Assembly (NCBI GenBank): GCA_029565685.1
Contig: JAKQNR010000001.1
Coordinates: 69,710 to 133,709 of the forward strand
Reading direction: 5' to 3'
DNA: 64,000 bases
DNA from: a bacterium
GTDB taxonomy: Bacteria > Zhuqueibacterota > Zhuqueibacteria > Residuimicrobiales > Residuimicrobiaceae
Position numbers and translations under genes: made by a program. How positions within the stretch are numbered: the stretch's first letter is position 1; every line of letters begins with the position of its first letter. Below, in pieces: positions 1-64,000 of the stretch. The notes under the pieces were generated by a model. It searched no databases and was not told where the DNA came from. It was given only the letters and a program-made list of their open reading frames with translations.

Positions 1-1316
1 TCTGGGTCTGCTCTTACCTGGCCGTCCTAAAAATCGGCGCCGTGGCAGTGCCCTTTTCCACCACCCTTACCCCTGAAGAATTCAACCGCAACGCCCGCTT
101 TACAGAGTGCAAAGCCATCTGCCTTTCGATCCGGCAGTATAAAAAGTATGCATCCGCCCTGCCGGCGTCGGTGGCCATGGTTTTTGATGAGTGTCTAGAC
201 CAGGAAGGTCCGTTGGCCTGGCCGGCGGAATCCAAAGACTTTAATTGGGATCAAGATGCAGCATTGATGCTCACCTCCGGAACCACCGCCGCGCCGAGAG
301 CGGTTCGCATCACCCATCATAACATCCAGGCGAACACCAACTCCATCATCGAGTATCTGGAACTGAACCACAATGAACGGATGATGGATATTCTGCCGTT
401 CTACTATTGCTTTGGCACCTCACTCCTGCATACCCATCTACGCGTCGGAGCGTCTTTGGTGCTGTGCAATTCCTTTGTTTATCCGGAACCGGTGCTGGAT
501 ACATTGGAAGAGTTGGAATGCACCGGCTTTGCCGGCGTGCCCTCGACGTACCAGCTCCTGCTGCGCAACAGCTCATTCCCGCGGCGCGTTAAAAAGCCGT
601 TGCGCAAAATTCAACAGGCGGGCGGCAAACTGCATAACGTGCTGATCAAAGAACTGGTCGCGTGCCAACCGCAGGCGCGGGTGTATGTGATGTACGGGCA
701 AACCGAGGCGACGGCGAGGCTCTCCTATTTGCCTCCTGAGCGGCTGCCGGAAAAACTCGGCTCCATGGGAAAGGGCATCCCCCAGGTTCAGCTGCGGGTG
801 CTGGATGAGTCCGGCAATCCGGTCAAGCCCGGTGAAGTGGGCGAGATCTATGCCACCGGTGAAAATATTTCCCCGGGCTACTGGAAAGATCCCCTGGCGA
901 GCGCAGAAAAATTTATCAACGGCGTTTTGAAAACAGGCGACCTGGCCACAGTGGATGAGGAGGGATTTATTTATATCGTCGATCGCAAAGCGGATTTTAT
1001 CAAATCCTTCGGATTCCGCGTAAGCAGCCAGGATGTCGAATCCTGCATTCTCGAACTGGAAGACGTGGTCTCTGCGGCGGTGATCGGCGAAGCGGACCTG
1101 GTGCGCGGCGAAGCCATTCGAGCATTCGTCGTCCTGCATCCGCACACACCCTTGACGACCGAGGACATCATCAACCATTGCCGGCGCCGCATGGCCCGCC
1201 ATATGGTCCCGCGCGACGTGACCGTGGTAGACAGCCTGCCGATGAACGCACACGGCAAAGTGGTCAAATCTGAACTGAAAAAATACGCTCGGCCGGTGCC
1301 TCAAGAGGCTTCCTAG
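1..1316 (+). CDS. AMP-dependent acyl-CoA synthetase/ligase, 5'-truncated by the window edge
   Basis: Adenylate-forming enzyme (ANL superfamily) that would activate a carboxylic acid as acyl-AMP and usually transfer it to CoA or a carrier. The open frame continues to the left edge: the codons before the GTG at 42 read WVCSYLAVLKIGA, the typical segment preceding 'VAVPFSTTLTPEEF', so the track start at 42 is internal. Visible motifs are the phosphate-binding loop MLTSGTTAAPRAVRITH, the adenine motif YGQTEA, the hinge block KTGDLATVDEEGFIYIVDRK and the C-terminal catalytic lysine motif NAHGKVVKSEL. The C-terminal domain is complete. Substrate cannot be told; the family includes fatty acid, aryl and carrier-protein ligases. 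No operon partner is visible on its 3' side, since the next gene starts about 300 bp away. Confidence 0.93.
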   Translation, partial: WVCSYLAVLKIGAVAVPFSTTLTPEEFNRNARFTECKAICLSIRQYKKYASALPASVAMVFDECLDQEGPLAWPAESKDFNWDQDAALMLTSGTTAAPRAVRITHHNIQANTNSIIEYLELNHNERMMDILPFYYCFGTSLLHTHLRVGASLVLCNSFVYPEPVLDTLEELECTGFAGVPSTYQLLLRNSSFPRRVKKPLRKIQQAGGKLHNVLIKELVACQPQARVYVMYGQTEATARLSYLPPERLPEKLGSMGKGIPQVQLRVLDESGNPVKPGEVGEIYATGENISPGYWKDPLASAEKFINGVLKTGDLATVDEEGFIYIVDRKADFIKSFGFRVSSQDVESCILELEDVVSAAVIGEADLVRGEAIRAFVVLHPHTPLTTEDIINHCRRRMARHMVPRDVTVVDSLPMNAHGKVVKSELKKYARPVPQEAS

Positions 1317-1525
1317 CCTAGCGGCGTATATCAGTCCAAGGGCAAGCCGGCTGCACTTCAGCGCCCGAACGGCTCGCCTGTCCCCCCCACCCGCATCTCA
1401 TAATCCTTCTTCGTCCGACGGACGTCACAACTGCACTTACAATGAAGTCAGCCGAGATGTTCACGCATCGAACTCCCGGCGAACGCAGCAGCCGAATAAT
1501 CGCGAATGGTGCAATGAAAAAACCA

Positions 1526-1554
1526 TTGCAATTGACCGCCATAGTTCGTACACT
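1526..1554 (+). promoter_or_regulatory. Possible sigma70-type promoter for the MFS gene
   Basis: TTGCAA and TACACT are separated by exactly 17 bp, ending 56 bp before the transporter start. Both boxes match consensus at only 4 of 6 positions, so this is tentative. The rest of the 294-bp gap 1317-1610 shows no gene or obvious hairpin. Confidence 0.25.
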
Positions 1555-1610
1555 TTTCCATTTCAACCGGCTGCTTCTGCGGCGGCCGGTCAGCCAAGGA
1601 AAGGACTGCT

Positions 1611-2939
1611 ATGAGATCAAAATTCCCCGCAACCTTCTGGACCGCCAACACCATCGAACTCTTTGAACGCGCCGCCTATTACAGCGTGGCCTCCTTTGTA
1701 GTGATCTATCTGAATGAGACGCTGGGAATGGCGCCGACCAAATCCACCTTTCTTAACGGCACTCTGCTCTGGGGCCTCATCTATTTTCTGCCTATCCTCA
1801 GCGGAACGCTGGCCGATAAATTCGGCTTTAAGAAAGCCCTGACACTGGCTTTTTTTCTTCTCTCCCTGGGCTATTTGATCATGGGCAACCTGACCCGGTT
1901 CTGGCCCGCGCTGTCCGGCCAGACCGGGATCGCCATCGACTATACCCTGCCGGTGGTCATCGGCATAATCCTCATCGGCGTGGGCGGCTCTTTTGTCAAA
2001 CCGGTCATCTCAGGCACGGTGCAAAAGACCTCTGGCGCATTGGCCACGCTGGGGTTCGGCATTTTCTACATGGTGATCAACATCGGCTCCATGACCGGAC
2101 GCACCGCCTCTTTCTTTGTCCGCACCGCCTTCGGCATCCCTGCCATCTTTGCCTATGTGGCCACCTCCGCTGCACTGATCGGACTAGCCGTCACCCTGCT
2201 GATCTATAAAGAACCGGAATACCAGACAGCGACGGACGCCGGCGCCAAGCCCAAAACAGTCCGCCAGGCGCTGATCGGCATGGTCATCGTGCTGAAAAAC
2301 CTGCGCTTCGTTTTCTTTCTGGTGGTCATCGGCTTTTTCTGGTTCATCTATGTGCAGATCTATAATCTGATTCCACTTTACCTGCGTTTTGTAGATCCCG
2401 ACGCGCCGGTGGAGCTGTATACGCTGATGAATCCGGTCATGATCGTCTGCTTTCAATTGGTGATCACCCGGCTTTCCAAATCCTGGACTGCGGTGAAATC
2501 CATTATGGCCGGTGTAATCGTCACGGTGATCGGCATGGTGCTCAACATTGTTCCAGCCCTGTTGCACCAGAACGCCCAGACGCCCATCGATCTAGGCGCG
2601 TTTGCACTGCCGACAGCCGGCCTGTTCATCCTGATCTCCCTGGCCTCCATGGCGATCGGCGAGATGCTCGCGTCGCCCCGCATCTACCAATACATCGGTT
2701 CTATTGCGCCCAAAGGGCAAGAAGGGTTGTATCTCGGCTACTCAAACCTCCCACTCGCTCTCGGCACCATTGTAGGGGCGCCCATCGGCGGCATCCTGTT
2801 CACCAGCCTGGTCAAAAATCCAGCGGCACAGGGGCTGCCGCCTCAGACCACGCTGATGTGGCTGATCGTTGCAGCGATGGGCGTGATTTCCCTGGTGGGA
2901 TTATATATCTATGACCGTTTGCTGATCAAGGCGCAGTAA
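1611..2939 (+). CDS. MFS transporter, POT/peptide-transporter-like
   Basis: Polytopic inner-membrane protein of 442 aa with about 12 hydrophobic segments, the usual MFS size. The N-terminus FPATFWTANTIELFERAAYY resembles the proton-dependent oligopeptide transporter (POT/PTR2) opening, where an E-x-F/E-R motif on helix 1 couples proton movement. The loop GTLADKFGFKKALTLAF resembles MFS motif A between helices 2 and 3. The start is supported by a purine-rich Shine-Dalgarno sequence (AAGGAAAGGA) just upstream. Substrate is unknown; peptide or another organic solute is inferred. It appears to be a single gene. Confidence 0.82.
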   Translation: MRSKFPATFWTANTIELFERAAYYSVASFVVIYLNETLGMAPTKSTFLNGTLLWGLIYFLPILSGTLADKFGFKKALTLAFFLLSLGYLIMGNLTRFWPALSGQTGIAIDYTLPVVIGIILIGVGGSFVKPVISGTVQKTSGALATLGFGIFYMVINIGSMTGRTASFFVRTAFGIPAIFAYVATSAALIGLAVTLLIYKEPEYQTATDAGAKPKTVRQALIGMVIVLKNLRFVFFLVVIGFFWFIYVQIYNLIPLYLRFVDPDAPVELYTLMNPVMIVCFQLVITRLSKSWTAVKSIMAGVIVTVIGMVLNIVPALLHQNAQTPIDLGAFALPTAGLFILISLASMAIGEMLASPRIYQYIGSIAPKGQEGLYLGYSNLPLALGTIVGAPIGGILFTSLVKNPAAQGLPPQTTLMWLIVAAMGVISLVGLYIYDRLLIKAQ

Positions 2940-2995
2940 GCATCGGTCGTTTTCCCATTACGGGTTCATGCCACCTAAACAAGAAAGAACAGTTT

Positions 2996-4054
2996 ATGTC
3001 GTTTCAGAAGGGTTGGGCGGCGCTGCATCTGCAATTCACATCGCGCGTGCCGCGTACCGAATATTCTGCCGATCAACACTGGCCTCTGGTTCAAGCGGTC
3101 ACCGGCGTCAAGGTGTCTGCAGACAGCCCGCCGGACCTGCAGGCGCAGGCCTCCGCCGCCTTCCGCAAGGCCTGGCACTACGATCTGGTGTGGAGCATCG
3201 CCGTCAGCCGGGAAGAATTCGGCGAACAGTATACTGAAATGGGCCATGCTGTGTATGCGCACGGCGGCCAGGATTACCTGCCCGCAGGCGCTGCAAGGTG
3301 GACCGATCCGGAACAAATTCTGAACCTGAACCCGGTGCAGCTATTCGGCATTCCGAATCACCACACCCTGGTCAGCCGCTTCAACAGCCATTACGCGGAA
3401 AAATGCCGCCAAACTCCTGAGGCGGTCAATATGACCGGCATTTATATAACCCTCATCTCCGGCCTGATCTATCTCTTCGGCTGGGAGGAGCTGCTGGTCG
3501 CAGCAGGAACCAGCGGCGAACGGTTCGGCGCATTGGCAGAGCGGTACCGCCGATGGATCCAGCCCTATTTTAATGCCCTGGCCGATGCCCAAGCGCCGGT
3601 GGTGATGATCCATGATGATTTTGTCTGGAGCAGCGGCCCGTTCCTGCATCCGGACTGGTACCGCCGGTTTCTCTTTCCCTCTTATCGTGCTCTGTTCGAG
3701 CCTCTGCGCCAAGCGGGAAAAATCATTCTGTTCACCTCTGACGGCGACTATACGCTGTTTATCGACGACCTGGTCGCCTGCGGGGTCAATGGGCTGGTGA
3801 TGGAACCCTTCACCGACATGGCCAAAGTCGCGACAAGTTATGGAGACCGCATCAGCTTTATCGGCAATGCCGACACCCGCGTGCTGCTGTCCGGCGGTAG
3901 AGATGAAATACGCAACGAGGTCAAACGGTGCATGGAGATCGGCAAAGCCCACCCAGGGTTTTTCATGGCCGTGGGCAATCACATTCCCGCCAACACACCG
4001 GTGGACAATGCCCTTTTCTACCAGGAGATGTACCAGGAGTTGAGCAGGCGCTGA
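2996..4054 (+). CDS. Uroporphyrinogen-decarboxylase-like (URO-D superfamily) protein
   Basis: 352-aa TIM-barrel protein of the URO-D/MtaA superfamily. The C-terminal half is the clearest: IHDDFVWSSGPFLHPDWYRR, then SDGDYTLFIDDLVACGVNGL, GNADTRVLLSGG, and the ending FMAVGNHIPANTPVDNALFY, typical of the 'decarboxylase-like' members in gene clusters unrelated to heme. No other heme gene is nearby, so heme synthesis is unlikely. These relatives are often methyltransferase-like or of unknown role. A second, different member lies at 5444-6517. The start is the first ATG in frame; its Shine-Dalgarno sequence is weak. The 3' end abuts the remnant of an SPFH gene. Confidence 0.85.
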   Translation: MSFQKGWAALHLQFTSRVPRTEYSADQHWPLVQAVTGVKVSADSPPDLQAQASAAFRKAWHYDLVWSIAVSREEFGEQYTEMGHAVYAHGGQDYLPAGAARWTDPEQILNLNPVQLFGIPNHHTLVSRFNSHYAEKCRQTPEAVNMTGIYITLISGLIYLFGWEELLVAAGTSGERFGALAERYRRWIQPYFNALADAQAPVVMIHDDFVWSSGPFLHPDWYRRFLFPSYRALFEPLRQAGKIILFTSDGDYTLFIDDLVACGVNGLVMEPFTDMAKVATSYGDRISFIGNADTRVLLSGGRDEIRNEVKRCMEIGKAHPGFFMAVGNHIPANTPVDNALFYQEMYQELSRR

Positions 4055-4055
4055 C

Positions 4056-4256
4056 CTGCACCTCTTCTCAACCGCTGTGTTGAGGTCACTCTTTCCCTTC
4101 CATTACGCCTATGATGCAGAGGATCACCGGGAGACCTCTTTGCGCGGCGCGCCGGCCGAAGTGGCGGAGGCGTTGAAAAAGGAACTGCAGGCCCGTCTAA
4201 GCACAGCGGGCATGGAGGTGTTGGAGGGGAGGATCACCCACCTGATATATTCATGA
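4056..4256 (+). pseudogene. Remnant of an SPFH/Band 7 domain protein gene
   Basis: Not in the ORF track because it has no start. The frame beginning right after the URO-D stop reads AVLRSLFPFHYAYDAEDHRE, then SLRGAPAEVAEALKKELQAR and AGMEVLEGRITHLIYS before TGA. This matches the middle of bacterial SPFH (stomatin/prohibitin/flotillin-like) proteins, whose consensus there is roughly ALRSLA-YPYD...SLRG...VA..LK.ELQ.RL..AGVEVLEARISHLAY. The N-terminal membrane anchor and the C-terminal half are missing: the frame stops just where APEIA would be expected. The family match is from memory. Only about 66 codons survive, so it is taken as a decayed gene. Confidence 0.72.
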
Positions 4257-4259
4257 GGG

Positions 4260-4434
4260 ATGAAAAAAATTACTGCCCCGCATCGACCGCCGTCTCTAGA
4301 ATCTTTTGCACCGATGGGCCGATGATGATCTGCGCAGCCTCAACCGTCAAATCAAGTCTCTTGTGCGGGAAGCGGCGATGCAGGCGGGTCGAATGAAACG
4401 GGCGAAAAAAACACACTGCCAAAGCAGCGATTGA
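4260..4434 (+). pseudogene. Remnant of a small Arc-like ribbon-helix-helix protein gene
   Basis: In the frame starting at 4270 the sequence reads LLPRIDRRL, a TAG stop, then NLLHRWADDDLRSLNRQIKS and LVREAAMQAGRMKR. This is the signature of the small Arc-type DNA-binding proteins usually encoded directly after SPFH genes (…[34 protein letters not shown]…). An ATG at 4260 lies in another frame, separated by a run of seven A; losing one A would join ATG to this frame. So there are two lesions, a probable homopolymer frameshift and an in-frame amber codon. Together with the fragment just upstream it marks a dead SPFH-Arc gene pair. Confidence 0.7.
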
Positions 4435-4495
4435 GCAACAGACACACGGCGTAAACGCCCATGCGGAGTTAAAACTCACACTCCGCCAGAGACGA

Positions 4496-5284
4496 TCAAT
4501 GTTGGGGACACTGGGACGGCCGGTGCGCCGGCAGGCTGATGGTAAAGTGCGTCCCCTCTCCCAGGCGGCTCTGCACCGTAAGAGTGCCCTGATGGCGGGA
4601 GACGATCTCCTTGCACACATACAGACCAAGCCCATGACCGCAGGCATGGCCGCTGTGAAAAGGCTGAAATAACGTAGACAACGTAGCGCGATCCATGCCC
4701 GGACCGTTGTCGCACAGGCTGCACACCACCATCTGGCTCTTCTCCTGATAGCCGGTTTTGATGCGCAGGGAGACATCCGGACAAGCCTGCAGAGCGTTGT
4801 ATAGAAGATTAAACAGCACCTGGCGGATCTGCGATTCCACGCCGCAGATCAAAGGCAGGTTTTCAGCCGCGCAGAATGAGACTGCGGTTTTATGTTTGCG
4901 TAAAAAGGACTTGAGGACAAATAAAAAATCAGCGATGACCAGGTTAAGGGAGAGAGGGACAGGATGAAAGTCGGGTTTGACGCCTGAGAAAAGCGCCTGG
5001 GTCAACTCAAAAGCGTCGCGCAGCGCCTGAGCGGCGCAGTGCAGGCGCTCCGTCGCCGAGCCATACTCCTGCTGCGCCATGCACTGCAGCGCCACCTCCA
5101 GATTGCCATAACCGATGGTGAGTTGGTTATTCATCTCATGGCCGATGCTGGCGGCCAGAGTGCCGGCCATGAGCAGGCTTTGCTGCTGCAAAAGCCGCCC
5201 GCTTTGCTCCTCGATATCTGCCGCAGCAGCCGCCGTCTCAATCTCCCTGGTCAGGGCTGCCGCATGTGCTTGATCCCAGCTCAT
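4496..5284 (-). CDS. Small cytoplasmic sensor histidine kinase
   Basis: 262-aa protein made almost only of a kinase core. After a short helical N-terminus comes an H-box with the likely phosphorylated histidine (SIGHEMNNQLTIGYGN), then an N-box (QVLFNLLYNALQAC), a G1 box (LCDNGPGMD) and a G2 box (GHGLGLYVCKEIVSRHQG) of a HATPase_c domain. There is no transmembrane segment and no recognisable sensor domain, so input must come from a partner or from the N-terminal helix. No response regulator is adjacent. The start is well supported by GGAG seven bases upstream of ATG. The ORF over 4270-4776 in another frame is a shadow. Confidence 0.9.
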   Translation of the reverse strand: MSWDQAHAAALTREIETAAAAADIEEQSGRLLQQQSLLMAGTLAASIGHEMNNQLTIGYGNLEVALQCMAQQEYGSATERLHCAAQALRDAFELTQALFSGVKPDFHPVPLSLNLVIADFLFVLKSFLRKHKTAVSFCAAENLPLICGVESQIRQVLFNLLYNALQACPDVSLRIKTGYQEKSQMVVCSLCDNGPGMDRATLSTLFQPFHSGHACGHGLGLYVCKEIVSRHQGTLTVQSRLGEGTHFTISLPAHRPSQCPQH

Positions 5285-5443
5285 TCACACGCTCCTCTGC
5301 CTTTTTTCTGCCCATTCTACGCCCCATCTCCCGTCTGACTGGGACATGCAAGCCTCATGGAGACGAGGCAGCACGTAGAATAAGTGACCCTGTTATCTTA
5401 CCTAGGGAAAGAGGCAATTCTCATACCAGTCGAAATGGGTCTT

Positions 5444-6517
5444 TTAGAGCAGCGAGCGTTTTTTTTCCAGGTAATAGCTGTAATTGGCCAGAGTGACTTC
5501 AGGCGGCACTCGGTGATCCACGCAGGGGATAAAACCGCCTTGTTGCAGCAGCGGGGTCAGACGATCCCATTCACGGTCGATGGCCCCACGACCGGCGATG
5601 AGAGCTCGCTTATCCACGCCGCCGATCAACAGCAGCTGATCGCCATAGTCCTGGCGCAAGCGAATCGCATCGGTGTGGGCAGCCTCCAAGGGAAACATGA
5701 CGCGAATGCCCGATTCCAGCCAACCCGGAACCAGCTCATAGATGCAACCGTCACAATCCAGAACATTATGCACAATGCCTTTGGCCTTCAGGCTGGAGGT
5801 GATCTCCTTGTAGCGCGGCACCATCAGCTCATGAAACAGTCGCGGAGACATCAAGGGGCCGTGATTGTAGCACATATCCTCCCACCACCAGGCCACGTCC
5901 ACCAGTCCACGGGGGATCCGCTCGATCAACTGAAGGGTCAGCAGAACGAGGTGATCCATCATCTCCCCCACCCAGTCTTTTTCAGACATAAGCGCATAAG
6001 AAAAATTTTCCACGCCCATCCAATTGCGCAACCAGCCGTAGAGCGATCCAGCGTTAAAAATAACCGGCAGGCCGGTGCGCTTGGCCTGTTGGCTGAACAA
6101 AGCCAGATCTACGCAACGTTCCGGATGTGACGGATCCAGTCTCTCCCGCTTGAACGTTTCCCAATCCGCGCGGCTTTCGATGACATATTTGAGGTAGCGG
6201 GGAATGGTCGAACCGGTGGAAGGCACTTCGCAGAGGTTGCCATCCGTGTCTTGCAAAATAAGATGATCGCCCCTGTCTTCCAACACTCTTTTTTCAAACG
6301 CCGGATGCAATCCGTTTGGCAATGAGAGCAGGGGAAAAATGGAAACCCCTTCGAGACCGAGATAACACTCCACCTCGCTGTTGGTGATGACCGAGCGCGG
6401 CAATCCCTGTTTATGCCACTCGGTGATGGTTTCATCCCAATAGCCAAACTCAAAATCAGGGATCGAATCCGGCTTTTCATGATTGAGAACGGCGAGAAAG
6501 CGTTCACGTGTTGTCAT
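5444..6517 (-). CDS. Uroporphyrinogen-decarboxylase-like (URO-D superfamily) protein
   Basis: 357 aa. The N-terminus MTTRERFLAVLNHEKPDSIP is the classic opening of URO-D superfamily proteins found outside heme clusters, and the C-terminus ends with the equally typical VDHRVPPEVTLANYSYYLEK. A central segment WWWEDMCYNHGPLMSPRLFH forms part of the barrel. It is divergent from the homologue at 2996-4054, so the two are not a recent tandem copy. Role unknown; relatives act in methyl transfer or as uncharacterised decarboxylase-like enzymes. The start has AAGGA seven bases upstream. The upstream M28 peptidase gene ends 31 bp away, so the two are probably co-transcribed. Confidence 0.87.
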   Translation of the reverse strand: MTTRERFLAVLNHEKPDSIPDFEFGYWDETITEWHKQGLPRSVITNSEVECYLGLEGVSIFPLLSLPNGLHPAFEKRVLEDRGDHLILQDTDGNLCEVPSTGSTIPRYLKYVIESRADWETFKRERLDPSHPERCVDLALFSQQAKRTGLPVIFNAGSLYGWLRNWMGVENFSYALMSEKDWVGEMMDHLVLLTLQLIERIPRGLVDVAWWWEDMCYNHGPLMSPRLFHELMVPRYKEITSSLKAKGIVHNVLDCDGCIYELVPGWLESGIRVMFPLEAAHTDAIRLRQDYGDQLLLIGGVDKRALIAGRGAIDREWDRLTPLLQQGGFIPCVDHRVPPEVTLANYSYYLEKKRSLL

Positions 6518-6548
6518 AGAGAGTCCTTTTATCTGCGTTGACGGCGTA

Positions 6549-8819
6549 TTATCTGCCGATAAATTTCTTGATGTTGTCCGTCATCACCTGCGTCATGGCG
6601 GCGTAGGCCTTGGCGACGCCGTGCTGATTTCGGCGCGCTTCATACAGCTTTTGCACCCACTGATACTTGCCCTCAGGGGCCAGAGACAGCGTTTTCGCAA
6701 AGGCGACGTGCAGCAGGCCGGCCGGCAGGCGATCGTAGAGCTGCCACACCGAGTCGACCGGTTGATCGGGCGTGGTTTCAAGGATCACCAGGCTCTGCTT
6801 TTTATCCAGACGCTGGGCAAGAAAACCCTGCAGATTCAAAGCCTGTGTCGGCGTGAGCCGCAGCAGCAGTTTTACGCGTCCGGCGGCCAGCAGGGCGGAG
6901 ATCTGCGCGCTGTCGGCAAGCGTGGTTTCGACAACGCCGTTTTCCTCTGCCCAGGTTTGCACCAACGTGTGCCCCCAGCTGCTGAGTCCTTTGCCGTCGA
7001 ACACAGGATCCTGCGGCGAGCGAAGGCACAGCCAATTGACGCCGGCGCGGTACAGCAGGCGGGCATGAGCGGCATTCTGGTGCAGCGATTCCGTTCCGTT
7101 GAGAGCGATGGCGGCGCACAGCCTGGCGCCGGACGCCGCCTCATCGAAACTGACGCTGTTTTTGAAACGGAGCAGCTTGGATCCTTCACGAATGCGGCGC
7201 TCCAGGTCATCGTATGCGGCGAACAGGTCTTTTTCCTCCGCCGTAGCGGGCAGTGGGTAAACCACGCAGCGCACAGCCGCAGGGATGGCGCGATCTCGCA
7301 GAGAGTCGGCTTTTGCCAGAGTGGTCGCCGGCTGAAAAGAAAAATCAATCTGATCGCCGAACAAGTGAAAGAAATAGCCGCTGCGATTTCCGCCGAACAA
7401 CAGAGTGCCGGGCGCATCGGCCAAAACGGTCAGCAGCTCCACACAGCGCTCTCCGACGACCTGCAGCGCCTGAACATTGAGCGTCGACGGGTCATCTTCG
7501 AACTGATGATAAAACGGATGGTCTCCTGTAGAGGAGACATAAAAAGCCGGAATGCCCTGTTCGACAAAATAGGCATGATCTGAGCCGAACACGCCGCTGC
7601 CGCGGTAGAGTTTCAGTTTTTTACTCACCGAATCATTGTGGCTTCGCACCCAGGGGTCCAGCAGGTCAAAAAAGTAGTTCCGGCCGCTGATGCTGACTCC
7701 GCCGTCGCCGGCGCCGACCATATCTAGATTGACGTTGGCGACGATCTTTTCCGCCGGGACTGAGGGATGAAGGGTGAAGTAGCGGGAGCCGAGCAAGCCC
7801 TGCTCTTCGCCGCCAAAGCAAGCAAAGATGATCGAGCGCTTGAGTTTTTTCTGCCTGATCACTCGGGCCATCTCCATCACCACCGCTGTTCCGGAGGCGT
7901 TATCGTCTGCGCCGGCGTAAAGATGACCATCCAGGGAAAGACCGTTGTGATCCATGTGGGCGCCGACAACCAGGTATTCGTCGGCAAGAACCGGATCCGT
8001 GCCGCGGACCACGACCAGGACGTTTTCGCCTTCCTGGACGGCCGCCAGATCAAACCGGCTGCTCATCGCCATCCTCCGATGAAAGGAAAAAGAGTGGGGT
8101 TTGTCAGCCAGGTCGCGAAGGAGATGATCAATGTTTTTGTGGCATCCGGTAAAGAGGTCGCGCGCCACTTTTTTAGAGATGTTGAAAATGGGCATGTGCG
8201 GTCGATATCCTTCTGCGGTGATCGTAACGCCGCGCAGAGGCCAATCGCCCCGGTCCAGCATCAACAGGCCGGAAGCCCCTTTTTGTTCAGCGGTGCGCAC
8301 CTTGTAAAACCGCTCGTTGGCAAACGCCCAATCCTGGCCATTCTGCGGCACGCCGCGTTGAATCAATACGATCTTGCCCTTTACGTCCATGCCCGCATAA
8401 TCGTCCCAGCCCATGGAGGGTTCAGAGATGCCGTAGCCGATAAAAACCACCTCTGCGGAAAGCTCGGCGGAGCCCGAGTTTTGATACGGGATGAAATCAA
8501 CATTCTCCCGGTATTCGATGGCGCCATAAGAGCTGTTGAGCAGCTTCAATTTAGCCTTTTTCTTCTGCTCGGTGACCAGCATGGGAAATATCTGCAAATA
8601 GCCGTTCTCATCGCCCATGGGCGTCAATCCCCAGCTCTTCAGCTGGTTGCTGATCCACAGCGCGGCGTTGCGCGCCTCCGTAGTGCCGGTCTTGCGGCCT
8701 TTGTATTTCGGCAGGCACAGCTCCTCGACATAAGAAAATGCGGCTGATCCATCAAAAGCGTCCTGGGCCGCGGTGAACGAGAACAATAGTAAAACAAAGA
8801 TCACGCTCTTTTTCATCAA
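6549..8819 (-). CDS. Secreted M28 zinc aminopeptidase with a degenerate M19-like C-terminal domain
   Basis: 756 aa with an N-terminal signal peptide (MMKKSVIFVLLLFSFTAAQ). A PA-like insert lies at about 120-240 and the M28 core at about 280-465. The co-catalytic zinc ligands are visible: H288 in GAHMDHNG, D305 in AGADDNASG, E338/E339 in FGGEEQGLLGS, D366 in NLDMVG and H438 in FYHQFEDD. It would release N-terminal residues from peptides outside the inner membrane. The last 250 residues resemble membrane dipeptidase (M19), for example DLERRIREGSKLL, then IALNGTESL and ARLLYRAGVNWLCLRS, followed by GLSSWGH, but the metal-binding histidines expected of M19 are absent. It is probably a pseudo-enzyme domain. 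Both ATGs at the start are usable. Confidence 0.9.
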   Translation of the reverse strand: MMKKSVIFVLLLFSFTAAQDAFDGSAAFSYVEELCLPKYKGRKTGTTEARNAALWISNQLKSWGLTPMGDENGYLQIFPMLVTEQKKKAKLKLLNSSYGAIEYRENVDFIPYQNSGSAELSAEVVFIGYGISEPSMGWDDYAGMDVKGKIVLIQRGVPQNGQDWAFANERFYKVRTAEQKGASGLLMLDRGDWPLRGVTITAEGYRPHMPIFNISKKVARDLFTGCHKNIDHLLRDLADKPHSFSFHRRMAMSSRFDLAAVQEGENVLVVVRGTDPVLADEYLVVGAHMDHNGLSLDGHLYAGADDNASGTAVVMEMARVIRQKKLKRSIIFACFGGEEQGLLGSRYFTLHPSVPAEKIVANVNLDMVGAGDGGVSISGRNYFFDLLDPWVRSHNDSVSKKLKLYRGSGVFGSDHAYFVEQGIPAFYVSSTGDHPFYHQFEDDPSTLNVQALQVVGERCVELLTVLADAPGTLLFGGNRSGYFFHLFGDQIDFSFQPATTLAKADSLRDRAIPAAVRCVVYPLPATAEEKDLFAAYDDLERRIREGSKLLRFKNSVSFDEAASGARLCAAIALNGTESLHQNAAHARLLYRAGVNWLCLRSPQDPVFDGKGLSSWGHTLVQTWAEENGVVETTLADSAQISALLAAGRVKLLLRLTPTQALNLQGFLAQRLDKKQSLVILETTPDQPVDSVWQLYDRLPAGLLHVAFAKTLSLAPEGKYQWVQKLYEARRNQHGVAKAYAAMTQVMTDNIKKFIGR

Positions 8820-8901
8820 ATCGTCCTTTGCGCAGTTTGGGGTTCCGTTAGGATCAACCGATCAGGGTGAAATCAGCAACCTGAAGATTGACTAAACTTT
8901 T

Positions 8902-8930
8902 ATTTTATTAAAAATAATCCTCTCCTGCAA
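8902..8930 (-). promoter_or_regulatory. Probable promoter of the M28 peptidase operon
   Basis: Read on the minus strand, TTGCAG is followed after 17 bp by TAAAAT (5 of 6 to the -10 consensus), about 83 bp before the peptidase start, in an A/T-rich intergenic stretch. It is divergent from the nuclease promoter at 9003-9031. Confidence 0.45.
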
Positions 8931-9002
8931 GCGAAAAAAAACGGTTGGCGCAGGAATGAGCTGAATACTTGACGAAAAAGCGACCGCGGGGTTTGGTAGA
9001 TA

Positions 9003-9031
9003 TTGACATTGTAGAATGATTTATCTATATT
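9003..9031 (+). promoter_or_regulatory. Strong sigma70-type promoter of the ERCC4 nuclease gene
   Basis: TTGACA (perfect -35), a 17-bp spacer and TATATT (-10) lie 38 bp before the nuclease ATG. This is the best promoter seen in the window and indicates that housekeeping sigma in this organism reads the common consensus. Confidence 0.7.
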
Positions 9032-9068
9032 AAAAGCTGCAAATTGAACGTGTTAATAGGAAAGCCCT

Positions 9069-9749
9069 ATGCAGGGTGCCATCATACCTGTCATTGCGGA
9101 CGATCGTGAGAGAAAAAGTGATGCGGTCAACGAGCTGCTCAGGCTTCCTCAGGTTCGACTGACCATTCACAGACTGCCGGTGGGCGACTATCTGGTCGCC
9201 GGCCGTCTTCTCTTTGAACGTAAAACAATATGCGATCTAGCGGCATCTATCAGGGACGGTCGGTTATTCGCTCAAGCGCGACGTCTCGCAGCTGCAAAAG
9301 GAATGCCGGCGCTGATCGTGCAGGGCACGGGAGCCGAATTTCACGCTCAGGGGATGAGCCGCGAAGCGATCCAGGGGGCATTGGTAAGCCTAGCCTTTAG
9401 ATTCGGGATTCCAGTATTGCGCGCCCGGGACGGTCGCGAATGCGTTTCCCTCATGCTCTATGCCGCCGCACAGACCGCGGACGGCAAAAAAGTACTGCTG
9501 CGACGGCCGGCCGCCTTGGGAAAAAACAAACAGCGTCGCCAAATGTATATCTTGCAGGGCTTGCCCGGCGTCGGCGATGTGCGCAGCCGAAATTTGCTGG
9601 AACGATTTCAGACTCCGGCTCATGTTTTCACGGCATCCATCGATGAACTCAAACAGGTCCAGGGTATCGGCCGAATCCAGGCAGAAAAAATTTACTCCCT
9701 CATCCATGAAAACCCTGCCGAATATCGCTTCTCTGCAGGCCATCGATGA
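9069..9749 (+). CDS. ERCC4-domain nuclease with helix-hairpin-helix tail (XPF/Hef/MUS81-like)
   Basis: 226 aa in two parts. Residues 1-140 form an ERCC4 nuclease domain with the diagnostic ERKxxxD motif (FERKTICDLAASI, E50-R51-K52…D56), plus the upstream acidic positions DDRERK at 11-16 and GDY at 39-41. Residues 155-222 hold tandem helix-hairpin-helix elements (LPGVGDVRSRNLLERF and VQGIGRIQAEKIYSL). This is the minimal architecture of the XPF/MUS81/Hef nuclease module that cuts branched or forked DNA as a dimer in eukaryotes and archaea; a stand-alone bacterial version is uncommon. A strong promoter and AGGA seven bases before ATG support the start. No repair gene is adjacent. Confidence 0.9.
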   Translation: MQGAIIPVIADDRERKSDAVNELLRLPQVRLTIHRLPVGDYLVAGRLLFERKTICDLAASIRDGRLFAQARRLAAAKGMPALIVQGTGAEFHAQGMSREAIQGALVSLAFRFGIPVLRARDGRECVSLMLYAAAQTADGKKVLLRRPAALGKNKQRRQMYILQGLPGVGDVRSRNLLERFQTPAHVFTASIDELKQVQGIGRIQAEKIYSLIHENPAEYRFSAGHR

Positions 9750-9780
9750 ACCAGGGTGCACTTAAAAAAAAGGAATCTTC

Positions 9781-11049
9781 ATGTCCAAATCCACTGTAGC
9801 CGTGTTGCGCACCAGCCCCAAGAGCGTGCTCGCCGATTATCACAAACTGATGAATCTGGCCGGATACCAGACGGTACTTGATAAACAGGCCGAGACCGCT
9901 CTGAAGATCAACATATCCTGGCATTTTTTCTTCCCCGGCAGTTCGACGACTCCCTGGCAGCTGGAGGGCGTAATCCGCACGCTGAAACAAGACGGCTTTG
10001 CGCCGGCGAGAATCCACGGCTGCCACAACCGTACAGTGGTGGTCGATGCCCATCTCGGCGAACAGGAAAACAAACAGATCAATGTATTGCAGGCGCACGG
10101 GCTAGCCAACGTTCATCTCTACGAAGGGGAAGAGTGGATCAATGTGCACGAAGCGGTGGGCGACCTGAGCGCGAAATTTCTCTGTCTGAATCAGGTTTTT
10201 CCCAAGGGATTCTTTATCCCCAAGCGGTTCATCGGCGAAAACATCATCCACCTGCCCACGGTCAAAACCCACATCTTTACCACCACCACCGGCGCCATGA
10301 AAAACGCTTTTGGCGGTTTGCTCAATGAACGCCGGCACTGGACCCATTCGGTCATCCACGAAACTCTGGTGGATCTGTTGATGATTCAAAAACACATCCA
10401 CCGCGGTCTGTTTGCGGTGATGGATGGCACCTTTGCCGGCGATGGACCGGGTCCGCGCTGCATGACGCCCTATGTCAAAAACATTCTCCTGGCTTCCAGC
10501 GATCAGGTAGCCATCGATGCGATCGCAGCCAAGCTCATGGGATTCGATCCGCTTTCTATCAAATACATCCGTCTGGCGCATGAACAGGGTTTGGGTTGCG
10601 GAGACCCGAAGGAGATCGAGATCGTCGGCGACCTGGAAGCAGCCCGGGAGAACTGGAAATTCATCGGACCGTATAAAAAGATGACCTTTGCCTCGCGAAT
10701 GCAGCATCGCATCTATTGGGGTCCGCTGAAAAAGCCGTTGGAGTGGACGCTGAAAACCGTGCTGGCGCCATGGTCCTACATCGCCAGCGTGGTCTATCAC
10801 GACAGCTTTTGGTACCCGCTGTTCGCCAAGCATAAAATGAACAAAGCCTTGAGCAGCGAGTGGGGCCGTCTGTTTCATAACTGGGAAACGGTCCGGGCGG
10901 ACGAGCAGGGCTTTGCGGATGTGGGCCAAAGCGCGCCGAAGCTCGAACGATCCGGCTGGAGAGTATTCCTGCGCTCGTTTAAAGTGCTGATGACCTGCTT
11001 AAAGGAGGCGCCGGAATTCGCCGCGCGTAAAAGGCGGCGCTCGGCTTAA
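9781..11049 (+). CDS. DUF362 domain-containing protein
   Basis: 422 aa. The body matches the DUF362 family: LKINISWHFFFPGSSTTPW, HLPTVKTHIFTTTTGAMKNA and DQVAIDAIAAKLMGFDPL are typical. DUF362 proteins often carry a ferredoxin-like 4Fe-4S domain; here no CxxCxxC cluster is present, and instead the C-terminal 120 residues form an aromatic-rich extension of unknown role. AGGA precedes ATG by seven bases. It follows the ERCC4 gene by 31 bp on the same strand, but no functional link is evident. Biochemical function unknown. Confidence 0.85.
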   Translation: MSKSTVAVLRTSPKSVLADYHKLMNLAGYQTVLDKQAETALKINISWHFFFPGSSTTPWQLEGVIRTLKQDGFAPARIHGCHNRTVVVDAHLGEQENKQINVLQAHGLANVHLYEGEEWINVHEAVGDLSAKFLCLNQVFPKGFFIPKRFIGENIIHLPTVKTHIFTTTTGAMKNAFGGLLNERRHWTHSVIHETLVDLLMIQKHIHRGLFAVMDGTFAGDGPGPRCMTPYVKNILLASSDQVAIDAIAAKLMGFDPLSIKYIRLAHEQGLGCGDPKEIEIVGDLEAARENWKFIGPYKKMTFASRMQHRIYWGPLKKPLEWTLKTVLAPWSYIASVVYHDSFWYPLFAKHKMNKALSSEWGRLFHNWETVRADEQGFADVGQSAPKLERSGWRVFLRSFKVLMTCLKEAPEFAARKRRRSA

Positions 11050-11123
11050 AGCCGGATGCCGACGAAAGCCCCTGGATTCAGCCGGAACCGGAAATTCGAT
11101 AAAGTGAAGACAAGGAAAGAACG

Positions 11124-11864
11124 ATGTTCAACTGGTTGTTTGACCCGCAAGCCTGGATCGCTTTAGCGACGCTGACCTCTCTGGAGATCGTCCTGGGCAT
11201 TGACAACATCATTTTCATATCCATCCTGGTGGCCGAACTGCCCATCGAGCAGCGCAACCGCGGCCGGATCCTGGGCCTGGCCCTGGCCATGTTCGCTCGA
11301 ATCGGCCTGCTGCTGTCGCTGACCTGGCTGATGCGGCTGACCCAGCCGCTTTTCACGATCTGGAGTCAAGAGATCTCTGGAAGAGACCTAATTCTGATCC
11401 TCGGCGGTCTTTTTCTCATCGGCAAAAGCACGCACGAGATTCATTCCGCGGTGGAAGGCGCAGAGGAAAAAAAGACAACGCCCAAGGTCACCAGCTTTGG
11501 CGGCGTACTGGTCATGATCGCTGTCATCGACATCATCTTTTCGCTGGATTCGGTCATCACCGCCGTGGGCATGGCCAACCATCTGCCGGTGATGATTCTG
11601 GCCATCGTCATCGCGGTCATGGTCATGATGCTGGCAAGCAAATCCATCGGCCTTTTTATCGACACGCACCCAACCCTGAAGATGCTCGCTTTGAGCTTTC
11701 TCATCCTCGTCGGCGTGGCGCTGCTGGGCGAGGGCCTTGATCTGCACATCCCCAAAGGATATATCTATTTCGCCATGGCGTTCTCGGTAGTGGTCGAAAT
11801 GCTCAACCTAAAAGTCCGGGAACGGCGTTTTCAGCCGCTCAAGTCGCATTCACAGAACATTTAA
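11124..11864 (+). CDS. TerC family integral membrane protein
   Basis: 246 aa with about seven hydrophobic segments. The first helix holds the TerC signature LEIVLGIDNIIFISILV with the conserved acidic residues, repeated in the second half as VIDIIFSLDSVITAVGMA. The family is implicated in metal (manganese) export and tellurite resistance and acts in the inner membrane, partly in loading exported proteins with metal. Length is close to the short YkoY/YjbE type, without CBS or CorC domains. AAGGAAAG precedes ATG. The next gene starts 12 bp after the stop, suggesting co-transcription. Confidence 0.92.
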   Translation: MFNWLFDPQAWIALATLTSLEIVLGIDNIIFISILVAELPIEQRNRGRILGLALAMFARIGLLLSLTWLMRLTQPLFTIWSQEISGRDLILILGGLFLIGKSTHEIHSAVEGAEEKKTTPKVTSFGGVLVMIAVIDIIFSLDSVITAVGMANHLPVMILAIVIAVMVMMLASKSIGLFIDTHPTLKMLALSFLILVGVALLGEGLDLHIPKGYIYFAMAFSVVVEMLNLKVRERRFQPLKSHSQNI

Positions 11865-11876
11865 AAGGAGACCCTC

Positions 11877-12752
11877 ATGAAAATCCAACTCGTGCTGTTC
11901 GTGGTCGTTCCTGCCCTGCTCGCTGTGCTTCAACCGGCAGGCGCCGGCAACATTCCAAACGAATGCCGCATCGGCGGCTTTTACCTTGGCCCGCAGGCTT
12001 ACAGCTTCCGCCTTTACACCTTTTTTGAGGCTGTGGACAAGGCCAAGGAAGCGGGCTGCAGCGTGATCGAAGCGTTTCCCGGACAAAAGCTGAGCCCGGA
12101 GGACGAAACGCCCTTTGGCCACACGGCCCCGCCGGCGGTGTGGAGCAAAGCCAAGCGCAAGCTGGAGGCCGCCGGCGTGCGTTTGGTGAACTACGGCGTT
12201 GTGGGCTTTAAAAGCGATGCTGAACTGGCGCAGATTTTTGATTTCGCCAAATTGATGAGCATCCCCTGCGTCACCATGGAGCCCAGTCCGGCCACTGCCG
12301 AAACCATCGACAAGATCGAAACACTGGTCAAGCAGTATGACATCAAACTGGCGATCCATAATCATCCTAAAAACGAAAAGAATCCGGATTATAAATACTG
12401 GGACCCCCAATTTGTCCTGTCTCTGGTAAAAGACCGGGACCCGCGCATCGGCTCCGGCGCTGACACCGGACACTGGCTGCGCTCCGGGATCAATCCGGTG
12501 GATGCCCTGAAAACACTCCAGGGACGGATCATCAGCTGCCATCTGAAGGATTTGAATATGATGAGCCCCAAAGCGACGGATGTGCCCTTTGGCCGCGGTG
12601 TGGCCGACATCAAGGGCGTGCTCGATGAATTAAAACGGCAGGGCTTCAACGGCAACATCTCGATGGAGTATGAATCCAATTGGGAAAACAATATCGTCGA
12701 GATCAAGCAGTGCGTGGATTTTGTCAGGCAGCACGGAACCAAGCAACCCTGA
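11877..12752 (+). CDS. Exported sugar phosphate isomerase/epimerase-like TIM-barrel protein
   Basis: 291 aa with a signal peptide (KIQLVLFVVVPALLAVLQPAGA), so it acts in the periplasm or outside. The mature part is an AP-endonuclease-2/xylose-isomerase-like barrel: metal-ligand positions are suggested by E in VIEAFPGQ, H in LAIHNHPKNE, D-T-G-H in GADTGHW and H in SCHLKDLN, ending with NISMEYESNW. Such exported members are common in planctomycetes and FCB bacteria and are thought to epimerise or isomerise sugars during glycan use; the substrate here is unknown. AAGGAG lies just upstream of the ATG. Likely in one transcript with terC. Confidence 0.86.
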   Translation: MKIQLVLFVVVPALLAVLQPAGAGNIPNECRIGGFYLGPQAYSFRLYTFFEAVDKAKEAGCSVIEAFPGQKLSPEDETPFGHTAPPAVWSKAKRKLEAAGVRLVNYGVVGFKSDAELAQIFDFAKLMSIPCVTMEPSPATAETIDKIETLVKQYDIKLAIHNHPKNEKNPDYKYWDPQFVLSLVKDRDPRIGSGADTGHWLRSGINPVDALKTLQGRIISCHLKDLNMMSPKATDVPFGRGVADIKGVLDELKRQGFNGNISMEYESNWENNIVEIKQCVDFVRQHGTKQP

Positions 12753-12770
12753 GCAGGCGACAAAGAGTGC

Positions 12771-12806
12771 TGCGGGCCCCCCAACGATGATAGAGCGATG
12801 CCCGCA
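12771..12806 (+). terminator. Weak hairpin after the TIM-barrel gene
   Basis: TGCGGGC and GCCCGCA form a perfect 7-bp stem around a 22-nt loop, followed by ATTTAATTT rather than a full T-run. It lies between convergent genes. The rest of the gap up to 12981 shows no gene. Confidence 0.3.
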
Positions 12807-12981
12807 ATTTAATTTCTACCGTCAATGGGTCGGTGCGTTTTTGTTGTTAGCTTGCCAACAAGGCTGCCAAAAAGCAATGTCAAAACTATACGCCGGGGCA
12901 ATTTGATTCGGGACGTCGATCTGTAGAACTCGCGTCGGGATTGGCTTCGATGTTTGAGTTAACCGCTATGCTTTATTCTTT

Positions 12982-13740
12982 CTACTTGCGTCTCCATTGC
13001 AGATCCAACAACGGCAACAGATGCCATTGGCGGCCGAAAGGATACTCGGCGTAACTCAACAGGCAGCCGAAGCGGATCTGGAAAAAGGGCGTTCGTTCCC
13101 AGCACAGCAACCCTTTCATTTCATAGGCGAATCCCGCCCGGGCCGGCGGACAGACGAGCACCTGGTTGTCCAAAGACCACTGCCACCGTCGCCAGGCGGG
13201 ACCCTGCAGATTCAGCGCCGCTGTCCAGCGATAGCCGTGGTAAAAAACCGTCATCCGCGGATAAACCACAGGCAGATCAATGGTCGTCCGCTCATCCAGC
13301 GCCGCCGTCTTCAAACCCACGCCGAAACCCAGGCTCCAGGTAGCCGTCAGTCTCTCGCTCATCGCCCTGCGGAAACGCAGGTGATGATTTAATCCCAATA
13401 AAAAAGGAATTTCAAACTCTGAGGAGAGGATGCCGCCGACCCCTTTTCTGCGTAGAATGCGCAGCATCCAGGTGGGACAGAAAAAGCCGTGTTGGGACAA
13501 AATCTGCCAGCCGCAGGCGGTTCCATGAGACCATTTTATGGAAGCGTTCGGCAAGATCAGAAACCATAGTGGATGCGTAGAGATCTCCACTTTCTCAGAC
13601 CAAGCATAACGCAGGGGACCCCAGAAACCGATCTCCCAGCGCAGCGGTTTTTCGTACGCCGGCTCAAAGGCGGCAAGGCCGGCTGTCGAGGACGCGAGCA
13701 GCAGCCATAAAAGCGCCGTTAAACAAACCGCTCTTTTCAT
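12982..13740 (-). CDS. Hypothetical exported protein, probably outer-membrane beta-barrel-like
   Basis: Not recognised. The track ORF begins inside the neighbouring gene; the start at 13740 (MKRAVCLTALLWLLLASSTAG) gives a clean signal peptide and an ATGA overlap with the upstream stop, so 252 aa. The mature part is rich in tryptophan, tyrosine and phenylalanine with alternating polar/apolar strands (for example TWSLGFGVGL, RWTAALNLQG) and ends in an aromatic/basic strand (LLDLQWRRK), which suggests an outer-membrane barrel. The overlap implies translational coupling with the endonuclease/phosphatase lipoprotein gene. Confidence 0.6.
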   Translation of the reverse strand: MKRAVCLTALLWLLLASSTAGLAAFEPAYEKPLRWEIGFWGPLRYAWSEKVEISTHPLWFLILPNASIKWSHGTACGWQILSQHGFFCPTWMLRILRRKGVGGILSSEFEIPFLLGLNHHLRFRRAMSERLTATWSLGFGVGLKTAALDERTTIDLPVVYPRMTVFYHGYRWTAALNLQGPAWRRWQWSLDNQVLVCPPARAGFAYEMKGLLCWERTPFFQIRFGCLLSYAEYPFGRQWHLLPLLDLQWRRK

Positions 13741-14846
13741 TCGGGCACTCTCCACCGGGAACTGACCGGCACATGATCGGAAAGGTCCAGATAATCCTGA
13801 TGCGTGACGGTGGAATGGGGCAGCCATTCGGTATTGGTGAAAAGATAATCGATTTTGCGATCCCAGAACGCGGTACGATCCGTGCAATGGGTAAAGCAGC
13901 GCTTTTGATCAGCCTGGTAGCTCAGCAGCGGAATGTCAGGCGCATAGGCATCATACATCGGCTGCAGCCAGGTCTTTTCCGGAGTGTAATGGCTGCCCTC
14001 CTTATGCAGAGGAACATCGCCGGGATGATGAAAAGATTCATCGGGGCAGCGATCCTCCAGACAAAAATCAGTGGAATCCGAACCTGGCGGCAGCATGTTG
14101 AAATCCCCGCCGGCGATAAACAACGCCTGCTCGGCCTGCAGCTTGTCCAGTTCCTGTTTGAAGCGTTCAATGTGTTTACGCTTGGTGTCATCGGTGGAAA
14201 AAGCATCAACGTGAATATTTAAAACATAAAAATCATCATGCCCGGGCAGGGCAACCCTGATTTTCAGCAGGCAGCGCTGCAGATAGAAATATCTGGTCAA
14301 GGCGTCCTGATCGCCGCGTTTGGGCAATTGGATGCGTTCGTGTTCAGCGATGGGCCATCGCGACAAGATGGCGTTGCCCATATCCATACGGCCGAGGCCG
14401 TCGCTGGGGATGAACTGCGCTTGCCAGGAGGAGGCGTACGCTGCATAGTTCAGAGCGGTATGATCCAGGAGCCATTGCACCTCATCCACATAGGCGGTTC
14501 GTTTGGAACGGACATCCACCTCCTGCAGCAGGAGCAAGTCCGGATCGATCTCATTGATTTTAACCGCCAATTTCTGCAACGTGGTCATGACCTCCGCCTC
14601 GGTCAACAGCACGCGATCACCGCAGCTGTCGCCAAACCAAGGCGTCTGACGGCCGGCGGCGAAACGGATATTCCAGGTCATGACGGTTATACTATCCGGA
14701 GCCGACTTGACATAGGGCGCGTGACGGGCGGTGTAGAGTACGGCGCTTTCTAGGTCATCGAACTGCGTAACCAGTGGGTCGCAGCAGCAAAGCAATACAA
14801 TCCCTAATACGGCTGCAAACTCACGCCCCATAAACGATCGCCTCAT
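13737..14846 (-). CDS. Endonuclease/exonuclease/phosphatase family lipoprotein
   Basis: 369 aa. The N-terminus AAVLGIVLLCCCDP is a lipoprotein signal with a lipobox-type cysteine. The domain starts at VMTWNIRFAAGR (conserved N), followed by DLLLLQEVDV (catalytic E), VLNIHVDAF (H and D), FIAGGDFNMLP (D-x-N) and the C-terminal LSDHVPVSSRW (D-H), which are the metal and phosphate ligands of the DNase I/sphingomyelinase fold. It probably cleaves a phosphodiester or phosphate monoester in the envelope; nuclease versus lipid phosphatase cannot be told. GGAGG eight bases upstream fixes the start. The stop overlaps the next gene by ATGA. Confidence 0.88.
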   Translation of the reverse strand: MRRSFMGREFAAVLGIVLLCCCDPLVTQFDDLESAVLYTARHAPYVKSAPDSITVMTWNIRFAAGRQTPWFGDSCGDRVLLTEAEVMTTLQKLAVKINEIDPDLLLLQEVDVRSKRTAYVDEVQWLLDHTALNYAAYASSWQAQFIPSDGLGRMDMGNAILSRWPIAEHERIQLPKRGDQDALTRYFYLQRCLLKIRVALPGHDDFYVLNIHVDAFSTDDTKRKHIERFKQELDKLQAEQALFIAGGDFNMLPPGSDSTDFCLEDRCPDESFHHPGDVPLHKEGSHYTPEKTWLQPMYDAYAPDIPLLSYQADQKRCFTHCTDRTAFWDRKIDYLFTNTEWLPHSTVTHQDYLDLSDHVPVSSRWRVPE

Positions 14847-14885
14847 GTTTTATACCTCCGAAGAGATTGCCGTCTTGCAAACGCG

Positions 14886-15830
14886 TCAGGGTTCGAGCAC
14901 GGGCGAAATCGAGCTTTTGCGCGGTCGCTCCGGCAGCCAGTGCAGAATGGCCGGCGTCACGTCGAGGATGGAAAAGAGCTGCGCCGCGGTTTCCCGGGCG
15001 CAGCAGCCGAACAGCAGAGTCATGGCCGGGTTCACGGTATGGCCTTTGACGCACACATTCTCGATATTGCCGTGATCGCTGGTCAGCAGCACCAGCGTAT
15101 CGCTCAGATCGACGTGGGCCAGAACCGTTTCGAGAAAAAGCTCCAATTTCAGCAGTTCCTGACTGGCTCTAGCCAGATCCCGGCTGTGGCCGGCCCGGTC
15201 GGTTTGAAAATATTCAAACAGGGTGAAATGAAAATCACGGCTGCGCCGACCGACGATCTCCCCCGCTTTTTCCACAGAAAAAACCGGAACGTTAAAACCA
15301 TCGGCCACCAGCGCTTCACCGGTCAAATCCTGATACACTGATCGTTCAGCCGCCAGGTCGTCCAGATCAAAAAACGGCAGTTCTGCATAGAGGTTGCTCA
15401 CGGTGGTCGCCGAGAGAAAGCGCAGGATGTCCTGTGGAGCATAGTCAAAAAAGGGAGGCCGAAACGTGTTGAGAAAGGCGGCGTCATAGCCGCGTTTTAC
15501 AATAGTGGATAGAATCGAGGAGCGGGCGAGAATCTCGCGCAGGGCTTGATTCGGAAAACCATTTAAATGACGGCCAATCGCCTGTGCGCTGTTCACCCCG
15601 GTCAGGAGCGCGGTTTGGCCTGTGGCGGATTGCGGCAGACCCGGCAAGCCCAGGCCGGCGTCCAGGCCTAATGCGAAGCCGCCGCCCTTCAGGGGACGAG
15701 GAAAGGTTTGCGTGAGAAAATGGTTGAAATATTTCAGTCCCGGCTGACAACACGGATTGCACGTTTCATCCGCCTCCCCGATTCCCAGCCCATCGACAAA
15801 CAGTAAAAGAATGTGATGAGGAGCGGCCAT
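14886..15830 (-). CDS. Metalloenzyme of the alkaline phosphatase / phosphoglycerate mutase superfamily
   Basis: The start at 15830 (MAAPHHILLLFVDGLGIGEA) sits 2 bp after the SpoIID stop and begins directly with the first metal-binding strand, giving 314 aa; the longer track ORF would run far into spoIID. Conserved elements: LFVDGLG (metal D), SATGQTALLTG (nucleophile/phosphate site T or S), TDRAGHS (D and H) and LLTSDHGNIENVCVKGHTVNP (DH…H), the pattern of iPGM and archaeal phosphopentomutase-like enzymes. It lacks the full-length iPGM domain. Substrate unknown. It is in the era-spoIID operon. Confidence 0.82.
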   Translation of the reverse strand: MAAPHHILLLFVDGLGIGEADETCNPCCQPGLKYFNHFLTQTFPRPLKGGGFALGLDAGLGLPGLPQSATGQTALLTGVNSAQAIGRHLNGFPNQALREILARSSILSTIVKRGYDAAFLNTFRPPFFDYAPQDILRFLSATTVSNLYAELPFFDLDDLAAERSVYQDLTGEALVADGFNVPVFSVEKAGEIVGRRSRDFHFTLFEYFQTDRAGHSRDLARASQELLKLELFLETVLAHVDLSDTLVLLTSDHGNIENVCVKGHTVNPAMTLLFGCCARETAAQLFSILDVTPAILHWLPERPRKSSISPVLEP

Positions 15831-15832
15831 AC

Positions 15833-17470
15833 TCAATATACTTTTTTCAACCGGGTCCCTGGATAATAAGCGGACAGAATGGTTGCCGCGTTTTGTCCGC
15901 GCAGGGCGCGGATGGCGGCGCCGACCTGACACATGCCGACGCCATGCCCCCAGCCGGCGCCGGTGAACCGAAACGCCTCGGCCAGGCCGTTCCGTTCATT
16001 CACCTTGTCAATCACAAAGCAGGCGCTGTACAGGGCGCTGGAGGACAGGGTTCGGCGGATGTTCAACTCGCGGGTTACCGTGACCGAGTCGCGGCTGCCG
16101 ACGATGAGGATCTCGGCAAGGCGGCCGGAAACCCCGCGGCGCACCGGAACGATCTCGCGCAGATCGCCGATCTCAACGCCGGTTTTCTCCACGATCCACT
16201 TTTGCAGATCCTGGCGCGTGGCCGTGGTCTGCCAGCGGAAATATTTTTCCGCATATTGGGCGAAAGAGGGACGACCGGCCGTTTGGATGTTGCAGTTCAC
16301 CTTGGGGTCGGATTGGACCCACAAACGGGCATTCGCCTCCTTGGTCAAATCCAGGGCGTTACGGTCGATGCCCGATTCGATGGAATCAAACTCACCGCGC
16401 AGATAGGGTTGGCCGTCTCCTTCCCACACCTCAGCGGCATCGGCGGTGTGTCCACCGCACACCGCTGAATAGGTGGCGGTGCAAAGCTGATCGCCGTAGG
16501 TCAAAACCATTCCGCGCGTCGAGGCCACCGCTGAGGAGGCCTTCTCGTTCTGTTGGCTCAGGCCGACATAGACTTGACAATGCACCTCATCGCAGACATC
16601 ATAATCCGCGCCGCGATGAAAACGGTAAAAATTGTTCAAAAAGAGCGTCCGCGAAACTATCGCTTGCGCCTTGAGCGCTTCGGCGGGAAAATTCGAGGGC
16701 ATCTCGCCGGCCACCACGCCGCGGAGATAGGCCTCCAAATTGACCACATTGATCACATTCAAGAGTCCGGCGTTGTCCACCGCCAACTCGAGTTCGCCGG
16801 CGTAGCTGCGGCTCTCCTGGTGCTCCCAGTGATAGCCGGTTCCCACCTGTACGTTTTTCAACGCCACGCCGCTGCCCAACAGACGCAGTCGGTCATGGAC
16901 CCCATACTCTTTGCCGCTGGGCGAGAGAAGTTTGATCACGCCGCCGCCCGGCCGTTCCCACTCCTCCACGACGCGCGCATTGGCCAGAGTCGTTGAGGTC
17001 TTGAAATAGAGATCCGCGCTCATCTGCGTATCAAACGTTTTATCCAGCAGCACGCGGTAATAGCGGCGATCCACCAGGGTTTTGTTGTCAATACGCAGCA
17101 CTTCTCCGAACGGCTTGATCTCCACCGGCACCTCACGGGCCTTCATCCGCTGAGCGGTTTCTTTGGCGCGCGCCTCGGAAGCTGATTCAAACAGCAGTAT
17201 GCGGTAATGCTTTTGCCCCGGAGTGATCTCTGCGACCGCTGCGCTCCATAAGCCGGGCTCATTGAGTTGCAGATTTTCCTTTGCCACCGATGCCTGAACC
17301 CGGAACGGGCCCTGGGGTTCAAAATAAATCTTTTCCTGGCCTTCCAAAATCCCCACCCGAATGATGGGATCGCTCACCGGTGGTTCATAGCGAACACGGG
17401 CACAGGAAAGGAACGCCGCCAGTGCAAAAAGAGGGACGATCCATAAGAGATTGGGCAATCCTTTCTTCAT
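15833..17470 (-). CDS. SpoIID/LytB domain lipoprotein
   Basis: 545 aa from the start at 17470 (17476 is also possible; AAGG lies six bases before 17470). The signal ends in the lipobox AAFLSC. Two SPOR-like segments follow (KHYRILLFESASEARAKETA and YRVLLDKTFDTQMSADLYF), then the SpoIID domain from about 240 on, with LEAYLRGVVAGEMPSNFPAE, AQAIVSRTLFL, YSAVCGGHTADAAEVW and the end FTGAGWGHGVGMCQVGA. SpoIID-type proteins are lytic transglycosylases or amidase enhancers acting on denuded peptidoglycan. A role in cell-wall remodelling fits the SPOR-like regions; there is no sign of sporulation genes. Confidence 0.9.
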   Translation of the reverse strand: MKKGLPNLLWIVPLFALAAFLSCARVRYEPPVSDPIIRVGILEGQEKIYFEPQGPFRVQASVAKENLQLNEPGLWSAAVAEITPGQKHYRILLFESASEARAKETAQRMKAREVPVEIKPFGEVLRIDNKTLVDRRYYRVLLDKTFDTQMSADLYFKTSTTLANARVVEEWERPGGGVIKLLSPSGKEYGVHDRLRLLGSGVALKNVQVGTGYHWEHQESRSYAGELELAVDNAGLLNVINVVNLEAYLRGVVAGEMPSNFPAEALKAQAIVSRTLFLNNFYRFHRGADYDVCDEVHCQVYVGLSQQNEKASSAVASTRGMVLTYGDQLCTATYSAVCGGHTADAAEVWEGDGQPYLRGEFDSIESGIDRNALDLTKEANARLWVQSDPKVNCNIQTAGRPSFAQYAEKYFRWQTTATRQDLQKWIVEKTGVEIGDLREIVPVRRGVSGRLAEILIVGSRDSVTVTRELNIRRTLSSSALYSACFVIDKVNERNGLAEAFRFTGAGWGHGVGMCQVGAAIRALRGQNAATILSAYYPGTRLKKVY

Positions 17471-17581
17471 AGCCATCCTTCCTTTATTTCATTCGCAACA
17501 GGCTAAGTCGTTCAAGGTCAGCCGTTTTGAGACGTTGACAGACGCCATTGGAACGGACCGCCCGTCGCTCAGTCCACTTCC

Positions 17582-18499
17582 TCACCCCTGCTGATACCCC
17601 ATCTCCCGCAGCAGACTGTCTCTTTTCCGCCACTTTTCCCGCACTGCCACCCACAGTTCCAGGAACACCGGCCGTTGCAGAAACGCTTCGATCTCTTTGC
17701 GGCTGCTCTCCCCGATCTTGCGCAAGCTCTGTCCGTTTTTGCCGATGATGATGGCTTTTTGTGTATCCCGCTCCACCACGATGCGGGCGCGAATCAAATC
17801 TTTACGGCCCGGCTGCTCGTGAAACTCGTCGATCACCACCGCGGTGGAATAGGGGATTTCGTCATGATAGTTGAAAAAAATTTTTTCGCGGATGATCTCG
17901 GCGACGAAAAACCGTTCTGGATGTTCGGTCAGATCCTCAGGAGAATAGAGGGGCTCGCCTTCCGGCAGCAGACTCGCCAGGGCCGGCTCTAGGGCATCGG
18001 TGTTTTTGCCGTGTAGGGCTGAGATCGGAAAAATGTGTTCGAATCGGTAACGGCTTTGCATCGTCTCGATGACGCGGAGCAGTTGTTCCGGCTGCGCCAG
18101 ATCCACCTTGTTGATCGCCAGCACCAGGGGTTTGCCCAGGGACTGCAAATGATCGAGGATGGCCGTATCCTGGACATTCGGCCGATCGTAGCTGTCGGTC
18201 ACGTACAAAAGGACATCGCTGTCCGCCGCCGCCTGTCGCGCCGCCCGCATCATCATCTCCTGCAGCCGATACGTTGGTTCCAGAAGGCCGGGCGTGTCAA
18301 AGTAAACGATCTGAAAACCATCGCCGGTCTGAATGCCGATGATGCGGTGACGTGTAGTCTGCGGCTTGGCGGTGGCGATGGAAAGTTTGAAGCGCAACAG
18401 GTGATTGATCAGCGTGGATTTGCCGACATTCGGCCTGCCGACGATGGCGACATACCCGCAGCGGAATCCCGAAGACGTTGTGGAACCAGTCGTTGCCAT
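17582..18499 (-). CDS. era: GTPase Era
   Basis: 305 aa, the usual Era length. G1 GRPNVGKSTLINHLL, effector region KPQTTRHRIIGI, G3 DTPGLLEP, G4 NKVDLAQ and G5 SALHGKN are all present, followed by a KH domain with VVERDTQKAIIIGKNGQSLR. Era binds the 3' end of 16S rRNA and promotes 30S subunit maturation. Its ATG overlaps the upstream gene's TAA (TAATG), implying translational coupling. A 112-bp gap separates it from spoIID downstream. Confidence 0.97.
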   Translation of the reverse strand: MATTGSTTSSGFRCGYVAIVGRPNVGKSTLINHLLRFKLSIATAKPQTTRHRIIGIQTGDGFQIVYFDTPGLLEPTYRLQEMMMRAARQAAADSDVLLYVTDSYDRPNVQDTAILDHLQSLGKPLVLAINKVDLAQPEQLLRVIETMQSRYRFEHIFPISALHGKNTDALEPALASLLPEGEPLYSPEDLTEHPERFFVAEIIREKIFFNYHDEIPYSTAVVIDEFHEQPGRKDLIRARIVVERDTQKAIIIGKNGQSLRKIGESSRKEIEAFLQRPVFLELWVAVREKWRKRDSLLREMGYQQG

Positions 18500-18954
18500 T
18501 ACAGATAGGCGTCCAGCGTATGGCTGTCGAACAGCCGGTCGACCAGTTCAACGCCGCTGACCAGCCGCAGCGTATGAAACTGGCAGCCGTTGCGCAGACA
18601 CCCTTCGATGATGCCGCCGTTGGGAAGATGCAGGGCGAACATCGCGGCCGAACACACCTGGCAGCGCTGGTCGTCGTCATTCAGAGACACGCGGCAGTGA
18701 GGACAGAAAAATTCCACCACACCGCCTTCGTCCACCTCTATCTCAAAGACGTTTTTAAAGCTGCCATATACCGGATCCAGATAAATCAGACCTTCCTGAT
18801 CCTTATATTTAACCAAAACGGAAACCGAAGCGTAGCCGTTTATGGTGTGCTCGGCATCCATCAGACTGTGGCCATTGGGGCAACTGGCATTCTGAATTCG
18901 GATGGCCTTGCTCGGCAGCTCGATTTCGAGCGTCTCCTTTTGTTTCTTCGACAT
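18499..18954 (-). CDS. Hypothetical zinc-binding protein between proS and era
   Basis: 151 aa, not recognised. It has cysteine pairs typical of zinc ribbons: CPNGH near residue 25, CPHC near 85 and CQVC near 98, with a further C-x4-C (CLRNGC) near 119. A beta-rich segment lies between the first and second clusters. GAGGAGG seven bases before ATG gives an excellent ribosome site. It sits 23 bp after proS and shares TAATG with era, so it belongs to that operon. A structural zinc role is inferred from the cysteines only. Confidence 0.72.
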   Translation of the reverse strand: MSKKQKETLEIELPSKAIRIQNASCPNGHSLMDAEHTINGYASVSVLVKYKDQEGLIYLDPVYGSFKNVFEIEVDEGGVVEFFCPHCRVSLNDDDQRCQVCSAAMFALHLPNGGIIEGCLRNGCQFHTLRLVSGVELVDRLFDSHTLDAYL

Positions 18955-18977
18955 GGAGCAACCTCCTCATCGCTAGC

Positions 18978-20408
18978 TTAATAAGATTTGGCGACCAGCA
19001 CCCTCTGCGCGGATGGAGCGCCGCAGACGATGCAGGCGCCGGGCTCCCCGCCGTCTTCGATCGGCTGCAGCCGGATGGTGGCTTTGGCATCCTGCTGAAA
19101 TTTTTCTTCGCAGGCGCCCTGACCGCACCAATGCACCCAGAAAAAACCGCCCGGCGATTCCAGCCGTTCGATCAGCTCTTTATATTCATCGCAGGTGAAG
19201 GTGTTGGCATCCCGGTTGCGCAGCGCCCGCGCATACAGATCCTTCTGTATCTTTTCCAGCAGCGCCTCGATGGTGGCGAGCAGGCTGTACTGGGGCACGG
19301 CGATTTTTTCTCCGGTATCGCGCCGGACAACGATCACCTGGTTTTGCGCCACATCCTTGGGCCCCATCTCGATACGAATGGGCACTCCCCGTTTTTCCCA
19401 TTCATTGAACTTGTAGCCCGGGCGATACTGATCGCGATCGTCGATCTTGTAGGGGATGCGCCCCTTCCAATCCCGAGTCAAATCCACGGCCTTTTGCTTC
19501 ATCGCCGCCCTCTCCGCATCCTCTTTCCAGATCGGCACCACCACCACTTTGGTGGGCGCCAGCCGCGGCGGCAGCACCAGACCGTTGTCATCGCTGTGCA
19601 TCATGATCAGCGCGCCGATCAACCGCGTCGATACGCCCCAACTGGTGGCGTACACATAGCGGACTTTGCTCTGCTCATCCTGAAAGGTCACATCAAACGC
19701 CTTGGCGAAATTCTGTCCCAGATAATGCGAGGTGCCGCACTGCAGCGCTTTATAGTCCTGCATCATCGCCTCGATGCAGTAGGTACGCACCGCACCGGCG
19801 AACTTTTCCTTTTCAGTTTTGATGCCGGTAAAAACCGGCGCCGCCATATATTCCTCGGCAAAGGTGCGATAGACGCCAAGGATGAGCAGCGTCTCATCCA
19901 CCGCCTCCTTTTCCGTGGCGTGCGCTGTATGGCCCTCCTGCCAGAGGAATTCCGTAGTGCGTAAAAACAGCCGGGTTCTCATCTCCCAACGCACTACATT
20001 CGCCCACTGATTGATCAAAATCGGCAGATCGCGATAGGATTGGATCCAATTTTTATACGTGGACCAGATGATGGTCTCCGAGGTGGGGCGGACAAAAAGC
20101 GGTTCGTCCAGTTTTTTTCCGCCCCCATGGGTCACCACCGCACATTCCGGTGCAAAGCCCTCCACATGCTGGGCTTCCCGGTGCATAAAATTTTCCGGTA
20201 TGAACAAAGGAAAATAAGCGTTGACATGGCCGGTCTCTTTGAACAACCGGTCCAAATTGGCTTGAATATGCTCCCAGATCGCATAGCCGGTCGGTTTGAT
20301 CACCATACAGCCCTTCACGGCCGAATGCTCCGCCAACTGGGCGGCGTCAATTACATCCAGATACCATTTTGAATAATCCTCACTGCGTTTCGTAATTCCT
20401 TTTGCCAT
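18978..20408 (-). CDS. proS: Prolyl-tRNA synthetase, archaeal/eukaryotic type (ProS type 3)
   Basis: 476 aa. The start at 20408 has AAGGA seven bases upstream; the track start at 20429 has none. It begins with [20 protein letters not shown], characteristic of the type 3 enzymes of archaea, eukaryotes and some bacteria. Class II motif 2 ([20 protein letters not shown]) and motif 3 ([19 protein letters not shown]) are present, the bacterial INS editing insertion is absent, and the C-terminal zinc-like domain ([12 protein letters not shown], then CIVCGAPS) ends in a tyrosine (VAKSY). It charges tRNA-Pro in the cytoplasm. Confidence 0.96.
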
Positions 20409-20463
20409 AATCTTTTCCTTGTGAGCCATGAATCCAGTATTTCACTCAGACCGAATCAGGGGA

Positions 20464-21327
20464 TCAGGCCTGTTGCCAACAAACATCCACTTTGTGCAGC
20501 GCATACAGATGGCACTCCCGCTGATCCTGCATGCCGGCCAGGCAATACAGGTCCCGCCGCTCGCGGACACGGCCCTCCAGCCTCTCGGTCACATCCACCA
20601 ACGCACCATGCGGACAATGGAGGCAGTTGCCGGACTGGCGCGGAAAATAGGTGGCGCCCGACTTGGCGACCAGCGCCTGACTGTTCGTCCAGGCCGGCGC
20701 TCCGGATCTTGTTTCAAAGTGAACGGCGCGCACCTGGGTCAGAATCAGGCGTCCCCGGTCCATCTTGAGCAGGGCTTGCGCCTCCACCTCATCCCCGACC
20801 GCAAAGGCTAATTGCTCCTGCACTCCCGGCGAGACAAGCGCATAAAAGGTGTCCTGAAAATGATCCCGATCAAGAAATCCCTCGGACATGACCAGGAGAT
20901 AGCCGGACAAACGAACATGACCATGATCCCGGTCGATCTCTTTGATGAAGCGCGGTTTGACCGCCTGCACGCGAAAGGAGACCGGGATTTGCCGGTTCGT
21001 CATCTCCGCCAGCCATTCATCGAACACCTCGCATTCCTGGGTAAATGCGCGATACACTTCCTCCGGCGCCACTATTTTCGGCTGGCAGTGCCGCTTTTCG
21101 TCCTGATAAAAGCTGCAGCCCTGGCATAAACGACCGACGTAATGATACCCGCGTTTACAACTCAATCCCTTGTTTTTCCGGCTGCAGGACCAATGGAAAT
21201 AGATACACCCCTGTGGAAAACAGCGCTTCGCCTGCAAGACGTGATAAGCAGAGACCTTATCTTCGAACCGGCCATGGCTGCTGTAATTGCAGCGAAAGAT
21301 GTCCGTCCGTTTATAGGGATTTTTCAA
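20464..21327 (-). CDS. Cysteine-rich hypothetical protein upstream of proS
   Basis: 287 aa, not recognised. Eight cysteines crowd the first 81 residues (C13, C36, C41, C48, C57, C68, C71, C81), and five more lie in the last 55 (CLHC at 235-238, C262, C272, C283). The middle 110-200 is cysteine-free and looks like a beta barrel (QIPVSFRVQAV, HVRLSGYLLV), possibly OB-fold. The only usable start is TTG, because an in-frame TAG lies eight codons upstream. Zinc or iron-sulfur binding is inferred from cysteine spacing. It leads the proS-era operon, 55 bp before proS. Confidence 0.62.
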   Translation of the reverse strand: MKNPYKRTDIFRCNYSSHGRFEDKVSAYHVLQAKRCFPQGCIYFHWSCSRKNKGLSCKRGYHYVGRLCQGCSFYQDEKRHCQPKIVAPEEVYRAFTQECEVFDEWLAEMTNRQIPVSFRVQAVKPRFIKEIDRDHGHVRLSGYLLVMSEGFLDRDHFQDTFYALVSPGVQEQLAFAVGDEVEAQALLKMDRGRLILTQVRAVHFETRSGAPAWTNSQALVAKSGATYFPRQSGNCLHCPHGALVDVTERLEGRVRERRDLYCLAGMQDQRECHLYALHKVDVCWQQA

Positions 21328-21548
21328 TCCGATGACCCCATAATTGGTCTATAATCATAAATGTATAAAAAACAAAAAAGATAATCAAGATAATTCTTGC
21401 GCGAGAAAAAACGAACCCCCTGCCCCACTGAAGCGCAAAGAGCTCCTAAATGCTTGCATTTGACGGCTGAAATGCTAACTTTCGACTTGGCCGGAGTTCG
21501 ACAACCGCACGGCCCCCGCGCAAACACGATTAAAATGATGGACGCTCC

Positions 21549-23132
21549 ATGACCCTGTCACCGATTGATCTGGTTCTTCTCGTTGGTTATCTTGCCGGGG
21601 TGACCGTTTTCGGCGCCTGGCTGGGAAAAAAACAAAAGAACGCCACAGACTATTTTCTGGGCAGCCGCAACCTGCCCTGGCTGGCGGTCTGTTTTTCCGT
21701 CATTGCCACCGAAACAAGCACTCTGACCTTTATCAGCATTCCCGGATTGGCTTATCTGACCAATCTCAATTTCATGCAGATGACCTTCGGCTATCTCATC
21801 GGCCGCGTCGTCATCAGTTTGCTGCTGCTGCCTGGTTATTATCGCGGCGAAATCAAGACCGCTTATGAGTTGATCGGCAACCGCTTCGGGCCGACCTTGC
21901 GCAGCTTTACCGCGGTGATTTTTCAGGTCACTCGGCTGCTGGCGGACGGCGTGCGCCTGTTTGCCACCGCCATCCCTCTGGCCATGATCACCGGATGGGA
22001 CTACAGCTGGAGCATCATCGTAATGGCGGTGTTGACCATCCTCTATACTTTTATCGGAGGTTTGCGAGCCGTGGTCTGGATGGATGTCATCCAATTGTTT
22101 GTCTATCTCGCGGGAGCGGGCTTGGTGATGGCGGTGGCGGTACATCAACTGCCTGAGGGTTGGTTCACGGTGTGGCAGGCCTGCCAGGCAGAGGGCAAAC
22201 TGCAAATGATCACCAGCGGTCTCTCCATGACCGCCAGCGAATTTTTCCGCAGCAACTATACGTTGTTCTCCGGAATGATCGGCGGCGCCTTTTTATCTAT
22301 GGCTTCGCACGGCACGGATCATCTCATGGTGCAGCGGCTGTTGAGCTGCCGCGACCTGCGCAGCAGTCAGAAAGCGCTGATCGGCAGCGGTCTTTTTGTG
22401 ATCGTTCAGTTCCTGCTCTTTTTGGTTCTAGGTCTTGTGCTCTATGCCTATTACAACGGCGCGGCCTTGCGCTCCGATGAAGTGCTGGCGAAATTCATCT
22501 CGACCGAATTGCCCGCCGGCGCCGCCGGACTGATCATTGCCGGCATCTTTGCCGCCGCCATGTCCACCCTGAGCGGTTCGCTCAACTCCCTCGCCTCCTC
22601 GACGCTTTTCGATCTCTACAAACCACGCTGGGGAAAAAATCTAAATGAAAAAAAAGAGCTCTATCTTTCCAAACTCCTGACCTTGGGTTGGGGCATGGTG
22701 TTTATCGGCGGCGCCATGATGTTCAAAGACCAAAACAATCCGGTGGTCGAGCTGGGGCTGGCCATCGCCTCCTTCACCTATGGCGGCATGCTGGGCGTAT
22801 TCTTTCTCGGCACCTTTAATAAAAAAGTCCGGGAGTCGGATGCACTGGTGGCCCTTTGGAGCGCCATCCTCTTCATGACCTGGATCATCGGAGTGCACGG
22901 CGTACAGGCCGTCATTATGGTGTCCTTGAACCTGCTGGCTGCGTTATGGATTTGGCATCGGGTTCCGTGGCGGTCTCACAGAACGTTTGTCATCCTCTTT
23001 GCCCTGTTGATGACCCTGCTGATATTCTTCCAGCCGGCCATCACCTTCAGCTGGCCCTGGTATACTCTGATCGGACTGTTGGTGTGTTTGATGGTGGGCA
23101 TTGCGCTTTCGCGGGCACAAAAAAGCCGTTGA
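21549..23132 (+). CDS. Sodium:solute symporter (SSS family)
   Basis: 527 aa with about 13 hydrophobic segments, the normal SSS size. The N-terminus SPIDLVLLVGYLAGVTVFGAWL, followed by TDYFLGSRNLPWLAVCFSVIATETS, is diagnostic for the SSS fold, and GGLRAVVWMDVIQLFVYLAGA corresponds to the conserved region of helices 4-5. Serine and threonine residues in MSTLSGSLNSLASSTLFDLY match the sodium-2 site on TM8. Substrate unknown (sugars, sialic acid or amino acids are usual). It stands alone; the 220-bp gap upstream (21328-21548) shows no gene. Confidence 0.9.
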   Translation: MTLSPIDLVLLVGYLAGVTVFGAWLGKKQKNATDYFLGSRNLPWLAVCFSVIATETSTLTFISIPGLAYLTNLNFMQMTFGYLIGRVVISLLLLPGYYRGEIKTAYELIGNRFGPTLRSFTAVIFQVTRLLADGVRLFATAIPLAMITGWDYSWSIIVMAVLTILYTFIGGLRAVVWMDVIQLFVYLAGAGLVMAVAVHQLPEGWFTVWQACQAEGKLQMITSGLSMTASEFFRSNYTLFSGMIGGAFLSMASHGTDHLMVQRLLSCRDLRSSQKALIGSGLFVIVQFLLFLVLGLVLYAYYNGAALRSDEVLAKFISTELPAGAAGLIIAGIFAAAMSTLSGSLNSLASSTLFDLYKPRWGKNLNEKKELYLSKLLTLGWGMVFIGGAMMFKDQNNPVVELGLAIASFTYGGMLGVFFLGTFNKKVRESDALVALWSAILFMTWIIGVHGVQAVIMVSLNLLAALWIWHRVPWRSHRTFVILFALLMTLLIFFQPAITFSWPWYTLIGLLVCLMVGIALSRAQKSR

Positions 23133-23152
23133 AATCAAAGAATCAACGGCTT
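23119..23152 (-). terminator. Hairpin terminator shared by convergent genes
   Basis: AAGCCGTTGA and TCAACGGCTT form a perfect 10-bp stem with a 10-nt loop, and on the minus strand the stem is followed by a T-run. It therefore ends the hprK-PTS transcript and overlaps the stop of the + strand symporter. The remaining 190 bp to 23342 hold no visible gene. Confidence 0.7.
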
Positions 23153-23342
23153 AACCCCCAAAATGGGTCCCCCTCAAGAACGGCTCCTATTTGTGCCCCT
23201 CGGCACTTGAGCCTATACAAGAAACATGCCAAAAACAGGGTAAAATAGAACTGTTGTAATTATTTCACTTGCAGACAGGCGCGCAAACCGAACCGTGCGC
23301 ATGTTGCGAAAATACAACAAAATGAAACCCGTCTGCTGCAAA

Positions 23343-23837
23343 TTAACCACAAACCGTGCAGAACTTGAGTTCTTTGGCGATATTAACCGGCGAGCGGGTG
23401 GGCACATCTCTACCCTCCAGATGGATGCCCCGCTCGTAGAGCAGGCGCAGGTTAGCGATATCACGGTCGTCGACAAAGATAAAGGGCGCGATCTGATTTT
23501 TTCCCGGCTTGAAGTGCATGCCGGCGACATTGACCGATTGAATGGGAACGCCGGCCGCGACCAGATCGACGATATATTTGGGGTCGTCCACCAGCAGCAG
23601 AATGCGCTCGTGGGCGGCCCGCTCCGAAAGCAACTCTGCGACGGTCTCCTGCAGTGTCAGCACCGATGCCGAGACATCCGGCGGCACTGCCGACAGATAG
23701 ATGGTCTTTTGCCAATCAGTCGTTGCGACTTCATCGCTGCACAACATGATCCGGTCAGGATTGAGCGCCTGCCGCCAGCCGACGACGACCTGACCATGAA
23801 TTAAGCGATCATCGATGCGAACTTGAACCAATCCCAT
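23343..23837 (-). CDS. PTS system mannose/fructose/sorbose family IIB component
   Basis: 164 aa, the normal single-domain IIB-Man size. The N-terminus VQVRIDDRLIHGQVVVGW contains the phosphorylated histidine (H14) in the family signature. It would accept phosphate from the IIA protein encoded upstream and pass it to a sugar through IIC/IID. Neither IIC nor IID follows; the transcript appears to end at the hairpin 190 bp downstream. It may serve regulation or work with permease genes elsewhere. Co-directional with IIA, 26 bp apart. Confidence 0.92.
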   Translation of the reverse strand: MGLVQVRIDDRLIHGQVVVGWRQALNPDRIMLCSDEVATTDWQKTIYLSAVPPDVSASVLTLQETVAELLSERAAHERILLLVDDPKYIVDLVAAGVPIQSVNVAGMHFKPGKNQIAPFIFVDDRDIANLRLLYERGIHLEGRDVPTRSPVNIAKELKFCTVCG

Positions 23838-23863
23838 GCTTACCCAGCTCCTCTATCACATCC

Positions 23864-24256
23864 TTATTCAGCGACATGCAACGTGATGCCGCGCAATCCA
23901 TCTTTAACCACCGCATCCGCCAGTTTGTCCAGCGTGAGTAAATCCCGTTTGGTGACGAACGACAGCACCATGGAAAGGTTGACGCCGGAGACGACGCGCA
24001 CGTGCGGATGGTCTTTGGCCACCGCCACGGCCACATTCCAGCAGCTTCCGCCTTTGAGGCTCGCCATCACGATGACGCCGTCCTGCTTGACTTCGGGCGC
24101 ATGAATGAGCGCCGACAGCCGCGCGGAGATCTCGCTCACCGACATGTTGTTGACGATCAGGCTGTGCAGTCCTTCATCCAGTCCCATGATGCCGCGAACG
24201 GCTTCGATCATCGCATCGCCGATGGGACCATGCGTCAAGATAATCCCGTGTATCAT
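23864..24256 (-). CDS. PTS system mannose family IIA component
   Basis: 130 aa, a single IIA-Man domain. H9 in GIILTHGPIGDAM is the expected phosphorylation site, and IVMASLKGGSCWNVA is the usual second conserved region. It takes phosphate from HPr. Its ATG overlaps the hprK stop (ATGA), so the two are translationally coupled. EI and HPr are not in the window, so the phosphate chain must be completed from elsewhere. Confidence 0.92.
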   Translation of the reverse strand: MIHGIILTHGPIGDAMIEAVRGIMGLDEGLHSLIVNNMSVSEISARLSALIHAPEVKQDGVIVMASLKGGSCWNVAVAVAKDHPHVRVVSGVNLSMVLSFVTKRDLLTLDKLADAVVKDGLRGITLHVAE

Positions 24257-25224
24257 GTATCATCCCGCGTTGGGGGGTCTTTTTTCATTCGAGAGATGAG
24301 CCAGTCGTCAAAATCCTTGGCGGCATTTTCTCCGAGCTGCTTTAATTTATGATTGAGGGCCACGCCCTCTGCGATCACCGTCAGATTTTTCCCGGGCAGA
24401 ATCGGCAGCACCACCATGGGGATACGGACGCCGAGCAGGTCGCGCCAGCCTTCATCCATGCCGGTGCGTTCATATTCCCGGATCGCGTTAAACCGCTCCA
24501 GATGCAGTATGATCTGTATCTGTTTCTTGCCGCGGATGGCCCGAATGCCGAACATCCGCCGCACATCGATGATGCCCAGGCCGCGGATCTCCATATGATG
24601 CATCAGCAGATCGCTGGGCGCTCCCTCCAGTCGATTGCGGCCGGCGCGGGTAATAGTGACCACGTCATCCGCCACCAGCTGATGGCCGCGTTCAATCAGA
24701 TCCAGGGCCATTTCGCTCTTGCCGATGGCGCTCTCGCCGGTGATCAGCATGCCCACACCGTGCACATCCACCAGCGAGCCGTGCAGAATGAGCTGAGGGG
24801 CGAAAATGGCATTCAGATATTCGCTCAAATGGTGCGTGAGCGCCGTAGTGCTGAGGGGCGTGCTTAAAAGGGGAATGTCGTTTCGATTAGCTATCTCGAT
24901 CATTTCCCCCGGAGGTTTGTTGCTGTTGGTAAAGATGATGCAGGGTAGATCAAAACCCAATACGCGCTGGATGGTCTGCAGCCGTTCGGCTTCGAACAGA
25001 GTGTTCAGGTAACCGACCTCGGTGTTGCCCATGATCTGAATGCGCCAGTAGGTGAACAGTTCCACAAAACCGCTCAGGGCCAGGCCCGGACGGTTCAGCT
25101 CCCGTTCCCTGATCTCACGGTTAAAGCCGTTCTTGCTGTTGATGATCTGCAGGGACGCCTCTTCGCTATTGTCCTCAAAAAGCTTTTCAACCGTGATAGA
25201 GGCGACTGGTGATTGAATTTCCAT
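24253..25224 (-). CDS. hprK: HPr kinase/phosphorylase
   Basis: 323 aa from the ATG at 25224; the track start is a TTG with no ribosome site. The N-terminal half is the DRTGG-like regulatory domain. The kinase domain has the P-loop GMLITGESAIGKSEMALDL, the Asp/His region LVADDVV and the HPrK signature HHMEIRGLGIIDVRRMFG. It phosphorylates HPr on serine and dephosphorylates P-Ser-HPr, linking PTS flux to metabolic state. The adjacent IIA and IIB genes make this a small PTS control module downstream of hpf. Confidence 0.96.
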   Translation of the reverse strand: MEIQSPVASITVEKLFEDNSEEASLQIINSKNGFNREIRERELNRPGLALSGFVELFTYWRIQIMGNTEVGYLNTLFEAERLQTIQRVLGFDLPCIIFTNSNKPPGEMIEIANRNDIPLLSTPLSTTALTHHLSEYLNAIFAPQLILHGSLVDVHGVGMLITGESAIGKSEMALDLIERGHQLVADDVVTITRAGRNRLEGAPSDLLMHHMEIRGLGIIDVRRMFGIRAIRGKKQIQIILHLERFNAIREYERTGMDEGWRDLLGVRIPMVVLPILPGKNLTVIAEGVALNHKLKQLGENAAKDFDDWLISRMKKDPPTRDDT

Positions 25225-25290
25225 TCTATTTTTAATGATCCTTTTTGCCAGGCGCAAGGCTTTAGCCCGCTAGGGCCTCTGATTTCCATC

Positions 25291-25319
25291 GGCGCCCCGG
25301 CGTTTGCAGCCGGGGCGCC
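25291..25319 (-). terminator. Very stable hairpin between hpf and hprK
   Basis: GGCGCCCCGGC and GCCGGGGCGCC form a perfect 11-bp, nearly all G-C stem with a 7-nt loop, 10 bp beyond the hpf stop. There is no T-run on the minus strand, so it may be an attenuator, a 3'-end protector for hpf mRNA or a rho-independent-like partial stop rather than a full terminator. Confidence 0.5.
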
Positions 25320-25328
25320 GTACGTAGC

Positions 25329-25643
25329 TTAGACAATCGGGGTGATACGTTCCTTGTCAAATTCCTGCAATTTTTGTTTATAGCGTATAAGTTGTCTTTC
25401 CAATTTCTCCACCGCCAGATCGATCGATTTATACATGTCCTCGCTTTTCTCAACCACCGCCAGGCGGGTGCCGTAGACTTTGGCAACCATCTCGGCCACC
25501 TGCTCCTGTTTGACATAGTCTAAAATAATTTCGACGTCGAGAATACCGTCATAGTATTTTTTCAATTTGGCAACCTGATTTTCAGCATGCTTTTTCAGTC
25601 GAGACGAGGATTTAAAGTGGCGAGCTGTGAATGTGATACGCAT
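25329..25643 (-). CDS. hpf: Ribosome hibernation promoting factor (short HPF/YfiA)
   Basis: 104 aa from the ATG at 25643, which has GAGGAGG six bases upstream; the track start eight codons earlier lacks one. MRITFTARHFKSSSRLKKHA is the typical HPF opening, and the rest is the S30AE/YfiA domain with KLKKYYDGILDVEIILDY. It binds the decoding centre of idle 30S subunits and promotes ribosome dimerisation or inactivation under starvation. The long-HPF C-terminal dimerisation domain is absent. Position next to hprK resembles the rpoN-hpf-pts linkage of proteobacteria. Confidence 0.94.
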   Translation of the reverse strand: MRITFTARHFKSSSRLKKHAENQVAKLKKYYDGILDVEIILDYVKQEQVAEMVAKVYGTRLAVVEKSEDMYKSIDLAVEKLERQLIRYKQKLQEFDKERITPIV

Positions 25644-25723
25644 AACAACCTCCTCTTCATAATTCAAACAGTCACTGCGCTTGCACGGCGTGCTTCAACT
25701 AGGGGCCTCACCTCCTTAATTCG

Positions 25724-26671
25724 TCAGGTCTCTTTATCTGCGCGTGGATGCGCCAAACGATAGACCTTTTTCAGACGCTCCGCTGAAACGTGCGTATAGA
25801 TTTGTGTGGTGCTCAGACTGGCGTGACCGAGCAGCTCCTTTACTGCCACAATATCGGCGCCCGCATCCAGCAGGTGGGTGGCAAAACTGTGGCGCAGAGC
25901 ATGGGGATGGGCTTTGCTGGGGTCTGCCGCTTGACGCATATAAGCGCGCAGGATCGCCGCCATCTGCTGGCGGCTGTAGGGCTGTCCGTCCGCACGGACG
26001 AACACCCGTTCGTGCGGCTTTATGATCCGATTTTCCCATTGAGAACGTTGGCGGAGAAATCGAGCCAGTTCTTTTTGCATCCCCTGCCCCATCGGGATCA
26101 TTCGAACGCGATTACGCTTTCCCAAAACCCGTAAAACGCCATCGTGAAAATGAATATCGCTCACTCGAAGCTGAACAGCCTCTGATATTCTTACGCCCGT
26201 GGCGTAGAATAGTTTCAACAGCACTCGATCTCGCTCCCCGGCAGGCGTGGAGTCGTCCGGAAGCTGTAAAAGAACGTCTATCTCCTGCACAGTAAGAAAA
26301 TCCGGCAGCCGTTTCGCCGCCTTGGGCGCCGCCAGATTGAGGCAGGGGTTCACCGATAGGGCGTTCTCGCGAGCCAGAAACCGGGCGAAACTGCGCAGCG
26401 TAGCCAGTTTGCGCCGCACGCTGGCGGCCTCATATCGGCGATGCACCAGACCGGCGAGATACCCACGGATGGCCCCTTTGGTGAAGCAGGCCGCAGTAAT
26501 CTGTTCGCAGCGGTGCTGGAGAACCAGATGCTCCACCAGCTGCTGCAGATCATTTTGATAAGCCTCCAGGGTTCTGGGAGAGGCGCTCCGCTCAATCTGT
26601 TGATAGCGAAGGAAACGATCGATCCAGTCAACTAAGAGAATAGGATGTTCGCCTGGCGACATCATGATCAA
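25724..26671 (-). CDS. xer: Tyrosine recombinase XerC/XerD
   Basis: 315 aa. An N-terminal SAM-like DNA-binding domain (WIDRFLRYQQIERSASPRTL) precedes the catalytic domain, with Arg I in ATGVRISEAVQL, His-x-x-Arg in HALRHSFATHLLDAG, the second His in GHASLSTTQIYTHV and the nucleophile Y in that last motif. Xer recombinases resolve chromosome dimers at dif; XerC versus XerD cannot be decided by eye. The start overlaps the stop of the topoisomerase-like gene (ATGA). No dif-like site was recognised. Confidence 0.95.
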   Translation of the reverse strand: MIMMSPGEHPILLVDWIDRFLRYQQIERSASPRTLEAYQNDLQQLVEHLVLQHRCEQITAACFTKGAIRGYLAGLVHRRYEAASVRRKLATLRSFARFLARENALSVNPCLNLAAPKAAKRLPDFLTVQEIDVLLQLPDDSTPAGERDRVLLKLFYATGVRISEAVQLRVSDIHFHDGVLRVLGKRNRVRMIPMGQGMQKELARFLRQRSQWENRIIKPHERVFVRADGQPYSRQQMAAILRAYMRQAADPSKAHPHALRHSFATHLLDAGADIVAVKELLGHASLSTTQIYTHVSAERLKKVYRLAHPRADKET

Positions 26672-28101
26672 GGGATACCTGTAGGGTTACGCGGCCGGCT
26701 GCTCCGGCATTTGGAGCAATAGAGAACCTCTTCGCCATTATCATTCACCTTTTCGACCAGCGTGGTCTGTTGACAGACCGGGCAGAGAAGATGGGTTGGC
26801 TTTTCCCAGCTGATAAAAGTGCACGTGGGGTAACGACTGCAGCCATAGAACCGTCTGCCGTTTTTGCCTTGCCGCTCCACCACCCAGCCGCCGCAACCCT
26901 GCAGCGGACAGGAGATGTTTAAATGCATGGAGCGAGAAAATCGACAACGGGGATAATCGGAACAACCCCAAAAAGGACCAAACGGCCCTTGTACCAATCT
27001 AAGGCTTTTACCGCACAGCGGGCAGTCCGCTTCGTCCTTCTGCGCGACCCGGGTGTTGATCATGCGCTCCGCACTCTGCCGGCCATGGCCGCATAGCCGC
27101 ACGCCCGACTCGTCATGATTCAGAAATCCTTCTGCCTGCAAGCGCGACAAGGCCAGACGAAAGTCCACAGCAGTGACGGGCGTCTGTGCGGCCCTGCTTC
27201 TATAAAGTTCCATGGCGCTGACCGCATAATCCGGCTCCTCGTTCCGCCTCTGCGCTTGAACCTCCACGAGGGTCAGTTCTTCCCCCGGATGAAACAGAGG
27301 ATGGTCCTTGCTGAAAAAGGCGGTGGAGCGTCCCTGCTTTTGCAGAGACAGCGCCTGAAGAAAACCCCGTTCAAGGAGTTCCTCCCCCTGCCGGTGCAGC
27401 AGATAGCGGGCGCCGGCGCCCGCAACCACTTCCAGATCCATTCGCTGCACCTGCGCGCATGTCATCTGTGAGGCCAGCGCGCGCTCCCAAATACGGGAAT
27501 AGACCTGCCAGCAGGCCTGATCCAATTCTTTTTTCATTTTTTTCGGCGTGAACGCCGGACGGCCGGGCAACAGGGTGAGATCGCCGGCGTGATCCGCTTT
27601 GATCGGTCGCGGGCGGGGAGCCAGATAGGGCACGCCGTAATAATCGACAATGCATTCGCGGGCTTCCGCGTACCAGGCGTCGGTTGGGGAGTGCCGTCGG
27701 CCAGCCAAAGCGATCACCGGCGCCGGCGTGCCGGACGCCGCGGACATCTGATCGACCGCGGACTGCACCGCATCCGCTTTCATGGAGAAAAGAGCCGCAT
27801 CCAGAAAAAGCTCATTCAAGGTCAACGGCAATGGCGGCATCAGTTCGCGCGTCTGCCGCGTGTGCGTCTTTACGTGAAACGCCTGTTCCTTGAGATCGAC
27901 CACGATCGCTTTTACATGCGGTGCTTCCGGATGCTTTTTCGTCCATCCCTTAATGCGAACTACAGGCAGCGTAAAAGAACGATGATCCCGCTTAGCCAGA
28001 CGCACATCGATGTTCCAGCCGGACAACCCGATTCTGCGCTCTTGCTCCTGCTGCATCAGCGTCTGCAGAATGAAATCCTCCAGCGACGAAGAACGATTCA
28101 T
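26668..28101 (-). CDS. TOPRIM-less topoisomerase IA-related protein with three zinc ribbons
   Basis: 477 aa against 700-870 for TopA. The N-terminus (QQEQERRIGLSGWNIDVRL) aligns with the TopA segment just after the TOPRIM domain, so TOPRIM and its acidic residues are absent. The usual active-site block GLITYMRTDS is replaced by PVIALAGRRHSPTD, losing the catalytic tyrosine. The middle (WQVYSRIWERALASQM, then GFLQAL) still follows TopA. The last 125 residues carry three C4 zinc ribbons (CPLCGK…GCSDYPRC, CPLQGCGG…CSRYPTC, CPVCQ…YCSKC). It is therefore probably a DNA-binding, non-cleaving relative. It lies between smg and xer, echoing the smg-yrdD (zinc-finger topo-like) neighbourhood of E. coli. 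Confidence 0.8.
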   Translation of the reverse strand: MNRSSSLEDFILQTLMQQEQERRIGLSGWNIDVRLAKRDHRSFTLPVVRIKGWTKKHPEAPHVKAIVVDLKEQAFHVKTHTRQTRELMPPLPLTLNELFLDAALFSMKADAVQSAVDQMSAASGTPAPVIALAGRRHSPTDAWYAEARECIVDYYGVPYLAPRPRPIKADHAGDLTLLPGRPAFTPKKMKKELDQACWQVYSRIWERALASQMTCAQVQRMDLEVVAGAGARYLLHRQGEELLERGFLQALSLQKQGRSTAFFSKDHPLFHPGEELTLVEVQAQRRNEEPDYAVSAMELYRSRAAQTPVTAVDFRLALSRLQAEGFLNHDESGVRLCGHGRQSAERMINTRVAQKDEADCPLCGKSLRLVQGPFGPFWGCSDYPRCRFSRSMHLNISCPLQGCGGWVVERQGKNGRRFYGCSRYPTCTFISWEKPTHLLCPVCQQTTLVEKVNDNGEEVLYCSKCRSSRPRNPTGIP

Positions 28102-28125
28102 GATCGATCAGGTTGCCTGTATGAA

Positions 28126-28593
28126 TCAATGGGACAATCGGTTTGCAGTGAATTGAAAATAGCCAGCAGACGCGTTTTGCTCCACATCGAGCACCACCAT
28201 GACGATCAAATCCTGCATATCCTGAATGTCCAGTTTGGGCAGCTTCATATTCACGGCGCGCTCGATGATGGATTCCATGTCGTCGTCGTTCAAAATATTC
28301 AGTTCACGCAGATGAAACAAGTAGCTGAAGGCCTCGGGGGAAATGGCCGTGCGTTCAAAATCATTGAGCTGCCTCCAGACCGGCCGCGGTACGGCGGAAG
28401 AGCCGGTTTTGCTCATGCGGTCGATGGTTTCACCGTGGTTCACCAACCAGACCATAGCTGCAGAGATTTCATTTTCGGAAAAACCCTTTTCCTGCAGGAT
28501 GTCCATAATCAGCTGCAAGTCAATATCGTCAAAAGAGGTTTCACGAATTTCTCGTATCATATAAGCTATTATTTCTAATATTCTTTTATTCAT
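28126..28593 (-). CDS. smg: DUF494 / Smg family protein
   Basis: 155 aa, the family length. It begins MNKRILEIIAYMIREIRET and continues FDDIDLQLIMDILQEKGFSE, the conserved opening of Smg/DUF494 proteins, and is acidic and helical throughout. Function unknown; in proteobacteria it sits between dprA and a zinc-finger topoisomerase-like gene. Here it is 24 bp upstream of the topoisomerase-like gene. It has its own promoter inside the secA-smg gap. Confidence 0.87.
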   Translation of the reverse strand: MNKRILEIIAYMIREIRETSFDDIDLQLIMDILQEKGFSENEISAAMVWLVNHGETIDRMSKTGSSAVPRPVWRQLNDFERTAISPEAFSYLFHLRELNILNDDDMESIIERAVNMKLPKLDIQDMQDLIVMVVLDVEQNASAGYFQFTANRLSH

Positions 28594-28636
28594 CAGCGCT
28601 CCAAAACATAAACAGCATTCCCCCCTCTCGAAATGA

Positions 28637-28664
28637 AATATAACAAGATTTCGTTCAAAGTCAA
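28637..28664 (-). promoter_or_regulatory. Promoter of the smg-topo-xer-hpf-hprK cluster
   Basis: On the minus strand TTGACT (5 of 6) and TATATT (5 of 6) are separated by 16 bp, starting 4 bp beyond the secA stop and ending 43 bp before the smg start codon region. It allows the downstream cluster to be transcribed independently of secA. Confidence 0.6.
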
Positions 28665-28668
28665 GCGA

Positions 28669-31600
28669 TTACAGGTTTTTCCCGCAGCACTGCTTGTATT
28701 TCTTGCCGCTGCCGCATGGACAAGGATCGTTGCGGCCGATGCTGATAGCCTTGACGATCGGCGCTGTACGACCGGATGGGGTTGCGGGCGATGGCGCAGC
28801 GACCTGCGGCGCAGCCTGCCCCTGTTTGAAAATTTCCACCTGAGAGTGCGTGGCCATATAATTGCGCGGCTCAGCGCGTCGCAGCTGTTGTTCCTCCAGT
28901 TCGCCGCCGACATCGAATACGCGGAACAGCGTGCTGACCACCTCTCGGTTCATGCGATCGATCATCTTTACGAACATCTGATACGCTTCGCCCTTGTACT
29001 CCAACAGAGGGTCTTTCTGTCCGTATCCGCGCAGCCCGATGCCCTCGCGCAGTTCATCGATGCCGTTGAGGTGTTGACGCCAATTCTCATCTATTTTTTC
29101 CAGCACGTAATACCGTTCATAGCGGGCGGCAAGATCCGGACCGATCTCCTGGATCCGTTTTTGGTAAAGACCCTGAGCCCATTCGCTTAATTGAGCCATC
29201 GCGTCATTGGGATTCATCAGGCGGTCGTTGTCGTCGGACAACCGCGGCGCTTGGCGGAACAGTAAGCGGCAATCCGCCTCCAGCCGGCGCAAGGATTGGG
29301 GCGTCAACTCTTGCTCTCCCTCGAGGGCGCCGCTGATGGAAGCATAGATCACATCATCGATCATCAGGCTGATCGAGTCGCGCAGGATTTCTCGGCTCAG
29401 CGCCTCCTGGCGGATGCGTTCCTCGCGGTCTGCATAATTCCGGTACAACGCCAAAGCCCAGGCGGTCAAATCCTTGACAAAGGCGGCCTGGTCTGCGGCG
29501 TTGGCGTTTTCCGGAATCATCCGTTCGGGCCGTTTCAACAGCATACTCTCAATGGCATCGCCCAGTTGCTTGCGCTTTTCCTCCAGGGGCGAGGGTTGAA
29601 CGAGGATCCCGCCCGCCACCACGCCGACGACGGCTTCGACGCACTCTTCGATGGTCGCTCGGGCCACCATGGCCTCTTGATAAATTTGCATCAGCTCGCG
29701 AAGTTTTTCGCCATGAAGGCGCAGCGCACGCTCCGCCAGTTTTTTCGACCAGGGCATTTTGCCGTCGTCCGTCTCTTCGTCCTGCCAAAGGGCTTTGCCG
29801 AAAAGCCGAGTGAGCGTTTGCTTTTGCGTCGGCTCCAGTTCCATCGGTGCGTCGTCGCCATCAGCCGGAACCGTGGCATAGACCGCCGCCTGAGCGAACG
29901 ACAAGGAGGAGAACAGGCCGATCACGCGATGCCGGACCTGTTCCTCTGCAAGACGCTGCAACGGTTCCTCCATCCAGCGCCGCACGTGTTCCTGGATCTT
30001 GGCCCGACGAATGGTGCGCATTTCATTCACACCGATGTCCGGCCGGGCGCCAAAGATCCGCTGCAGATCGTGGAGAAACTCGTCCGCGCTCCAGGAGGCG
30101 GGGGAAACAGCGGGCGGCAGATGAATCATCATCAAGCCGGCCAGCAGGGCATCGCCCAGAGCGGAAACATCCAGTCCGCGAAACAACGCCACGTCCAGGG
30201 CGTGCTGATATTGCTCCTGATGGTCTGCATAATGTTTTTTCGCCCAGTCGATCAGCCGCGCTTCCACCTCTTCGGCAGTGCCCAGGCTGGCGTCCTTGCG
30301 CAGCCAATCGGGGCTCGCGTTAAAAATCCGGCTCAACTCGTAGCGGATGCCGTCCACGTTCCAGCGCGCGGTGTCGCGGGTGCCGGCATGATGCAGCCGG
30401 ATTTTCAAGCGCACCAGTTCGGCGATCAGATCCTCCATGCGGCAGAATCCGAGCAAGCGATGGCGCAGCTGCAGCGCGTTCATCTCATAAGCTTCCTGCA
30501 GTTGCTCCTGCACCCACTCGAGCACCCTCTCTTTGATCTCCGCCGCCTTTTGGCCTTCGAGATCCTCCACTGTAAAATCCGGAGTGCGGCCGAAAAAGCC
30601 GGTGAGCGTCTGGATCAATTGTTCCAGATTCCATTCGCTGCGCTCCTCCTCTTCGTTGAAAAAGCGCTTGGCCTTGGAGTCGACAAAATCCTCCGCCTCG
30701 GCGAATCCCAGCAGGTTCTGCCGGCGTTTGTAAATAATCTTGCGCTGTTCGTTCAGCACTGTGTCATATTCCAGCAGGCTCTTGCGGATTTCGAAATTAC
30801 GTTCCTCGACTTTTTTCTGCGCGCGTTCGATGGATTTGGTGATCAACGGATGCTCGATGCGTTCGCCCTCCTCCATGGGTCCAAGCCTGCTCATCAGGGT
30901 GGTGATCCGATCCGAGCCGAACAGCCGCATGAGATCGTCTTCCAGCGAAAGATAGAAACGCGAGGAGCCGGGATCGCCCTGACGGCCGGACCGGCCGCGC
31001 AATTGCCGGTCGATGCGGCGCGCTTCGTGTTTCTCTGAACCGATGATATGCAGCCCGCCTTTCGAAATCACTTCCGGCGGCAGTTTGATGTCGGTTCCGC
31101 GGCCCGCCATGTTGGTCGCGATGGTGATCATGCCCGGCGAACCGGCTTTGGCCACGATCTCCGCCTCCTGGCGGTGATACTTCGCGTTCAACACCGTATG
31201 ATATCTGCCTGAGGTGATCTCCTGGCTGACATCGCCCTTTTTCAGCCAGTTGGCGATGGGCACGCCGCGCTGGGTCAGCATTTCGGAAAGACGCTGCGAA
31301 ACCTCGACCGAGACGGTGCCGACCAACACCGGCCGGCCCTGTTCGTGCATGGCCAGAGCCTCATCGATGATGGCGGCATATTTTTCTTTTTTAGTTCGAT
31401 AGATGACGTCGTTCTCATCTTTACGGATGACTTGACGGTTTGTAGGGATCACCACCACCTCCAGCTTGTAGGTGGAGAAAAATTCCTGGCGTTCAGTCTC
31501 CGCCGTACCGGTCATACCCGCTAATTTTTTATAGAGCCGGAAAAAATTCTGAATAGTGATGGTGGCCAGGGTCTGTGTTTCCGCCTGAACCTCCACGCCC

Positions 31601-34600
31601 TCCTTGGCTTCCAGAGCTTCATGCAGCCCGTCGCTGAAGCGGCGGCCCGGCATCAACCTTCCGGTAAACTGATCGACGATCATGACCGCCTTGTGCCCCT
31701 TTTGTCCGCCCATCCGTCGGACCTCGTTATCCTCCAGGCTTTTGACCACATAATCGACGTCCCGGTGATAGAGCGTGTAGGCGCGTAAAAGTTGGGAAAT
31801 GTTTTGCACCCGTTCTTCGATCTGGGTGTATCCCCGCCATAATCCATCGCGCTGGCTGTCCAGCAGACGGCGCGGCAATCGTTCAAAATGAAGCCGGCAC
31901 CAGGCGTCAATCTCCTCCGGATGTATCACGGTGTTGGGGGCATGGGCTTTATAAATCAGATCATTCATCTCCCGTTCATCCAGAAGAAATCCTTTACCGC
32001 GCAGGTGCGCTTTCTCCCGAGCGAGCAGCGCGTCCGCCTCCTGTTTGCTGTTGACTTTTTTTGCCGTCAAGCGCAATATCTCTTCGCGCAGCCGCTGCCA
32101 TTCCTGCTTGTAACTGAAGAAAGGCAATTGATCGAGCATTCGGGCTCTCAGGCCCTTTTGCAGGCCGGTGGGCCTACCTTCGTCATCAAAGAGAAAAATA
32201 GAATCCCGATCCACCTCCGAGTCCTGCACCAGTTCCAAGAAACGCGCGGCCATGCGGTTGCGCTGTTCGGATTCAGCCAGCACATTGCGCAGCCCGGTCT
32301 CGGACCACCCTTTGATCTTGCGCCCAGCGTTTTCGGAGTCCAGAATAAAATAGCGGCGCAGATGACGCAATCGGTCCGCTTCGCTCCATTCCTCCCGGTC
32401 CGGAGTGGTAAGGATCACCTCCATGACCCGTTGCAGACGGTCCACCTCTTCAAATTTACGCGACCAACTGGCGGGTTGCTCCGCCTCGTCGACCGGGAAA
32501 GCCCCGCGCAGAAACTCGTCCAGAGCCAGCCGCAGGGCGACGTCGTTGTCTTGGTTCTGCGCCTTGTATTGCTGGTGCCATTCGCCGATTTTTTTACGCA
32601 TCAGATCGAACGAGGCGCCCAGCAGCCGATCCAATTCCTGTTCAGTCAGTCCAACAAACCGGCCGCGTCCGTCTTTTTTCAGGATGTTCTCATCCTGCAG
32701 ATCCTGCCCCAGACGCAGGACCAGGGCCTTGGTCTGATCGCCAAAATCGGAAGCCAGGTTTCTGCCCAGGTCGGTCAAATCCAGGCCCCACTCCGGTTCG
32801 ATGCGGTCGGAACGGGTTCGCTGGATCTGAGTGAAAAAGCGGTCAGAGGGCCGCAGCTGCATCATCTGTTGCAGGGTGGCTTCCAATCCCTCGACGGCGA
32901 TTACGCGGCCGGTGTAATCGTAATCCCCCTGATTGAGCGTCCGGTCCAATAGCTCTTGAATGTACCGATCCCGTTCTTCTACAAGGGTGCGGTCTGGTAG
33001 AATATACAGATCGGGATTGCCGCCCAGCATGGCGATGCGGCCTTTTTCGGAAATGTGTTTCGGATACGCCCCCTTGTCCGAGAATTCAAAATAATCGAGA
33101 TTTTTCTGTGCGACCGCGGCAGCGTTCTCCGGAGCGCCTGAACGCCCTTCTGCCGGTTGCAGCAACGCAGCCATCTGGTTGATCACAGGGATAAGGAACG
33201 GGTCACCGCTGTGACGCATGGCTAAAATGGCCCATTCGCCGACCGGCTTGACCGCTGTAGGCAGGCCGGTCTGTTTTTCCCAATCAAAGAACCGGTTTCG
33301 CACATCCCGTATCGCGGCCTGCGTGGCAGGATCTTCATCACCCTGGCTGCCGGCGAGCCGACTGAAAAGTTGGTCCACCGCAGAGGCGATGTCCGGACCC
33401 ACGGTCTGAGCGAGAAACGCCCGGCCTTCGTCGGTCATACCGTCGACCAGGCGTTCAGGCGTTTCGGCAAAATGATAGAACGCACGGGCCGCAGCCAGTC
33501 GATCCTGCTTTTTCGACTGCATCCGGCCGGCGATCTCCGCCGACAGCTCTTTGAGCCGACCGCTCACTTTTTGAATAGCGTCCCATTCCTCGTCGCTTGC
33601 CTCGCCGTTGCCTTTGCACAGAGCAATATACCCACTGGCCGAAAGCCCGCTGCAGGCGCCGGTCAGGGCATCCTGGGTAAAGAAGCGGCGGCTGTTCTTC
33701 TGCTCGGTGATTCGTCCCAATTGCTCATCCAATTCATCGAGCAGGCGGATCTTGTACACGATATCTTGATCGCGGCCGCCGGATAAAAAGATACGCCCCT
33801 TTTCAGTGATGTCCACCACATGGCTTTTTTCGTCGATGGTGTAATAGAGCTCACCGTCGATTTTGCCCATCTCTTTGTTGATCTCGTACTCGCCCTGCAG
33901 CTTTTCGATCAGCTTTTTGACCCAGAACTCGGAGGTCAACAATTCAAGCAGCTTGGCATTTTTCGGATCGCCGCGATGCACGCGCAGCAAGGCCAATCCG
34001 GCTTCGGTTTCATCCTGTTCCAGCAGTTCTTTGCCGCGGCGGAACAGTTCTTCCACCAGTTCCTGCTGCTTGCGATAGAGATTGGCCACCACCGGCTTGA
34101 GCTCATTGTAGATATTGGGGGGCGCGCCCACGGCGCCGGAAATGATCAAGGGGGTGCGCGCTTCATCGATCAACACGCTGTCCACTTCGTCCACAATCGC
34201 ATAATAGAGGGGACGTTGCACCACGGACCACACGTCGACGCTCATGTTATCGCGCAGATAATCAAAGCCGAACTCATTATTGGTGCCATAAGTGATGTCG
34301 GCATTGTAGACCTGGCGCCGTTCCTGCGGATCCAGTTCGTTGTGCAGCGCTTTGGCGGTCAGGCCGAGGAATTCGTAGATCTGGCCCATCCACTCGCAGT
34401 CGCGTTGAGCCAGGTAATCGTTCACCGTGACCAGATGGGCGCCCTTTCCAGCCAGGGCGTTTAGATAGAGCGGCATGGTGGCCACCAGCGTTTTGCCTTC
34501 ACCGGTGGCCATCTCGGCAATCTTGCCTTCGTGCAGAATGATGCCGCCGATCAATTGCACGTCGTACGGCACCATGTTCCATTCCACCTCCTGACCGCGG

Positions 34601-34863
34601 ACCATCCATTTCTTGCCCAGCAGCCGGCGGCAGGTCTCTTTCACCACGGCGAACGCTTCTGGTAAAATATCATCGGTGGTTTCTCCCATCCGCAAACGGT
34701 AGCGGAATTCCGGAGTTTTAGCCTTGAGCTCTTCGTCCGAGAGGTTTTGGTAAGATTCGGCCAGTTGATTGATCTTTTGCACAATGGGCTTCAACCGTTT
34801 GATCTCGCGGTCGTTGCTGGTGCCGCCGAAAATCTTTGCAAAAATATTCTCAATATTTGCCAT
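28669..34863 (-). CDS. secA: Giant preprotein translocase ATPase SecA with two large internal expansions
   Basis: 2064 aa from the ATG at 34863 ([14 protein letters not shown]); typical SecA is 830-1100. Residue numbers here follow the 2070-aa track ORF. The core is intact: Walker A ATGEGKT (about 125-131), [19 protein letters not shown] (231-249), [11 protein letters not shown] (1036-1046), [18 protein letters not shown] (1079-1096), [12 protein letters not shown] (1256-1267), [13 protein letters not shown] (1293-1305), [14 protein letters not shown] (1950-1963) and the zinc SEC-C tail [16 protein letters not shown]. About 780 residues sit between NBD1 and its resumption, in the preprotein crosslinking domain, and about 400 extra lie in the helical wing/scaffold region at about 1410-1815. 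Both look like multiplied copies of normal SecA segments. One uninterrupted frame, so not a frameshift artefact. SecA drives Sec-dependent export; this is the only secA seen here. A terminator separates it from nusB. Confidence 0.93.
29902..30630 (-). repeat. Tandem helical-wing-like repeats inside SecA
   Basis: Three successive segments share a pattern: [16 protein letters not shown] with [25 protein letters not shown] with EVEARLIDW; and [16 protein letters not shown] with KIQEHVRRW. Spacing is about 90 residues. Normal SecA has one such element before the C-terminal 'W-x-x-HL' helix. This indicates partial gene-internal duplication. The DNA copies are diverged, so the event is old. Confidence 0.6.
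31798..34128 (-). repeat. Expanded preprotein-crosslinking region of SecA with degenerate repeats
   Basis: Between residues about 252 and 1028 the normal element [18 protein letters not shown] recurs in weakened form: [60 protein letters not shown] and [19 protein letters not shown]. Ordinary SecA from this clade has one copy leading into [20 protein letters not shown]. The intervening segments are charged and helical. The repeat alignment is by eye only. Confidence 0.45.
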
Positions 34864-34907
34864 ACGTCTTGACCTTTTCATTGAAATCCGGTGTATGCCA
34901 CCGCTTG

Positions 34908-34936
34908 CAAAAAAACAAGCGCCGGGATCGGCGCTT
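34908..34936 (-). terminator. Rho-independent terminator between nusB and secA
   Basis: AAGCGCCG and CGGCGCTT form a perfect 8-bp stem with a 4-nt loop, followed on the minus strand by G and seven T. It ends the recJ-ilvE-nusB transcript 86 bp after the nusB stop, about 45 bp before the secA start. Confidence 0.8.
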
Positions 34937-35021
34937 GATCACATGCCCTTTTATGGCCTGCGGGTTGCGTGCACCTGTGTACGGAACCCTGTAAGAACGA
35001 TCCGCGACAAGCCGGTTTGGC

Positions 35022-35564
35022 TCAGGCGTGCGGTTGCTCCTCTGGCTCATCGGCGCCGTCATCCAGCCCGCGGCCCACTTTGATCAGCTGCCGGCGCTCT
35101 TTCAAATCCAACAACACGGAATCCAGAATGCCGTTGACAAAACGGCTGCTCTGTTCGGTGCTGTAGGATTTACTCAATTCGATGGCCTCATCGATGGACA
35201 CTTTGGGGGGAATATCCCAAAAGTGCAGGAACTCACAGATCGCCATGCGCAGGATGATCCGGTCCACGATGGCGATCCGTTCAAAATCCCAATTAACGGC
35301 GAATTTTCGAATATAGTCGTCGATCTCGGCGCGGTTCTCATGGGTCTTTTCCACCTGCAGACGCACGAACGCTTTGACCGGTTCCTCCTCCCGGTGCAGC
35401 GTAAAGAGATCCTGTATCACTTTATCGACCGAATTGCCGGAAAGTTCCAGCGCGTACAGCCCCTGCAAAGCCAATTCGCGCGCCTTGCGCCGCGAGCCTG
35501 AGAAGGTCTCCAAGCCGTCCTCATCGCCGGCAAATGGGTCATCGGACGAAATCATGCCAGCCAT
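35022..35564 (-). CDS. nusB: Transcription antitermination factor NusB
   Basis: 180 aa from the ATG at 35564, chosen because AGGA lies five to six bases upstream; the track start would run deep into ilvE. SRRKARELALQGLYALELSG is the conserved NusB N-terminus after a roughly 20-residue acidic leader, and the second half has WDFERIAIVDRIILRMAICEFL and PPKVSIDEAIELSKSYSTEQ, the RNA- and NusE-binding core. It works with NusE/S10 on rRNA operon antitermination. It overlaps ilvE by 26 bp. Confidence 0.93.
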   Translation of the reverse strand: MAGMISSDDPFAGDEDGLETFSGSRRKARELALQGLYALELSGNSVDKVIQDLFTLHREEEPVKAFVRLQVEKTHENRAEIDDYIRKFAVNWDFERIAIVDRIILRMAICEFLHFWDIPPKVSIDEAIELSKSYSTEQSSRFVNGILDSVLLDLKERRQLIKVGRGLDDGADEPEEQPHA

Positions 35565-36465
35565 AGCGATCCTGACATTTTCCATAGATATGTTCAAAAT
35601 AGCGCGATTGAATCTTTTCCGTGACCGGTCCTCGCCGGCCGGCGCCGACGATGTAATGGTCCACCGAGCGCACGGGCGACACCTCGGCCGCGGTTCCGGT
35701 AAAAAAGATCTCATCCGCAAGATAGAGCATCTCCCGCGGAATCGCCGTTTCCACCACCTCCAGCCCCATTTCCCGGATCAAGGTCATCACACACTGACGG
35801 GTGATGCCCGGCAGAATGCTGCTGGCCATCAACGGCGTGTAGAGAACGCCATCGCGCACCAGAAAGACATTCTCCCCCGAGCCCTCGCTGATATTGCCGT
35901 TCACGTCCAGGGCAATGGCTTCTGCGTAACCGTTCGCCAGGGCCTCCATTTTCATCAATTGCGAGTTCATGTAATTCGAGCCGGCTTTGGCCATGGAGGG
36001 CATGGTATTGGGCGCAAGCCGATTCCAGGAAGAGACACAGATGTCCACACCCTGGGTGATCGCCTCTTCGCCGAGATAGCGGCCCCAGCTCATGGCAGCC
36101 ACCACCACCTCCACCGGACACTTGCTGGGATCCACGCCCAGCGTGTTGTAACCGCGAAAGACCAGCGGGCGGAGATACGCTGACTTGAGCTGATTGACCC
36201 TGATCACCTGCCTGCAGGCCTCCATGACCTCTTCCTGTGAGAACGGGATCCCGATGCGGTAGATGTGCGCTGAATCGAACAAACGGCGGATATGGTCGCG
36301 CAAACGGAAAATGCTCGGTCCCTGGGGGGTCTCATAACAGCGAATGCCTTCAAAAACGCTCGAACCATAGCTGACCACATGGGAAAGGACGTGAATTTTG
36401 GCCTCCATCCAGGGGATCAGCTGACCGTTCATCCATAATTTACCCTTTTCGTCTTTCGGGTCCAT
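35539..36465 (-). CDS. ilvE: Branched-chain amino acid aminotransferase
   Basis: 308 aa from the ATG at 36465, with AGGAG seven bases upstream. LWMNGQLIPWMEAKIHVLSH and SSVFEGIRCYET are the standard class IV opening. The PLP lysine is in MAKAGSNYMNSQLMKMEA, followed by EAIALDVNGNISEGSGENVF and ILPGITRQCVMTL. It transfers amino groups between branched-chain amino acids and 2-oxoglutarate in the cytoplasm. It lies between recJ and nusB in a probable operon. Confidence 0.96.
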   Translation of the reverse strand: MDPKDEKGKLWMNGQLIPWMEAKIHVLSHVVSYGSSVFEGIRCYETPQGPSIFRLRDHIRRLFDSAHIYRIGIPFSQEEVMEACRQVIRVNQLKSAYLRPLVFRGYNTLGVDPSKCPVEVVVAAMSWGRYLGEEAITQGVDICVSSWNRLAPNTMPSMAKAGSNYMNSQLMKMEALANGYAEAIALDVNGNISEGSGENVFLVRDGVLYTPLMASSILPGITRQCVMTLIREMGLEVVETAIPREMLYLADEIFFTGTAAEVSPVRSVDHYIVGAGRRGPVTEKIQSRYFEHIYGKCQDRYGWHDFVR

Positions 36466-36532
36466 GCCTTTGCTCCTTTTGACTCGTTGATATTCGGCTT
36501 GTGCAGACCGCGGCCGTTCAGGGCCGTCCGGT

Positions 36533-38230
36533 TCAACGGATGTCTTTGGCGCGCAATTGAATGACCTTGCGCCCCATCCATTCATTTTCTTCGATCACAT
36601 AGGCCAGGTCCAGGTTGCTCTCGCCGGAACGGACGCGATAGTGCAGTTCGCCCATGCCGAAACCGATGACGTCGAACACCTGATCAGACTGACGCACTTT
36701 GAACTTTAAATGATTGGCGCCCACCAGAGTGGGAGTGCCGACCACCTGCAAATTTTTACTGACAAAAACCGGCCGCATGTTGTGCGGCCCAAACGGCGCA
36801 AAGAAACGAAGCAATTTCAGAAACATGGCATCGATTTCGGACAACGAGATTTCCGCATCGATGGTCAGCCTCGGCACCAGCTGTTCTCCCTGCAGCCGGC
36901 TTGCAGCGATCTGTTCAAAACGCTGCTTGAAAGCCGAAATGTGTTCTTCGCGGATCGACAGACCGGCGGCGTATTTATGGCCGCCGTACGCCAGCAGCAG
37001 GTCCTCGCAGCCTTTCAGGGCATCATGAAGATCAAACCCTTCGATGCTGCGCGCCGAGCCTTTGCCGACCCCATTTTCGACAGAGATCAGCACTGTGGGG
37101 CGGTAGAATTTTTCCACCACGCGGGAGGCGACGATGCCGATGACGCCCGAATGCCAGCCGCGCTGATGCAGAACCAGCGAACGGGTGGAGGATGGTTCAA
37201 AAGTTTGTTGCACCATCTCCAGAGCCTGGCGAAAGGTCTCCTCATCCACGTTCTTGCGATGCCGGTTCTCCTGCTCCAGCACTTCGGCGATCTGCCGGGC
37301 TTCGACTTTATCTTTGGTGGTCAACAACCGTACCGCGCGCTCCGCGTCGCCCATGCGGCCTACGGCATTGATGCGCGGCGCGATGATGAACACGACATGG
37401 CCGGTGCTGATCTCCTTGCCGGCCAGTCCCGCCACCTCCAAAAGCGCATTCAAACCGGTATTTTCGCTCTCGTTCAGCTTTTCCAGACCTAACTTGACAA
37501 AGATCCGGTTTTCATCCATCAACGGCACGATATCCGCGGCCGTGCCGATCGCCACCAGTTCGGAAAAATTGTCGAGAATGGACAGGTCGATGCCCATGCG
37601 CAACAGCAATCCTTGACAGAGCTTGTAGGTGACGCCGACGCCGGCCAGTTCTTTGAACGGGTAGGGGCAGTCGGCGCGTTTAGGATCCAACAGCGCCACC
37701 GCCCTGGGCAATGTGGGCCCTGGCTCATGGTGATCGCAGACCAGCACCTCGATGCCCAGCGACTGGGCCAGATCGATCTCCGTATGACCGGTGATGCCGC
37801 AATCCACAGTAATGATCAGCTGGGTGCCGCGCTCGCGCGCGGTTTCGATGCCCAGGGGAGAAAGCCCGTACCCTTCCGCCTGCCGGTCCGGAATATAGTA
37901 GGTGACATCGACGCCCAGTTCTTTCAGAATCAGATAGAGGAAGGAGACCGAAGTGATGCCGTCCACGTCGTAATCGCCGTAGATGAGAATCTTTTCTTCG
38001 CTCAGCACCGCACGGCGCAGCCGTTCCACCGCACGGTCCATGTCCTTCATCAAAAACGGATCATAGAGATTTTCGAGATTGGGTTTGAAAAAGCGTCGGG
38101 CGCTGTCATAGTCGCGTACGCTGCGCCGCAGAAGCATTTTGGCGATCACTTTGGGAACACGTAGGCTTTCGGCCAAGGCATTCACTTCCTCCAGCGAAAA
38201 CTCGTCTACAATGTCCCACCTCAGCTCCAT
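36533..38230 (-). CDS. recJ: Single-stranded-DNA-specific exonuclease RecJ
   Basis: 565 aa from the ATG at 38230, where the protein starts MELRWDIVDEFSLEEVNALA as RecJ usually does. The DHH domain carries motif I GDYDVDGITSVSFLYLIL, motif III CDHHEPGPTLP and the DHHA1 motif YGGHKYAAGLSI, followed by the OB-fold C-terminal domain. It degrades ssDNA 5'-3' in recombination and mismatch repair. The leading part of the track ORF overlaps RNase P RNA and is not coding. Confidence 0.96.
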   Translation of the reverse strand: MELRWDIVDEFSLEEVNALAESLRVPKVIAKMLLRRSVRDYDSARRFFKPNLENLYDPFLMKDMDRAVERLRRAVLSEEKILIYGDYDVDGITSVSFLYLILKELGVDVTYYIPDRQAEGYGLSPLGIETARERGTQLIITVDCGITGHTEIDLAQSLGIEVLVCDHHEPGPTLPRAVALLDPKRADCPYPFKELAGVGVTYKLCQGLLLRMGIDLSILDNFSELVAIGTAADIVPLMDENRIFVKLGLEKLNESENTGLNALLEVAGLAGKEISTGHVVFIIAPRINAVGRMGDAERAVRLLTTKDKVEARQIAEVLEQENRHRKNVDEETFRQALEMVQQTFEPSSTRSLVLHQRGWHSGVIGIVASRVVEKFYRPTVLISVENGVGKGSARSIEGFDLHDALKGCEDLLLAYGGHKYAAGLSIREEHISAFKQRFEQIAASRLQGEQLVPRLTIDAEISLSEIDAMFLKLLRFFAPFGPHNMRPVFVSKNLQVVGTPTLVGANHLKFKVRQSDQVFDVIGFGMGELHYRVRSGESNLDLAYVIEENEWMGRKVIQLRAKDIR

Positions 38231-38297
38231 ACGGTCTGACTCCCTGTGATGTAAATGCCTGGGTTCGGGTGTGCCCATCTCTCCCTGAAAAAAAATT

Positions 38298-38677
38298 CCA
38301 AAGCCGGTCGATAAGCCGAATTCTGTAAAGGCGCCCAAAAAGATGAATTTCTTTTTAGGCGCCTCCGACGATCATTTATCTGGGACGCCGATTGCCCGGC
38401 GCCTCAAGCAACCTACCCGAGGGTCAAATGAGACGAGCAGCCTCTTCCCTCCTATTTGGTCTTGCTCCGGATGGGGTTTGCCAAGCGCCCGATGTCGCCA
38501 CCGGACCGGTGAGCTCTTACCTCACCTTTTCACCTTAATCCGTCCAAGACGGAATGTCTGTTTTCTGTGGCACTTTCCCCGCCTCACGACGGGTCCGCGT
38601 TACGGACCATCCTGCTCTGCGGAGTTCGGACTTTCCTCATGCGCCCAAAGCGCACGCGATCGTCTGACCGGCTTTGG
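38298..38677 (-). ncRNA. rnpB: RNase P RNA, bacterial type A
   Basis: Recognised from its conserved regions on the minus strand: GAGGAAAGTCCG at the 5' P4 side, GGTGAGGTAAGAGCTCACC, GGCAAACCCCATCCGGAGCA, TAGGAGGGAAGAGG, GGGTAGGTTGCTTGAG, and the 3' ACAGAATTCGGCTTAT. P1 is a perfect 12-bp pairing of CCAAAGCCGGTC with GACCGGCTTTGG. A long P19-like hairpin (AGGCGCC…GGCGCCT) lies near the 3' end. After the final P1 strand comes a run of eight T, so P1 may double as terminator. It is the catalytic RNA that matures tRNA 5' ends. About 380 nt. Its 5' end is only 3-4 nt past the zinc-ribbon gene stop. Confidence 0.97.
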
Positions 38678-38680
38678 AAA

Positions 38681-39400
38681 TTACGTGTTTTTTGCTTCCG
38701 GCAACCAGATCATTATCCGGCCGCACACCTCACACAAATACAGCTTATCCATTTGACGAATCTCCAGACCACGCTGCGGCGGAATGCGGGAAGAACATTC
38801 GCTGCAGGCGCCGTCCCGCAACAGCGCCAGAGCGACGCCGCCTCTGCCGGAGCGAATCCGATTATAGGTGCTCAGGATTTGCCGCGGCACTGCTTTCACC
38901 GTCTCTTCGCGTTCCAGTAGCAGCTTTTGTTCCTCATCCCGTGTAGTCGCCAAAGTTTTTTCCAGGATCTCCTGGTTTTCTGTTCGCCGCGTCGCCAGTT
39001 CTTCGATCACGGGAGTCAGAGCGTCGCGCTCCTGTTGCAGCTTGGCCAGCGATTCCTCATATTCGAGAATTTTGTAATCGAGCGCGTCCGCTTCCTTTTC
39101 CGTGTTCTCAATCTCGATGGTGATGGCGTCATATTCGCGGTTGTTCTTGACCTGATATAATTGGCTCTGATACTTTTTCAACCTTTCCCGCATCAACACC
39201 AGCTCATCGCGCGCCTGTTGCTGCGCGGTCACCGTCTCGCGGATCGCATCTTCCTTCTCCTGCCGCGCCCGCTGCTTGGATTCCAATTCTTCGGTAATCG
39301 CTTCCAGCCGCTGCGGCAGGTCTCCCTTGACGGATTCCAGGGTCGCCAATTGACGATCGATTTCCTGCAAGTGCATCAGGGTGTTGAACGTGTTTCGCAA
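38681..39400 (-). CDS. Coiled-coil protein with C4 zinc ribbon (DUF164/zf-RING_7 family)
   Basis: 239 aa. Residues 10-180 are almost continuous heptad-type coiled coil with the typical opening LMHLQEIDRQLATLESVKGD and the family block YQVKNNREYDAITIEIENTE. The C-terminus is a four-cysteine ribbon: CSECSSRIPPQ and LYLCEVCGRIMIW. The start is TTG at 39400 with AAGG eight bases upstream; the next ATG, eight codons in, would cut the family's conserved opening. Function is not firmly known; relatives are proposed nucleic-acid-associated or hydrolase-like proteins. It immediately precedes rnpB on the same strand. Confidence 0.88.
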   Translation of the reverse strand: MRNTFNTLMHLQEIDRQLATLESVKGDLPQRLEAITEELESKQRARQEKEDAIRETVTAQQQARDELVLMRERLKKYQSQLYQVKNNREYDAITIEIENTEKEADALDYKILEYEESLAKLQQERDALTPVIEELATRRTENQEILEKTLATTRDEEQKLLLEREETVKAVPRQILSTYNRIRSGRGGVALALLRDGACSECSSRIPPQRGLEIRQMDKLYLCEVCGRIMIWLPEAKNT

Positions 39401-39445
39401 AATAGCCGCCTTCCCATTATGGTTTCAGTCATACCCCTTACATAT

Positions 39446-39477
39446 AAAAAAAGTGCAACCGGGTCGGGTGCACTTTT
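39446..39477 (-). terminator. Rho-independent terminator upstream of the zinc-ribbon gene
   Basis: AAAAGTGCA and TGCACTTTT form a 9-bp stem, extended inward by partial G-C pairing, and are followed on the minus strand by seven T. It ends whatever is transcribed from the 39677-40849 gene or from the AT-rich stretch 39480-39676. Confidence 0.7.
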
Positions 39478-39676
39478 CAACGGACGATCACCATCTGTGT
39501 TTGATAGCGCAAAAAATTGCCTTGCGCAAGCTTGAGAGGAAAAAGTACAAAAACCGTCATACGGATCAAGAACATGGACATGATGCACTCATAAAATTTT
39601 ACAAAAATACAGCTATATCGGCTAAAAATCAAGAAAAAAGTTAAACCGTCGCCGCTCTAGCCTAAGGGCAATCCCC

Positions 39677-40849
39677 TCAGGCCAGGCCTGGCCTGGGACG
39701 GGCAAAAAGGGTGTAGCGATCCTGATGGATCACTCGCTCCCGCCGGCCGTCGTCATAGATGAGCGCCAGTTCCTGGACAGACACCCTGGGCTGACAAGCG
39801 GGCACATAGATCCGGTCCAGGTGCACCATCTGGGCCGGCGCGGAAAACTGCCCGGCGCCGACAAAGCCGCCGAAATGATCGCTGCGGCCGAACCCGACGT
39901 GAAATCCCAGCTTTTCATCCAGCAGAATCTCGCCGATCGGCGCAATGCCGAAATCCGCCAGCACGCCGAAGCCCAATTCGGCCATATTGCCATACGCCGG
40001 TTCGCGCTCCAACCGTTCCGCCTCCTGCCTGACCGCCTCGCCCTCGCCGGCTACGGAACGAGCTCGATTTCGTTTGATGGTATAGTACAGGAGGCTTTCG
40101 CTCACCTGCACCGGCAGAATGCCCTCGGTGGCGCTGGGCTCCTCTTTTTCTCCTTCATACGGCACGATGTAGGTCTCGCCACTGGGCAGATTGCCGACTT
40201 CTCCGGCTTTGAGAAAACGGCCGCTGCTCACCGTAGCCTGGCGATGGCGCAGATCGAAAACCATAGCGCACTCGCGGCGGCGGTCCACTGTAAAGACGAT
40301 TTCCGCCCGTTCAGCGTTGTCCAGTTTTTCCTTGAGCAGCAGCAGGCGCTGAAACACCTGTTCATAATCCACGCGCAACGCCGGGATCATATCCACGTGG
40401 AACCCGGGCATGGTGGCGGCGCGAAAACCGTATTTTTTTCCATTCACTTTCAAAGGAGCGGTGGCGGAGTGTTCGGTCGGCGCAAGAAAAAGCTGATAGC
40501 TGCAGAAAATCTGTTCCGCCTCCAGCAGCTCGCCATACTGCGACAGGCTTTCGCTGGTGTCCGGCAGAGCGGCGGCAATGCGCAGCCAGGTGGTCGGCAA
40601 ATCCGCGTTGTTCAGGCCGACGTTCTCATAGGCAAACAGGGCGACCTCCTGCAGGCCGAGCTGCGCTGCCTGGGGTGCGAGCATGGCGTGCCAGCCGGCT
40701 GCGAGCCGGCGGCGGCGGCGCCACGCCGGGTGATCCTCTTCAGCCCGCTTCGGCAGGTCGACGATAATACCGAGCGCCCGGTCCTGTTCCAACACGGGGA
40801 ACACGGCACGGATCAGGCGCAGCCATTCAGCCTGCGATAAATCATTCAT
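39677..40849 (-). CDS. Aminopeptidase-like (M29/AmpS-related) protein
   Basis: 390 aa. The central part FLKAGEVGNLPSGETYIVPY, then EGILPVQV, resembles the M29 thermophilic aminopeptidase region where NLP-x-GE carries a metal ligand, and the late segment LLDEKLGFHVGFGRSDHFGG resembles the family's 'DEK…H…G-x-S' metal-binding region. The N-terminal 130 residues differ from classic AmpS. The ending RVSVQELALIYDDGRRERV fits the M29 C-terminal strand. No signal peptide, so cytoplasmic. The M29 assignment rests on these short matches; another aminopeptidase-like family is possible. Confidence 0.6.
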   Translation of the reverse strand: MNDLSQAEWLRLIRAVFPVLEQDRALGIIVDLPKRAEEDHPAWRRRRRLAAGWHAMLAPQAAQLGLQEVALFAYENVGLNNADLPTTWLRIAAALPDTSESLSQYGELLEAEQIFCSYQLFLAPTEHSATAPLKVNGKKYGFRAATMPGFHVDMIPALRVDYEQVFQRLLLLKEKLDNAERAEIVFTVDRRRECAMVFDLRHRQATVSSGRFLKAGEVGNLPSGETYIVPYEGEKEEPSATEGILPVQVSESLLYYTIKRNRARSVAGEGEAVRQEAERLEREPAYGNMAELGFGVLADFGIAPIGEILLDEKLGFHVGFGRSDHFGGFVGAGQFSAPAQMVHLDRIYVPACQPRVSVQELALIYDDGRRERVIHQDRYTLFARPRPGLA

Positions 40850-40925
40850 TCCGATCGCCTATTCTGTTAATCGTTCGTTCTGATTTTTTCCGAGTGATCG
40901 TCTGCCGCCTGAGCGTTGCAGAGGC

Positions 40926-43349
40926 TCACTCCTCATCGGTCTCTTGCTCGGCCCCCAGGGACCGGCGATGGACTGGACGGGGCATGACCGAATCCTCGCC
41001 TTTGATCGACCGCCAGACGATTTCATTTAATTCGAGCTCCGGAGTGGCGTCCTCGCGATCAAAATTCATCAGCATACTCTCGCGGCTGCCCCAGGAGGCC
41101 GCGCTGTTGCGTTCCGCCATGGAGACCTCCGGCCGCAGCGCAGTGTACGGGGTAAAATCCGGCGTATCGGTGAAACAGGTTACCATGGGAAAAGCGGCGG
41201 CGTCATACTGGCTCAGGGGCTTTAAACCAAGGATCATCTCCATGGTCGCCAACATGCTCACTGTGTCATAGAGAGTATGATCCACCTCTCCGCGACGCAC
41301 ATAAGGGCTGATCAGCAAAGCCGGCGACCGATGGGCATCCACATGATCCGGGCCATTCTGCGCATCATCCTCGAGAACAAAAATCGCGGTGGTCGGCCAG
41401 AAACGGCTGCGCGTGACCGCCTCCACCACTCTGCCCAACGCCAGGTCATTGTCCGCTATCATGGCGCGGGGCGACAACTTGCCGGGCATTGTGCCGATCG
41501 TATGATCGTTAGGCAAACGGAGAATGATAAACTGCGGCATCTCCCCTTGCGCTTCAAATCGGCTCAACTCTTCAATGAACGCCGCAGCCCGCAGCGTGTC
41601 GGGATAATCCAGATCCCAACTGCGGAAATGGGGCGCAAAGTGTTCGACCAGAGCGGGATGCCGCGCGATCAGCGAGTCTCCGCTTATATCGATAAACTCG
41701 CCATAGCTGCGATAGGTCAGGCCGGCGGCTGCCACCGCCTCCCAGATATAGCCGTTGGTGGGAAACGCGATAGAGAAACTGCCCTCAGAGGGGTACGGCA
41801 GACCACGACCGCTGTATGAGGTCGGCCAGGTTTTTTCAACAAAATCCGTGGCAATGGCGCCGGTGCTCCATTCGTGGCCGTCGGCACTTACCTCTGCGTC
41901 CACGAAAAAATTATCCAGCAACACAAACGTTTCCGCCAATGCATGATGATTGGGCGTGATCGTCCGGCCGAAAATACACAGCTCAGGATCGCCATTGCCC
42001 TGGGGCAGGTCGCCGAACAACTGATCATAGGTCCGATTTTCTTTGATGATATAGATCACCTGCTTGATCAAAGAGGGCTCGCCTCGACGGCGCGGCACCG
42101 GCTGCGCAACGACTGCGCTTTTCTCTTGCGCCAGCCGCTTCTGCGTTTCCACGAATCCGTTGTTGCGATACACCATGCGCGTATAGGCTTCCAACTGCCG
42201 GGCATCCGGTATGGGTATGATCGACAGCATGCCGTTGAACAGCCCGCCGATATATTCTTCTTTGCCCTGGCGGCCGCCATAGGGGCCCGCTGCATGGGGA
42301 TTGGCTTTGGAGGTCAAGCCCTTGCCGTTGGCAACGTACAATTTGTTATGATGCACGCAGACCGCGGTCGGATACCAACCCACTGGAATCACCCCGGCTA
42401 CGTGGGATCCAGTCTCGGCCAGCTCGACGACCGCCACGTCGTTATTCGTGGCATTGGCGACAAACAAGCTGCGTTCATCGGCCGCTAACGCCAGGCCGTT
42501 TGGCGTGCTGCCAAAAGGCGCCAATTCGTAGGGGCGCAGCGAAATGCGCTCGAGCACCCGGTCCGTGGCGCAATCGATGACCACGACCTGGTCGGTGTTG
42601 GCGCAGGCTACATAAAGGCGGCGCTGATCCGCGGTCAATAGCATGGCGTTGGGGTGGTCACCGACAGCGATTCGGCCGAGCAACGCTCGTTTCGCCTGAT
42701 CGATCACAGCGACTCTGGATTCGCCCCACAGGCTCACATACGCTTTGCCCATGCTGTCAGCGACACGAACGTCATAGGGAAAGGATCCCACCGCTATTCG
42801 ATCGATGCAATCAACCTTTGTCAAATCCACTAACGCCACGCTGTCGTTTTTGTTCTCAGCGACATAGAGCGTTCGGCCGTCGCGGCTAATCGTCAATCCG
42901 GCAGGAAATAATTTACGTGCATCGGTTTCTTCCAGGCTGATAGGCGCAGCGGCCTCCAGGTGATCGCCTGTCCAGCGCCAGTGCAGAATCTTGTCATCCG
43001 CGCCGCCGGAGGCATAAAGATCCCGGCCGTCAGGCGTGAAGGCTAATCCATAAAAGCCCTTGCTGAAATCCAGTTCCTGAATCACCTGATCCTGCACTAG
43101 GTCGATGATCGTGATAAAGTGGCGGCTGAAGCCGTTGTTGTTCACCGCCAAAAGATCGCCCTGGGGCGAAACAGCGATGTTCAATGGTAGATCACCCAGC
43201 GGCAGTTGAGTTCCGACCGGACTCAACATCCAGCGGTTGGGCAGCAAGGCGCCTCCTTTGACCGGTCCGGGAAGATGGATTCTGCCGCTGCAGGCAAAAA
43301 TGATCAGGACAGCGCCGGCCAGGAAAAGCACGCGTATTCGGGTCGACAT
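40926..43349 (-). CDS. Beta-propeller phosphoesterase lipoprotein (PF04185-like)
   Basis: 807 aa. Signal peptide with lipobox IIFACSG. Residues about 50-400 are YVTN/surface-layer propeller repeats (DLPLNIAVSPQGDLLAVNNN, LTISRDGRTLYVAENKNDSV, LAADERSLFVANATNNDVAV). The C-terminal 380 residues belong to the phosphoesterase family (phospholipase C/acid phosphatase type): QVIYIIKENRTYDQLFGDLP, HEWSTGAIATDFVEKTW, LPNDHTIGT and FVLEDDAQNGPDHVDAHRSP carry the metal and substrate-binding N, D and H residues. It probably hydrolyses phosphate esters at the cell surface. It follows the PorV-like gene by about 120 bp. Confidence 0.86.
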   Translation of the reverse strand: MSTRIRVLFLAGAVLIIFACSGRIHLPGPVKGGALLPNRWMLSPVGTQLPLGDLPLNIAVSPQGDLLAVNNNGFSRHFITIIDLVQDQVIQELDFSKGFYGLAFTPDGRDLYASGGADDKILHWRWTGDHLEAAAPISLEETDARKLFPAGLTISRDGRTLYVAENKNDSVALVDLTKVDCIDRIAVGSFPYDVRVADSMGKAYVSLWGESRVAVIDQAKRALLGRIAVGDHPNAMLLTADQRRLYVACANTDQVVVIDCATDRVLERISLRPYELAPFGSTPNGLALAADERSLFVANATNNDVAVVELAETGSHVAGVIPVGWYPTAVCVHHNKLYVANGKGLTSKANPHAAGPYGGRQGKEEYIGGLFNGMLSIIPIPDARQLEAYTRMVYRNNGFVETQKRLAQEKSAVVAQPVPRRRGEPSLIKQVIYIIKENRTYDQLFGDLPQGNGDPELCIFGRTITPNHHALAETFVLLDNFFVDAEVSADGHEWSTGAIATDFVEKTWPTSYSGRGLPYPSEGSFSIAFPTNGYIWEAVAAAGLTYRSYGEFIDISGDSLIARHPALVEHFAPHFRSWDLDYPDTLRAAAFIEELSRFEAQGEMPQFIILRLPNDHTIGTMPGKLSPRAMIADNDLALGRVVEAVTRSRFWPTTAIFVLEDDAQNGPDHVDAHRSPALLISPYVRRGEVDHTLYDTVSMLATMEMILGLKPLSQYDAAAFPMVTCFTDTPDFTPYTALRPEVSMAERNSAASWGSRESMLMNFDREDATPELELNEIVWRSIKGEDSVMPRPVHRRSLGAEQETDEE

Positions 43350-43470
43350 GATGGATCCCTATGACTATTATTAAAAAAAGAGGGCAGGCTTAAATAAAGA
43401 TAGGGTTTACCGGTTAAATACGCAAGCAGAGTTTTCGCGCTATGGAGGAGGGCGGCTCGCCCTTTCTTGC

Positions 43471-44505
43471 TCACCATCCAAAAGCAGCAGAGATGCGATG
43501 GGTGTTGGCCAGATCCCCAGCCACAAAGGCATAGTCCAACGACAGGCTGAACAGCCGCAGGCCTGCGCCGGCGGTCATATGGTCATGGGCATAACCGCCG
43601 CGCAAACCCAGACGTTCAAAAAAGCGGACCTCTGCCCCGGCAAAGGTCTCGCGGCTTTCGCTGAGCTCCTGGTCTAAGGTAAGCGTCACGCGAGCGGCCA
43701 GGCTAGGGGCATGACAGGAAGCAGCTGCTCCCACACGCAGAGCGCGATCCGCCACATCTTTGTGCTGCGACGGCGTATCCCAGACGACGTTGGTGTTGCT
43801 GAGATTTCGCGCCGACAGCCCGATGCCCAGCCATCTGATCGGTTCGCCCTGCACCACCTGATTGGACACGAACCGAGCCAGAACCCCTGCGTCCAATCCC
43901 TGACCAGCGCCCGTAGCATCATCGAGCTGGTGATGAATGTATTTGCCGGTCACACCGAAAGCGAGCTGCACCGGCAAGATCAGCGGGCTGAACGCATCGC
44001 CGATGTGCAGGTCGAACATCACCGCCCGGCAAAAGGAGATCGTTACCGCATTCTCCTGGTCGCCGAAATAGCCTTCGGCCTCGCCGGTGGAGCGGTATCG
44101 TCCCTGAGTCAATCGTTCATAACGGCTGCCCTGTAAAGCGCCATAGCGCGGTATTTCATCCACCCCCAGCCGGATCCAGCCGATGGCAAACGCCATGTTC
44201 GGCGAGAGCGCAAGCACGGCATGGGCTGAATTGTATTGCGCCAGATTGGAAAACATGGGCACATGCTCCAGCTGCAGACGAATGCGCTGTTGCAGAGTCA
44301 TGCCAGCTGGATTCCAATAGGCCATGCTGGGATCGTCCGCCATGGCCACAAAGGCGCTCCCCATGGCCATGGCCCGGCCGCCGACGCCGATGGTGAGAAA
44401 ATCCGCAGCATATTCACCGCTGACGCCGATCGATGCGCCAATCAGCAGCAGGAGGAGTACCAGTTGCCATACACCGCAGAGGGGGTGATGAACGACTCGC
44501 GCCAT
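43471..44505 (-). CDS. PorV/PorQ family outer-membrane protein
   Basis: 344 aa with signal peptide (LVLLLLLIGASIGVSG). The mature N-terminus YAADFLTIGVGGRAMAMGSA, followed by DDPSMAYWNPAGM, is the hallmark of PorV/PorQ (UPF0164) proteins, which are FadL-like 14-strand outer-membrane barrels. In Bacteroidota PorV shuttles type IX secretion cargo to the PorU sortase. Here it lies 24 bp downstream of a C25 peptidase gene, matching the porU-porV gene order. Whether this organism has a full type IX system cannot be judged from this window. Confidence 0.86.
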   Translation of the reverse strand: MARVVHHPLCGVWQLVLLLLLIGASIGVSGEYAADFLTIGVGGRAMAMGSAFVAMADDPSMAYWNPAGMTLQQRIRLQLEHVPMFSNLAQYNSAHAVLALSPNMAFAIGWIRLGVDEIPRYGALQGSRYERLTQGRYRSTGEAEGYFGDQENAVTISFCRAVMFDLHIGDAFSPLILPVQLAFGVTGKYIHHQLDDATGAGQGLDAGVLARFVSNQVVQGEPIRWLGIGLSARNLSNTNVVWDTPSQHKDVADRALRVGAAASCHAPSLAARVTLTLDQELSESRETFAGAEVRFFERLGLRGGYAHDHMTAGAGLRLFSLSLDYAFVAGDLANTHRISAAFGW

Positions 44506-44528
44506 GCAAAATTTCCTTTCCGTTCCGT

Positions 44529-47500
44529 CTATTCCAGTTTGGCCAGTTTTTCGATTCGTTCTATCTTTTTATCGCCGGAGCGAGCGACGAATTTAAGATA
44601 ATACACGCCGTTCGCCAGCGCACGGCCGTCTTCATCTCTGCCATCCCAATCCCATTCCACATAGCCGGTCACGCCGTGCATTTTCTCGCTGCGGATTCTC
44701 CGCCCGGACACCGTGTAAAAGGACAGATCGACCTCCTCCGCGGTATCCTGGAGAAAAAATGCCACGGTCGTTTCCTGAACAAAGGGATTGGGATGATTGG
44801 CCAACAACGTCACCTCAAAAACGCCGGGCACGCGGAACAGTATTTCGCGGCTGGATGAATTGCCGTTCACATCCCGGGCGCTGATCTGAAGCGCATGATC
44901 TCCGGCGGATAACTCCGGCGTATAGGTGACCACCAGCGAACGGCGGGTTTCCTGATCCTGGGTAACAGCCATGCGGTCGCCAGTCACCGGCTGCTGGTCC
45001 AACGAAAGGCTCACCGGCGCAGCCGAAAGATCGAATCCGCTGGAGTCTTGAAGAAAAATGGTAAACACCGGTTGTCTGCCCACTACATCGCCGGAGACAA
45101 AATTTTGTCCGACCACATTTACCTGAATGGAAGGACCAGAGTCATCGGCGCTGCCCATAAGGGCAAAGCAGGTTCGTGGAATAGGCAGTTTCGCACTAGC
45201 CAATCCTTTCGTCCGATCCAGGGTCGTGGCCAGACTGGACCAGGTGGCTGACTCTTCATTCCAGGCATAGAGACGAACGCCATCGAGATTGAGAAAACGC
45301 TGAGTGGTTGTATCGTCGCGTTGATAATACACACCGATGGTGCTCTCCTTTTTCAGCGCAAGGGTGGTATCGCTGAGGGCGAAGAAAAAGGCGGTGGGCG
45401 TGGTCAGGCCGGCGGCTGCCAACGGCGTCAGGCTGGAGCGTTCGGCGCTCTGGCGTAAACTCGTATTCCAGCGTCGGCCGAGGGTCAGCAGGTTGGCCGA
45501 TCCAACCGCAGCAGCGGGCAACTCGACAAACATATCTGCTTGATCGGATACCACCATACCGGCTGTACCCTGGCCAGGCACAGCGATCCGCAGCGCCGCC
45601 TTGGTGATGTTATTGGTCTCATTGGTCTCTTCCACCTGCGCCTGAGCGTCGCTTTGAATCCATACCGTCCGGCGACCGGCCCAGCCAGACGGCCAGGGAA
45701 AAGAGAGAGTGGTATCGGATTGGGCGGCGATCCCTTTCACCATAAGCGGTGCGCCCATCGGCGTCCAGCTCATCTGCTCCTCGCCATGATACAAAGCCAC
45801 GGAAAACGAACCTGCAGCTGTGCCGCCGGTGTTCTTGAGCTTGATCGACAGAAAGATCTGATCTGCGCCTGAAAGCGACAGCGACGATCCATCGGCATAC
45901 AGGTCCGGCCGAGACAGGATGCTCACCTGCATCAAATCGCTCATCAGCTCTTTGCCGCCGGCGCCGGTCAGCAACAGACGATAATAGATCCGGCTGCCCT
46001 CTGCCTTTTTCACCGCCTCGGCTGACTTCCACAGGCCGTCACCGGTCTGCACCGCAGCAAGGCTGTTCCAGGTGATCTGGTTCAGGGACCAGCGAAATTC
46101 GCCATGCATCGCTCCGCCGATCTCTTGTACCGCACTCGGATCCACTCGGGCAGTGAAATAAAAGGGTTCGTTATGGCCTGGTGCAACCGGCATGGTCTGC
46201 ACCACGGCGGCAACGCGATGATTCAGAGTGAAAGAACAGCCGCCGCTCTCATCGACCCTGCCGCTGGAAAGATATACTTTGACCGAACCCTTTCCGCTGC
46301 GATGATCCCAGGCCTTGACGATCTCTGGAGTGAACCTGAGCAAGTCGGCGGCGAGGCGCCCCTGAATCAGACTCTGACGGGTGGTGCTGATGAGGGAATC
46401 GTTCTCATTATGCACCGTGATGATCGCTTCGCCGTTGGTCGCTGTTTTGGCAACCACAGTGACTCTGAGCGTGTCGCCGTCTTTGTAATCGGACCGCTCC
46501 GCCTGGACAACCGCCTGATTTTCAGCCAGACCCAATTTGAGCGCCGGATCGCCCAAGAGATTGAAATGGCGGATCGTATCCCAATAACCGTTGGTCTTGT
46601 TGATCAACCCGAATTTCGCCAGAGTGGTGATCTCGCCGATATGCCGACGCCCCTGCTCGAAAATCGTTTCAAAAAGAGCGATGTTCAGATAGCGATCGCC
46701 GAGCATGGAGGCGCGGCCTGCGGAACCGAAATGAGCCACAATGCCGGCCTCCGGCTGGCGCAGCAATTCCTCGCTGAGCGAAGGGCTTTCCGGATTGTCA
46801 AAATAACCGATAAAGCAGGTGAGAGAAAACATCACCGCATATTTATCTTTGTTCGTCAACCGGCCGGCATCCTCGAGTAAAAACAGACGACTGTCTTCGA
46901 ACACCTGGCCGCCGCCATGCCCGACGAAATTGATCAACACCTGGCCCTGGTTCCACTTTTCCGCCAGGTCCTGGGTGCTGCCGTTATAGCGGGATTTCTC
47001 CAGCGTTGCCAGACGGTTGGCGACGATGTAGTTGGGCGTATATTCTTCCGCCAATTCATCGGCGTCAGTCTCGAACTGATCCGCATTGCCGGTCACCAGA
47101 ATGAGTTGACGGCGCCAATCGCTTACTTTATAATTGGTCTCATAGGCGATGGTCTTGTCGACAAGGATGTCGGCCTCCTCCGGCGAATTGACCGGCAACC
47201 GACCGATATACATATCAGGCAAAATGTCATCGCCGCTGACTGTGACAAAGGCATTGTCCGATGAGGTCATGCCCCAGGAACTGGTATACGCCATCAACGT
47301 GGGCATATAGGAGCGAAAACCCAGCGTGCCAGCCACCCGTTTGTCCATATAGTGGCTGGTATCGCCGAACAGCAGCACATAAAGCGGCGCCGGCTTGACG
47401 TAATGGTGATAGGCATAGCGCAGAAAAGCCTGAATGGCATTGGGATCATAGATTCCATGGTTGAATTGATCGTAAACATCCTGCACGTCCACCACCATGG

Positions 47501-49352
47501 TGCGCAGACCCTGACCAGCCCGGTAACGGGCCAAACGGTCGGCTTGGTGCTTAAAGGCTTCATGGGTGATGATGATGTAATCAGCCCCGTTGCCCGCATT
47601 CAACAGGTCAGAGCCAGCATCCGCCGCAATGCGCTCAACACGTCGAAGCCGCGCCTCCGATACCAGAAACAGCTTTTGTTCATCAGTGCTTGCAAAAGAA
47701 AAAAGGACCTGAAAGCGTCCATCCTTGTTCACGATCCGGTCCGGAATGATCTGCTGACCCTGTTCGGTCAGCACATAGACTTTATCGCTGGTGAAATGGT
47801 CCACCAGAACCGGACGGCGCTCAGGAGATTGCAGCTGGAAACGCAAAGAATCATTGACTGCCTGAAGACGACCAGAGTATGTAAAATCTATCCAGTTCAG
47901 CACCGCGCGATCATACCCGACGTTTGGCAGGTCGGCGGGCAAGTATATGGACAAGAGGTTATCGCGAAGCAGCTGTTGCGCATCCTGCCAGCCGCTGTCG
48001 AACAGCATGAACTCTTGATTATCCCAAAGAGCGGTACCCAGCCTTTGCTGGTTCAGCTGTACCTCTGCCTTGTGATCCGGCGAGGCGGCCAAATAGGTCG
48101 TGCCCTGCATCTCGATACGCAGGCGATATTGGGAATTGGGCGCCGCATCCGGAAGAGAAAGGGGAAAGGTGTAACGGATCTTGTCCTTCAACTCCATCCA
48201 GAACCAATGATCCGCTGATTCATCCGCCGAGGCGAGCTGGCGGTGGTACTGCGAATCTTCTTCCAGATGAATATGCATGGGCGCATAGCGAATGGTGTCT
48301 TTAACCACACTCGTCAAAGCGCCGCTCACACGCGCCATGCGGCTGCCGGTCCGTTTGCCCCAGCTTAACCAGTAGACGTTGGCATCCGAATACCAGGAGC
48401 GATAGGTGGTCTCGCCGGGATTGTGTTCGCCGATGAACACCAGGCGGTCCTCATCATCCCACATCCCATCACCATGATCCTCGAGCAAAATGGGAATGTC
48501 CCGGCCCCGATTCGTCAGACAGATGGTTCGAGGATCCACGCCGGACAGATCCGCTCCCGCCTCTTTCAGCTCCCGGCCGGTCACCGCATACACGCCGTCA
48601 TGCAGCACCGTGAGCCGCCAGCCGCTTTCAGCGGCCTCCGTCGTCGCCAGCCCCTTGGCCATAGAGCGGACAGGAGCGCTCCGCCATTTTTTGCTCGCCT
48701 CATAGTTGGCCAGGTAATCGGCCAGTGCCGGCTCGTAACCATCAGCGCCGGCCACGCCCATCGGCGTATCGACAACCGCCTTCGATCCCTCAAAGCAGAT
48801 GCGCAGACGCATGCTCTGGGTCAATTGCAGCAGATTCTGCGATGCCGCATAACGTACGGGGTGCAGCTCGATCTGCAGGATACGTTGATTGCGTAACAGG
48901 CCGGTCAATCCGGTGCAGGCCGGCTCCGCCGGATACCAGAGAGAGGCAAGATGCAGGGACGGCTCTTCCCTCTCCTCTGCCGTCAAATGCTCCTGCCAAG
49001 CGTCAGGATAGTGCACGGTCTCCATCGCAGTAACCGATTTGTTGACCACCTGCTGCTGCAAAATCTGCAGATGCGGAGAACCCTGCAACGGAATGCCCAA
49101 CACCAGACTGGTGACCGGCAATTTGGGCCAGCCCTGCCGGCCGGTGTTTGTACAGCCCGGTATTTCCACACTCGTCTGCCAGACCGACTGCACTTGACGC
49201 TGGAACACATGGATGGAATCGAAATGAACATCACAGATAATTTCTTTTTCCGAAGACTCTATCACAGATATCCGATAGGGACGTTCTACAGCCAGAATCA
49301 CAGGCGCCAAAACAACCAGCCAGAAGATCGATAGGAAAAGATGGCGTCTCAT
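44529..49352 (-). CDS. Gingipain-like C25 cysteine peptidase, PorU-like, with FlgD-type C-terminal domain
   Basis: 1607 aa from the ATG at 49352, with AAGGAG six bases upstream and a signal peptide (FLSIFWLVVLAPVILA). Domains by eye: N-terminal propeptide-like region to about 600; C25 catalytic domain about 610-990 with YIITHEAFKHQADRLARYRA, the catalytic His in INFVGHGGGQVFEDS and Cys in SLTCFIGYFDNPESPSLSEE; Ig/CARDB-like repeats about 1130-1290 (WTPMGAPLMVKGIAAQSDTT, VEETNETNN); and a C-terminal FlgD-like sorting domain (NHPNPFVQETTVAFFL, ending NGVYYLKFVARSGDKK). C25 members process or anchor secreted proteins. The neighbour PorV suggests a PorU-like sortase, but the protein is much longer than PorU (about 1100) and could equally be a surface protease. 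Confidence 0.88.
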   Translation of the reverse strand: MRRHLFLSIFWLVVLAPVILAVERPYRISVIESSEKEIICDVHFDSIHVFQRQVQSVWQTSVEIPGCTNTGRQGWPKLPVTSLVLGIPLQGSPHLQILQQQVVNKSVTAMETVHYPDAWQEHLTAEEREEPSLHLASLWYPAEPACTGLTGLLRNQRILQIELHPVRYAASQNLLQLTQSMRLRICFEGSKAVVDTPMGVAGADGYEPALADYLANYEASKKWRSAPVRSMAKGLATTEAAESGWRLTVLHDGVYAVTGRELKEAGADLSGVDPRTICLTNRGRDIPILLEDHGDGMWDDEDRLVFIGEHNPGETTYRSWYSDANVYWLSWGKRTGSRMARVSGALTSVVKDTIRYAPMHIHLEEDSQYHRQLASADESADHWFWMELKDKIRYTFPLSLPDAAPNSQYRLRIEMQGTTYLAASPDHKAEVQLNQQRLGTALWDNQEFMLFDSGWQDAQQLLRDNLLSIYLPADLPNVGYDRAVLNWIDFTYSGRLQAVNDSLRFQLQSPERRPVLVDHFTSDKVYVLTEQGQQIIPDRIVNKDGRFQVLFSFASTDEQKLFLVSEARLRRVERIAADAGSDLLNAGNGADYIIITHEAFKHQADRLARYRAGQGLRTMVVDVQDVYDQFNHGIYDPNAIQAFLRYAYHHYVKPAPLYVLLFGDTSHYMDKRVAGTLGFRSYMPTLMAYTSSWGMTSSDNAFVTVSGDDILPDMYIGRLPVNSPEEADILVDKTIAYETNYKVSDWRRQLILVTGNADQFETDADELAEEYTPNYIVANRLATLEKSRYNGSTQDLAEKWNQGQVLINFVGHGGGQVFEDSRLFLLEDAGRLTNKDKYAVMFSLTCFIGYFDNPESPSLSEELLRQPEAGIVAHFGSAGRASMLGDRYLNIALFETIFEQGRRHIGEITTLAKFGLINKTNGYWDTIRHFNLLGDPALKLGLAENQAVVQAERSDYKDGDTLRVTVVAKTATNGEAIITVHNENDSLISTTRQSLIQGRLAADLLRFTPEIVKAWDHRSGKGSVKVYLSSGRVDESGGCSFTLNHRVAAVVQTMPVAPGHNEPFYFTARVDPSAVQEIGGAMHGEFRWSLNQITWNSLAAVQTGDGLWKSAEAVKKAEGSRIYYRLLLTGAGGKELMSDLMQVSILSRPDLYADGSSLSLSGADQIFLSIKLKNTGGTAAGSFSVALYHGEEQMSWTPMGAPLMVKGIAAQSDTTLSFPWPSGWAGRRTVWIQSDAQAQVEETNETNNITKAALRIAVPGQGTAGMVVSDQADMFVELPAAAVGSANLLTLGRRWNTSLRQSAERSSLTPLAAAGLTTPTAFFFALSDTTLALKKESTIGVYYQRDDTTTQRFLNLDGVRLYAWNEESATWSSLATTLDRTKGLASAKLPIPRTCFALMGSADDSGPSIQVNVVGQNFVSGDVVGRQPVFTIFLQDSSGFDLSAAPVSLSLDQQPVTGDRMAVTQDQETRRSLVVTYTPELSAGDHALQISARDVNGNSSSREILFRVPGVFEVTLLANHPNPFVQETTVAFFLQDTAEEVDLSFYTVSGRRIRSEKMHGVTGYVEWDWDGRDEDGRALANGVYYLKFVARSGDKKIERIEKLAKLE

Positions 49353-49397
49353 GAAAACTCCTTGATCGTTAGAATAGCCCAACCGGTTCGATGCCTT

Positions 49398-49455
49398 AAA
49401 AAAAAACCGAATGATCGGACGGGCGGTGTTGCAGACTCGCTCCGATCATTCGGTT
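49398..49455 (-). terminator. Strong rho-independent terminator upstream of the C25 gene
   Basis: AACCGAATGATCGGA and TCCGATCATTCGGTT pair perfectly over 15 bp with a 21-nt loop, followed on the minus strand by at least seven further T. It ends a transcript arriving from the structured region 49456-49640, not the C25 gene itself, which starts 46 bp downstream. Confidence 0.85.
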
Positions 49456-49640
49456 CTCAACGTTCGAGTGGAGCGCTCGGCCTGACCGGTTGTTCCAGCC
49501 AGAACAAGGACAGCTGACACAGCTGTTCGGGTCCACTCCAACAAAAAGAAAGCGAGCTTGAACACGTTCGTTCTTTAACCAACCATAAACGGATTTTTTA
49601 CTGCTGCGTGCAACAATCGGTAACGAACGGTCTGTGCTCG
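49405..49640 (-). ncRNA. Candidate structured small RNA or leader ending at a strong terminator
   Basis: Reading the minus strand towards the terminator, complementary segments suggest a folded RNA: CGTTCGTT (at 49622-49629) with AACGAACG (at 49565-49572); an outer helix GAGTGGA (49532-49538) with TCCACTC (49466-49472) enclosing ACAGCTG-TGT-CAGCTGT (49510-49526) and GTTC…GGAAC; then the 15-bp terminator stem. The 97-aa ORF of the track covers this and even the terminator, has no ribosome site and no recognisable domain, so it is not accepted as coding. The adjoining 49641-49885 shows no gene. Novel sRNA, cis-leader or protein-coding remnant are all possible. Confidence 0.4.
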
Positions 49641-49885
49641 GTTCCTTTCGAATCGTATGGCAATGATCAATTTTATCGATATCTTTCATACAAATAGCGT
49701 ACCAAACATGCTGTCAGGCCATGAATTTAGAAGCCAATGAATCATAACGAATTACATCATAGTAATCAGTCGACGGGAAGCGGCGGATGGCGGTTCTGTG
49801 TCGCTAAAAGGCGTCAATGGTCATCGAAAAGATACACCCGACCTGAAGGAGGCGATCCAAAGGCCGATCGGCCCGATAAAACCAA

Positions 49886-50134
49886 TCAGCTCTTTGGAGG
49901 ATGAGTTTCAGCCAGAAAATCCAAAAGGAGATCTGCCAATTTTTTAGCAAAAAAATTGATCCGGTCCAGCACATGGGCCTGTTCGGCGCTCAACTGCGGC
50001 TTGACCTCATCGGTAAATATGAGCAGATAGCCCAGCAAGCCCTGAGCGGTGGAACGTATTTCATGGCTCAATTTATGGGCAGCAGGGGGCGTCTCATCAT
50101 TTCGGCCTGCTGCTGCCGGCCTTTTCTCATTCAA
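49886..50134 (-). CDS. Orphan histidine-kinase dimerisation (DHp/HisKA-like) domain protein
   Basis: 82 aa. After a 19-residue disordered leader comes KLSHEIRSTAQGLLGYLLIF, matching the H-box of hybrid kinases (…LSHEIRTPLNAILGY…) with H24 as the phosphorylatable histidine, and a second helix QAHVLDRINFFAKKLADLLL as in DHp hairpins. No HATPase domain follows; the frame ends at DFLAETHPPKS. It could be a phosphotransfer protein or dominant partner of a kinase. Its ATG overlaps the stop of the GT39-like gene (ATGA), so it is translated from the EPS transcript. Confidence 0.65.
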   Translation of the reverse strand: MNEKRPAAAGRNDETPPAAHKLSHEIRSTAQGLLGYLLIFTDEVKPQLSAEQAHVLDRINFFAKKLADLLLDFLAETHPPKS

Positions 50135-51444
50135 ACGAGTTTCTCTCTTTCGATGAGCCCTTGCGACCAGTCAGCGTCTGTCTCAAGCTTGAAAAAGGAT
50201 TTGCCTTCGCACCCCATACACCGGCGGACGAACCGTTGCTCGCACAACCATTGCCACACTCGGCTGAACCCATATGCAGAAAAGGCCACGATGAGATGGT
50301 CCAACGGCAAACGGAACCTCACTTTAACGATGGTGAGCGCATAGACGAACGTAAAGGCAAGACTGTACAGCACCCAGAGAGCGCGCAGCGGCCTGGCTGA
50401 AGCTGGCAGCGAAAGGGCGCCCAGAATCGCCAGAACCAACAGGCCGGCAAAACTCAGGCTGCCCACCCAGGTGATCAGAGCGCCCTGCCGAATGTAGGCT
50501 TTGGTCACCGGAGAGGGATCCAAACGCCAAAAGAATAACGCTTTGTTCAACGTCCGGCCAGCAAACGCGGCAGGATCCTGGGCGATGTATCCAAGCGCTT
50601 CAAAAAGGTAAATTCGATCGACCTGATGCTCTGAAACCGCGCTGTGCAATTTTTCACGTAGAGCGGGAGGCGGCTCCAGCGAACACGGCAGATCGATCTG
50701 TGAGTTGGGATTGTTCCCCAGCCAGAAATTATATCCACCGGTGCTGCATATATTGATCAAGCCGAGGGTGGTTGCATTACGGTACAACCAGGGCGCCAGA
50801 ACAACGGCGACAGCGATGATGTAGCTCATGATGCTCCTCCACGGCATCCGCCTGCGCAAAAACCACAGAACCGTCATTAGAACCAGCACGAGCATCGTAG
50901 GCACGGTGAGAACCGCCAGTCCGGCGCTCACCCCAGCCATGGCAAGGGCATAAGGACTATTCTCTTTCTGTGATCGACACAGGCAGAACACGGACAGAAT
51001 CAGCAGAAAGCTGAACCAGGTCGTCGCCAACATAGCGCCGGGCAGATAAATAAAATACGGATACACTGCGCCCATCGCAAGTGTGGCCAGCGCCCAACGC
51101 CGATTAGAAAAAACGGTGCTGATCAAAACGTATAGCAGCCAGACCGTTGCAGCCCCCACCCCTGCCTGAACCATGCGAAGGGCGGGCAGAGAGTGCAGGC
51201 CCAGTCGATAGCACAGCGCGAGAAACAGCGGGTAACCCGGTGGTCGCACGGCTGTCGGCCGGTCGGCCTCCAGCTCGTATCCTTGTCCTTGGGCCAGGGA
51301 CACAGCCAGCTGGTAATGATCCCGTTCGTCGCTGTACAGCACATGGTCCGGCAGAGTGCTGACATACACCAGGCGCAGCACCAGGGCCACCAGCACCCAA
51401 ACCGGCGCCCAAAAACGTTCGAATCGGAGCGCACTATTCTTCAT
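50131..51444 (-). CDS. Polytopic membrane glycosyltransferase, GT39/ArnT-like (GT-C)
   Basis: 437 aa with about 10 hydrophobic segments. The first periplasmic loop has the GT-C acidic motif YSDERDHYQLAVSLAQGQGY and then RPPGYPLFLALCYRLG, typical of the PMT_2/ArnT-like superfamily, which uses polyprenyl-phosphate sugars on the outer face of the inner membrane. The donor and acceptor are unknown; a role in decorating the exopolysaccharide or lipid is inferred from the operon. It overlaps the lipoprotein gene upstream by 11 bp and the orphan DHp gene downstream by 4 bp. Confidence 0.85.
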   Translation of the reverse strand: MKNSALRFERFWAPVWVLVALVLRLVYVSTLPDHVLYSDERDHYQLAVSLAQGQGYELEADRPTAVRPPGYPLFLALCYRLGLHSLPALRMVQAGVGAATVWLLYVLISTVFSNRRWALATLAMGAVYPYFIYLPGAMLATTWFSFLLILSVFCLCRSQKENSPYALAMAGVSAGLAVLTVPTMLVLVLMTVLWFLRRRMPWRSIMSYIIAVAVVLAPWLYRNATTLGLINICSTGGYNFWLGNNPNSQIDLPCSLEPPPALREKLHSAVSEHQVDRIYLFEALGYIAQDPAAFAGRTLNKALFFWRLDPSPVTKAYIRQGALITWVGSLSFAGLLVLAILGALSLPASARPLRALWVLYSLAFTFVYALTIVKVRFRLPLDHLIVAFSAYGFSRVWQWLCEQRFVRRCMGCEGKSFFKLETDADWSQGLIEREKLV

Positions 51445-52525
51445 ACCGGTAAATCCCCTTGCCGACCGTACCGGCCAGGACGACGGTTTTATCCCAGCAG
51501 CCGGCCATCACAGTTTTTACTTCCACACTTTCCAACCCCAGGTCAATCCGGGACCAGCTGGCGCCGCTGTCAATGCTGCGATATACGCCTGCCGTTCGTC
51601 CTGCCAGCCAAAGATGACCGCTTCGGTTGGCTTCGCTGCAAAGGCTGACCGGTTCCGGCACACGGTATTGATCCAGATCCATCATCAGCCAGGAGGCCCC
51701 GCCGTCCTGCGATCGATAGAAACGGTCCCGGTCTGTGATTGCAAAACAGATCTGCCGATTCCAAGGATCGGCGCACATAGCCAACGGGGCTTCCTGCCCG
51801 TAGCTGTCCTGGAGCATGCCGTTGTTTGCCGGCAGCCAGGAAACCCCATTATCCAATGATCGATAAACGCCGAATTTATTGATGCTGATCATCAGGATTT
51901 GCGCTGCTGCATTCGAAGAATGGACGACATTGATAAAGCCGAAACGGCCCACAGCACTCCAAGTGTTGCCTTCATCCCGACTGACGAACAAGCCTGCGGA
52001 GGTGCCGGCCCAAAGGCTGGGCGTAGCAACGCCAGACTCGATGCAGAGGTCTGTAATCAGCATGTTCTGGGTCGTTGGCCAGCAGGATTGCCAGGATTTA
52101 CCGGCGTCGCGGCTGCGAAAGACGCCTTTGCCCCAGGTGCCGCAAAAGATCAGGCTGCTGTTCACCGGGCTGACGGCCAGGCTGGTTACGTCTTTATTGC
52201 TCAATCCTTCGCTGGATTCAGACCAGGTTTTGCCATAGTCGGTTGACTTGAAAATCCCTTCCAGACTGCCGGCATAGAGGACGCCCTCGGTCTGCGGATC
52301 CGCTTTGATCACTTGCACCGTCTGTGCGCCGACAACGCCGCTCACTGGCATCCACACAGCAGGTTTTTCACTGACTGGATTTTTCTTATCGCAGCCTACA
52401 AAACCGGCGGTCAGAGCTGCCAGCACTACCAGGCTCTTGCGAGCGGACTGGGCGGCTGCCAGCCATTCCGCCCCTATGCTTATGATTCTGCGCCGGCATG
52501 ATGTCCGCTTAAAAAACACTCGCAT
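51434..52525 (-). CDS. BNR/YCF48-like beta-propeller lipoprotein
   Basis: 363 aa from the ATG at 52525 (AGGA six bases upstream). A long positively charged leader precedes a hydrophobic stretch and lipobox (AALTAGFVGC). The rest is sialidase/VPS10/YCF48-type propeller repeats with Asp-box motifs: STDYGKTWSESSEG, SRDAGKSWQS, SRDEGNTWSAV, SLDNGVSWLP, SQDGGASWLM and SIDSGASWSR. No catalytic residues of sialidases were recognised, so a binding or scaffold role is more likely. Embedded in the EPS operon between GT4 and the GT-C gene. Confidence 0.8.
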   Translation of the reverse strand: MRVFFKRTSCRRRIISIGAEWLAAAQSARKSLVVLAALTAGFVGCDKKNPVSEKPAVWMPVSGVVGAQTVQVIKADPQTEGVLYAGSLEGIFKSTDYGKTWSESSEGLSNKDVTSLAVSPVNSSLIFCGTWGKGVFRSRDAGKSWQSCWPTTQNMLITDLCIESGVATPSLWAGTSAGLFVSRDEGNTWSAVGRFGFINVVHSSNAAAQILMISINKFGVYRSLDNGVSWLPANNGMLQDSYGQEAPLAMCADPWNRQICFAITDRDRFYRSQDGGASWLMMDLDQYRVPEPVSLCSEANRSGHLWLAGRTAGVYRSIDSGASWSRIDLGLESVEVKTVMAGCWDKTVVLAGTVGKGIYRYEE

Positions 52526-52550
52526 GGTTTTCCTCGGGCCCACTCTTTGG

Positions 52551-53837
52551 TCAGACATGCATAGTAGCGTGTTTCAGGTCGATCTCTGCAGGCCGTATTA
52601 ACCGCTTATCCTCCACCGCCGGTTGTAGCGCCGGCGCTGTTTGGTTGTCAAACACTCGGTTATAGGCGGCCAGCAAATTGGCGATCGAGTATTCCCAGGA
52701 TAATTCGCGGATGATGCGTTTTCTGCCGAATTCCCCCATCTCCTTGCGTAGAGCCGGGCTGTTGAGCAAAAAATTGACCTTTTCTGAAAACATGGTCACA
52801 TCGTTGGGTTTGGCGAACAATGCCGCCCGTTGGGCGGTGTTGCGCGCCTCTTTCAGATCAAACGCCACAATCGGCTTGGCGAACGCCATGTATTCAAGGA
52901 TCTTGTTCATGGTCGACTGGTCCGCCCATTCAGACCATGGATCAGGATCCACGCACACATCCGCTGTGGACAGATAGCGGCACACTTGGTCGTCCGGCAG
53001 ACGGCCGGTGAATATCACCCGGTCGTCCAAATGCATGGCGGTGCACAGCTCTTTCAGCTTGGGAACAGCCGGACCGCCGCCGATCAGAGCGTAAAAAACG
53101 TCCTGACGGCGATAATGATGACTGAGATGATGGATCGCGCGCAGCAGATAATCGACGCCGTCTTGAGGGCACATTTCACCCAGATAGCAGACCAGAAAGC
53201 GCCTGCCCTGCTTGAGAGCCGGGTCCGGAACGCGCAGAATCAGATTTTTGATATCCGGACCGGTGCGCACCACATAAACGTCCTGCGGCTTTTTGCCGCC
53301 GCGCCGGATCGCCACCTCCCGGTAAGAGTCGTTGGTGGAAATGACGATCTTAGCGGTGCGGAACGTCATCCGTTCCAAGGCCAACAGCATGCGGGTGAGG
53401 CGGCGATGGCGCCGGGAAAACTTGGCCTGAAACATCTCCGGAGACAGGTCATGATGATCATAGACAAACGTTTTGCCGAGGAGCCGATAGATCATCCCGA
53501 GAAGAAAATAGGTATCCGGCGGATTGCAGGCGTGAACCACATCAAAGCCCTCGCGCACAAGGACGCGCAAAGAGAGCCAGGCGGTGGCCAGCCAGGCGTA
53601 TAAAAATTCAGCGACGTAGCTCAGCTTGCTCTCGGCATCAAAGGGAATGCGATAGCGATAGATCGCGATATCGTCGATCACCTCGCGGCTTTTGGCATAC
53701 TCTTTTGATTTCGGAGAAATGACCGACACTTTGTACCCGTGAGCGGTCAGGGTCTTGCTCTCCAACCAGACCCGGCGGTCAAAGGGCACCGGCAGATTCT
53801 GTACGATGATGAGAATTTTACCAGCAGATTCCTTCAT
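52551..53837 (-). CDS. Glycosyltransferase family 4
   Basis: 428 aa with the GT-B fold. N-terminal part ILIIVQNLPVPFDRRVWLES and FDVVHACNPPDTYFLLGMIY are typical of GT4 enzymes in EPS clusters; the C-terminal nucleotide-sugar site is seen in YLGEMCPQDGVDYLLRAI, VIFTGRLPDDQVCRYLSTAD and the E-x7-E-like STMNKILEYMAFAKPIVAFD. It adds a sugar to a lipid-linked precursor at the cytoplasmic face; sugar specificity unknown. It overlaps the dehydrogenase gene by 20 bp. Confidence 0.93.
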   Translation of the reverse strand: MKESAGKILIIVQNLPVPFDRRVWLESKTLTAHGYKVSVISPKSKEYAKSREVIDDIAIYRYRIPFDAESKLSYVAEFLYAWLATAWLSLRVLVREGFDVVHACNPPDTYFLLGMIYRLLGKTFVYDHHDLSPEMFQAKFSRRHRRLTRMLLALERMTFRTAKIVISTNDSYREVAIRRGGKKPQDVYVVRTGPDIKNLILRVPDPALKQGRRFLVCYLGEMCPQDGVDYLLRAIHHLSHHYRRQDVFYALIGGGPAVPKLKELCTAMHLDDRVIFTGRLPDDQVCRYLSTADVCVDPDPWSEWADQSTMNKILEYMAFAKPIVAFDLKEARNTAQRAALFAKPNDVTMFSEKVNFLLNSPALRKEMGEFGRKRIIRELSWEYSIANLLAAYNRVFDNQTAPALQPAVEDKRLIRPAEIDLKHATMHV

Positions 53838-55140
53838 ATTTCACCTCGTCAAGATTGAGATCTTTCGCTTCGCCGATGCCGGACAGGTCGATGATGCGAT
53901 GGCCGTTGCGATGCTCGCGAAAAATGCTTTCATACTCTTTGCCGCGATTGCCGACGACCACCACATCGGTTTTTTCCAACAGCTCTTTGACGGAAAGACA
54001 CATCAGTTTGGCGATATGGGGCACCTCCCGTTCGATGAACTCTTTATTCGCCCCCATGAGCCGCGGCAAAGTCACGTTGGTGTCGTAGATTTTTACTTCA
54101 TACCCTTTGCCGATCAACTGTTCGATGAGCGAAACCATCGGGCTCTCCCTCAGATCATCCGTATCCGCTTTAAAACTGAGCCCGAGCACGCCGATGCGCT
54201 TGCGGCCGTACTCGCGGACCATCTCCAGAGCGTGGCGGATGTGCTCCTGATTGCTTTCGATCACGGCGTTCATCATCGGCAGAGAGACGTCCAATTGTTT
54301 GGCGCGATGCGATACCGCGCGCAGATCCTTGGGCAGACAGGAGCCGCCGAAGGCAAAACCCGGCTTGAGATAATAGGGACTGAGATTGAGCTTGTAATCC
54401 TGGATAAACACATCCATCACAATGCGGCTGTCGACGTTCATCGCTTTGCAGAACCGTCCGATTTCATTGGCAAAGCTGACCTTGACGGCGTGGAACGCAT
54501 TGTCTGCGTACTTGATCATGGCCGCCTCGCGCGGCCGCAACTGAAAAACCGGCGCAGGCAGCTCGCTGTACAGATGCGCCAGCACTTTGGCGGAACATTC
54601 GTCAAAGGCGCCGATGATCGTTTTAGGCGGATTATAAAAATCATGCACCGAACTGCCTTCACGCAGGAACTCGGGATTCAGGGCAAAGCCGAAATCTTTT
54701 CCCACTTTTTTGCCCGAACTCCTTTCCAGAATCGGCAACGCCACCTCCTCAGCCACGCCGGGCAAGACCGTGCTGCGCAGGGCCACAATGGTGTAGCTGT
54801 TTTTGTTTTGCAGCGCCCGGCCGATGTCGGCGCACACCCGCTGCAGATAATGCAGATCAATGCTGCCGTTGCCGTTGCTGGGCGTGCCCACGCAGATAAA
54901 GACCAGATCCGACTCGTGCACCGCCTCGGCGGCATCCATCCCGGCCCTAAGCCGGCCTACGCGCTTTTGTTCTGCGATGATGTGGTCCAGATCCTTCTCC
55001 ACGATCGGAGATAGACCCCGACTGATCAGGTTGACCTTGCGAAGATTGACATCCACGCCGTGAACCATATGTCCCATCTGCGCCAGACAGCCGGCCGACA
55101 CGCATCCGACATATCCTAAACCAAACACACCGATTTTCAT
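53818..55140 (-). CDS. Nucleotide-sugar dehydrogenase, GDP-mannose 6-dehydrogenase (AlgD)-like
   Basis: 440 aa from the ATG at 55140 (MKIGVFGLGYVGCVSAGCLA), with GGAG five to six bases upstream. Rossmann NAD site at the start, catalytic cysteine in FAFGGSCLPKDLRAVSHRA, and C-terminal RIGVLGLSFKADTDDLRESP. The late segment LMGANKEFIEREVPHIAKLM is characteristic of AlgD-type enzymes rather than UDP-glucose dehydrogenases. It oxidises a nucleotide hexose to the uronate, giving acidic sugar for the polysaccharide. GDP-mannose is the best guess; UDP-sugars are possible. Confidence 0.92.
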   Translation of the reverse strand: MKIGVFGLGYVGCVSAGCLAQMGHMVHGVDVNLRKVNLISRGLSPIVEKDLDHIIAEQKRVGRLRAGMDAAEAVHESDLVFICVGTPSNGNGSIDLHYLQRVCADIGRALQNKNSYTIVALRSTVLPGVAEEVALPILERSSGKKVGKDFGFALNPEFLREGSSVHDFYNPPKTIIGAFDECSAKVLAHLYSELPAPVFQLRPREAAMIKYADNAFHAVKVSFANEIGRFCKAMNVDSRIVMDVFIQDYKLNLSPYYLKPGFAFGGSCLPKDLRAVSHRAKQLDVSLPMMNAVIESNQEHIRHALEMVREYGRKRIGVLGLSFKADTDDLRESPMVSLIEQLIGKGYEVKIYDTNVTLPRLMGANKEFIEREVPHIAKLMCLSVKELLEKTDVVVVGNRGKEYESIFREHRNGHRIIDLSGIGEAKDLNLDEVKYEGICW

Positions 55141-55184
55141 AACCTCTCCGTAGTCAATGCTCGTTCGCTGAGACTTCCACCGGA

Positions 55185-56258
55185 TCAGGAACTTTTTACC
55201 AACACTCGATCGGCGGATTCGAACCCGACCCGATAATGATCCATACCTGAAACCGATTCCAACGGCAATTGGGTGAACACATGCAGAAACCCGTTGCGGC
55301 GAAGACACAGCGCCGCCCGGCTTTTATGCCGCGCAAAGGTTCTGCGCACATGGTAGCGATACACCTGGGTGACCGCCTTGTTCGACCACGCCATCTTTTT
55401 TCCATGCATCCAAACAGCCGCGCTTTTCAGTGCTGGAACCGTCCAGCGGTTGACGAGCAGAACCTTGAGCAGATGTTTTGCTTTGCGGCGCAGCGGCAGT
55501 TGCGGCGAATAAACGCCGGTGCGCAGAGCAAGGCCCGCCGCATCGCTCGGATGTTTGGCGCTCCACAGCACCGCGGCTCTACCGTATTCCTCGCCTTTGG
55601 CCAGATGTTGTTCCAGTGAACAGGGGTGATGATGGTACGCGCGGATCGTCTCATCATACCAGAATCGCAGGCCGCGTTGATGCAGTCGGAAGGCCAGTTC
55701 CGCATCCTCGGCCACTGGGAACGCTGAATCAAACCATCCGCACGCCTTGAGATCCGCCACGGCCATCGAGGTGTTGGGCGTTCGATAGTCGCTCCAAGCC
55801 AATTCGCGGACGCCGGGACCGCCGTTGGGAAGGGCAAATTCATCCCAGCGATACCCCTGCCAGCGGTCCAGACCCGGCGAGGGGCGGATCGCACCCATCC
55901 AGCAGTGATGACGCTGCGGTCCGCTCTTGTGATGCAGCCAGTGCCGGCGCACCACATCCTTTTCCAACTGGATATCCGCATCGAGAAAAAGCACCCACTC
56001 TCCGGAGCAGTGGAGCAAACCCTGGTTTCGTGCAGCAGCCGCGCCCTCATGGTATTGGCAACAAAAGCCGAACGCCAGAGAGGTGTTGCGGGCATATTGG
56101 CGAAGGAACTCTCGAGTGCCGTCCGTGGAGCCGTCATCGATCACCAGGACCTCGAAAAGAGACCGTTTGAGATCCTGGGCTTCCAGCGACGCCAGGGTAA
56201 ACGGCAGTACTGAAAGGCGATTGTAGGTCGGAATAATCAGCGAAATTTCTTTTCTCAT
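55185..56258 (-). CDS. Glycosyltransferase family 2
   Basis: 357 aa. GT-A fold: ISLIIPTYNRLSVLPFTLAS at the N-terminus, VLVIDDGSTDGTREFL, and the metal-binding DxD in WVLFLDADIQLEKD; then AFPVAEDAELAFRLHQRGLR is the acceptor/ED motif. The C-terminal 110 residues are a basic extension without membrane helices. The start is ATG at 56258 or GTG at 56270; neither has a good ribosome site. It transfers a sugar during repeat-unit assembly. Located 24 bp after the methyltransferase. Confidence 0.92.
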   Translation of the reverse strand: MRKEISLIIPTYNRLSVLPFTLASLEAQDLKRSLFEVLVIDDGSTDGTREFLRQYARNTSLAFGFCCQYHEGAAAARNQGLLHCSGEWVLFLDADIQLEKDVVRRHWLHHKSGPQRHHCWMGAIRPSPGLDRWQGYRWDEFALPNGGPGVRELAWSDYRTPNTSMAVADLKACGWFDSAFPVAEDAELAFRLHQRGLRFWYDETIRAYHHHPCSLEQHLAKGEEYGRAAVLWSAKHPSDAAGLALRTGVYSPQLPLRRKAKHLLKVLLVNRWTVPALKSAAVWMHGKKMAWSNKAVTQVYRYHVRRTFARHKSRAALCLRRNGFLHVFTQLPLESVSGMDHYRVGFESADRVLVKSS

Positions 56259-56282
56259 GGTCCAGCCCACCCTATTCGTTTT

Positions 56283-57092
56283 TCATATGGGTTTGCAGGC
56301 AACCATCCACAATCCGTTGCCAGTGCGGTTTTTCGAGCGCGTATCCATCCACATCATCACCAGCACCCAGGGATGAACGAAGAACAAGTAAAAGGGAAAA
56401 ATCCATTTGAAAAAACGGCAGACCTGTACAGAGGTCACCGCATCGTACGCCCACCGACCCCAACGGCCGTAGGTAATCCTCTGCTCGACGATCTGCAGAC
56501 CGACGCTGCGCACTTTAACCGACAACTCTTGCGGCGCATAGTAGCGCACATGCTCATGGGGATATTTTTTCCCGGATCGGCGCAGATCGTCCTGCATTCT
56601 CCGCTCCAGCCAGGGCAGGACGCGTCTCTCTGCGCTGGGAACATAGAGCAGCAAATGGCCTCCCGGTTTGAGGGCGGCGGCCAGCTTTTTCAACACAACG
56701 AGATCCTCGCGAATATGCTCCAATACGCTGCCGCAGAGCACCACGTCATAAGCGTCTTGACAGTTCCAAGTCGTCAGATCCGTGCACTCCACCCGGGCGT
56801 GGGGTAACCGTTCGGCCTGTAAGAAATGAGCCAGGTCCTCAACCTGCTGCGGATCCTGTTCCAGGCCAAGCACCCTGGCCTCGGGATGCGCCTGTGCGCA
56901 ATAGTAGAGATGCTGCCCCAAACCGCAGCCGGCGTCCAGCACGGCCGGTTCGCCGGTTGCAGAACCTCGGTAGCGTTTCAAGCCATTCTTGATGTACCAT
57001 TCACGCAAAGTGGTCCAGTAGATAAGCTGATAACCCACTTTCCTCAGCCACACTCTTTTGCCGATCATGGCGGCGATTTCTTTAGAGTTCAT
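56283..57092 (-). CDS. Class I SAM-dependent methyltransferase
   Basis: 269 aa. Motif I AVLDAGCGLGQHLYYCAQ, motif II VLGLEQDPQQVEDL, and the post-motif YDVVLCGSVLEHIRED are those of methyltransferase 11-type enzymes. A hydrophobic stretch near the C-terminus (FFKWIFPFYLFFVHPWVLVM) suggests membrane association. It could methylate the glycan or a lipid-linked intermediate; context suggests EPS modification. Start overlaps the ligase stop by 11 bp. Confidence 0.9.
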   Translation of the reverse strand: MNSKEIAAMIGKRVWLRKVGYQLIYWTTLREWYIKNGLKRYRGSATGEPAVLDAGCGLGQHLYYCAQAHPEARVLGLEQDPQQVEDLAHFLQAERLPHARVECTDLTTWNCQDAYDVVLCGSVLEHIREDLVVLKKLAAALKPGGHLLLYVPSAERRVLPWLERRMQDDLRRSGKKYPHEHVRYYAPQELSVKVRSVGLQIVEQRITYGRWGRWAYDAVTSVQVCRFFKWIFPFYLFFVHPWVLVMMWMDTRSKNRTGNGLWMVACKPI

Positions 57093-58596
57093 GATAGACC
57101 GACTCGTCTTGAAGGTATTGCATCATCGTTTGTTCATACCGTTGACTCAGGCGAGCGATCGCCTCGGTGACGGCGGCCAGCGCCCACATGGTCAACACCA
57201 ACACATAGAATTCCTTATAGCTCTTGTCCGCCAGAGCGGCGACGAAAAACCCGATCCAGCCGCTCATGACGCCGAGCGCCACGGAGCTCAGATACTTGGA
57301 GCGGCTCCGGCTGGCGCGCCGGGCGCTGGAAAAGCAGGCCAGCACGAACCAGAGAAAAAAGACAAATCCGATCAGGCCGATTTCAGCGGCGAAGAGCAGA
57401 TAGGAATTGTGCACCACCCAATAACGGCTGCGCGGTTCATCGCCGTCATAGAAAAATTTGGCATGGTTGCCGTAATTGTTCAGCCCCACACCGATGACCG
57501 GATGCGCTTTGATCATGCGGATCGCCGCTTGCGCCGAGGTGATGCGGGTCCGGCCGGACCCTAAATCATAGGAGACGATCCGATCATAAATCAGATCGCG
57601 GAACACCAGCAACACCACCATACCTGCCATCATCATCAGCGCAAGATTGCGGATGATGCGCAGCGTCAGCAATCGACGTGAAAGCATAAACGGGAACAAG
57701 ATCAGCACCGACGGGATCAAGGCGATCCAGGTGCTTCGTGAAAGCGTGTAGATAATGCCTACGGTGCCGATGACCGCGGTGATGCGGGCGAACCATCGTT
57801 CGGACGGCGTCTCGCCGCGCAGGGACAAAACATAGGCCAGCGGCAGCAGAAACCCGAAGAAACGCGCCAGGTTGTTGCAGCTCTCCATGGTCCCACCAGG
57901 CCTGGTGGTGGAAAAAAAATCCATTTTGATCGCAGTCCCGTTTTCAGCCGAGATTCCGAACAGGCGCAGGCCGGCAAGTCCAGGCCACTGGTTGATCTGC
58001 CACAGGGAGAGCACGGTCTGCAGTATGACGCCGATGAAGAACATTCGTATCACCAATCGAACGTCGCTGCGCTGCCGCAGATTGTTGGCCAGATAGAGAA
58101 ACAGCACATACGCCTTGATGAACCTGAAAAGATCGAACAAGGTCCAGAGCCGATTCTGAGCCGGGATCAACGATATCGCCATCATGGCGATGAGGCCGAG
58201 GGTCGGCCAGCTGACCTTAGGATAAAAGCGAATGGTCCCCACCTGCTTCGTGCGCGCCGATTCAAGGAGCCACAACAGAACGGCGATCAGCAGAAGGAGA
58301 TCGGACAGCGTAAAGTTCAGGCCATGCGCGCCGCTCAATAAACCGTACTGCAGGAACAGGTTGACGTCCGCGTTCAACGGCAAGGAAAGGATCAGACCGG
58401 CGAGCAGAAAACGCCGGACATCCGGAACGATCATGAGCATGAAGGGCAGCAGCAACAACAGTGTGGCAGCCAGAGCCCACTTGGTTTCCAACGTCCAAAG
58501 CGGGAGCGCCGCTACCCCCACCGTCACCGCGATCAGAACGATCAAAATCCACAGGGCGGCGATATTTTTCGATTGGGTTTGTGCGTGCGTCAGCAT
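57082..58596 (-). CDS. O-antigen ligase/polymerase family membrane protein (Wzy/WaaL-like)
   Basis: 504 aa with about 12 hydrophobic segments. The large periplasmic loop includes SSGRTRITSAQAAIRMIK-like sequence (…DLGSGRTRITSAQAAIRMIK) and VIGVGLNNYGNHAKFF, and the conserved histidine is in YWVVHNSYLLFAAEIGLIGF, the hallmark of the Wzy_C family. It polymerises or ligates undecaprenyl-linked repeat units in the periplasm. In this EPS cluster polymerase activity is more likely. It overlaps the methyltransferase gene. Confidence 0.9.
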   Translation of the reverse strand: MLTHAQTQSKNIAALWILIVLIAVTVGVAALPLWTLETKWALAATLLLLLPFMLMIVPDVRRFLLAGLILSLPLNADVNLFLQYGLLSGAHGLNFTLSDLLLLIAVLLWLLESARTKQVGTIRFYPKVSWPTLGLIAMMAISLIPAQNRLWTLFDLFRFIKAYVLFLYLANNLRQRSDVRLVIRMFFIGVILQTVLSLWQINQWPGLAGLRLFGISAENGTAIKMDFFSTTRPGGTMESCNNLARFFGFLLPLAYVLSLRGETPSERWFARITAVIGTVGIIYTLSRSTWIALIPSVLILFPFMLSRRLLTLRIIRNLALMMMAGMVVLLVFRDLIYDRIVSYDLGSGRTRITSAQAAIRMIKAHPVIGVGLNNYGNHAKFFYDGDEPRSRYWVVHNSYLLFAAEIGLIGFVFFLWFVLACFSSARRASRSRSKYLSSVALGVMSGWIGFFVAALADKSYKEFYVLVLTMWALAAVTEAIARLSQRYEQTMMQYLQDESVYHEL

Positions 58597-58647
58597 AACA
58601 GCATCCGTCGATTAGCTTGCGATTCCATCACAGGGCTGATCCGTTCC

Positions 58648-59559
58648 TCAATCCCACACCTGAGGTTTACGACGATTCAAAGCCACCCCCAACAGAGTGG
58701 CGTGCGCGGTCAGCAGCTTGCGCTTGGCGTTCTGCGCCATCTCCCAACGGGTTTGACCTGCGCGCACCACCAGGATCACACCATCGACCACCGCAGTGAC
58801 GCTCAGACTGTCGACATAGTTCAGCACCGCGGGAGTGTCGATCAGCACATAGCGGTACTGTTCGCGGACCTCCTGGATGAACCGGCGGAAATCCTCGGTT
58901 CCCAACAACTCGGCGGGATTCTGCCGGCTTTTTCCAGCAGTGATCACGTCCAACGCAGCGCCCGGCAGCGGTTTAACCTGGCGGCGCCAGTCTACCTGCT
59001 GCTCCAGAATATCCGACAGCCCGCCTTCGAGCGGCAGTTGCAGGATCTGATGCAGACTCGGTTTGTGCAGATGGGCGTCGATCAGCAGGATGCCTCCGGT
59101 CTGAATCAGCATCGGCTCCTGGACCTGCGCCTCTTCCGCTGTTTCCTGAACAAAGGCGCGGAAATCATCGTTGAAAAAAGCCGGTTCTCCGGCTGGTTCT
59201 TTCTCCGCCGCCTCCTCTTCCCCAAAAGCCGTAGGCGCCGGTTGAGCCGTAGGCTCGTCGGCTTTGCCCTCTGTTTCCTGAGCCTTTTTGTGCGCACCGG
59301 CCATCAACATGGCCAGGTAGGTGGAGATCGTCGAAGCGCCCTCGCCGGTGACCGAACTGGTGATGGCGAGAACGCGCATGACGCCACGCATATTGGCGAT
59401 ACGGATGTATTCGCGCAGATCATAAAAATCTTGTATCATCTCATCGGGAAGATCCACCCCCCCTTGACCAACATCGCGGGGGCCGGTTCTCTCCCAGGGC
59501 AGAGTGACTGAATCCTGCATCTGATCCAGTTCATCCAGGGCATTTAATAGCACGCTCAT
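58648..59559 (-). CDS. CpsD/CapB-like ATPase with degenerate P-loop
   Basis: 303 aa of the BY-kinase/ParA type found beside Wzz in EPS clusters. The P-loop LAITSSVTGEGASTISTYLA has Ala at position 75 where lysine is expected (GEGKST), and the A' motif reads LLIDAHLHKPSLH instead of DADLRRP, so the second acidic residue is His. Walker B YVLIDTPAVLNYVDS is intact. A 60-residue acidic, proline-rich segment (about 92-150) is inserted between the P-loop and A' motif. No tyrosine-rich tail. ATP hydrolysis is probably lost, suggesting a structural or regulatory role in chain-length control. GAGG seven bases upstream supports the start. Confidence 0.85.
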   Translation of the reverse strand: MSVLLNALDELDQMQDSVTLPWERTGPRDVGQGGVDLPDEMIQDFYDLREYIRIANMRGVMRVLAITSSVTGEGASTISTYLAMLMAGAHKKAQETEGKADEPTAQPAPTAFGEEEAAEKEPAGEPAFFNDDFRAFVQETAEEAQVQEPMLIQTGGILLIDAHLHKPSLHQILQLPLEGGLSDILEQQVDWRRQVKPLPGAALDVITAGKSRQNPAELLGTEDFRRFIQEVREQYRYVLIDTPAVLNYVDSLSVTAVVDGVILVVRAGQTRWEMAQNAKRKLLTAHATLLGVALNRRKPQVWD

Positions 59560-59593
59560 CGTCCAACCTCATGATTTAGGACAGCATTCCTGA

Positions 59594-60565
59594 TTACAGA
59601 CTTTCGACATCCACACCGCAAAAATCGCCGATCTGGGCAAACTCAAAGCTCGGCTGTTTGGGGCGCCGGATGGATGGGTTGCGCGTCATTGCCGGATGCG
59701 CGGCCGCCTCGGCAGGAACGGCCGGCGCCGCAACGGCATCCGCCACCGCCGCTCTGGCGCAGGTCACTTTATTGGCTGCCGCCAGTTCTTGAATCAGCAC
59801 CGCATCGATGGTCCGGCATTGACGCTGAAAGGCGGTCAGCAGGGCGTTGTCGCACACCTGATTGATCAGGCGCGGAACGCCGCCGCTGATCTCATAGATC
59901 TTGCTCAGCGCGGCCGGGGTGAACAGTTCCTGATCGCCGCTGCCGGCCACCCGAAGACGGTGGAGAATATAGCGGCGCGCATCGTCCTCGTCCAATCGCT
60001 TCAGCACAGCCTTGAGGCTGATGCGCTGCTTGAGCTGGTGCAGCGCCGGTTCCTGCAGATAGGCGTCCAATTGCGGTTGCGCGGACAGAATCACCTGCAG
60101 CAATTTGCAGCGCGAAGTCTCCAGATTGGACAGCTGACGGATCTCCTCGAGCACGTCATATTTCAAGCTCTGCGCTTCGTCAACCACCAGCACAGTGTAC
60201 AGACCTCTCTTGTACGCATCGATCAGAAAAGCGTACAGCTCCATCAACAGATCGCTCAGATCCTCGCCCTGGGGCGTAAAGCCGAAATCCCGGCAGATGT
60301 ATTTGATCAACTCACGGCCGTTCAGATTGGTGTTGAACACCCAAGCAAAGCGCACGCGTTCGCTGAAGCCCTGCAGGGTGGTGCGGATCAACAGGCTCTT
60401 GCCCAGTCCAGGCTCTCCGATGATGGCGTTGATGCCTCTTCGCATCGTCACCGCGGCCACCAGACGGTCCAGCGCCTCCAGATGCATTCGGCTTTTAAAG
60501 AGGAATTGCGGATCCGGCGTTGCGGCAAACGGCTCCAATTTCAGATTAAAATGTTCGAGATACAT
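59594..60565 (-). CDS. ExeA/GspA-like AAA ATPase of an EPS cluster
   Basis: 323 aa. MYLEHFNLKLEPFAATPDPQ is the standard opening of GspA/ExeA and XrtA-associated ATPases; Walker A is INAIIGEPGLGKSLLIRTTL, Walker B TVLVVDEAQSLKYDVLEEIR, sensor ILSAQPQLDAYL, and the C-terminal winged-helix-like part ISGGVPRLINQVCDNALLTA. The proline/alanine-rich tail is short, without the usual membrane and peptidoglycan-binding parts. GAGGAG eight bases before ATG. In EPS loci such ATPases are proposed to help assemble the secretion complex. No exosortase is seen here. Confidence 0.9.
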   Translation of the reverse strand: MYLEHFNLKLEPFAATPDPQFLFKSRMHLEALDRLVAAVTMRRGINAIIGEPGLGKSLLIRTTLQGFSERVRFAWVFNTNLNGRELIKYICRDFGFTPQGEDLSDLLMELYAFLIDAYKRGLYTVLVVDEAQSLKYDVLEEIRQLSNLETSRCKLLQVILSAQPQLDAYLQEPALHQLKQRISLKAVLKRLDEDDARRYILHRLRVAGSGDQELFTPAALSKIYEISGGVPRLINQVCDNALLTAFQRQCRTIDAVLIQELAAANKVTCARAAVADAVAAPAVPAEAAAHPAMTRNPSIRRPKQPSFEFAQIGDFCGVDVESL

Positions 60566-60588
60566 AACGACGTCTCCTCAAAAGGGGA

Positions 60589-60792
60589 TTAATGCTTGCC
60601 GGATTCCACCTGGAACAGCTCGTCCACGCGAACCCCGAAAATCTCAGCCGCCTTGCGTTTGAATTCTTTGGTGGCCTCGACCCGGTTATTCTCGACCATG
60701 GAGAGATAAGTCGCGCTGCACCCCAACAGAAAGGCCAGTTCATATTGTTTCAGCCCGGCTTCCCATCGTTTGATCTTTATTACGTTCTTCAT
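60589..60792 (-). CDS. XRE-family helix-turn-helix regulator
   Basis: 67 aa from the ATG at 60792, with GAGGAG eight bases upstream; the track ORF extends into wzz. MKNVIKIKRWEAGLKQYELA and FLLGCSATYLSMVENNRVEA form the HTH_3 domain, which makes up almost the whole protein. A stand-alone small repressor like this usually binds as a dimer near its own gene. Two direct repeats lie just upstream. Its place between wzz and the ATPase suggests it regulates the EPS operon. Confidence 0.88.
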   Translation of the reverse strand: MKNVIKIKRWEAGLKQYELAFLLGCSATYLSMVENNRVEATKEFKRKAAEIFGVRVDELFQVESGKH

Positions 60793-60808
60793 CGTACATC
60801 TCCTCAGA

Positions 60809-60848
60809 ATTCGATACAGCCACTTTGGCATGTGTTTAGCATTCGATA
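60809..60848. promoter_or_regulatory. Direct repeats upstream of the XRE gene, possible operator
   Basis: ATTCGATA occurs at 60809-60816 and again at 60841-60848, 32 bp apart, about three helical turns, within the short wzz-XRE gap. The second copy continues into GCATTCGATAG versus GAATTCGATAC in the first. Spacing and position suit a dimeric XRE repressor, but no symmetric half-site was proven. Confidence 0.3.
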
Positions 60849-60868
60849 GCCCCGATCCTTGTATCGCC

Positions 60869-62341
60869 CTAGGCTTTGCCAGGGTGGACCGTCGGCGATG
60901 CCGAAGCATCCCCAGAGGATTTCTTCCGCTGATAATTCTCCATCTTAAAATCCGCTATCGAGGCCAGTATCGGCATTTGCAGGCAATCCTGAGCGTCCTG
61001 CGCCGTGTTGACTGAATGATCAAAGTATTCGACAAAGAACGCCAGCCCAAAGGCCACTAGCAAGCCCATGAGCACCGCCAGCGACAGATACAGCGGTTTG
61101 TTGGGTTTCACCGGATCAGCGGGCACCAGGGCGGGCTCGAGCAACCGCACCTGAACAAGATACTCTTTCTGGCTGTCGGCAATGCGCGCCTCCTCCCGCT
61201 GACGGATCAACATAGAGTGCACCGCGCGCAGATCGACAAGGCCGATGGTGATTCGACCCAACTCGTAATCTTGGCGCGACAGGTCGGCGATGGAGGCCAC
61301 CACTTGGTTCATCCGCTGCATCAGAGAGCTTTCTTGGGCCTGCAACGCCTGACTGGCCGCCTCCTCCCCACGAATGATGTCCGCTTGAGCGGACTTGATC
61401 TGCCTGCGGGTGGCCTCAATCTCCGCGGTGAGCGTCGCCACTTCAGGATGCCGCTCCGTGTACTTTTGCAGCAAAGCGGTCCGTTTGACTTCCAGATTCA
61501 GCAGCGTATTTTTGAGCAGGTTATAGTAATCGTTCTGGCTCAATCCATTGGTCGCTGCGGTGGAGGGGATGATCAGTTCCTCCTCCTGGTCCACCTGCTC
61601 CCGGAACACCTTCAGACTGGCCTCATGGGCAATGCGTTCGGCGCGCACTTTGGACAGCTCATGATCAAAGGCGGACAGCGATTCAAACAAAATGGATGTC
61701 TGCTGGCTCGGCGAGATGACCTTTTCGCGGCTTCTGTAGGCCAGCCCCTGCTTCTCTGCCTGGTCGATCTGATCCTGAATCCGCCGGATCTGTTCATCAA
61801 AGAACTCGCTGGAACGGCTGTCCCGGTCAAGCGAAGGCCGCTGGCGAATGAATTCCGTGACCACGCGATCGACGATCGCCGCTGCCCGAGCGGCATGGCG
61901 GTCCTCATAGCTGACCATGATCACGTTGGTGTCCTTTTCGCGTTCGACCTTGAGCTTTTCCGCCAACTGCGCGATGGCCCGGTCATAGTTGACGCGCGCT
62001 TCCACCGAATCGCGACCCGGCTTGGCCAACGCCATTTCAGCGACCACCGGTTCCAAAATGCTGCGCATCTTAAAGATGACCAGTTCCGAGCTCAAACGCT
62101 CGAAATAGCTCTTGTCATGAATCTGCCAGAGATGCAGCAAGTGCTCCTTCTCGATGGCCACCTGGTAATTGATCATGACCTTGGCGCTGGCCCGATAGGT
62201 CGAGGGCACGATGAAAACAGCCAGGGCCACCGTCAAGACGATCAGCAGAAAAACGATCAGAATCAGCCCGCTGCGTTTAGACACCACCGAGAGAAAACTC
62301 TGCGGCGACATGGGGCTGTCTTGATGGCTATAGGGAATCAT
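60869..62341 (-). CDS. Wzz/GNVR-type chain-length determinant protein
   Basis: 491 aa from the ATG at 62341, with AGGAG seven bases upstream. The N-terminal Wzz domain follows TM1 (SGLILIVFLLIVLTVALAVF) with IVPSTYRASAKVMI; the middle is long coiled coil; the GNVR region and TM2 are seen in VPADPVKPNKPLYLSLAVLM. A short cytoplasmic tail follows. Without a P-loop domain of its own, it would partner the separate CpsD-like protein. It controls polymer length and coordinates export with the Wza-like protein encoded 48 bp upstream. Confidence 0.92.
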   Translation of the reverse strand: MIPYSHQDSPMSPQSFLSVVSKRSGLILIVFLLIVLTVALAVFIVPSTYRASAKVMINYQVAIEKEHLLHLWQIHDKSYFERLSSELVIFKMRSILEPVVAEMALAKPGRDSVEARVNYDRAIAQLAEKLKVEREKDTNVIMVSYEDRHAARAAAIVDRVVTEFIRQRPSLDRDSRSSEFFDEQIRRIQDQIDQAEKQGLAYRSREKVISPSQQTSILFESLSAFDHELSKVRAERIAHEASLKVFREQVDQEEELIIPSTAATNGLSQNDYYNLLKNTLLNLEVKRTALLQKYTERHPEVATLTAEIEATRRQIKSAQADIIRGEEAASQALQAQESSLMQRMNQVVASIADLSRQDYELGRITIGLVDLRAVHSMLIRQREEARIADSQKEYLVQVRLLEPALVPADPVKPNKPLYLSLAVLMGLLVAFGLAFFVEYFDHSVNTAQDAQDCLQMPILASIADFKMENYQRKKSSGDASASPTVHPGKA

Positions 62342-62389
62342 ACCACACTCCTGTATATTGAATAAGCGAACCGCATCGCCCGGCATTGA

Positions 62390-63409
62390 TTAATTCTTGT
62401 ACCAGAACTCATACCGCGCCCAGGCGTCAAAGGGCGGAAGGACGATATCATAGATCTGCGACATAAAGGCGCCGACGTTGGCGACAAAGGTTTTGGGGAC
62501 ATAGATCACATCATACGGATGGACGGCCAGATCCGCCTCCATATGTTCGGCAAGATGGCCGAAGGACAGATCCCTGCGGCTTGCCTCGGCTTTTTTCAAA
62601 TCCTTCGAACGGATGAGAATGACGCTGCTCATCTTGGCTGTCTTTTTCGGACCGCCGGCAGCGGCGATGGCGCGCATGAGCGTCATGCCTTTCGCCATGG
62701 AGATCAAGCCCGGCCGCTCCACCTCGCCCATCACATAGCACTGTTGGCCGCCGAACTGCCGTACCAGAATGGCGACCTCGGGATTCTGCAGCACGTCGCC
62801 ATATCCACGGGTGATCTCCTCGTCCAACTCGGCAGTGCTCTTGCCGGCGACATAGACGTCGCCCATTCGCTGCAGGGAGATGTAGCCATCCGGACGGACG
62901 GCGATCGTCTCATTGTATTCCGGCGTGTTGAAAAATTTCACTTCAATGACATCGCCGAAACCGAGCAGATATTCGCTGCCTCGCTCCGGCTCCATTCGTT
63001 CGGACAGGCGCACCACCTCAGCGGTCGAACGCGCGGGTTCGGCCTCGCGCACGCGGGTCTCACGCACCACTGTTTCAGTCTGGCTTTCGCTCTCGCTCAC
63101 GCGGGCGTTGGGGCCAGCCTCCGCGATCCGAGCTTCGGTTTCCGTTCTGACCGCCGGTGACGCGGCAGGGGCTTTTTTTACCACGCTGGTTCTTTTTCGG
63201 CTGCTTTTCTTCGGCGCCGCAGCAATCCGGGTCCGTTTGTTGGAGCTGAGCTCATCGGTCTTGCCGCTGTTTGCGTTTTGCAGATCGATGACCGCCTTGT
63301 TGCGGCCCTCATCGGCTGGACGGCTGTGCGGTTTGACGGAACAAGAAGTCCCTGCCATCCCAATCGACAGCACAGCCAGCGTCCAGAGCACGTTTGGAAG
63401 AGTCTTCAT
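62390..63409 (-). CDS. Polysaccharide export lipoprotein (Wza/OPX family)
   Basis: 339 aa from the ATG at 63409 (GAGG seven bases upstream), giving a lipoprotein signal LAVLSIGMAGTSC with Cys 23. A 120-residue low-complexity, charged linker follows. The Poly_export domain begins at EYLLGFGDVIEVKFFNTPEY, continues AVRPDGYISLQRMGDVYVAG, and an SLBB domain is seen in YVMGEVERPGLISMAKGMTL. A C-terminal aromatic-rich helix (DAWARYEFWYKN) could be the outer-membrane helix. It forms the outer-membrane channel for the polymer. First full EPS gene in the window. Confidence 0.92.
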   Translation of the reverse strand: MKTLPNVLWTLAVLSIGMAGTSCSVKPHSRPADEGRNKAVIDLQNANSGKTDELSSNKRTRIAAAPKKSSRKRTSVVKKAPAASPAVRTETEARIAEAGPNARVSESESQTETVVRETRVREAEPARSTAEVVRLSERMEPERGSEYLLGFGDVIEVKFFNTPEYNETIAVRPDGYISLQRMGDVYVAGKSTAELDEEITRGYGDVLQNPEVAILVRQFGGQQCYVMGEVERPGLISMAKGMTLMRAIAAAGGPKKTAKMSSVILIRSKDLKKAEASRRDLSFGHLAEHMEADLAVHPYDVIYVPKTFVANVGAFMSQIYDIVLPPFDAWARYEFWYKN

Positions 63410-63438
63410 AACTAACCTCATTGAGAAATGTAGTCGGC

Positions 63439-64000
63439 TTATTTGGCCATGGTCATTTTGATAAAAGTACGGTAACTGCCTGCTTCCATCATGCACAGAT
63501 AGGTTCCGGAAGGCACCAGCTGATTGTTCATATCGCGCCCGTCCCAAAGCACGTCATAGCGGCCGGCCGCCTGTGGAGCGTTCACCAACGTGCGCACCAG
63601 TTGCCCCATGATGTTGAAAATCTGCACGCGCACCGGGCCGGCCTCTTTGACCGTGTAGACGATGCTCGTAGTCGGATTAAAAGGATTGGGGAAATTCTGC
63701 TGCAGCGTAAAGGCATCGGGCCGTTTCTGGGTTATCAGCGAAATGGGACCATGCAGCATCTCCACTCCGCTTGCCGAGACATCCGCCAGCCAGTAAAAAT
63801 ATCTTTGGTTTTCCTCGACCTGAAAGTCCTGGAAATAATAGTTGTGCACGGTCTGAGAGTTGACCGCTCCGTCGATGAGCCGATCAGTGAGGCGGACGCG
63901 GCCGCTGTCGCGCGCAGTAGCGCGATAGAGGTGAAAGCCGAGGTTATCCGTCTCAGAGAAGGTGGACCAACGCAACACCACCAGGCCGGCTTCGTTCGCG
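63439..64000 (-). CDS. Secreted protein with C-terminal FlgD-like/type IX-like sorting domain, truncated at the window edge
   Basis: The frame is open through the right edge; the track start at 63981 is an internal GTG (preceded by ANEAGLV). The visible C-terminal part has the fibronectin-like phrase VLRWSTFSETDNLGFHLYRA, then a Ser/Thr-rich strand region and the sorting domain TLQQNFPNPFNPTTSIVYTV, ending YDVLWDGRDMNNQLVPSGTY and LCMMEAGSYRTFIKMTMAK. Such domains direct proteins across the outer membrane in FCB bacteria. The N-terminal function is outside the window. It ends 30 bp before the wza-like gene and may be its operon leader. Confidence 0.85.
   Translation of the reverse strand, partial: ANEAGLVVLRWSTFSETDNLGFHLYRATARDSGRVRLTDRLIDGAVNSQTVHNYYFQDFQVEENQRYFYWLADVSASGVEMLHGPISLITQKRPDAFTLQQNFPNPFNPTTSIVYTVKEAGPVRVQIFNIMGQLVRTLVNAPQAAGRYDVLWDGRDMNNQLVPSGTYLCMMEAGSYRTFIKMTMAK

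Follow-up and report, generated by a model that had tools for sequence, protein, structure and literature searches.

Gene and domain layout

The window, by which we mean the whole 64,000-nucleotide stretch of DNA analysed, carries on its reverse strand a gene in which an aminopeptidase of peptidase family M28 is continued by a C-terminal domain related to the dipeptidases of family M19. The frame is open over 6549-8819 (-) and encodes 756 amino acids from a TTG at 8819, or 755 from the ATG at 8816-8814, the codon right after it. The ATG is the likelier start and yields an N terminus resembling a signal peptide; most full-length relatives have hydrophobic N termini of a similar kind, and the fusion protein is probably exported. 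A frameshift or assembly artefact as the origin of the fusion was ruled out because nine genomes agree. The main features are as follows.

6549..8816, minus strand: M28 aminopeptidase plus pseudo-M19 fusion protein (open reading frame, and relatives of matching layout from 8 further genomes)
8763..8816, minus strand: signal-peptide-like N terminus, MKKSVIFVLLLFSFTAAQ (sequence, by inspection)
8157..8405, minus strand: PA-domain insert, residues 139-221 (PF02225, E=1.2e-6)
7437..8024, minus strand: peptidase M28 catalytic domain, residues 266-461 (PF04389, E=2e-42)
6552..7415, minus strand: C-terminal pseudo-M19 (beta/alpha) barrel, residues 469-756 (profiles, hhalign, AlphaFold2 and Foldseek)

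The M28 half is unambiguous by profile, PF04389 scoring 145.6 bits in a Pfam search against a cut-off of 21.3. An earlier note on this DNA, made from the letters alone, had called the M28 zinc ligands complete, and all of them could be located (His288, Asp305, Glu339, Asp366 and His438), together with the catalytic Glu338. The ligand and catalytic columns are invariant in a 14-row alignment of fusions, and the domain reads as a zinc aminopeptidase whose predicted active site is complete. For the whole protein, the best matches in both sequence and structure are the M28 aminopeptidases with a PA insert AM-1 (2ek8), BSAP (6hc6) and PaAP (8ac7), which share with it the catalytic domain and zinc ligands. 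Their chains, however, have 400-510 residues and no C-terminal M19 barrel, and the match stops where the M28 domain ends.

Origin of the C-terminal domain

Taken alone, the C terminus of the window protein scores E=0.02 to 0.14 with the M19 profile PF01244, under the Pfam cut-off, and single-sequence Pfam and NCBIfam searches of this part gave no decisive M19 match. Because the single-sequence score is below that cut-off, deciding the M19 claim takes more than the window sequence alone. Searches at the family level settle it. M28 fusions of the phylum were sorted into classes A to D (see below), the window's domain belonging to class C, and a profile built from nine class C domains, the window's included (profile A2), retrieves catalytic M19 proteins from genomes of the phylum with E down to 2.7e-13. 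Its two best catalytic M19 matches have the HxD, Glu, TLTH, DVSH, RN and SDFDG motifs. With PF01244, whose cut-off is 26 bits, the class C relative L014 reaches 35.9 bits and the class B protein L091 55.5 bits (E=6.7e-15).

Profile-profile alignment with hhalign matched M19 to class C at 95.5% probability (E=1.4e-8), to class B at 99.3% (E=1.8e-20) and to class D at 89% (E=2.3e-6), class D also matching classes B and C, more strongly. Four window proteins used as controls stayed below 2% against classes B, C and D, and below 1% against class C. Real scores against M19 ran from 54 to 153, with shuffled maxima of 22-26; for class C the score was 70, against a maximum of 22 over 25 column shuffles and 17 with the profile reversed.

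Structure prediction agrees. AlphaFold2 returned a model of the domain alone with pLDDT 86.8 and pTM 0.86, in which beta and alpha elements alternate, and a model of the whole protein with pLDDT 85.8 and pTM 0.81. When the domain model was compared to the PDB with Foldseek, ranks 1-20 were all M19 dipeptidases or dipeptidase-like amidohydrolases of the M19 family (E=2.2e-9 to 7e-7), the next fold following at 1.5e-4; TM-scores to M19 structures, taken by query length, were mostly 0.6-0.73, a moderate similarity. One intact M19 (in the fusion L089) and other relatives were among the rows of the AlphaFold2 alignments and could bias the model towards M19, and for this reason the fold result is not wholly independent of the sequence result. 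As modelled, the domain appears to keep an M19-type (beta/alpha) barrel.

The C-terminal domain descends from a peptidase-family M19 dipeptidase. The earlier note had read the last ~250 residues as tracking M19 and the protein as an M28 enzyme fused to an M19-like domain, and had proposed a profile search and a structure prediction as checks. Both readings hold: profile searches, the hhalign match, shuffles, the confidently predicted M19-type barrel (no different fold emerged) and relatives with the same layout in many genomes all agree. Its placement of the domain at residues 500-756 needs adjusting, as the domain begins nearer residue 469. That this is an unrelated TIM barrel resembling M19 by chance is scarcely credible, for although the window sequence by itself falls under the Pfam cut-off, the A2 profile, hhalign, Foldseek, the shuffles and the L014 score are all specific to M19, and the URO-D-like and sugar-isomerase-like proteins among the hhalign controls match nothing.

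Among characterized structures, the M19 dipeptidases human DPEP1 (1itq), Sco3058 (3id7) and GliJ (5lwz) have the barrel fold and a detectable sequence kinship in common with the window domain, which differs from them in having no recognisable M19 metal ligands or catalytic residues and in being fused to M28. Foldseek rank 3 went to human DPEP3 (6vgo), a member of the M19 family said to lack dipeptidase activity; DPEP3 is a standalone animal protein, whereas the window domain is part of a bacterial fusion. The DPEP3 literature that we searched does not discuss the loss of activity.

Loss of the M19 catalytic site

We number M19 site positions as in human DPEP1, with His20 and Asp22 (the HxD motif), Glu125, His198 and His219 as metal ligands and His152, Arg230 and Asp288 lying around the substrate. 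In standalone M19 proteins of the phylum, residues at all these positions are as expected wherever covered, save that His152 is so in 27 of 32. Four segments of the window domain serve as landmarks.

7341..7361, minus strand: FGDQIDF (residues 487-493), first predicted barrel strand of the domain (A2 alignment and predicted secondary structure)
7086..7103, minus strand: LNGTES (573-578), aligned with the Glu-Gly (E125) motif of M19, with Asn in place of Glu (profile alignment)
6909..6935, minus strand: VVETTLADS (629-637), counterpart of M19 DVSH (H198), His replaced by Leu (profile alignment)
6561..6584, minus strand: MTDNIKKF (746-753), equivalent to the C-terminal LGxNxxRV motif of M19 (alignment)

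Class C domains have N, R, L, K or V at Glu125, L, F, I, R or P at His198, and L, Q, A, K or M at His219, with a His one place earlier in one member (L011). Across classes B, C and D the ligand columns are replaced or gapped, the exception being the His of HxD, kept in most of class B. At H152, R230 and D288 the class C alignment has gaps, and the HxD region is aligned unreliably; the HxD, SHS, TLTH and SDFDG motifs were sought in the window domain and are absent. For HxD, H152, R230 and D288, positions that are not confidently aligned in class C, we take loss from the absence of the motifs. The sequence GDQ on the first strand is invariant in 9/9 class C members of the A2 alignment and sits where HxD would, an equivalence that we infer rather than align.

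The claim that the M19 metal ligands are missing is thus borne out, E125, H198 and H219 being aligned and replaced and the HxD motif absent. Two details of the earlier note are to be corrected: the first M19 motif is HxD, not HxDxH, and the "EGS" at about residue 553 is not the Glu-Gly motif of M19, which aligns instead with LNGTES. The window domain is without a recognisable M19 metal site and hence a predicted dead dipeptidase. This bears on annotation: the window domain lies under the Pfam M19 cut-off, and some of its relatives pass it and could be misnamed membrane dipeptidases although the site is gone.

Fusions in the phylum

A search for the same fusion elsewhere, also suggested in the earlier note, found M28 proteins with an M19-like C terminus in at least 19 of the 82 genomes of the phylum; one has an intact M19 domain and the others are degenerate. 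The intact one constitutes class A (L089:757-3378, G016:C2), a single frame of 874 amino acids with a complete M28 followed by a complete M19 (PF01244 E=1.3e-98). L089 is predicted to be bifunctional, since its M19 site is complete, as is its M28 site. It has the domain order, PA insert and M28 clade of the window protein, the difference being that L089 alone has an intact M19 site. The seven class B proteins are still scored as M19 and retain at most the first His; class D, also of seven, has a domain that matches classes B and C and, less strongly, M19. Class C domains occur in M28 fusions of 9 of the 82 genomes, the window's own included, two of the nine being truncated reading frames that still include part of M28. 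Their identity to the window's domain is 23-83%, mostly 23-32%. The genome that encodes L089 also encodes a class C (L011) and a class D (L138) fusion.

A tree of M28 domains places classes A, B, C and D together with two Kryptonia proteins and an unfused one, L143 (support 94/95). Within this clade A lies in a group with B and D (99/94), and class C is supported at 100/99. This is the pattern that one old fusion would give, but more than one fusion or loss may lie behind it, since L143 is unfused, the Kryptonia domain is not tied to M19 and L089 may have taken up a new M19. In a tree of M19 domains, the L089 domain falls among standalone M19 proteins and not beside class B, and a joint clade of A and B is not rejected (p=0.097); the M19 of L089 might be a separate acquisition. 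Degenerate domains, with their long branches, could not be placed in this tree. The two Kryptonia M28 proteins (L017 and L018), near class C in the M28 tree, end in a domain of ~240 residues of no recognised family, for which hhalign gave less than 5% against M19, yet with every score slightly above all 25 shuffles. Beyond the phylum, a single contig scan made mostly with M28 patterns brought in M28 relatives alone, and in none of them, the Kryptonia domain set aside, could an M19-like C terminus be recognised.

Unfused M28 genes lie directly upstream of unfused M19 genes, on the same strand, in four genomes from one other family of the class (L102, L145, L146 and L147, in G025, G027, G028 and G023, respectively), and their M28 proteins come from a different branch. 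M28 and M19 enzymes, these show, have been paired more than once.

Pseudoenzyme domains are common, but their intermediates can seldom be compared with one another. This phylum has unfused M28-M19 pairs in adjacent genes, an intact fusion, fusions with one ligand left and fusions without a recognisable site, a graded series that makes the timing of catalytic loss, and the service of the dead half to its partner, directly testable. Recurring in several stages of decay, the fusion offers a natural series for asking why a peptidase keeps a dead peptidase. Both parts belong to known families. In the literature searched, which left most subscription journals outside its scope, we found no account of how they are combined, least of all of a graded series leading from an intact to a dead domain, and no description of an M28-M19 fusion or of a pseudo-M19.

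Role of the retained barrel

Comparison of five close pairs gave dN/dS of 0.12-0.25 for the C-terminal domain against 0.04-0.08 for the compared M28 part (NG86), ratios that are rough in three of the five, where synonymous distance is ~1.3 or more. Between the window protein and a relative of the same genus, the domain stands at 0.17 (YN00, 0.22) and the compared M28 part at 0.04-0.05. Because its dN/dS is well below 1 yet higher than that of M28, the domain is under purifying selection and is kept, though less constrained; the relaxed ratio also fits weak constraint. Leaving aside which role it might be, we think it quite probable that the domain is M19-derived, inactive and retained for a non-catalytic role.

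A possible history begins with an M28 and an M19 gene fusing into a two-step exopeptidase, in which M28 would free amino-terminal residues and M19 would split dipeptides. The intact fusion L089 suggests this original logic, an exported aminopeptidase with a dipeptidase finishing small peptides. In most lineages, the dipeptidase half would then have lost catalysis, and the barrel would have been kept for non-catalytic service to the M28 half.

As to the nature of this service, a substrate-binding or regulatory role, as the earlier note suggested, is compatible with the selection on the domain and with the invariant GDQ. Taken together, a binding or gating surface and an assembly surface are likely to cover the actual role. 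Between them we lean tentatively, at somewhat under an even chance, to the pseudo-M19 domain serving as a wall beside the M28 site that binds peptides and acts as a gate, a preference that stems from the invariance of GDQ amid otherwise fast-changing domains. A narrower version, to which we give a small chance, makes the dead barrel a dipeptide or peptide sensor, in which a pocket at the GDQ strand would bind a substrate or product of M28 and control access to it. If true, several lineages of one phylum would have turned a fused second enzyme into an internal regulator.

A near rival, though less likely than not, is that the domain serves mainly as a scaffold for oligomerisation or stability, a dimer interface placing two M28 domains with no ligand involved. 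M19 dipeptidases are commonly homodimers, and proteins of subfamily M28B, such as GCPII and transferrin receptor, have a C-terminal non-catalytic module, helical, through which they dimerise. The whole-protein model matches GCPII and transferrin receptor in Foldseek, and quick divergence with the fold kept, as seen in class C, would also suit a scaffold. The parallel is inexact: in M28B the M28 domain may be the dead part, transferrin receptor being the classic dead M28, and the extra domain is helical, whereas in the window protein M28 is intact and the M19 barrel dead. GDQ, invariant on the first strand of nine divergent domains, suggests in addition a retained local site and not packing only, which favors the binding and gating wall.

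It is improbable that the domain is a functionless passenger decaying after the fusion. Weaker purifying selection than on the M28 part, several stages of decay side by side and a close relative in the clade, L143, without such a domain are what decay would produce, but dN/dS well below 1 in all five pairs is not, in nine class C genomes the domain retains its full length and an open frame, and its fold is confidently predicted. Quite improbable, too, is a repurposed domain with a new active site or another cofactor and chemistry unlike that of M19. Barrels are often repurposed, and both GDQ and the His of an LHV motif are invariant in class C; the 13 invariant class C columns, however, include only a single Asp and a single His, not enough for a metal site of the M19 kind, that His is the counterpart of the His in M19 HVGIGSD, which is no metal ligand, and the domain is far more variable than the M28 part.

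Flanking genes and other M19 proteins of the phylum

No common pathway emerges from the genes beside four class C loci, which differ from one locus to the next. The window also encodes a URO-D family protein at 5444-6517 (-) (E=1.5e-9) and, by eye, a second at 2996-4054 (+); the two face each other, flanking a histidine-kinase-like open reading frame at 4496-5284.

Intact M19 domains of the phylum have other partners as well. L096:2321-4762 (G080) has an intact M19 (E=8e-118) followed by a segment weakly resembling M29 aminopeptidases (E=6e-5, below the cut-off), another dipeptidase-exopeptidase fusion, with the order reversed. L090:831-2936 (G021) joins an intact M19 to the start of a DNA methylase domain in one frame, either a fusion or two genes run together in frame. 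In L101:876-2603 (G063) and L100:384-2174 (G064), an intact M19 is preceded by an extended N-terminal region that on visual inspection is carboxypeptidase-regulatory-like and then has a secretion-tail-like motif (NYPNPF) ahead of the M19 domain.
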